Of a stretch of 26,117 bases of DNA, positions 1-26,117 are shown in pieces. Under the pieces are notes generated by a model. That model was not told the DNA's origin. It ran no database searches and saw only the letters and a list, made by a program, of their open reading frames with translations. The translations under genes were made by a program, and so were the position numbers. The stretch is from a virus. The stretch spans positions 1 through 26,117 of the IMG/VR virus record IMGVR_UViG_3300038701_001457, one strand, 5' to 3'. Position 1 is the first letter of the stretch. Every line of letters starts with the position of its first letter.

Positions 1-1361
1 GGGCCATTTTCAGAGCGAAAGCGATAGACAATGATCTCGTCACCGTCGCTGGGCAAGGCAGGTAGGTTAAGGGTCTGGTCGCCGTTGCGGGTGTCCATAA
101 AGTAATGCGTATCAGCAACGCCCGTGGCCGCGCCCGCAGAAGTCTCAACGCTTGTATTGGCCGTCTCACCGATGGCTTCGCTTTCCCAGAACGGCCCGCG
201 AATTTCGCCCGGACCTTGAATGGTCACTCGGTCGCCAACAATCTTGAAAAGGTTGGTGGCCGCAGGGTCGTTCCAGAGAATGTACGCGCCAGCCTCAACG
301 CGCAGCGTAGTATCGCTTTCAATCTCATGCTGAGTAGACAGCAGGCAGGGGCCATCCACGACCAGCGGAATGTTTTGCGCCGCAGCTACGTCCAGAGCCG
401 AGGCAAATGCCGTGTCGTCAGCCGTGGTGCCGTCCATTGCCGCGCCAAACATGCGAGGCCGAACATCAGCGACAGGCGAACGAATTGCCCGCCCGTTACC
501 GCCAGCCGTCAGCGCAATCGTGAAGCCGTTGTCGTCAGTCGCAGTGGACGAAGCGTCCCAATAAAAAATACCGCCACCACCGTCGCCATCTGTCGTGTGA
601 CTGGTGATGCGAAAGGACTCCCCATCAACCAGAACGCCCGTTCCAGTGGCCTTGAAGTCCGCCACGGTGTCAAAGGTTGCGCGCAAATTGGTTTTTGCCG
701 CAGCCGGGTCAGTCAATTCAGACAAGTTTGCAGTGCTGAGAAGATCGCCAGCGCCGAGCGGCGTGTACGGCTCCAGCGTGCTTGCAGAATTTGGAAAACC
801 AAGCGCCTGACCAATAGCTGCGCCCGTTGGGCTAAAACTTACGCCGTCAAGAATGAGTTTGTCAGCCGCAGCGCCATCCAGCTTGAGCACTTCAGTGCCG
901 CCGATCAGGATCGACACGCTGTCATCACCATTGACCACAATCTTGGTATCATTGTCGGCGTCCAGAATGATGTCGTTACCCGACATATCCAAATCGCCGG
1001 TCAGCACCATGCCTGCAAATTGCGGCGTGTCTGTGGTAGCAAGCGACTGGTCTTGACCGCCGAGCGGATAGATCAGCAAATTGCTTTCAGCCGCAGGAAT
1101 GTTGTCCTGCTGGTAGTACGTGATGCTTTCTGCCGAGTTGGTCAGGCTGACCTTGTAGTCTCCGGCCGTGTCGTCGATCCAAACCGCAATAGCGCCATCA
1201 GACGTGGCAATCGCCGGGTTAGTGTCTTGAGCGCTCAAAGCCGAGGTGGTGTAGATAGCGCGGCGCGTGGTCGTGCCGGCCTCGTACACGTTCAGCTTGG
1301 CACCACTGAGGATGGTGCCGTTAAAGTCCGTGGCGATACATACGATAAGTTTAGCGGCCAT
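1..1361 (-). CDS. Tailspike / tail fibre with beta-helix domain (partial, C-terminus off the left edge)
   Basis: About 453 residues are open from an ATG at 1361 to the window edge with no stop. AGGAG lies upstream of the ATG. It overlaps the end of the preceding ejection gene by 11 nt. Residues 1-100 form a small beta-rich head (MAAKLIVCIATDFNGTI) that probably attaches to the tail. Residues 115-160 contain repeats such as GDLDMSGNDI and GGTEVLKLDG, common in fibre shafts. From about residue 304, FGAAMDGTTADDTAF followed by a helix is the entry motif of pectate-lyase-like right-handed beta-helices. After it come strand-turn segments such as HEIESDTTLRVEAG and VTIQGPGEIRG. Such proteins bind and often cleave host surface polysaccharide. 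Any catalytic residues lie beyond the window. It sits after the ejection genes, as P22 gene 9 does. Confidence is high for tailspike and low for enzymatic activity. Confidence 0.85.
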   Translation of the reverse strand, partial: MAAKLIVCIATDFNGTILSGAKLNVYEAGTTTRRAIYTTSALSAQDTNPAIATSDGAIAVWIDDTAGDYKVSLTNSAESITYYQQDNIPAAESNLLIYPLGGQDQSLATTDTPQFAGMVLTGDLDMSGNDIILDADNDTKIVVNGDDSVSILIGGTEVLKLDGAAADKLILDGVSFSPTGAAIGQALGFPNSASTLEPYTPLGAGDLLSTANLSELTDPAAAKTNLRATFDTVADFKATGTGVLVDGESFRITSHTTDGDGGGGIFYWDASSTATDDNGFTIALTAGGNGRAIRSPVADVRPRMFGAAMDGTTADDTAFASALDVAAAQNIPLVVDGPCLLSTQHEIESDTTLRVEAGAYILWNDPAATNLFKIVGDRVTIQGPGEIRGPFWESEAIGETANTSVETSAGAATGVADTHYFMDTRNGDQTLNLPALPSDGDEIIVYRFRSENG

Positions 1362-3405
1362 CTTGATCGCTCCTGTCGTTAATTTGTGACGTTGTGATGG
1401 TCGCGCCTGATTGCGTGAAGTCGATCCCTCGGCGGCGAGCTTCGCTCAACAAGGCGCGAGCTAGTGGGTTATCGGACGCATCGCCAGTTGAATACAAAAG
1501 CTTAGCAACAACGCGCATGTCTTCGTCATTGCCTTGCTGAATAAACTCGGCAACGCTTCGACGCGCGCCCCTCGCGCGCAGGGCTTCCAGCGGGTCTGAC
1601 ACAAGCTCTGCCAAAAATGAGCGCCCACGCCCTGCCTGCGCACGTTGGCGCAACTGGTCAGCCTCTTGGCGCGAGGCAGTTTGAGATCCCACTCCACGTA
1701 AGACGTTTGCCTCAAAGCGCGCACCCGACATTTCTGCGTCAATCGCCTGCATTAAGCGATCTGCATCTGCGTCTTCAAGGAATTTGCCAATACGCTCGCG
1801 GATAAGCTGCCGGTTGATTGGCGATGCTGCGTTTCCACCGGCGCTTACATTGCCCATTCGGCGCTCAAGCGCGTCCGCAATTCCCGCCATAAACATGCGA
1901 CGCTCGCTTTCTGATGTGCCGGATGTGATGAAGCGTTGAAGCTGACTTTCAGCGCGCGCGCCTGGGCGAAGCACGTTTGCACCAATGTCAAACGCCTGCT
2001 CATCCCTTGCTTGACTTGCCCACATACCAGCCGCTTCACGATATTCTGGCGACACACGGCGCATAAAATCGCGAACCTGACGCGCGCCGTTTTGGATAGG
2101 CCCAGCCAATGCCGCGCGGCCACGTTCCGACGCTCGATATGCGGCGTTTGCATCAAACTCTGCCGTGATGGCTAGTGCGCGTAACGCCCCAAGCGGCAAG
2201 CGATTCGGCAAGGCATCAATGTCATCTGCGTATTGAGAAAGACCAGCACCCGCAAAACCCTGATCCCGCGCAACCTCATCGGCCACACGGAAATCAACGC
2301 CCCTTCGCTGCAACGACCGCAGCGTTTCGCGCAGGTTAGGTGTCACCCTGACCATTTGCTGGTCTGCCTGATTAAACAGCGGCCTTGCGGCTTGCCGCAC
2401 CTCTTCAAGACCTTGGATAGCCTGAACTGGCGAGCGCCCTTCCATGCCCGTTGCCTGCCTAACCGCATCTGTCATCCGCTGCGCCCGCTGCCCAGCACGA
2501 TCAGCAATGGCTGTTTCTGCAACGTCTTGTGCTGGGCCGCCGCCGCCAGCAACTGCCGATGACGCAACCCGGCCCCGGCTGCCAAGGCGCTCTCCAACAA
2601 ACCGGCCGCCTTGCTCAGAAAGAGCTTCAGGATTATCACGCACCGCCCGGCCAACACCAAGATCACGAGCTAGGCGCTGAGCGCTTCGTGTCACGCCCTG
2701 AGCGCCCCTTGCAGCGACATTGCGTCCCACGTTTGCAGCGCCCGCAGCGGCAAGCGGCGCGCCGATCTGACCAATCAGCTCGCCAGTATCTCCCCCAACC
2801 TCTTGACCGACGCCAGCACCAGCGCCAGATGCGGCCGTCAGACCAGCGCCGGTTGCTGCCGTCGCACCAGGATTGCGCGCAGCTTGCTGCACCTGCTGGC
2901 GGACGATAGCGCCGGGTGTCGTTGTTGCGCGACTAAGCGACGTAGCTGCTTGCGGCGCGCGGGCAGCGACACCCAATCCCAAAGCTGTTGGAGCGGCATA
3001 TGCGCCTTCCTCACCAATGCGGCGAGCGACACGCTCTGTTATGTTTCGTGGCTGGTCTTGAGGGTTAATTGAGCCGACATCAACAAGGCGGTTCCGAAGG
3101 AAGTTTTGCCCCATAAACGGCTCATCGCTAACGGGCGCGCCCATTACGTCAAGTGCGTAGTTGATAGATGACACCGGCAAACCAAGCACCTGAGCCAAGC
3201 CTTCGTTAAATCCTTGCGCGCCTTGAGAGAGCGGGCGCAGCGGGCCTTCTACCGCTCCACTGGCGCGCGCAGGCGGATCAGGCTGTGGCTGGCTTTGCGC
3301 CACCATTGCCTGCTGAGCGCGTGCGCGAGCTTGTTCCGCAGATTCGGCGCGCACCTGCACCAACTGGCCGTTCACGCGAACCTGATAGAGTTGACCGTCA
3401 GCCAT
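1351..3405 (-). CDS. Large DNA-ejection / internal virion protein (P22 gp16-like position)
   Basis: A 684-residue protein with an ATG start preceded by AAGGAT. The N-terminus (MADGQLYQVRVNGQLVQVRA) is a short beta segment seen on many phage ejection and tail-associated proteins. Residues about 130-235 are long Ala/Gly-rich stretches (for example GAGLTAASGAGAGVGQEVGG) that could insert in or cross a membrane. The C-terminal half is mainly helical and charged. In P22-like phages the last and largest of three ejection proteins is gp16, which leaves the virion with the DNA and helps it cross the host envelope. Here too it is third of three and directly precedes the tailspike. No lysozyme or transglycosylase motif is visible. 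The role rests on position and composition rather than a recognised domain. Confidence 0.7.
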   Translation of the reverse strand: MADGQLYQVRVNGQLVQVRAESAEQARARAQQAMVAQSQPQPDPPARASGAVEGPLRPLSQGAQGFNEGLAQVLGLPVSSINYALDVMGAPVSDEPFMGQNFLRNRLVDVGSINPQDQPRNITERVARRIGEEGAYAAPTALGLGVAARAPQAATSLSRATTTPGAIVRQQVQQAARNPGATAATGAGLTAASGAGAGVGQEVGGDTGELIGQIGAPLAAAGAANVGRNVAARGAQGVTRSAQRLARDLGVGRAVRDNPEALSEQGGRFVGERLGSRGRVASSAVAGGGGPAQDVAETAIADRAGQRAQRMTDAVRQATGMEGRSPVQAIQGLEEVRQAARPLFNQADQQMVRVTPNLRETLRSLQRRGVDFRVADEVARDQGFAGAGLSQYADDIDALPNRLPLGALRALAITAEFDANAAYRASERGRAALAGPIQNGARQVRDFMRRVSPEYREAAGMWASQARDEQAFDIGANVLRPGARAESQLQRFITSGTSESERRMFMAGIADALERRMGNVSAGGNAASPINRQLIRERIGKFLEDADADRLMQAIDAEMSGARFEANVLRGVGSQTASRQEADQLRQRAQAGRGRSFLAELVSDPLEALRARGARRSVAEFIQQGNDEDMRVVAKLLYSTGDASDNPLARALLSEARRRGIDFTQSGATITTSQINDRSDQDGR

Positions 3406-3417
3406 TATGATGGATCC

Positions 3418-4575
3418 TTACTCGTCAAGAATAATGACCGTTTCGCCATTTTCATTCGTAAATGTGCGCCGTTCGTTAGCGAAACTTTCGCTGATGGGGT
3501 CGCGAACTACTTGGCGCGGGTCAGCATTCGCAAGCTGGGCAAGTTCGGTGTAGCGGCTCTGCGCGCTTGCGACCGTTTCAGCGCGCTGCTCAATGGCCCT
3601 GCGAGCCGCGTTGACTAGCTCCTGGCGAGCGTTACCAATCAAAATTTGGCCATTGTCAACGCGCTGCATTTGCGCTTGCAGTCGGTCAGTTAAACCCATG
3701 CTTTGCGCGGCTAGTGCAAATTCGCCTTCGCGGACCGTTGATGACGGGTCAATGGTTTTGAAGAAACTAAAAATCAGTGCAGTGTCACTTGCGCCGGTTT
3801 GATCGCCAGCAAGTCGCTCCATTGACAAGAACTGATCTTGCGCCTCTTCAAATGGGCGCGCGTAGTTGTCTTCAAATTCGTTACGCAGCGCGCGAATGTC
3901 AGACGAGCTGGCTGGCTCCCCATTCTCAAGCTTGTTGGCAAGCTCCGTGACCGCGCGTTGTTCTGCACTTTCGTTAATTGCCACTTCGCGCCCACGCAGC
4001 GCCTCAGTAACCCGGTTAGATCGCTCATCTTCAGCAGCCAAGCGCACAGATGTTTGATTTTGCGTTTGCCCCTGTAGCGGGTCCGCCAGCACTTCGTTAT
4101 TTGCAAGCGTGGTCGGCTGCATGAACTCCGGCAAGCTGTCACCAATAACCCCGCGGATCGCCGTGATGTTGTTGCGGTAGTTTGGCGTATCAATTAGCTG
4201 CCGGTAGCGCGCCGCATCTTCCGGCTGGATAATACCGCGCTGGATTAAACCGCCCACCGTGCTGTCAAAGGTAGCCACCGCTTCATCTTGCGTGCCAATG
4301 CCGCCGAGAGCAACCAGATATTGGTCAGCGGATTGGAGGTTTTGCGCATTTGTTTGACGCTCTGCCTCACTCATAGCGGCCGCGCGCTCCCTGATTTGCG
4401 CGGCTAGGTCAAAGTTTCCCGCCCGGTTTGCCGCCTGCTCTGCGCCTTGCAGATTGCCGCTGTTAATAGCTTCACCAATGCGCCGGTTGGTCTGCATTTC
4501 ACGCACTTGCTGCCCGGTGGAGAAACCCTGAAGCCCCGCCATAGCCGATTGGTTTGGGTCAAAATTTACAATCAT
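3418..4575 (-). CDS. DNA-ejection / internal virion protein, second of three
   Basis: A 385-residue, strongly helical, Gln/Ala/Glu-rich protein. GGGGTGA, overlapping the stop of the preceding gene, is the ribosome site for the ATG at 4575. The N-terminus (FDPNQSAMAGLQGFSTGQQV) and the following helices with Asn-Leu-Gln-Gly repeats resemble P22 gp20/gp7-type ejection proteins, which are packed in the head and injected with DNA. There are no membrane segments or catalytic motifs. It lies 12 nt before the gp16-like gene and 3 nt after the first ejection gene, so the three are probably made together. The assignment is by synteny and composition. Confidence 0.65.
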   Translation of the reverse strand: MIVNFDPNQSAMAGLQGFSTGQQVREMQTNRRIGEAINSGNLQGAEQAANRAGNFDLAAQIRERAAAMSEAERQTNAQNLQSADQYLVALGGIGTQDEAVATFDSTVGGLIQRGIIQPEDAARYRQLIDTPNYRNNITAIRGVIGDSLPEFMQPTTLANNEVLADPLQGQTQNQTSVRLAAEDERSNRVTEALRGREVAINESAEQRAVTELANKLENGEPASSSDIRALRNEFEDNYARPFEEAQDQFLSMERLAGDQTGASDTALIFSFFKTIDPSSTVREGEFALAAQSMGLTDRLQAQMQRVDNGQILIGNARQELVNAARRAIEQRAETVASAQSRYTELAQLANADPRQVVRDPISESFANERRTFTNENGETVIILDE

Positions 4576-4578
4576 GGA

Positions 4579-5541
4579 TCACCCCAGAAAGCTAAAGACT
4601 TGAGCGGCGTTTCTGTTCAAGCTGTCGCTTGCGCCCTGAATCGTGTTGTTGATGTTCTGGCCTCGCAGGAAGGCGCTATTGGCACCGATATTACCCTGCT
4701 GCATTGCAAGGTTCCCAGCGGTTGCGCCAAACTGACCCGCCGCATTGGAAGCAAGCTGAGCGCCAGCCGTGGACGGTTGACCCATAAGCGCGTTAGTAAA
4801 CATGCCCACGCCACGAAAGCCCAAGTCAGCCGCCGTGTTCTGCTGTGCTTGCTCGCGCGCGCCCGAGTAAACATTACCAGACGCGGCAAAATTTGCGTCA
4901 ACGCCCGTAGCAGCCCGACCTAGCGCGCCTTGCAGCGCATCGTTAAACAGCGACCCCTCAAACCGTTGGCGCGCTTGATCTTGAGCCTCTGTGTTAATCG
5001 CGTTGTCATTGGTCGCGCCGGTCTGGGACGCTTGCCCGTTGACATTCGCCGGTATCGCCGTGCCAGGATTGCTCATTGCCTCTGGCGTGGGGCCTGTAAT
5101 GGTCGCGTTAAACGGGCCATTCGGAGCAGGCTGAGCGCCCATGCCTTCAATCGGCACGCGCTGAGTGCCGTCGAAAATCATCTGGCCTGCGTTGCGCCGG
5201 TCAACAATGGCGCGCCCCAGCCTGTCGCCAAGGCCAGATCCGTTGAATTGACCAGATGGTGCACCACCGCCAACGCCCGCCGCGCCTTGTGCTGGCATCG
5301 GACTGACCTGCATTTGATCGCCAACCGGATTGAACCCAAACAGCTCGCCCATCGCGTTCGCCTGCTGGATGCCATACTGACGAAACGGCTCAGCAAGCTC
5401 AACCTGCTGATCTCGCGTTTCACGGGCAAACCCCAGCGCGCGGTCAAGCCCTTCTTGCTCCAAGCGTTGCGCATCATTAATCGCGTCTTCATTCTCGCGG
5501 CGAGAAATCTCACCAAAAATCAGGTCGGCTGCGACGCCCAT
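4579..5541 (-). CDS. DNA-ejection protein (P22 gp7/gp20-like), first of three
   Basis: A 320-residue protein that starts 22 nt inside the end of the GNAT-like gene, with GAGGTG upstream. Residues 1-70 are a charged helix (DLIFGEISRRENEDAINDAQ, then ALGFARETRDQQVELAEPFR). Residues 80-190 are a low-complexity Gly/Pro/Ala/Asn linker. Residues 195-320 are rich in Ala, Asn and Gln, with repeated short units such as GATAGNLAMQQGNIGANSAF. This build is common in phage DNA-transfer proteins, where the Ala/Gly-rich tail helps form a conduit. Its position after the tail genes supports this. No enzymatic motif is seen. Confidence 0.65.
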   Translation of the reverse strand: MGVAADLIFGEISRRENEDAINDAQRLEQEGLDRALGFARETRDQQVELAEPFRQYGIQQANAMGELFGFNPVGDQMQVSPMPAQGAAGVGGGAPSGQFNGSGLGDRLGRAIVDRRNAGQMIFDGTQRVPIEGMGAQPAPNGPFNATITGPTPEAMSNPGTAIPANVNGQASQTGATNDNAINTEAQDQARQRFEGSLFNDALQGALGRAATGVDANFAASGNVYSGAREQAQQNTAADLGFRGVGMFTNALMGQPSTAGAQLASNAAGQFGATAGNLAMQQGNIGANSAFLRGQNINNTIQGASDSLNRNAAQVFSFLG

Positions 5542-5951
5542 AGCGACACCTCATACGATTGGCCATCCGGCTTGAAGCCGTGCCGTTGATACCATCGGCC
5601 CAGCGCTTTCTGGCGCGGACCATGCTCTGCGTTGATAATCATGCGGACAGCGCCGCGCTCTTTTGCCCATGCCTTGGCTGGCTCAATCAATTCGCCGCCA
5701 TTTTTGCCCCAGAAGGCAACTTCATTGGCCTGCCACCCAGGCGCAAAGTGCAGCGGGATAAGCGCCACAATCAGCACCGCCGTGCCATTGGTAAGCACAA
5801 GCGCGCGCTCAGCATCCATCAAGCTTCGCAGCAGCGTTCGCGAATAATCGCGGTCAAACGGGATATGAGCATAAACACTTGCCGCATGGCATTCGCGCAG
5901 CAAATTAAGCACAGGCTCAATATCCGCTTGTGATGCCAGCCACACACTCAT
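5520..5951 (-). CDS. GNAT-like acetyltransferase-fold protein in the virion operon
   Basis: A 143-residue protein with an ATGA overlap with the gene before it. The pattern is that of a GNAT fold: an N-terminal helix with LLRECHAASVYAHIPFD, central strands (ALVLTNGTAVLIVAL), a helix (IEPAKAWAKERGA), then strand RMIINAE and the late motif WYQRHGFKPDG. The acetyl-CoA pyrophosphate loop (Q/RxxGxG/A) is not obvious. The corresponding segment reads GKNGGELIEPAK, so catalysis is doubtful. GNAT-like proteins recur beside ejection genes in podoviruses, and T7 gp13 sits in a comparable place. The role could be structural, in head maturation, or modification of a virion or host protein. The fold is fairly sure and the activity unknown. 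Confidence 0.65.
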   Translation of the reverse strand: MSVWLASQADIEPVLNLLRECHAASVYAHIPFDRDYSRTLLRSLMDAERALVLTNGTAVLIVALIPLHFAPGWQANEVAFWGKNGGELIEPAKAWAKERGAVRMIINAEHGPRQKALGRWYQRHGFKPDGQSYEVSLWASQPT

Positions 5952-6280
5952 TCGCCGGTTCGCTCGTTATAGCTCAAATCGTAGTTAATGCGGTTTGCCG
6001 TTGCGCTCTGCAAATGGATTGCATCGCCATCATAAAGCACCACACCCGCAAAGCTAATGTCTACCCGTTCATTCAAAGCAATTGACGTGATTGTTTCAAA
6101 CTTAGTCGTGGCATCGGCGCTGTTACCCGAGCGCACAATGTAAATAATAGTGTTGGTGTCAGCTTCCTCACCATACAAGATAAGCTTGGTCGGCTGGATT
6201 GTTACATTGCTGCCAGCCGTGAGAACGGCCGTTGCGGTCGCCGCGATTTGACCCTGCACGCCACGCTGCTTAAATGCCAT
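5948..6280 (-). CDS. Small beta-rich tail protein
   Basis: A 110-residue protein with a strong GGAGG site upstream of its ATG, overlapping the next gene by 4 nt. The sequence is almost all predicted strands (LILYGEEADTNTIIYIVRSG, then ISFAGVVLYDGDAIHLQSAT, then INYDLSYNER). This matches a family of small phage fibre or tail-tip domains with alternating hydrophobic strands and a late GDxI turn. There is no signal peptide or membrane segment. It lies between a coiled-coil tail protein and the GNAT-like gene, so a structural accessory role is likely. Confidence 0.5.
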   Translation of the reverse strand: MAFKQRGVQGQIAATATAVLTAGSNVTIQPTKLILYGEEADTNTIIYIVRSGNSADATTKFETITSIALNERVDISFAGVVLYDGDAIHLQSATANRINYDLSYNERTGE

Positions 6281-6282
6281 AA

Positions 6283-7131
6283 CTACCTCCGCAGGTGCGT
6301 TAGAATAATGTTCAAGTCTTCTACGCTGTGGTGATCTGCGGTCGAAGATGGGCTGTCGTAACCATCAATCATAGTTGATCCGTCGTCCCATTCGTCAGTC
6401 ACGTAAATTTCCACAAAATACCTATAACCTGTATCGTCAAAATCCGCATCGCCCACTGCGGGAAGCGTATCTGCGTAAATGGCCGAAAACGGCACGGTCA
6501 CAGTCTGGTTGTTTGTTTCAAGCGCTGCCGGAAACTGGCTGTTTGAACTATCGCCCGCCTGAACCCAGCGCCAACTGCGCAGAACTGCTGACCCACCGCC
6601 TGAAAGCGGGCGGCGTAGCAGGTCGCACCGCATCACGCACCAGGCGTACGCGCCTAGGTCAATTGAGTGCTCAAAATCAACGCTGACCAGCACCGTTGCC
6701 TCGTTCTCAAAGTTGGTCAGATCGGCGTCATCTGTAACCGTTTGTGAGTTGCTGCGCTTTGGGTTGGTGTCGGTAAGAACGCCGCTCGCCAGCGCTTCGG
6801 CTACGATATCACTGACCGCTTTATTTCGGATGTTGCGAGTGTTTGCTTGGTCAACCCGCGCCAAATCACCCAGCGCCCCTAGCGCTGCCTGCAACTGTGC
6901 ATCTTGCGACCTTACAAGGCGCTCAACGGCTTCAATTCGATCTCGGTTCTCTTCAGCAAGGATAAACGGCGATATTGCCGCGTCATAAATTGCATCGCCG
7001 CCCTGACCCCCCGCCTGTATCTGCTGACCCTCAAGCCATACGCGCCAAGGGTAGGTCCATGTTCCCGTTTCAGGATCAATCGGGCGCGTTTCAAGCGGCG
7101 GGATTGCAGTGGGGTAGCGAAACTCTCTCAT
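6283..7131 (-). CDS. Tail protein with coiled coil, at the P22 tail-needle position
   Basis: I chose the ATG at 7131 (MREFRYPTAIPPLE), 282 residues, because it forms an ATGA overlap with the tail-hub gene; an in-frame start 24 nt upstream is less likely. Residues 1-45 are a Pro/Trp-rich attachment segment (TWTYPWRVWLEGQQIQ). Residues about 55-115 are predicted helix or coiled coil (RDRIEAVERLVRSQDAQLQA). Residues 120-282 are a beta-rich domain with Trp, Asp and Tyr-rich loops. In P22 the gene after gp10 is gp26, a trimeric coiled-coil needle that plugs the portal. Position and coiled coil fit, but the large C-terminal domain does not look like gp26. A short side fibre is the alternative. Confidence 0.5.
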   Translation of the reverse strand: MREFRYPTAIPPLETRPIDPETGTWTYPWRVWLEGQQIQAGGQGGDAIYDAAISPFILAEENRDRIEAVERLVRSQDAQLQAALGALGDLARVDQANTRNIRNKAVSDIVAEALASGVLTDTNPKRSNSQTVTDDADLTNFENEATVLVSVDFEHSIDLGAYAWCVMRCDLLRRPLSGGGSAVLRSWRWVQAGDSSNSQFPAALETNNQTVTVPFSAIYADTLPAVGDADFDDTGYRYFVEIYVTDEWDDGSTMIDGYDSPSSTADHHSVEDLNIILTHLRR

Positions 7132-8513
7132 GAGCGCGCCATGTTCAGCCAGCAATCAGAAACCGTTGTGCCAAACGGATCTGACCATGCAAGCTCTATT
7201 TTAAACACCGGCGGTTCCATACGCCCTAGCGGACCCCACTCAATGCGCTTGGCGTACTGGCCCGCCTTCGGGCCATCGCGCAGTATCTCATGCTCAAACA
7301 CCACCCCATCACGTGCAACGCGCAGCATAAATTTCGGGTCGCTGCCCTGACCTGTCACCGGGACGTTTTCAGAGCTGGTATACACGGTCAAGCGCTCGAC
7401 CTCGCTGTAGCTTGTAGCGCTGACAAGCGCTTGAGCAACGCGGCGAACCTCTGTCCCGGCCTCGTCGTACACCGTGCGCGACATTGAATAGATGCCACCA
7501 GCGCCGGTCGCGTAAGTCGTGCCAAACGCCTGCACAAAGTCATTAACGATGTGTGTGTCAGTGCCCAGCGTTTTTGCCCTATGCCACGCGCCAGTCAGCA
7601 AATCGTAATTCCATGCTCCCGTACCAGGTATCGTGACCCTGATAAACTCATGCCCGCGCCACTGATAGGAGCGCAGCTTTACAAGCGCCTGATTGGAGGC
7701 GCTTAAATCCTTGATATAGCCCTCAATAGCGCTCGTGCTAATTCGAGTCCGGGCCAGCCCATCAAGCCGGAAAATTTGCCCGGTCGTGGCGACCATAAAC
7801 ATGCTGTCGTCAGACTGACACACAGCATCGCGGCCAATGAGGCCAGATGGAAGCACAGCACCAGGCGAAGACCGAAACGCCGCGTCTTGATCGCCTGTTG
7901 GGGTCCACGCTTCAACGGTTGCCGTGCCGAAAAGGTAAATTCTGCCCTTGTAAGACTGAATGCTTAATAGGTTATCAGGCTCGCTTTCAGCAGTCGCAAA
8001 GCTGGTTGCAGATACGGTTGTGGGATCGCCTACGTCAGACCACCAAAAGCGCCCTGACCCGTCTTCAACGAACAAATGGCGCTGCCCCAGCTCTGCAACG
8101 CTTGTTATATCGCCCGATGCATTGCCCACCGTGATGGATGTGACCGACCCGCTCTCAACAAGGTATGCTGTGCCGCCTGATGTTGCGACAAGATCGGCCT
8201 GCGAAGCGGCAAACTGCGCATCGTAATTGTCGCTTGCTACCGTATCTATGACTGCGTTTGTTCCGCTTGATGTGACGCGCTCAAGGCTTGTGCCGTCCGC
8301 GTAGACAATTTGCCCAGACAGAATGCCGTCCGATTGGAACACGCCCCGAACGCCGGTTGATGCGGCCTGAAACAGCGTCAAGCCCGGTGTCGGCACAAGC
8401 CGAGGCGCACCAAGATGCGGCATCTGCTCAGGGTAGAGGTTGACCAGCTCAACAGTCGGCAGACCATACTCGTTATCATCCCAAGCGGTCAGGGCAAACG
8501 GCACGCGCTGCAT
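7128..8513 (-). CDS. Packaged-DNA stabilisation / tail hub protein (P22 gp10-like)
   Basis: A 461-residue protein whose start overlaps the previous stop (TAATG). The N-terminus carries VELVNLYPEQMP, a hallmark of the P22 gp10 family, then PTPGLTLFQ. After it come repeated beta segments of about 40-60 residues with W/F and GxIYxLxG-type turns (GRIYLFGTATVEAW, GQIFRLDG, GGIYSMSR), as expected for a beta-propeller-like hub. gp10 sits below gp4 at the portal vertex, closes the filled head and carries the tailspikes. The preceding gene is gp4-like, which matches the P22 order. Confidence 0.85.
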   Translation of the reverse strand: MQRVPFALTAWDDNEYGLPTVELVNLYPEQMPHLGAPRLVPTPGLTLFQAASTGVRGVFQSDGILSGQIVYADGTSLERVTSSGTNAVIDTVASDNYDAQFAASQADLVATSGGTAYLVESGSVTSITVGNASGDITSVAELGQRHLFVEDGSGRFWWSDVGDPTTVSATSFATAESEPDNLLSIQSYKGRIYLFGTATVEAWTPTGDQDAAFRSSPGAVLPSGLIGRDAVCQSDDSMFMVATTGQIFRLDGLARTRISTSAIEGYIKDLSASNQALVKLRSYQWRGHEFIRVTIPGTGAWNYDLLTGAWHRAKTLGTDTHIVNDFVQAFGTTYATGAGGIYSMSRTVYDEAGTEVRRVAQALVSATSYSEVERLTVYTSSENVPVTGQGSDPKFMLRVARDGVVFEHEILRDGPKAGQYAKRIEWGPLGRMEPPVFKIELAWSDPFGTTVSDCWLNMARS

Positions 8514-8857
8514 TAGAAGTAATCCGCTTTGACGGGCGCGTTTGGCCCATGATAAGCCGTGAACCGAATGAGGTTGCGCCGACCAATATTCACTAACCCC
8601 GTGTATGGCGAAGAGCGCTCGGCGCTAAGCAGGCGAGGCGCGGCCCTGCCAGCGATCAAATCCACAAAGCCGCTCATAGCCCCGTCAGGAATGTCTGTCA
8701 GCGACCAGTAAGCAATGCCCTCGCTTTCGAGCAATGCCTGCTCTTGGTCAATCACATCGTCAACCGTTTCTGCTTGGTACGCAGTCGGGTTCTGGCCCTC
8801 ACTGACCAACGCCATTTTCTTGAGCGCTTGAGTGCGCAAATCAGCTTTGGTTGCCAT
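8513..8857 (-). CDS. Head-tail adaptor (P22 gp4-like)
   Basis: A 114-residue helical protein (P22 gp4 is about 166 residues). ATG at 8857, with AAGGGA about 10 nt upstream. Residues 1-35 (TKADLRTQALKKMALVSEGQ) and the following AETVDDVIDQEQALLESEG reproduce the opening helices of gp4-type adaptors, followed by a W-containing turn (AYWSLTDIPDG) and a helix (FVDLIAGRAAPRLL). Twelve copies bind under the portal after packaging and create the platform for the tail hub. Its start is 14 nt after the decoration-like gene and its stop overlaps the gp10-like start. It lacks the lytic extension of P22 gp4. Confidence 0.75.
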   Translation of the reverse strand: MATKADLRTQALKKMALVSEGQNPTAYQAETVDDVIDQEQALLESEGIAYWSLTDIPDGAMSGFVDLIAGRAAPRLLSAERSSPYTGLVNIGRRNLIRFTAYHGPNAPVKADYF

Positions 8858-8871
8858 GAGAGCCAGATCCC

Positions 8872-9342
8872 TTAGTCAACGATGTAATAGACGCCCAGAT
8901 ACAGCGTACCAGTGCCACCAGTGGCGGCATTGGTGTTGACTGTAATCTGAACAATGGTTTCAGCCGAAAGCTCAACAGGGCCGTCTTTGAGAAGGCCGTT
9001 GAGTGGCAACCAGATTTGCGTTTCCGGCTTGACTCCGGTCACAGCGTCACCCGTCACGACACCGAAGTTACCGAATGCATCAGCATCGGCTGAGTCGGTG
9101 CCGTTTGCGGCAAAGCCAACGTCAAGATCAAGCTCCTCCGTGCCGGTGTCGATATCGTCACCGCGCAAAAACCCGTCAATGACTTTTGCGCCTTCAGGAA
9201 GCCGCAGCATCTGAATTACATCGCCATCAGCCGGGTTAGCAGCCAGCTCATAGACGCCATAGGCAAAGCCAACAGCACCGGCACCACCAGGGCGGTAAAC
9301 CGGGAAGTCCGCATCAGCGCGGTCAGCAGTCAAAGTAGCCAT
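8872..9342 (-). CDS. Probable capsid decoration / head protein
   Basis: A 156-residue beta-rich acidic protein with a perfect AGGAGG site 6 nt before its ATG, suggesting high expression. It opens with ADFPVYRPGGAGAVGFAYGV and contains the strand pairs DVIQMLRLPEGAKVIDGFL and TLYLGVYYIVD. Phage proteins of this style, with 'rlP.Ga.v.dg' and a C-terminal LYLGVYY-like strand, commonly follow the major capsid gene of N4-gp56-type phages and are annotated as structural or decoration proteins. A GC hairpin separates it from the capsid gene. The exact location in the particle is unknown. Confidence 0.55.
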   Translation of the reverse strand: MATLTADRADADFPVYRPGGAGAVGFAYGVYELAANPADGDVIQMLRLPEGAKVIDGFLRGDDIDTGTEELDLDVGFAANGTDSADADAFGNFGVVTGDAVTGVKPETQIWLPLNGLLKDGPVELSAETIVQITVNTNAATGGTGTLYLGVYYIVD

Positions 9343-9360
9343 TGCTACCTCCTATGAAAT

Positions 9361-9384
9361 GGGGCGGAGCCTAAACCCCGCCCC
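9361..9384 (-). terminator. GC hairpin between capsid and decoration genes
   Basis: GGGGCGG pairs with CCGCCCC around a 10-nt loop, directly after the capsid stop codon. On the minus strand no real T-run follows (ATTTCAT). It is more likely an attenuator or an mRNA processing/stability structure than a full terminator. Confidence 0.5.
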
Positions 9385-9391
9385 GTCATGA

Positions 9392-10501
9392 TTAGGCAGT
9401 GTTGACTGCCACGTAACCGGTGACCAGACCGTGGTCTTTCAGGTCATCGGTGTCAGCGGAGCCAGCGCCGAACTGCATCTTCTCAATGGCGTCGATGGTT
9501 TCGACCGCAACGCCCTGCTTGTCCTCGTAGTCGAATTGCTCCGACACCGAGCGCCAGCGCTTCGCAATAGCGTAGGCAACTGCCTGCGCACCGCAGAAGA
9601 ACACCGGAGATACGTCAGCAGAAGCCGCACCCACGCCCGAAAGGATGGGCATCTGATCGACTTCGTGAACGATGATACCATCATATTCAACGTCGCCGCC
9701 CTGGAAGAGGCGGTTATTCTGCTGACGGATGATGGTTTCACGCTGCGCGTTGACCAAGGCCGTATCGGTCTTCAGATCGGCCATGACGCGCGGGTGAACA
9801 AACGCCACATAGTAACGGCGGTTGTCACGGCCCACACGGATTGGCTTGATCTTTGGAGATGCGGTCAAAGCCGCACGCTTCAAGGTGCTCAGCAGAGAAG
9901 TCGTCAAAATGTCAGCGGACGTGTCGCACAGGGCAAGCGATGCCGAGTGGTCATACGTCGCGCCGCCTGCCGGGGCAGAGGTGGAGAAGTTGGCAACGCC
10001 GTTAACCCCGAAGAACACGCGGTCAGTGTTGTCATCCAGCCACGCGTCCTTCTGCGCCTCGCTAGCCGAGCCGTAAGCCACGCCATTGATTGACTGAAGC
10101 GCATCAACAACGCGCTGCGTGGTGCCAGTTTCCATTGCCCAATCCATGAGCAGCGGACGCGCGGCTTGGCGCAGCGAGAAGCTGTTGTATTGCTCCTCAA
10201 TCTCAGGAACGCGAATAGCATTACGCAGCTTGTCCACGGTGACGGAGAATGAGCGATTGTCCATCGACTCTTCACTGCCCTCAAGCGTGTTAGAGCCGGT
10301 CACACCGTTGTTGCTGAGATTGTTCAGCAGGGCATAGGTTACCTTCTGGTAACGCCCCACCTGATCTTCCTTCACCTGGATGATGGAGTTCGCGTCCGTG
10401 CCCATGTAAGAGCGGAACGGGTTTTCTTGAAAATACTCCCGAAAGAACTCGTCATCCCATTTCTGGACTTTAAGGCCGTCCGCAGCCGCCGAATTGGCCA
10501 T
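9392..10501 (-). CDS. Major capsid protein, N4-gp56 family
   Basis: A 369-residue protein with CAGGTG upstream of its ATG. It matches the N4-gp56 major capsid pattern: N-terminal KVQKWDDEFFREYF, an early beta segment QVKEDQVGRYQKVTYALLNN, then LRNAIRVPEIEEQYNSF. The core strand YYVAFVHPRVMADLK is characteristic of the family, followed by ALVNAQRE and a GGDVEYDGIIVHEVDQMP stretch. The C-terminus has YAIAKRWRSVSEQFDYEDK. It forms the icosahedral shell and has an HK97-type fold. It follows the scaffold gene and is bounded on both sides by GC hairpins. P22 uses an unrelated coat protein, so this is a mosaic particle. Confidence 0.9.
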   Translation of the reverse strand: MANSAAADGLKVQKWDDEFFREYFQENPFRSYMGTDANSIIQVKEDQVGRYQKVTYALLNNLSNNGVTGSNTLEGSEESMDNRSFSVTVDKLRNAIRVPEIEEQYNSFSLRQAARPLLMDWAMETGTTQRVVDALQSINGVAYGSASEAQKDAWLDDNTDRVFFGVNGVANFSTSAPAGGATYDHSASLALCDTSADILTTSLLSTLKRAALTASPKIKPIRVGRDNRRYYVAFVHPRVMADLKTDTALVNAQRETIIRQQNNRLFQGGDVEYDGIIVHEVDQMPILSGVGAASADVSPVFFCGAQAVAYAIAKRWRSVSEQFDYEDKQGVAVETIDAIEKMQFGAGSADTDDLKDHGLVTGYVAVNTA

Positions 10502-10520
10502 TTTATCACCTGTCTATCTG

Positions 10521-10537
10521 GCCCGCGTTGTGCGGGC
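10521..10537 (-). other. Hairpin between scaffold and capsid genes
   Basis: GCCCGC and GCGGGC pair around a 5-nt loop in the 73-nt gap upstream of the capsid gene. No T-run follows on either strand. A possible processing or stabilising element for the capsid mRNA. Confidence 0.45.
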
Positions 10538-10574
10538 GCTGAGAGGACCGACGCTTCACAGCGTTGGTATCGGA

Positions 10575-11333
10575 TTATCCGAGCAGCTTATCCAAGCTGG
10601 CCGGTTGAAACCCACCGTTACGCGGGGCAGCGCTACGCGCCGTCGCCATATCGGTAGGCATCACCGCAGCAGGCTTTTCCTGCTCGGCGGGTTGCACTGG
10701 TGCAGACTGTGCAGCGGCTTCCTGTAGCGCCTTTTCATACGCTTCAGGGCCACCTGCTTCTTGAACGCGCGCCCAGAACTGCTGTTGCTTGTGCCAGTTT
10801 ACGATTTCGCCCACCGGGTTGGGTGAGCTTTCAGCAGCCTGACGCAGCAAAGCGTTTTGCTTGGACGCCTCAGCAAAAGTCGCCATCGCAGCATCGACCA
10901 CCTCGGCACCATGTACCTGGCGGGCGAAAGTCTCTGACGTGCTAAAGCGCTCACGTGCCAGACGCTGGTTAAACCGGCTTTCAATCGCCTGATTATACCC
11001 TTGCGGGTCATCTACAGGGTCAGGAAGCTTGTCATCCTCGCCTTGCACAAACAGATGCGACAGGTCCGGCGCAGCCTTGGGCTTTGCCTCGCTTGAGCGC
11101 ATCTTTTCCAACTCAGCTTCAAGCTCCTTGCGGCGCTGTAGCTCTGCATGGAACCGCTCATGAGGAACGCTCTTAGGCTGCTCTTGTTCGGTGGCTTCTT
11201 CTGCCACCTCTGGCTCGGCCTCGCTTTCTGCGGGCGTTGCTTCAGCCTCTTGCGCTTCCTGCTCTGGTTCTGGCTGCTCGATTACCTCGGCTGCCGGTTG
11301 CTCATCGCTGAGAAGATCGTTCAAGTCACTCAT
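10575..11333 (-). CDS. Scaffolding protein
   Basis: ATG at 11333 (MSDLNDLLSDEQPAAE), 252 residues, has GGAG 6 nt upstream; an in-frame TTG 12 nt earlier is rejected. Residues 1-55 are very acidic (runs of Glu, Ala, Pro, Gln). Residues 60-85 form a charged coiled coil (ERFHAELQRRKELEAELEKM). The middle is helical with an NQAIESRFNQRLARERF segment, and the C-terminus ends in a Gly/Pro linker and ASLDKLLG. This acidic-coiled-coil-helical plan is typical of scaffolds of N4-gp56-type phages. Scaffold directs procapsid assembly and leaves before or during packaging. It lies immediately before the capsid gene. Confidence 0.8.
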   Translation of the reverse strand: MSDLNDLLSDEQPAAEVIEQPEPEQEAQEAEATPAESEAEPEVAEEATEQEQPKSVPHERFHAELQRRKELEAELEKMRSSEAKPKAAPDLSHLFVQGEDDKLPDPVDDPQGYNQAIESRFNQRLARERFSTSETFARQVHGAEVVDAAMATFAEASKQNALLRQAAESSPNPVGEIVNWHKQQQFWARVQEAGGPEAYEKALQEAAAQSAPVQPAEQEKPAAVMPTDMATARSAAPRNGGFQPASLDKLLG

Positions 11334-11383
11334 AGTCCACTCCAATACGCCCGTTAAACGTCGGCGGCACGTTACGCCCGAAA

Positions 11384-11397
11384 CCCCGGCGGCGGGG
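11384..11397 (-). terminator. Weak terminator-like hairpin before the scaffold gene
   Basis: CCCCG and CGGGG pair around a 4-nt loop, followed on the minus strand by TTTCGG. It lies in the 72-nt gap between the sulfotransferase-like gene and the scaffold. The T-run is short, so it is at most a partial terminator. Confidence 0.3.
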
Positions 11398-11405
11398 ATT
11401 TACCA

Positions 11406-11975
11406 CTACGGCAAATCATAAAAGCGGCTTAACAGATCAGCGTGACGCTCGGTCAGCTCTGCCGCAAACTTGTTTACCTTGGCCTCATTGACTTTGGCCT
11501 TGGCAATGCCGATTGACCCCACACGCGGCCACTCGGTTTTCAGATCCAGCCCGGTTGCCTTGTTAATGTCCGCCAGCCATTGATCGCGGTCCTGCGCATC
11601 AATCGGCAGAAACAGCGGGTCGTGAGGCAGAACCCATTCAACCAAGTTATCAAACAGAAACAGCACGTCCTCTAGCGGGCGGCCACGGCGCGCGTGAGAC
11701 AGCATGATGTCACGCGGCTTGCGCATCGGCACAATGACCGGACCCTTGGTCAGAACCTCATCCCAATATGGGCGCATGTCCGGCCACACATGGGCCCAGT
11801 AAACGCCTGCACCCGTATCGCGGCGCGGGTTTAGCTCGCGGAAGTCCTGAAGCAAATGCTTGGCAACGAACTTGCTGCCCGTGTGAGGAACCGTAGGCAC
11901 GCAGACGATGCTCGGCTTTTCAAGCTTCGGAGGGCGGCCACGGCGCTTCTTGGGCTTTGGTGCTTCCTCACTCAT
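11406..11975 (-). CDS. AT-hook protein with sulfotransferase-like P-loop domain
   Basis: A 189-residue protein starting in a TAATG overlap with the portal stop. Residues 9-17 (KKRRGRPPK) are a classic AT-hook, which binds the minor groove of AT-rich DNA. The rest resembles a compact sulfotransferase fold: strand IVCVPTVP, loop HTGSKFVAKHLL (residues 31-42, where the 5'-phosphosulfate loop would be), a helix, strand PVIVPM, then RKPRDIMLSH (residues 85-94), like the 3'-phosphate-binding RDPRD motif. LADINKATGLDL resembles the late 'LxxIxxFLGL' helix. The substrate is unknown. It sits between portal and scaffold, where P22 has no gene. Alternatives are a sugar or nucleotide P-loop enzyme, or a DNA-binding packaging accessory. 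The fold call is moderate. Confidence 0.55.
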   Translation of the reverse strand: MSEEAPKPKKRRGRPPKLEKPSIVCVPTVPHTGSKFVAKHLLQDFRELNPRRDTGAGVYWAHVWPDMRPYWDEVLTKGPVIVPMRKPRDIMLSHARRGRPLEDVLFLFDNLVEWVLPHDPLFLPIDAQDRDQWLADINKATGLDLKTEWPRVGSIGIAKAKVNEAKVNKFAAELTERHADLLSRFYDLP

Positions 11976-13750
11976 TAGGCCATGCTCCTGGCTTGCATCT
12001 CTGCAATGGTCTGTGCGGCATCGGCTGCGTTCTCCTGAGCCTGTGCACGCTCTTTAATGGTTCGCGCTTGCGTGTATTGAATGTCGGCTTGTTTCTCTGC
12101 CATCTCAAGAGCAGCAAGCTGTTGCGCCTGTGGGTTCTGACCGGCCTGCTCAAGCGTATCAAGAAGCTGTTGCTTGTTGCGAAGACCCGGCGCGGCCTGA
12201 ATGAACACCTGCGGCGGGATTGGAACGCCAACGCGGGCAAGGTCTACAAGGTTTGCAAAAGTCTCACCCTGCAAGCTGACCTGATCGGGCGCGTCCTCAA
12301 TGATGATATCCACGTCTAGCTGCTCAACCGGGTTCTCAAGCGCTGGCTGCCCAGTGCGCGGGTCAATCATTATCTGCCCAGTGTTCGGGTCTTGCTGCGG
12401 CTGGTTCAGGCCAACAAAGCGGATATTGCGCTCATCGTCTGTGACCCTAACCCACTTCGGCGCGGTCCAGTATGCCCTAATCTGGTTCCACACCTTGCGA
12501 TAAATGCGCCGGTCCATATCGCGCAACGCATTCAGCAAGCCGCCAAGCTGCATCAGTGACGCCTGCTGTTCGGTCTGCAATGCGCGGCCTGAGCGAGCTG
12601 ACTGCGCCTCACCTGACAGTGACGGGTTAGGCCCTGCCAGGTTCATTTCGTTCTTGGCTTCCTGCAAGAGCTGGGCATGGCCCATCACATCCTGCGGGTT
12701 CTCAACAAAGCCCCAATCCTGACCAAACACACCACCCTCAGCTCTCAAGTGAGCATCAGGCTGTGCGGCCTTCTTGCGGAAGTCGGCAATGTCCTGAATA
12801 ACGCCAGGATTACTCCAGGTCTGGCGCACATTGGCAAGGTGCAAGAGCTTCGACGAACGCTTGTTGATCTCGTCCTGAATGTCTAGCATTTCCTTGACCA
12901 AGCCATAACGGTTGTTATCGCGGTCAATATATGCCGAGCGCCAGATAAACGGATGCGTCGGGCCATTCTCGCCCTTAAACGGGCTTTCACCCTCACGTAA
13001 CTTGCCGCCCTTGGTGAACTCACACAGCATCCACCCTTGAGGCGTCTGGTGATACATCTGCACAACGCGGACACGCTTGCGCTTGGCGTCATACCAGTTG
13101 AAGCGCGGTTTATCTTCGTATGTTTCGTCGTACCCCGTGCTCATTCGGGCCGCTTCCAGCGCGCTCAATGCCTCTGGGTTGTCGCGGTAAATATGTTCGG
13201 CAACATCCATGTCATGCCAAACTACCAGCCCAAGGTATCGAGCGTCATCAAAGTCAGGCCGCGTGGAATGCGGGTCAAACCACATCCGGTCCCAAGGCGT
13301 GCATTCAATGCCTATATCCAACTCGCCTGTTTGCCCATTCGGGCGAAATACAAGCTGAAGCCCGCCATAGCCTTTGACGATCATGTCAAACCAGGCACGT
13401 GACCGCTTTTGGTCGTATTCCTCGTTTTCCACGACGTAGCGCAGGCTATCGGTCGCGGCCTCTGCACCCTGCTCGTGCTGCGGTGTGCGCGGATAGGCGC
13501 GCGGATCTGTGCGCTGCGACTTCTCAAGCCCGATCAGCGTATCAATCTCGCGCTTGATCCAGTTTTTGACCACCGGCGGCTGACGACGGGCGCGCAGGGT
13601 TTGCAGCTCCTGATCGGTTAGCTGCTTGCCATCGTAATAATCCCAGCAGCGTTCTGACAGCTCGCGTGCCTCGCGGGTCGTCATCTCGCTGCTTTCGTAC
13701 CACTCGATGTACTGGCTCAGCGCGTCGTCAGTCGTCAAACCACTTTCCAT
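11975..13750 (-). CDS. Portal protein (P22-like)
   Basis: A 591-residue protein, ATG at 13750, overlapping the terL end by 16 nt, with a purine-rich AGGAAGCAGGG upstream. Family features are the N-terminal helix with CWDYYDGKQLT, the stem segment NWIKREIDTLIGLEKSQRTD, then AWFDMIVKGYGGLQL and DRMWFDPHSTRPD, which match P22 gp1-type portals. The centre holds YGLVKEMLDIQDEINKRSSK, and the C-terminal 100 residues are a long Gln/Ala helix that could form a barrel (EKQADIQYTQARTIKERAQA). Twelve copies form the DNA channel at one vertex, bind terminase and later the gp4-like adaptor. Confidence 0.9.
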   Translation of the reverse strand: MESGLTTDDALSQYIEWYESSEMTTREARELSERCWDYYDGKQLTDQELQTLRARRQPPVVKNWIKREIDTLIGLEKSQRTDPRAYPRTPQHEQGAEAATDSLRYVVENEEYDQKRSRAWFDMIVKGYGGLQLVFRPNGQTGELDIGIECTPWDRMWFDPHSTRPDFDDARYLGLVVWHDMDVAEHIYRDNPEALSALEAARMSTGYDETYEDKPRFNWYDAKRKRVRVVQMYHQTPQGWMLCEFTKGGKLREGESPFKGENGPTHPFIWRSAYIDRDNNRYGLVKEMLDIQDEINKRSSKLLHLANVRQTWSNPGVIQDIADFRKKAAQPDAHLRAEGGVFGQDWGFVENPQDVMGHAQLLQEAKNEMNLAGPNPSLSGEAQSARSGRALQTEQQASLMQLGGLLNALRDMDRRIYRKVWNQIRAYWTAPKWVRVTDDERNIRFVGLNQPQQDPNTGQIMIDPRTGQPALENPVEQLDVDIIIEDAPDQVSLQGETFANLVDLARVGVPIPPQVFIQAAPGLRNKQQLLDTLEQAGQNPQAQQLAALEMAEKQADIQYTQARTIKERAQAQENAADAAQTIAEMQARSMA

Positions 13751-15045
13751 GACCCTGCTTCCTCGCGCTCTCGCCGTGCGTATTTATCTCGCGTTGGCGG
13801 TTTCTTTTCAGCGCGCTTGCGCAACACTAGCGGACTGTTCACCGCATATTCGCCAAACGCATCAGCGCCGTGGCTGTTTTCGTCGTGCAGCGGCCCTGTG
13901 TAGGTGTCCAGGCTGCGGTTAAGCTTGCGCCGGTAATTGCGTAGGCGCTTAATTCCCAGATTGCATGTGTCGCGGTTAAAGTGAACCATCGGCAAAAGCA
14001 CGCGGCTCGCGTTAATGCGCTCCACCGGGTTCATCTGTGACCCCGCCCTGATCGGCACAAGGCCCAGCCCGCGCAAGGTATCAATCCGACGCCTCGCGCC
14101 GCCGCCCCATTCACGAACATTAACATCATGTGGCAACCAATGCTGACGGTATTTGTAGGGCTTGGCCTTAATGGCCTCCTGCACAATCCACTCAGCGCCC
14201 TCGCCGCTCACCTCGTAATAATCAATCGCCCTGACTTGCTGGCCGTTCTGTTGGAAAAACCAGATAGCCGTATAGTCATCGACGCCAATATCCCAAGCCG
14301 TTTCAACCGGGATAGCCGGGTCATAAGGAAAATTACCGACGCGGCCATCATCCTCAGCCTCAGCCAAAAGCCGCGCAAAGTAAGCGCCCTCAGTAACGAT
14401 ATTATATTGACCGCCCCAGATGTGCGCAGCTTTCTCAGGATCGGTCTTGTAGTCCTCATCCTTTTCGGCCTTGAGCACTTCGGGGAGCCAAGGGTTGTCG
14501 TTCCAGTTGGCCTTCACTATGACCGCATCGTTGCGCGTCTGCGTCCTAAAAAACCTGTCAACCGGATCGTCTTCGTTCTCAGGGTTCCAGCTAAACCAAA
14601 TCTCAGATCCATCTTTGCGAAGCGTCGGGCGCAGAAGGTCTAGGCTGCGCTGGCTTAAACTCTGCGCCTCCTCAACCCATGCCCGGTCATAACCTTCAAG
14701 CGATTTGATCCCGTCCGCGCTGTAATGCTGCATCCCGCGAAAGATAATCAGCGAACCATTCGCGCCGCGTATTTCGCCCTCAACAGCGGTGAAAAAGTCA
14801 CCCAGGCCATAAGCCTCGATCTTGTCCAGCAAGAGCTGACGCACGCTTTCCTTGATCGTGTTCTGAACCTCACGGATGCAAACCGCTCGATAGCCTGGCG
14901 TTGCGTAAGCCTCCTCAACCAGCAAGCCAGCGAAAAAATGAGACTTGCCAGAGCCTCGACCACCATACGCGCCCTTGTAACGCTTAGGCTCAAGCAACGG
15001 CACGTAAACATGAGCGGTAGGGATTTGAAGCGCCTCTAACCCCAT
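13735..15045 (-). CDS. terL: Terminase large subunit
   Basis: A 436-residue protein. The ATPase domain shows Walker A GGRGSGKS at residues 28-35 and Walker B RAWVEEAQS at 121-129 with the catalytic Glu. A coupling-type SWNPENEDDP lies at 152-161. The nuclease domain has WDIGVDDYTA at 251-260 (metal-binding Asp), LPHD near 307 and HDENSHGADAF at 387-397. This is the Terminase_3/6-type arrangement. TerL cuts concatemeric DNA and pumps it through the portal. The start follows GAGGGG closely. It lies 37 nt after terS and overlaps the portal gene. All expected catalytic residues are present. Confidence 0.95.
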   Translation of the reverse strand: MGLEALQIPTAHVYVPLLEPKRYKGAYGGRGSGKSHFFAGLLVEEAYATPGYRAVCIREVQNTIKESVRQLLLDKIEAYGLGDFFTAVEGEIRGANGSLIIFRGMQHYSADGIKSLEGYDRAWVEEAQSLSQRSLDLLRPTLRKDGSEIWFSWNPENEDDPVDRFFRTQTRNDAVIVKANWNDNPWLPEVLKAEKDEDYKTDPEKAAHIWGGQYNIVTEGAYFARLLAEAEDDGRVGNFPYDPAIPVETAWDIGVDDYTAIWFFQQNGQQVRAIDYYEVSGEGAEWIVQEAIKAKPYKYRQHWLPHDVNVREWGGGARRRIDTLRGLGLVPIRAGSQMNPVERINASRVLLPMVHFNRDTCNLGIKRLRNYRRKLNRSLDTYTGPLHDENSHGADAFGEYAVNSPLVLRKRAEKKPPTRDKYARREREEAGSWKVV

Positions 15046-15082
15046 TTTCCCCTCAGAGGAGGTCTAAACCCCGTGTTTTGCC

Positions 15083-15505
15083 TCACTTGTCGCCCTTTGG
15101 CTCTCTGTCCGGTTGAATAACAACGCGCTCGATCCGCTTATGCTGAAGCGTCATGCTGCCCGAATGGCTTAAATCCAGCTTGTCGCCGTAGACACGCGGC
15201 GCTTCTTTGCTCGCCTGCCACTTCTCCGCATCAATGGCGACACGAGCCGCAGCAGGGTCATATTCGCCCGTCAAAACCTTGCGAGCAATGGCGTCAATGC
15301 GGTCAGACCGTTTGTCAGCCCTCATAGTTCGCGCGCGTGCGTACATCTGCGCAAATTCTTCATGAGCCTTTAGCCACTGGTAAACTGTGCGCTCTCCAGG
15401 CATGTCGCTATCTTGGCAAATCTGGTGCAGGTTCTCACCCAGAGCGACGCGCTCGCATATCTCTTGCGCTGTGTCTTCGTTATAGGATGAGGGGCGGCCA
15501 GCCAT
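15083..15505 (-). CDS. terS: Terminase small subunit
   Basis: A 140-residue protein starting in a TAATG overlap. The N-terminal helix-turn-helix (residues about 5-45: AGRPSSYNEDTAQEICERVA, then ICQDSDMPGERTVYQWLKAH) is the usual opening of Bbp/P27-like small terminases. After it come the helices FAQMYARARTMRADKRSDRI and ARVAIDAEKWQASKEAPRVY with a conserved YGDKL. The C-terminus is basic and probably contacts TerL. It recognises the packaging site on the concatemer. It is directly upstream of terL, and the packaging site is often in or near terS. Confidence 0.85.
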   Translation of the reverse strand: MAGRPSSYNEDTAQEICERVALGENLHQICQDSDMPGERTVYQWLKAHEEFAQMYARARTMRADKRSDRIDAIARKVLTGEYDPAAARVAIDAEKWQASKEAPRVYGDKLDLSHSGSMTLQHKRIERVVIQPDREPKGDK

Positions 15506-15684
15506 TAGCTTACTACCATCAGGTTTTCATCCCAGAAGCCGTGACGCTCTGCAATGGTCTTGAAGTTCTGTGTGGCTTGGATTGGCTTCATTGCGATATC
15601 CATGCGCTCGCGGGCTTTATTAAGAAACAGCTCAGCAGGCATTGAAGCGGCAATCTTGCGGGCGGTCTGTCCATCGTATTTCAC
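15505..15684 (-). CDS. Small hypothetical protein upstream of terS
   Basis: I prefer the GTG at 15684, which forms a TAGTG overlap with the previous stop and has GGGG 8 nt upstream, giving 59 residues. An alternative GTG at 15693 lacks a ribosome site. The protein (KYDGQTARKIAASMPAELFL, then ERMDIAMKPIQATQNFKTIA) is helical and soluble with no recognised domain. Tight coupling to terS suggests a minor packaging or head function, but that is only context. Confidence 0.55.
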   Translation of the reverse strand: MKYDGQTARKIAASMPAELFLNKARERMDIAMKPIQATQNFKTIAERHGFWDENLMVVS

Positions 15685-16040
15685 TATCTGCACCCCGTGT
15701 AATCGCGGTCAATCTCGCCAGCATCGGGTCGCGATACCCTAATGCGTAGCTCCTTGGTCTGGCCTGCGCTGTCGGTGATGCGGTGCTGGATCCGCCCAGC
15801 GTTACCGCTCACCGAAAACGTGTTGACGTTGCTCGCCGTAGTGATGCTTCCCACCGTCGGGCCGTTAACCTCATTGACGCTTGAGGTAATCGTTGCGCCG
15901 TTAAGCCAGTTGGTCCAGTCCACGTTGATGTTTAGCGTTTCGTCACGGTCCACATAAAACGACACAAACCCGCCCATGTCGGAACACCCTCGGCATAGCA
16001 GGCGACCATTCTCAAGCACTTTTACCAACCGGTCAGACAT
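15684..16040 (-). CDS. Ig-like beta-rich phage protein
   Basis: ATG at 16040 (MSDRLVKVLENGRLLCRGC), 118 residues, overlaps the previous gene by 8 nt and has AAGGG upstream; a start 48 nt further up would sit well inside that gene. From residue 25 it is nearly all beta strands: YVDRDETLNINVDWTNWLNG, TITSSVNEVNGPTVGSITTA, then GRIQHRITDSAGQTKELRIR. This pattern (NVDWTxWL, alternating strands, C-terminal 'TSAGxxKExxIxIxV') is seen in small Ig-like proteins of many tailed phages, usually linked to fibres or capsid decoration. Two Cys (CRGC) lie in the N-terminal segment. Function is inferred from fold only. Confidence 0.55.
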   Translation of the reverse strand: MSDRLVKVLENGRLLCRGCSDMGGFVSFYVDRDETLNINVDWTNWLNGATITSSVNEVNGPTVGSITTASNVNTFSVSGNAGRIQHRITDSAGQTKELRIRVSRPDAGEIDRDYTGCR

Positions 16041-16863
16041 AGCGATCAACCCTTGCCAGATATCCAGCCATGCCAGCAACAACGTCAACCCCTTCAGTTC
16101 CAGAAATAGCCGTCAGACGAACATCATGATTAGGCGGCACGATGAGCGCCGGTTCACCAGCGCCTAAAATTGATGTAGTTCCTGAAGTTGCTTCAGCACT
16201 AACGTATTGCTTCAATGGATACCAATCTTGGCCATCGTTGACAGGCTGAACCTCAATTCGAGACTGCGCAAATCTTCCAGCTTGCTTTTCAAGCACAGCG
16301 AGCGTCGCAGCAGTTATAATGTAAAAATCCGTGGAGCTAATAGTTGTTGACGCTTTTTGCGTTTGCGTTTCGCCAGCAGGAATAATGGCGTGAACTGTTG
16401 TCAAGTCGTCAGGAACGCCGTTAGTAGTTGCCCCGCCTTCGTGAACGTAAATTGTGCCGACCGCCGCTGAGGAGAGCCTGACACGTGTAACCCTTCCCCA
16501 ATCAAAGCCTGTGTCAACGCTGGTTTGCCCGGTCAAAGCCAATAAAGTCGTTGACTTGCGAAACAGCATATCGTCGCCGTCAAATTCATGGCCTTCAATT
16601 AGCGTAAGGTTCTGCGTGTCGCTGGCGCTGGTTGACGAAATAACCAAATTAACATTTGTGCTGGGCAGCGTTTCTTCAGTTTCGCCCGTCGGCAGCGTCA
16701 TCACCGTCGCTGGCGTAGCGCCAATTGCCTCATTGCGACCAAATTTTCTTAACGCTTTACGCTTGCTGCTAACGTCAGCAATCGCGCCGTAGCCCCCTTT
16801 AATGCGCTGCAAAGCGTGCCAAAGCGGATAATCAATGTCCGGCCTGAGATCAATGTCCATCAT
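16033..16863 (-). CDS. Beta-rich virion structural protein, first gene of the late operon
   Basis: A 276-residue protein. ATG at 16863 has AGAGG 9-10 nt upstream; a second ATG follows at once. Residues 45-65 (ATPATVMTLPTGETEETLPS) and 90-125 (IEGHEFDGDDMLFRKSTTLL, GQTSVDTG) reproduce a motif set frequent in marine phage structural proteins ('tvw.lpG....l', 'i.G...dG....e..tLnGqt.v.l'). WGRVTRVRLSSAA and IPAGETQTQKAST follow. The protein ends with a mixed alpha/beta segment. There is no signal peptide or enzyme motif. As first gene after the late leader it should be well expressed. A head fibre or minor capsid role is likely but not proven. Confidence 0.55.
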   Translation of the reverse strand: MMDIDLRPDIDYPLWHALQRIKGGYGAIADVSSKRKALRKFGRNEAIGATPATVMTLPTGETEETLPSTNVNLVISSTSASDTQNLTLIEGHEFDGDDMLFRKSTTLLALTGQTSVDTGFDWGRVTRVRLSSAAVGTIYVHEGGATTNGVPDDLTTVHAIIPAGETQTQKASTTISSTDFYIITAATLAVLEKQAGRFAQSRIEVQPVNDGQDWYPLKQYVSAEATSGTTSILGAGEPALIVPPNHDVRLTAISGTEGVDVVAGMAGYLARVDRYV

Positions 16864-16917
16864 GGCTCAGACCTCTTTAGAAATTGGTCAGCCGCCCCAT
16901 GCCTGGGGGAAGCACCT

Positions 16918-16936
16918 CACCACGCTAGGCGTGATG
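16918..16936. promoter_or_regulatory. Dyad in the late leader, possible operator
   Basis: CACCACGC-TAG-GCGTGATG: eight-base arms with one mismatch around a 3-nt centre, between the terminator and the first late gene. Size and symmetry suit a dimeric repressor or activator, or a small RNA hairpin. Confidence 0.35.
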
Positions 16937-17021
16937 TGATTTAAGGGGCAGGCTGTAGAGTGCCGGGCCTGTGCGTTAGGTTAAGCTCTTGGCTGTGTGG
17001 GGTGTCGCACGCCCGGAATGA

Positions 17022-17054
17022 GAAAACCCCGCCAGCAGTTAAGCCAGCGGGGTG
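17022..17054 (-). terminator. Intrinsic terminator between early and late blocks
   Basis: On the minus strand, ACCCCGC pairs with GCGGGGT around a 14-nt loop and runs straight into TTTTCTC. This is the clearest rho-independent terminator in the window. It would stop transcription from the early block and from the leader about 160 nt before the first late gene. Confidence 0.75.
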
Positions 17055-17105
17055 TGAGTCAGACCAGCGGAAATCCAAGCACCACCGCGAGCGGCTGTGG
17101 TGGGG

Positions 17106-17150
17106 TTAGATGCCGCCAAACCCTTCAATGATTGTCTCTGTTCCGGTCAT
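17106..17150 (-). CDS. Possible 14-residue micro-ORF before the terminator
   Basis: ATG at 17150 has GGAG 7 nt upstream (GGAGAGTGACGATG) and encodes MTGTETIIEGFGGI, ending about 50 nt before the terminator stem. It could be a leader peptide. Its small size makes chance occurrence likely, so this is a low-confidence call. Confidence 0.2.
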   Translation of the reverse strand: MTGTETIIEGFGGI

Positions 17151-17182
17151 CGTCACTCTCCGGCTATAGTTATCGGCGGGCC

Positions 17183-17229
17183 GGGCGACCTCTGCAACCC
17201 ACAAAGCCGGTTCGCTTCATCGGTCGCCC
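17183..17229. other. Perfect 8-bp stem-loop in the junction region
   Basis: GGGCGACC pairs exactly with GGTCGCCC across a 31-nt loop. It is too short to be a tRNA. It is the longest uninterrupted helix I found in the leader. Confidence 0.5.
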
Positions 17230-17527
17230 AGTGCCGATTTCGTTACTCTGTCTCCAGAGGGAAAACATAGACCCCTGGTGCGCTTCAATGAGAGGCGTGG
17301 GGGTCATGGTTGCCGTTACCCTGTCGCGGTTATCGCGCCTTGGGGCTATGTGGTCGGAGGGGGCGGCTGGTCCGCTCTGGCAGCCCGCTACCCCATGAGC
17401 ACGACAACACTTACGCGCGCTTAGGAAGTCGCTCCAGATCTCTTATCCCACGGCGCTATGAGCTGCCGGTGGGGTGTGTTTGAAGCGCCTATGGAAGCCG
17501 ATCCGGAGTAGGCCCAACTCAGCGCTT

Positions 17528-17545
17528 CGCGAGCTATAGCCCGCG
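17528..17545. promoter_or_regulatory. Near-palindrome in the junction region
   Basis: CGCGAGCTATAGCCCGCG is symmetric except for one mismatched pair, with GCTATAGC at its core. It is a possible protein-binding dyad. Confidence 0.35.
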
Positions 17546-17798
17546 TCTCATATGCCGCATCTCTGCGGAAACTGTTGCCCCGGCCACTGTTGCAGCAGCG
17601 AACCAAGGCTTGTCTCTCCCGTCCGTCCAAGGAAAGGAATTAGACAAATCATCCCGCATCCAGCATCACACTGGTGGAGCGGTGTAAGCAACCCCTCGGT
17701 GTTGCGCGTCACTGCCTTTGGATATGCCAGCAGGCTAAGCGTGAGGGGTGTTGTTTTCTGTGCCTAGCCGCAAATCTCGACTTCAGCGTTATGGACAC

Positions 17799-17827
17799 CA
17801 TTAGCCCAAAGGGCTATCACATGTCAA
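17799..17827 (-). promoter_or_regulatory. Sigma70-like promoter at the head of the leader
   Basis: Consensus -35 TTGACA (17827-17822), a 17-nt spacer, then CTAATG (17804-17799) as a weak -10. It lies 7 nt after the stop codon of the last early gene and points to the late block. A small hairpin (TAGCCC/GGGCTA, 17802-17816) overlaps the -10 side. The -35 is strong and the -10 mediocre. Confidence 0.4.
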
Positions 17828-17833
17828 ATTAAA

Positions 17834-18346
17834 TTACGCCGCGCGGTTGCCCGCCACAAACAGGCCAGCCAGCACCGCCGCCCCGGCCTTGAGCGCATCG
17901 ACGTTGCGAGGCGGTCGCTGGTCACACAGGCTCACTACTTCATCAAATGCACCGGGTATCGCGTCCAGCAATGCGCAGGCGTCGGCATAGGCAACCTTCG
18001 CCCTGCAAATCCGTTCTTCGCTTGTCTCCGCGCTTGGCGTTTGCGGCTGCTGTTGAGCCAGTACGCCTGCGGGTTGATACTCAGCAACACCCAGCACACG
18101 GCGCACACCGGCGAAGGCTTCGACGCCCTGGCCTTGCTCTTGCGTGAGAATGCCGCGTTCAACAGCCCGGTCGATCAGGCAGCTAGGCCCGACTTCTTTA
18201 CGATGCCGCAAAAGCTCCGGCGTCGGCTCACATCGGGCAACCTCGATGCGTCCGCGCCGCGTGGTCGGCTTGCCCGGCTTTGCCGCGCTCATGGGGTGCG
18301 GTGCTTTGCGCTTGTGCTTGCGGCGGGTTTTATTGGTTTTCGCCAT
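17834..18346 (-). CDS. Basic-tailed hypothetical protein at the end of the early operon (candidate late regulator)
   Basis: ATG at 18346 has AGGAGG upstream and gives 170 residues; a longer frame to 18376 lacks a ribosome site. Residues 3-14 (KTNKTRRKHKRK) contain eight Lys/Arg, like the arginine-rich RNA-binding motifs of lambdoid N proteins. TPELLRHRKEVGP and RAVERGILTQEQGQGVEAFA follow, then a helical C-terminus (ALLDAIPGAFDEVVSLCDQR, DALKAGAAVLAGLFVAG). The 'GxLTxEQ..A' segment and the end resemble small alphaproteobacterial phage/prophage proteins of unknown function. It is the last early gene, immediately before the late promoter-like sequence, where lambda has Q. An antitermination role is inference only. 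Confidence 0.65.
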   Translation of the reverse strand: MAKTNKTRRKHKRKAPHPMSAAKPGKPTTRRGRIEVARCEPTPELLRHRKEVGPSCLIDRAVERGILTQEQGQGVEAFAGVRRVLGVAEYQPAGVLAQQQPQTPSAETSEERICRAKVAYADACALLDAIPGAFDEVVSLCDQRPPRNVDALKAGAAVLAGLFVAGNRAA

Positions 18347-18551
18347 GATCGGCCTCCTGTCCAAGCTGCTGCACACGGTCCAAAGCTTGCGCCCGGTCCC
18401 ATTCCACCTTTGCCCGCTCCACAGCGTCTAGGGCGTTGTCCAGCTTCACCCGCTGAGGGCTTGGCGTCGTGCTGACGGGGGCCAGCATTTCACGCACCGT
18501 CACCACAAGCCGGGCTGATGCGTTTCGTAACGCTTTGCATTCGTCACTCAT
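18330..18551 (-). CDS. Small hypothetical helical protein
   Basis: A 73-residue protein starting in an ATGA overlap with the initiator gene and ending 17 nt inside the next gene. It is predicted all-helical (KALRNASARLVVTVREMLAP, then KLDNALDAVERAKVEWDRAQ) with an acidic C-terminus, possibly a coiled coil. No membrane or DNA-binding motif is seen. Coupling to the initiator gene suggests an early-phase role, but I do not recognise it. Confidence 0.6.
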   Translation of the reverse strand: MSDECKALRNASARLVVTVREMLAPVSTTPSPQRVKLDNALDAVERAKVEWDRAQALDRVQQLGQEADHGENQ

Positions 18552-19354
18552 GCCGCTTGCTCCTGTGCTTGGCGGATAAGGTCAGCAGGCGCTTTACACG
18601 CCGGATTGCCGGGCTGCGGCCCCCAGCCACGCAGCCACGTCCCATCGCGCACCCATGCTGCAAGCCGGGATTTCCAGCCGTCGCGATTGTCGCTTGGAGC
18701 GGCGGGCGCATAATTTCTCCATAGTCCGTTGCGCACAAAGTTGTCGAACTTGTGCGGCACGTCGGAGTTTTCCTTGGCGTAGGATCGGCACGCCCCGACC
18801 AGCGCAGCCGGATCGTCGCCGTCACGTATCAACTCAGCAATAACCCGCTTTTGTGCTAGCGGATCGGTGCGCCTCCACCCGATACCAGGGTAGGCTTTCG
18901 AGCATTCGGCGTGGATTTGATCCACCTGATCCGCATCAACGCCTCGCGCGCGCACTGATGGATTCTCTGATGGTTCTCTGACAGGTTCATTGCCCGGAAA
19001 ATTTTTCCGGTGACCCTGACGTTTATTTTCCGGTAGGTCTGACGCAAACCTTCCGGTAGGTTCTCCCTCTACCGGAAACGTTTTCCGGTTGATGTGCAGC
19101 TCGTATTCGTCACTCGTTCTGGTCATGTCCGCACGACGGCGCTCTTGGCGGGTAATCAGCCCTGTGTCTTCAAGCGCCTTTAAGTGCGTCCTCACTGAGC
19201 GGTCAGTCATGCTTGCATCTTTTGCAAGCCTCGTCTGACCCGGAAAGCAAACGCCCTCCGCGTCGGCGTAGTTGGCGAGACAAATCAGCACAAGCTTTTG
19301 CGCGCTCGACGCGATTTCCTGCTTAATGGCCCAAGTAATGGCTTGAACACTCAT
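18548..19354 (-). CDS. Replication initiator-like protein with N-terminal winged HTH
   Basis: A 268-residue protein, ATG at 19354, in an ATGA overlap with the DnaB-like gene. Residues 1-75 are an HTH_36-type winged helix: KLVLICLANYADAEGVCFPG, then TRLAKDASMTDRSVRTHLKA and LEDTGLITRQERRR. Residues 89-121 form a linker encoded by the iteron array. Residues 140-215 are a helical domain (QKRVIAELIRDGDDPAALVG, then FDNFVRNGLWRNY) resembling the C-terminal part of phage replication or helicase-loader proteins. The C-terminus is basic with W residues. Its partner is presumably the adjacent DnaB-like helicase, as lambda O/P acts with DnaB. Initiator function is inferred from the fold, the neighbour and the internal repeats. 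Confidence 0.7.
   Translation of the reverse strand: MSVQAITWAIKQEIASSAQKLVLICLANYADAEGVCFPGQTRLAKDASMTDRSVRTHLKALEDTGLITRQERRRADMTRTSDEYELHINRKTFPVEGEPTGRFASDLPENKRQGHRKNFPGNEPVREPSENPSVRARGVDADQVDQIHAECSKAYPGIGWRRTDPLAQKRVIAELIRDGDDPAALVGACRSYAKENSDVPHKFDNFVRNGLWRNYAPAAPSDNRDGWKSRLAAWVRDGTWLRGWGPQPGNPACKAPADLIRQAQEQAA
18963..18981. repeat. Direct repeat TTCTCTGA x2 beside the iterons
   Basis: Two copies of TTCTCTGA start at 18963 and 18974, 11 bp apart (one helical turn), just outside the iteron array. Possibly part of the same origin. Confidence 0.4.
18994..19089. repeat. Intragenic iteron array, putative replication origin
   Basis: Six copies of a TTTCCGGTAG-like unit lie inside the initiator gene. 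Cores (TTCCGG or its complement CCGGAA) occupy 18994-18999 (reversed), 19005-19010, 19028-19033, 19051-19056, 19072-19077 (reversed) and 19083-19088. The outer pairs form palindromes, CCGGAAAATTTTTCCGG and ACCGGAAACGTTTTCCGGT, with half-sites 11 bp apart. The inner copies are 23 bp apart. The repeat is read in all three codon phases (for example CGG AAA, ACC GGA, CCG GAA), so conservation is of the DNA, not the protein. The layout matches lambda ori inside gene O. Confidence 0.65.
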
Positions 19355-20682
19355 GCCACGTCCCTCCGTCCCATATCTCTGATGATGCCGGTGGCCGGGT
19401 CGCAGTAGAGCGTCACCGGGCCAGTCTCGCCGCCGCGCTGCTTCAGGATGCCGACCTCAAGCTCACGGCTGCGCACACGCTCTTGCCATGCGATGAAGTC
19501 AGGTTCTCCGGGGTTGCAGTCCGGCTCCTCTTGAGCGGCGTAATAGGCGTCACGATAGAGGCTAAACACCGCGTCGGCGTCCTGCTCAATAGCGCCGGAA
19601 TCGCGAAGGTCTGAGAGCATGGGGCGCTTGTCGCCTCGCTGCTCAACTTGGCGAGACAGCTGAGAGAGAACCAGCACCGGCAAATCAAGCTCACGCGCCA
19701 TTTGCTTTAAGCCCTGTGAATTGCGCGTCGTGGCCTCATAAAGCCCCATGCGGGCTTCTGGTGCGCTGATAAGGCCAAGGTAATCGACACAGGCAAAAGC
19801 CAGCCCGTCATTGCCTCGGCGGGTCATATCGCGCGACAAGCGGCGCAAAGCATTTCTGATGGAACCAACAGAAGCGCCGGGCATGTCCAGAATGGTAAAC
19901 GGCAGGCTCTCCATAATGTCACGAGCCTGCACAAACCGAGCTTCATTCTCACGGCTGATGCCGTGGCGTTCGATCTCGCTATAGGCAATGCCAGACAGGG
20001 CAGCGGCCAGCCGGACACTGACCTCCTCGGCACTCATTTCCAGCGACACAAAGGCGGCGGGCTTTCCCGATCGGGCAACATTTAACGCCGCTGCACCACC
20101 GAACAGGCTTTTACCCATGCCAGGGCGACCCGCGCCGATATACAGGCGACCACCACGCCAGCCCATGAACTTGTAATCAAGGTCGCGCCAGCCGGTAGGA
20201 AGGCCCTGCCCTCGCTCGCGCAAAGCCGTTTCAAGGGCCATAAAAGCGCTAACCGTTTTGCGGGTTGATGTAGTTTCTGCCAGCCCGGCAAGCTCACGTT
20301 CCGCCGCTTCGACAATCTCTTTCGGATCTGTTCCGGCCTCGCATTGCTCGACAAGTGCTTTGCCGACTTGGCTTAACTCACGCCGTTCATACGCCGCGCG
20401 CACCTCGGACGCATAGGCTGGCACGCTTTCATTAGATGGCGCTTCACGTAGCAAATCCATCAAATATGGCGTCTCAGCGTCCAGCTCCGCTGAAAACGGC
20501 TGCGCCTTCCACCACTCACGTAGGCTGATCGGATCGCGCGGCATACCGCTATCAGCACGGCGTTGCAGTTCCACAAAAAGGGCTTGGTGCGGACCCTCGC
20601 TAAAATGCTCCGCGCGCAACGGCGGAATATCAGCACCGTCAATCAATCCGCCAAGAACGGCCTGCTCAATCTCAATGCTCAT
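19351..20682 (-). CDS. DnaB-like replicative helicase
   Basis: A 443-residue protein. ATG at 20682 overlaps the previous stop (TGATG), with GGGGG upstream. The N-terminal domain (residues 1-130) carries EQAVLGGLIDG and the short PHQALFVELQ typical of DnaB. The RecA-like domain has LPTGWRDLDYKFMGWRGG, Walker A GRPGMGKS at 185-192, SLEMSAEE at 213-220, Walker B in FACVDYLGLI, then LPVLVLSQLSRQVEQRGDKR and LRDSGAIEQDADAVFSLYRD. It unwinds DNA 5' to 3' as a hexamer at the fork. Its neighbours are the initiator-like gene downstream and a small HTH gene upstream. It is slightly short but has all motifs. Confidence 0.93.
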   Translation of the reverse strand: MSIEIEQAVLGGLIDGADIPPLRAEHFSEGPHQALFVELQRRADSGMPRDPISLREWWKAQPFSAELDAETPYLMDLLREAPSNESVPAYASEVRAAYERRELSQVGKALVEQCEAGTDPKEIVEAAERELAGLAETTSTRKTVSAFMALETALRERGQGLPTGWRDLDYKFMGWRGGRLYIGAGRPGMGKSLFGGAAALNVARSGKPAAFVSLEMSAEEVSVRLAAALSGIAYSEIERHGISRENEARFVQARDIMESLPFTILDMPGASVGSIRNALRRLSRDMTRRGNDGLAFACVDYLGLISAPEARMGLYEATTRNSQGLKQMARELDLPVLVLSQLSRQVEQRGDKRPMLSDLRDSGAIEQDADAVFSLYRDAYYAAQEEPDCNPGEPDFIAWQERVRSRELEVGILKQRGGETGPVTLYCDPATGIIRDMGRRDVA

Positions 20683-20984
20683 CACGCGCCCCCGTAATTG
20701 TCTAAAAGCTGCTTTGCGGCGCGAACATACCCTTCAAGCACCAAGCGCTTGTCGCGATCTGTGGCGTAGTGACTAATCATATCCTTTAGGTCTTCACGCG
20801 CAAGCGCTGTCGCATCGAAAGCATCTGTGTCTTTGCCTTTCACACGGACGGGGCGGATACCCATATCGGCATTGATCATGCTCACATATGGACGTGAGAC
20901 ACCGGCCTCCTCCGCAATCTTGTGAAACGGCTTGTGCGGTTCATTGCGCAGGCTGTTAATGACTTTTTGGGCTTTCTTCGACAT
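20682..20984 (-). CDS. Small HTH DNA-binding protein
   Basis: ATG at 20984 (MSKKAQKVINSLRNEPHKPF), 100 residues, forms TGATG coupling with the gcrA-like stop; another ATG 6 nt upstream is possible. Residues 19-42 (FHKIAEEAGVSRPYVSMINA) are a clear helix-turn-helix. The C-terminal half is helical (ALAREDLKDMISHYATDRDK, then VLEGYVRAAKQLLDNYG). It might regulate early genes or act in replication, since it sits between gcrA-like and dnaB-like genes. Family not identified. Confidence 0.65.
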   Translation of the reverse strand: MSKKAQKVINSLRNEPHKPFHKIAEEAGVSRPYVSMINADMGIRPVRVKGKDTDAFDATALAREDLKDMISHYATDRDKRLVLEGYVRAAKQLLDNYGGA

Positions 20985-21733
20985 CACCATGCCAGCACTT
21001 TCTGGCGGCGCTCGCCTCGCGCTGACACCTCATCTAAAAAGCTATCCAGCCCGCCCTTATCTGCCTTAGCATTAAGCTCGACCTCATGGCCGCTAACGCT
21101 GACAGAGTAATGGTCCTTGCAGTACGAGCTGCCAGCGCGAGCCTTAGCGCCACAGAACAGATGCTCCTCGCCGGGTTTGGCGTCATTGACCGGCCACCGG
21201 CACTGACCGGCTTGCAGTTCTTTAATTGGCACACGGCGCGCATCAGGGTTAGCAGTTTCAGCCTCCTTCAATCGACGCAGCACCGCATCCGGCTGCTCAA
21301 CCCGTGTTGAGCCCCTCTGTGCGCCCTGGACGCCTTTAATGACGTTCGGGCGATTGCCTTCCAGCGTCTTACGCTTGCGCTGTGTGCGCGGCTTTTTGGG
21401 TTTGACCGCTTTTGGCCGCACTACTCGATTAACCGGCAACTTTAACCGCAAGCGCTTTGCGCTAATGGCGCGAGAGTCTTTGCCCATCGCCTCAGCGATT
21501 TGAGCGTCAGTCTTACCGTCGGCCCACAGCGCCTTAAACTGCTCTGTTTCTTCGTCTGACCACTGATTGCCGCCGCGCTGCAAGCCCAGCCGGTTCAGGC
21601 GACCAATCACGGCATTTCGCGTTACGCCGCCGCCAAACTTGTCAGCAATCTTCGCGGCGCTCAGGCCCTGCTCCCAAAGCTCGGCTAACGCTTTATCGCG
21701 TGCCTCAGTCCAGGTTTGATGTCCTCGTGTCAT
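20984..21733 (-). CDS. gcrA: GcrA-family regulator with duplicated HTH segment
   Basis: A 249-residue protein with GAGAGG 8-9 nt before its ATG. Residues 7-51 are the canonical GcrA DNA-binding helix-turn-helix (WTEARDKALAELWEQGLSAA, then GGGVTRNAVIGRLNRLGL). Residues 57-99 are a second, related copy (QWSDEETEQFKALWADGKTD, AQIAEAMGKDSRAISAKRLR). Residues 103-160 are a basic linker. Residues 170-209 carry the conserved C-terminal motif with CRWP (C178), FCG (C194) and SYCKDHY (C205, H208), which in Caulobacter GcrA contacts sigma70 region 2. GcrA activates promoters with methylated GANTC. Canonical GcrA has one HTH and about 170 residues, so the duplication is unusual. It probably recruits host RNA polymerase to phage or host promoters. 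Confidence 0.88.
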   Translation of the reverse strand: MTRGHQTWTEARDKALAELWEQGLSAAKIADKFGGGVTRNAVIGRLNRLGLQRGGNQWSDEETEQFKALWADGKTDAQIAEAMGKDSRAISAKRLRLKLPVNRVVRPKAVKPKKPRTQRKRKTLEGNRPNVIKGVQGAQRGSTRVEQPDAVLRRLKEAETANPDARRVPIKELQAGQCRWPVNDAKPGEEHLFCGAKARAGSSYCKDHYSVSVSGHEVELNAKADKGGLDSFLDEVSARGERRQKVLAW

Positions 21734-21744
21734 AAAATCACCTC

Positions 21745-22140
21745 TCAGCGTTCAATCGGCTTGGTGGCCGAGCGTTGGGGTTTGGATTTGGGAAAGCCGC
21801 GACCCTTCGGCAGCTTCGCGCCTTGCTGAAACCACCCAGGCTTAGGCCGGTCCTTGCGGACCTTGTGCGCGTTGCGCTTGCGGCGCATGGCTTGGTCACT
21901 TGCGCTCTTAATTTTGTGGCAAGGCTTGCAAAGGTGCGCCCCGTCCGCAGCGGTCAAATCCGCGCTCTTGTCGGTTTCCAGCGTGTCTGCGAAAACGTGG
22001 TCGATATCCACCGCAGGCCGGTCGCAATGCTTCGGAAACATATGCGCGATATCGGCTGGCATACGGTGGCACTCGCACACGCCGCCGGAGCGCTGGCGAA
22101 TCTCAGCCTTTACGGGCTCGCGGAACTCACGGCGGCTCAT
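21745..22140 (-). CDS. HNH endonuclease
   Basis: A 131-residue protein with an ATGA overlap with the methyltransferase stop. Residues 22-24 (CEC) and 71-74 (CKPC) are two zinc-binding Cys pairs flanking DIDH (45-48), with CHKIKSASD closing the HNH core at 74-82. The usual Asn before the second Cys pair is absent; the segment reads DGAHLC. The C-terminal 50 residues are very basic (RRKRNAHKVRKDRPK). HNH enzymes in this position may nick DNA for packaging or replication, or act as free-standing homing-type nucleases. Distance from terS/terL argues against a packaging role. Confidence 0.8.
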   Translation of the reverse strand: MSRREFREPVKAEIRQRSGGVCECHRMPADIAHMFPKHCDRPAVDIDHVFADTLETDKSADLTAADGAHLCKPCHKIKSASDQAMRRKRNAHKVRKDRPKPGWFQQGAKLPKGRGFPKSKPQRSATKPIER

Positions 22141-23138
22141 GCTGCTGTTCCGAACAGATCGCCCGCAGACTGCGCAGCGCCCGCTAGGTTGCGCCCTGCC
22201 TGCTCAGCATATTCAGGCTTCAATTCAAAGCCGAGATAGCGGCGCAGCATCTTGAGCGCGACATAGCCTGTTGAGCCGATCCCGTTGAACGGGTCCATAA
22301 CTACATCGCCGGGCTTTGAATAAAGCCGCAAGCAATTCTCGATTACGTCCAGTTGAAGCGGGCAGACGTGCTTTTCATCGTCAGCGCCCTTAGCCGCGCG
22401 CCAGTTGTTCAGCACATTGCCCTGCTGAATGTTCATCCAGACCGGCGAGGCAAGCTTTTGCCACTCCATCACGTCAAACTCGACATGGGAAATCAGCACC
22501 GCCAGCGCGGCATCGTCGGGAACGTCGCGCACAAGCCCATCGCGACGCATGGCCTCAAGCCATTTACCGGCGATCTTGACGCGCTCTTTTTCATCGCCCG
22601 GCGCGCAGTGTTCAATCCGATCCGGGTTCTCTCCCGGAGCGCGGAAAAACAGCATGTAGTCCGGCATCCCGATCCGGTTCATGGCGCTATCTTTGCGAAT
22701 TTGCTTATAAAGCAGGCCCAGCGCCTTGGTGCGCTGCATCTCGACTACCGGGTCTTTCCATATCGTCGTGCGCCCGTGATAAATAAGCCCAGCGTCAGTG
22801 TGCGCCTTGATTAAATCTCCGGAAAAGTCCTGCAATCCGATATATCCATGCTTGCCCTTGCGGGTCGGAAGGTCAGTGCAATGGACGCAGACAATCCGGC
22901 CTGGCTTCATCACGCGGGTCAGCGCATGAGCGAAGAATGCGTACTGGTTGACAAACGCGTCACCCTCTCCCGCGTTGCCTAAGTCGCGCTCGCTATCAGA
23001 GTAAACGAACAGATCACCAAAAGGCGGCGAAAACACCGCGCAATCAACCGACGCCTCCGGCATGGCGTGCATACCTTCGATGCAGTCGGAATTGTGCAGA
23101 GCCCAGCCCTGCCCTTCATATTCGGGTTGTTTCGCCAT
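22137..23138 (-). CDS. Beta-class DNA methyltransferase (N6_N4_Mtase family)
   Basis: ATG at 23138 gives 333 residues; it lies in a TAATG overlap and has GGAGG 8 nt upstream, so the 24-nt longer frame is rejected. Catalytic motif IV is SPPF at 37-40, and the AdoMet motif I is DPFNGIGSTG at 282-291. IV before I marks the beta class. KHVCPLQLDVIENCLRLYSK precedes motif I and GFELKPEYAEQA follows it, as in COG0863. SPP[YF] is more often found in N4-cytosine enzymes than in N6-adenine ones (DPPY), but this is not decisive. The central 200 residues hold the target domain. It is coupled to a SNF2-type helicase and an HNH gene and close to a gcrA-like gene. Target unknown. Confidence 0.88.
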   Translation of the reverse strand: MAKQPEYEGQGWALHNSDCIEGMHAMPEASVDCAVFSPPFGDLFVYSDSERDLGNAGEGDAFVNQYAFFAHALTRVMKPGRIVCVHCTDLPTRKGKHGYIGLQDFSGDLIKAHTDAGLIYHGRTTIWKDPVVEMQRTKALGLLYKQIRKDSAMNRIGMPDYMLFFRAPGENPDRIEHCAPGDEKERVKIAGKWLEAMRRDGLVRDVPDDAALAVLISHVEFDVMEWQKLASPVWMNIQQGNVLNNWRAAKGADDEKHVCPLQLDVIENCLRLYSKPGDVVMDPFNGIGSTGYVALKMLRRYLGFELKPEYAEQAGRNLAGAAQSAGDLFGTAA

Positions 23139-24526
23139 TACGCGGCCTCCGTTTTGATCCAATGGGGAAAGGCAAGATCAAGCGGGCGCTCGTATTTGAC
23201 ACGGCGAGCCGCAACGGACTGAGCCTTGCGCATGGCGTCGGCCATGCGTCGCTTCATCTCGTCGTGCTTCTTGCCCTTAAGGTTTACAGCGTCCCAAATT
23301 GACCGCTCAGTGTCAGCGATTACGATATCATTGCGGACGCGCTGGTTCTGGCCGAAACGATGCGAGCGCCGTACGGCCTGATAATGCTGCTCATATGAAA
23401 AGCTAATCGAGGCAAACACGGCATGGGCGCAGTGCTGCCAGTTTACGCCAAACCCAGCCAGCTTCGGCTTGGTGACGATGCAGCGGATTTCGCCATCCGC
23501 GAACGCCAGCAAGCGCCGCTCTTTTTCATCCGGATCAAGTGAGCCGTGAATCTCGACCGCGCCAGGAATTAGCTCGGCAAGGCGCGCGCTTTCATCGTTT
23601 GTCTCACACCAGACTGTTACTGGCTTATCGTGCGTCGCCAGATCAGCAGCAATCTTGCACCGGGCTTCTAGCGTCAACCGCTTCTCTTGGTGGAAGCTGG
23701 TCGCGCTCATTTCGGGGATGCGAAACAAAAACTCACCGCTATCCTCTGTCCGATCAGCCGTGACTTCATGGACTTGACGGTTAATGTCGGGCAGGACATA
23801 GCCCGCGTCGTCGCCGCCAAGGTCAGAGGGAAGCGTGGCGCACCGCGACCAGCTTGCAACCCATGACCAAAAGTCTTCGACCGCATGGCCCTTCAGCCGC
23901 CATTCCTGCGAAGCCGTCGCGGTATCGTTCACAAACCACTTCGAAAGCATTTCCTGCTGGCGCATGACGCCCAGGAACTCCGCGTGGTTGCCAAGCTCCA
24001 TATGATCGTTCGGGCTTGGCGTCGCGGTTGCAGCGAGCTTGTATGGCGTATCATGAAATGTGGCCATTAGGTCATTACGGGTCCGGCCCGCAAAGCTTTT
24101 TAAAATTGAGCTTTCATCTAGCACTACCGCGCCAAACGCATCCGGGTCTAGCTTCTTAAGGCGCTCATAGTTGGCGACCATGACGCCCGCGCCGACTTCG
24201 GATTGCTCGCGAATTTGGCGAGCGTCGATCCCGAACTTTTGACCCTCGCGGACCATCTGCCCAGCCACAGCGAGCGGCGTAAGGATAAGAGAAGGCTTGC
24301 CGGTTTCCTCAGCGCACTGGCGCGCAAACTCAAGCTCAATAAAGCTCTTGCCTAAGCCGGTATCAAGAAACGCCGCAGACTTGCCGCGCTCAAGAGCAAA
24401 GCGAATTACTGCGTCCTGATGCGCTTTTGCCATAGGATTTATGGGATGCGGATCGAACCCCTGTTTTGCCGTTTCAACAGCACGCGAGGCAATGAACGCG
24501 CGGTAATCTTCAAGCGAATAGCTCAT
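23138..24526 (-). CDS. SNF2-type superfamily 2 helicase/ATPase
   Basis: A 462-residue protein with an ATGA overlap. The motifs are AHQDAVIRFALERG (Q-like), motif I FLDTGLGKSF at 53-62, motif II VLDESSIL at 135-142 (DESS in place of DEAH), motif III ATATPSPND at 166-174, motif V TKPKLAGFGVNWQ from 352 and motif VI QAVRRSHRFGQNQ at 383-395. RxHRxGQ is diagnostic of SNF2 enzymes. Such proteins are common in the replication blocks of phages infecting alphaproteobacteria. They translocate on duplex DNA and could remodel protein-DNA complexes during replication or recombination. Its coupling to the methyltransferase suggests joint action but does not prove it. Confidence 0.9.
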   Translation of the reverse strand: MSYSLEDYRAFIASRAVETAKQGFDPHPINPMAKAHQDAVIRFALERGKSAAFLDTGLGKSFIELEFARQCAEETGKPSLILTPLAVAGQMVREGQKFGIDARQIREQSEVGAGVMVANYERLKKLDPDAFGAVVLDESSILKSFAGRTRNDLMATFHDTPYKLAATATPSPNDHMELGNHAEFLGVMRQQEMLSKWFVNDTATASQEWRLKGHAVEDFWSWVASWSRCATLPSDLGGDDAGYVLPDINRQVHEVTADRTEDSGEFLFRIPEMSATSFHQEKRLTLEARCKIAADLATHDKPVTVWCETNDESARLAELIPGAVEIHGSLDPDEKERRLLAFADGEIRCIVTKPKLAGFGVNWQHCAHAVFASISFSYEQHYQAVRRSHRFGQNQRVRNDIVIADTERSIWDAVNLKGKKHDEMKRRMADAMRKAQSVAARRVKYERPLDLAFPHWIKTEAA

Positions 24527-24708
24527 TTGGAACCCCCATCGAAAAAGTCGCGCTGCACCTGCTTGGCGTAATCCATGACAGCGTTGATCGCGTCGGTGCG
24601 GTCCTTTTGAGCAACGCGCTTACCGTAGTCGTGCGCGATATTGGCCGGATGCTCACCAGCCAGCACGCGGGATGCTATGGCTTCCTGTTGGGTGTCTGTG
24701 AGGGTCAT
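24523..24708 (-). CDS. Small HTH-like protein
   Basis: A 61-residue protein with ATGA overlaps on both sides. The N-terminal half (TLTDTQQEAIASRVLAGEHP, then ANIAHDYGKRVAQKDRTDAI) looks like a short helix-turn-helix without a wing. The C-terminus is helical (AVMDYAKQVQRDFFDGG). It could be a DNA-binding accessory of the helicase or an early regulator. Family not identified. Confidence 0.6.
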   Translation of the reverse strand: MTLTDTQQEAIASRVLAGEHPANIAHDYGKRVAQKDRTDAINAVMDYAKQVQRDFFDGGSK

Positions 24709-24875
24709 ACGCTTGCATCCGTGTACGCGGCCCAGCGCGGCGGTTTGACACCGTCCCGGTCCATGCTGTCTGCCATCGCACGGGCCACGGCGCGGATATG
24801 CTCGCGGCGACGCTTGGCCTTCTGGCCCTTCGGGGCAATGCGCTCGGCTTGGCGGGCTTTCATGACCTCATTCAT
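24705..24875 (-). CDS. Small basic hypothetical protein
   Basis: ATG at 24875 (MNEVMKARQAERIAPKGQKA), 56 residues, has GGGGTGA upstream and overlaps the regulator stop by 8 nt; the longer frame to 24908 is rejected. The centre is strongly basic (PKGQKAKRRREHIRAVARAM), followed by RWAAYTDASV. It may bind nucleic acid. No family is recognised. Confidence 0.55.
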   Translation of the reverse strand: MNEVMKARQAERIAPKGQKAKRRREHIRAVARAMADSMDRDGVKPPRWAAYTDASV

Positions 24876-25065
24876 CGCAATCACCCCAGGCTGACACCGG
24901 AACCGCACCGCGCGTTACGCGGCTCATCTTCCGGCGCATGTGATACTTTGGCCGCGCCTTACCGTGCCGCCATTTATGAACGGTTGAGGGACCGACCCCG
25001 ACCCGTTCAGCGAACTCTGCCAGCGTTAGCCGGTTAGAGTGGAGATATATGTCCAGCTTGTCCAT
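24868..25065 (-). CDS. Cro/CI-like HTH regulator
   Basis: A 65-residue protein with a XRE-type helix-turn-helix at residues 13-38 (TLAEFAERVGVGPSTVHKWR, then HGKARPKY). It lies first in the leftward early operon and opposite to the rightward genes, as Cro or a repressor would. The ATG at 25065 has no ribosome site. Instead a perfect TATAAT ends 4 nt before it, so the mRNA may be leaderless, as lambda cI from PRM is. An AT-rich region with an inverted repeat lies upstream and may be its operator. It lacks a C-terminal oligomerisation domain, so it is more Cro-like than CI-like. Confidence 0.8.
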   Translation of the reverse strand: MDKLDIYLHSNRLTLAEFAERVGVGPSTVHKWRHGKARPKYHMRRKMSRVTRGAVPVSAWGDCDE

Positions 25066-25069
25066 GCGG

Positions 25070-25075
25070 ATTATA
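25070..25075 (-). promoter_or_regulatory. Consensus -10 box for the leftward early operon
   Basis: TATAAT on the minus strand ends 4 nt before the regulator ATG, placing the transcription start at or near the A of the ATG. No good -35 lies at 17 nt; TTGCGG is 20 nt upstream. The lack of a Shine-Dalgarno fits leaderless translation. Confidence 0.5.
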
Positions 25076-25097
25076 CTGCATCAAAATAATTTTCTCC

Positions 25098-25118
25098 GCA
25101 AGCTAATTTTTTTCTTGC
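25098..25118. promoter_or_regulatory. Inverted repeat, candidate operator
   Basis: GCAAG and CTTGC arms with starts 16 bp apart, separated by CTAATTTTTTT, in the AT-rich gap between the divergent regulator and the pentapeptide-repeat gene. The right arm extends into TTGCAA, which could serve as a -35 for the rightward genes, though no clear -10 follows. Confidence 0.4.
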
Positions 25119-25158
25119 AATGCGTTTTATCGCGTGCCATTGTCTTTCTCAACAACAC

Positions 25159-25172
25159 GGGAGAGACACATG
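25159..25172 (+). promoter_or_regulatory. Ribosome-binding/start cassette, copy 1
   Basis: GGGAGAGACACATG supplies the Shine-Dalgarno and ATG of the pentapeptide-repeat gene. The same 14 bases start the next gene at 25632-25645. Confidence 0.7.
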
Positions 25173-25631
25173 CAGTTTACCATTTACAACCGCTGGACCG
25201 ACGAGGCTCAGTTTACTGCCGAGATTGATTGCGCCGAAGATGCGCCGTATTCTGTCAAAGTTGGGCTCGCTGTTAGGTGGGGCGTTGAAAACGGTGCCGA
25301 CCTGAGCGGTGCCGTCCTGAGCCGTGCCGTCCTGACCGATGCCGTCCTGACCGATGCCGTCCTGACCGATGCCAATGGCGTGGCGCACAAGATCAAGCGC
25401 CTGATTGCCAGCGTAGAGCGCCTCAGCGACGAATATCGTGCCCATGTCCTCGAAACCCAATCTGGCGAGATTGTCGGAAAGTGGGGCTGCCGCACCATGA
25501 CGCTGGCGGATTTTGCCGCGCGCGCTGAAGCCTATGGCGACCTCGACAAGCGCGCTGAAACCCTCAACATTATCGCATTTGTGCGCGCCGAGGCCGAGCG
25601 CCTTGGCGTTGGCAAAGCGCAAGGCGCGTAA
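25170..25631 (+). CDS. Pentapeptide-repeat protein
   Basis: ATG at 25170 (MQFTIYNRWTDEAQFTAEID) follows GGGAGAG, giving 153 residues; the frame to 25134 has no ribosome site. Residues 1-40 are a short alpha/beta head. Residues 43-67 hold five A[DV]LxX pentapeptides (ADLSG, AVLSR, AVLTD three times). The last 80 residues are a mixed domain with EYRAHVLETQSGEIVGKWGC and LADFAARAEAYGDLDKRAET, a layout known from small prophage pentapeptide proteins. Five repeats give only slightly more than one coil of a quadrilateral beta-helix, too short for a Qnr-like gyrase mimic. First gene of the rightward operon, hence probably expressed early. Function unknown. Confidence 0.7.
   Translation: MQFTIYNRWTDEAQFTAEIDCAEDAPYSVKVGLAVRWGVENGADLSGAVLSRAVLTDAVLTDAVLTDANGVAHKIKRLIASVERLSDEYRAHVLETQSGEIVGKWGCRTMTLADFAARAEAYGDLDKRAETLNIIAFVRAEAERLGVGKAQGA
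25296..25370 (+). repeat. 15-bp tandem repeat inside the pentapeptide gene
   Basis: Five in-frame 15-bp units; the last three (25326-25370) are identical GCCGTCCTGACCGAT. Identity at silent positions points to recent slippage or unequal recombination. Confidence 0.9.
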
Positions 25632-25642
25632 GGGAGAGACAC

Positions 25643-25963
25643 ATGGACAAACACGAACGCGAATACGACGGCTTCCGCCCTGGTCAGCTTGACACGGCGC
25701 GCGATGAAGCTGCAACCCTGCGCCAAGCTGCCGAGGATATCGGCGCAACCCTCGCCAAGCGCTTTGGGTTTATGGAGCGCAACGAGATCGAGATGTTTGC
25801 AGAAGCTCTTGTTGAGAGCTTGTGGCGCACCCTGCCTCTTGAGCAGTTGTCAGAAGACGACGTGCGCGAAGCGGTCGGCATATGCCCTCACCAGCACGCC
25901 CGTGACGCCATGTATGGCGCGTGGGAAGCGGCCTTCGCTGAACAGCACAAGGGGGCCGCGTGA
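25643..25963 (+). CDS. Hypothetical early protein
   Basis: A 106-residue protein with GGGAGAG before its ATG, starting 11 nt after the pentapeptide gene. It is acidic and helical (YDGFRPGQLDTARDEAATLR, NEIEMFAEALVESLWRTLPL, then VREAVGICPHQHARDAMYGA). No domain is recognised. Its end forms a TGATG overlap with the next small gene. Early rightward genes like this often act on host functions, but there is no direct evidence here. Confidence 0.6.
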   Translation: MDKHEREYDGFRPGQLDTARDEAATLRQAAEDIGATLAKRFGFMERNEIEMFAEALVESLWRTLPLEQLSEDDVREAVGICPHQHARDAMYGAWEAAFAEQHKGAA

Positions 25964-26070
25964 TGGCCCGCCGCATCCTCTCCACCCTTTCAGAGCTTTG
26001 TCACTTCGGCCTGTTCATGGCCGCGCTGGCGCTCTGCTTCACCGTTGCTATCGCTGTAGGAGCGTTTTGA
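25963..26070 (+). CDS. Small single-pass membrane protein
   Basis: A 35-residue frame whose ATG overlaps the preceding stop (TGATG). A basic MARRILSTLSELCH is followed by a hydrophobic helix (FGLFMAALALCFTVAIAVGA), so one membrane segment is expected with the N-terminus inside. It is too short for a classical holin. It may be a host-interaction or superinfection protein. Coding is supported by the coupling and the clean hydrophobic helix. Confidence 0.5.
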   Translation: MARRILSTLSELCHFGLFMAALALCFTVAIAVGAF

Positions 26071-26071
26071 T

Positions 26072-26117
26072 ATGACCAAATCCGCCGAGATTAAAGAGCT
26101 GGCCGAACGCATTAAGC
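26072..26117 (+). CDS. Partial gene running off the right edge
   Basis: ATG at 26072 with AGGAG 9 nt upstream, reading MTKSAEIKELAERIK to the edge. Only the first 15 residues are visible (charged helix), so function cannot be assessed. Confidence 0.5.
   Translation, partial: MTKSAEIKELAERIK

Follow-up and report, generated by a model that had tools for sequence, protein, structure and literature searches.

A candidate late-operon control junction with an expanded untranslated leader in a phage with alphaproteobacterial signs

The gap ahead of the late operon

What does a phage do with 970 bases that carry no gene and lie at the entrance of its late operon? The DNA considered here, called the window in its whole length, is the IMG/VR virus record IMGVR_UViG_3300038701_001457 (26,117 bases). 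Its substantial genes are all on the minus strand, and its PHROG matches include portal, coat, head closure and terminase. Between g180 and g276, the first gene of the late operon, lies a gap of 970 bases (16864-17833); the second-largest intergenic gap in the window is 159 bases. Read along the minus strand, the parts of the locus are:

17834-18376, minus strand: g180, the last gene before the junction; its family has a PTPE motif and a basic N-terminus in alignments
17804-17836, minus strand: an element shared with relatives, TAATTTAATTT-N15-TTTGGGC, which begins inside the g180 stop codon
17822-17827, minus strand: a -35-like TTGACA, exact, starting 7 nt past the end of the g180 stop codon
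17800-17805, minus strand: a -10-like GCTAAT at 16-nt spacing, with four of six consensus matches and without A at position 2
17054-17793, minus strand: the untranslated leader, about 740 nt, noncoding, from the promoter-like site to the terminator
17026-17053, minus strand: an intrinsic terminator, an 11-pair stem followed by TTTCTCAT; -21.4 kcal/mol
16864-17025, minus strand: a second untranslated stretch of 162 nt, from the terminator to the first late gene
16033-16863, minus strand: g276, the first late-operon gene, with 53-57% identity to the first late gene of the related contigs L200 and L196
13735-16088, minus strand: the start of the late operon, with g134, g62 and the small and large terminase subunits

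A preliminary description of this DNA had called the gap gene-free, and had named a conserved protein encoded here as what would speak against its reading. When codon usage was scanned with a model trained on the genes of this phage, all six frames of the gap came out negative and the flanking genes mostly positive, and the stop-to-stop pieces of the gap give no convincing match to Pfam or PHROGs, at most at the level of noise. By codon usage, Pfam and PHROG alike, then, the 970 bases are noncoding on both strands, and no conserved protein is found in them. No tRNA or tmRNA is present, and no Rfam covariance model matches the gap at its gathering score or, convincingly, at a relaxed threshold. 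Compared with phages, plasmids, related phage records and 385 alphaproteobacterial genomes, the DNA of the gap gives short chance matches and one 31-nt terminator match only. A replication origin was considered and set aside, the gap having neither a repeat array nor an AT-rich stretch. One short open reading frame of 14 codons (MTGTETIIEGFGGI, 17106-17150, minus strand) has a good ribosome-binding site, GGAGAG, and ends about 50 nt before the terminator; it is possibly a leader peptide.

Relatives share the layout of the junction

A terminase search returned the contigs L002, L003 and L004 at 66-70%, and a profile of g134, homologs of which are present in these three, returned L196 and L197, which also carry it. 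The leader pattern TTTCNGTTTGGGCCTCC further returned L200, L201, L205 and L207, and viral scans using the first late gene, RepO and DnaB gave zero relatives. In the nine IMG/VR contigs, a single strong terminator stands at the entry of the late operon. In most of them its stem is preceded, at 42-94 nt, by a sigma70 promoter located at, or close to, the end of the gene upstream. In the window as in its relatives, a gene is followed by a promoter-like site, then a terminator and then the late operon. The entrance terminators are predicted at -21.4 kcal/mol in the window, -21.0 in each of L003 and L004, with identical stems, -16.2 in L002, -18.6 in L196 and -14.5 in L197. The distance from stop to terminator stem is 42 nt in L196, 51 in L197, 59 in L200, 61 in L003/L004, 94 in L002/L201, 441 in L205 and 780 in the window.

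In the three relatives in which a member of the g180 family directly precedes the junction, the best promoter of the stretch touches the stop of that gene (TTGACC-16-TAGAAT in L196, TTGACC-16-TAGTAT in L200 and TTGACA-17-GATTAT in L197), and the terminator stem stands 42-59 nt past the stop. L002, L201, L207 and L205 carry TTGACG-17-CATATT upstream of the terminator, and promoter spacers vary between lineages. In L003/L004 the first late gene begins 11-19 nt behind the terminator; that interval is too short to hold a promoter, and so transcription has to cross the terminator. The roughly 90 nt before the terminators of these two contigs are nearly identical (one difference), while the adjacent coding DNA diverges more.

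In the seven other contigs (L002, L196, L197, L200, L201, L205 and L207), a module of about 200 nt is conserved, consisting of the promoter, the terminator and the next ~130 nt. This module has no match among Rfam families or the named phages of the searched collection, and a covariance model of the relatives' leader finds weak matches only in the 385 genomes. Its sequence (the terminator plus ~130 nt, TTTCNGTTTGGGCCTCC ... GGCCCAA) was not found in the window by nhmmer or by the covariance model R1, and positions 16864-17025 hold no recognisable sequence of the relatives' conserved element. Because the conserved leader sequence of the relatives is missing from the window, its assignment is based on layout and not on sequence.

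The terminator and the promoter-like site

An intrinsic terminator had been placed at 17022-17054 from the letters of the DNA, and it is borne out: the stem spans 17053-17026 and, at -21.4 kcal/mol, is the best in the window and the strongest on the minus strand, the runner-up reaching -15.3. It has a 31-nt match to a terminator in one of the 385 alphaproteobacterial genomes. A terminator very similar to it lies at L222:1495-1535, behind a response-regulator-like gene of an alphaproteobacterial genome. Between the terminator and the first late gene, the minus strand also carries a palindrome, CACGCCTAGCGTG (16921-16933), possibly an operator.

For the other end of the gap, the promoter TTGACA-17-CTAATG had been proposed. 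Its exact TTGACA is present at 17827-17822, but at 17-nt spacing the -10 agrees with the consensus at one position of six, and the best reading is TTGACA-16-GCTAAT. A rule-based promoter scan rejects this pair because its -10 lacks A at position 2. By a weighted score, the pair ranks best in the gap and second among 26 such 970-nt blocks, and thus is not exceptional by score alone. It is credible because its position matches that in the relatives, in which TTGAC[AC] stands at -10 (L196), -3 (L197) and +5 (L200) from the end of the corresponding stop codon; the occurrence of TTGAC[ACG] at +7 from the g180 stop in the window would be expected about 0.05 times by chance. The statement that no good sigma70 promoter lies between the terminator and the first late gene is upheld by both the rule-based scan and the weighted score.

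The promoter-like site overlaps the shared element. At the g180 stop, the window reads ATTTAATTT-N15-TTTGGGC, and L003/L004 read ATTTAATTT-N15-TTTAGGC immediately past the stop of the final gene ahead of the terminator, in their case with no TTGAC -35 at the element. Among 96 loci scanned, ATTTAATTT-N15-TTTRGGC is found only in the window and L003/L004, and the further matches of an IMG/VR scan are AT-rich or otherwise irrelevant. Because the element is short and was noticed post hoc, it is counted as supporting evidence only.

A probable lambda-style switch

From its sequence and layout, we favor, with somewhat better than even confidence, a reading of the gap as a late-operon control junction composed of a lambda-style promoter, an expanded leader, a terminator and read-through. 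Transcription on the minus strand would start near 17793, from the promoter where g180 ends (-35 TTGACA, 17827-17822). Unaided polymerase would be halted at 17053-17026, and an RNA of ~770 nt would be released. Loading of a phage factor at the promoter would then allow the terminator to be passed, and g276 and the terminase, head and tail genes would be expressed, in the manner of Q at lambda pR'-tR'. The candidate for this factor would be g180 or another early protein. We infer the start at 17793, the stop at the terminator, and passage by a phage factor rather than avoidance of the terminator; the junction probably works by read-through (antitermination).

This type of junction is already known, and the expanded leader is what sets the window apart. 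The lambda-type pR'-tR'/Q systems (lambda, 21 and 82) likewise have a promoter where the preceding gene ends, an untranslated leader, an intrinsic terminator and a late operon in one direction. A promoter directly upstream of the entrance terminator is clearly present in the relatives; in the window, the terminator is there and the promoter has an exact -35 and a weak -10. The window differs from the lambda type in its alphaproteobacterial signs and in having no recognisable Q protein. Its leader would be ~770 nt long, compared with under ~100 nt in most relatives; the lambda late leader is roughly 200 nt. Thus, the earlier likening of the gap to a longer version of the lambda pR'-tR' late leader stands as to the parts, which come in the same order as in the relatives, and as to the much greater length, and is qualified by the weak -10.

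Q-dependent leaders have a Q-binding element between the -35 and the -10 and, among the first bases to be transcribed, a pause element that resembles a -10 (PMC6606751). In the gene transfer agent of Caulobacter crescentus, a GafY/GafZ antitermination switch controls a phage-like late cluster that is preceded by 229 nt of untranslated sequence, and the antiterminator is thought to load between the -35 and the -10 (PMC11150451). The alphaproteobacterial setting and the late cluster behind an untranslated region are common to that system and the window. There, however, the terminator follows the first gene, and no GafZ (DUF6456, PF20057) is found in the window or the nine related records, while the control genome of Caulobacter vibrioides is positive.

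Late-gene control in phages apparently infecting alphaproteobacteria seems little described. The ~200-nt module of the relatives provides small, directly testable DNA fragments, and the window is a natural variant, its leader grown about tenfold, that can show if the switch depends on leader length.

Other readings of the late-operon entrance

The terminator could instead be an ordinary boundary that ends the early operon, with an activated, non-sigma70 late promoter in the 162 nt before g276 and no antitermination. In favor of such a promoter are the stretch behind the terminator, which is of similar length, 145-174 nt, in the window, L196, L197 and L200 and is conserved in the relatives, and the DNA-binding proteins of the phage, one of them GcrA-like. 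Nevertheless, we consider it rather unlikely: the 162 nt of the window have no promoter-like site, the late gene of L003/L004 is only 11-19 nt behind the terminator, and the good promoter that relatives have just ahead of the terminator would be pointless if the terminator merely ended early transcripts. The gap also lies upstream of the terminase genes, and packaging sites (cos or pac) had been suggested for it. The relatives make this very improbable. L201 and L205 have an L002-type leader but a different terminase family (phrog_979), and L201 has different portal and coat families as well (phrog_145 and phrog_283). The conservation of the module across phages whose terminases, portals and coats are unrelated speaks against a packaging site, and on these gene assignments the conserved leader module is not a terminase-matched packaging site; nor does the gap of the window contain a repeat array. 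The module seems rather to move together with the early genes, which is what a transcription switch would be expected to do.

Comparison of L201, L205 and L207 with L002 reveals module exchange in its own right: the late leader and the preceding gene are nearly the same, the terminase, portal and coat are unrelated, and the border lies behind the leader.

The expanded leader

Relative to its relatives, the window has about 740 extra noncoding nt from the promoter-like site to the terminator, with the promoter-like site in the same place. Hairpins had been emphasized in the preliminary description. However, the 10 helices with a pairing probability above 0.9 in the leader are not beyond chance, as 24 shuffles give 1 to 16. 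The folding energy of the 786-nt leader (z about -3.2 to -3.4) is equalled by 3 of 16 other (coding) tiles, and among 200-nt minus-strand tiles only the one that holds the terminator stands out (z -2.3). A helix that would close both ends of the leader (16 pairs above 0.9) was rejected: in duplex energy, 7% of segment shuffles do as well, and so do 29% of random 50-mer pairs. Because the helix count, the tile energies and the end helix match controls, nothing points strongly to the leader as a structured RNA. No homolog of the leader was found for a covariation test.

A functional structured noncoding RNA, acting in trans or by cis antitermination in the manner of HK022 put, is consequently hard to credit, and we hold it to be quite improbable. 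The HK022 put RNA is ~70 nt long, has two stem-loops and acts in early operons (PMC9378689). Like it, the leader would be nascent RNA that follows a phage promoter and precedes a terminator; unlike it, the leader belongs to a late junction, and no conserved RNA structure is found in it. The earlier suggestion of a put-like RNA finds no support, with helix content and end-to-end pairing both at shuffle level. What speaks for a noncoding RNA is that the DNA is retained in a compact genome, folds at low energy (z about -3.3) and has a promoter-like site and terminator of its own; against it stand, besides the shuffles and the 3 of 16 tiles that fold equally well, the lack of an Rfam match and the fact that no relative carries such a leader and the relatives function without one. 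GOLLD and ROOL are likewise noncoding stretches of several hundred nt in phages, from which the leader differs in having no Rfam match at the gathering score and none convincing at a relaxed threshold. There is an equally slim chance that the ~740 nt act as a long RNA that antiterminates or delays in cis, or as a regulatory RNA that is released, and that they were added to a switch whose relatives use less than ~100 nt.

The interval between promoter and terminator accepts noncoding inserts, because L205 independently carries one with both ends intact. This insert, 162 nt between an intact promoter (TTGACG-17-CATATT) and the terminator, is flanked by 11-nt direct repeats, GACACGGCGCG, and has no sequence in common with that of the window. 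The window is an extreme case of such noncoding insertion, and its extra ~740 nt are most likely DNA acquired where inserts are tolerated and not needed by the switch. That this DNA is one or more decayed cargo genes is suggested by L003/L004, in which about three small ORFs separate the g180-family gene from the late terminator. Yet residual coding signal is absent in every frame, the stop-to-stop pieces match no protein family, and there is no similarity to the small genes of L003/L004, which leaves decay improbable. As a further observation, L205 has three noncoding inserts around one late leader relative to L201/L002 (L205:7085-7250, 6806-7000 and ~7340-7395), one of them with a flanking 11-nt direct repeat.

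The gene preceding the junction

By its place in the genome, g180 is the positional analogue of Q. Its family stands directly upstream of the junction in L196, L197 and L200 (g180 and the L200 protein share 30% over 120 aa by tblastn, 2e-5), and in L003/L004 small genes intervene. Neither g180 nor its relatives match Pfam, PHROG or NCBIfam, and an AlphaFold model of g180 (pLDDT 67) has no fold match in the PDB; in these family and fold searches, a Q-type antiterminator encoded just upstream is not recognised. In L002, L201 and L205, the leader is preceded by a gene for a 201-aa protein that is unrelated to g180 and 100% identical between L002 and L201. Because this protein takes the place of g180, the gene preceding the leader need not be the antiterminator.

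Signs of the host

GcrA and CcrM are an alphaproteobacterial regulatory pair, and GANTC is the CcrM site. The window encodes a GcrA-like protein (20984-21733, minus strand; PF07750, 5e-36) that has an additional, similar-looking stretch at its N-terminus, and GANTC occurs 14 times in the whole window versus 79 expected from shuffles. The GcrA-like protein and the strong depletion of GANTC suggest an alphaproteobacterial host. A tie of GANTC or GcrA to the junction was dropped: the one GANTC there (17056-17060) lies 2-3 nt before the terminator stem, ~0.5 are expected in the gap, and the leader of L003/L004 has none. Close to the GcrA-like gene lies a DNA methylase (22137-23162) with partial similarity to CcrM.
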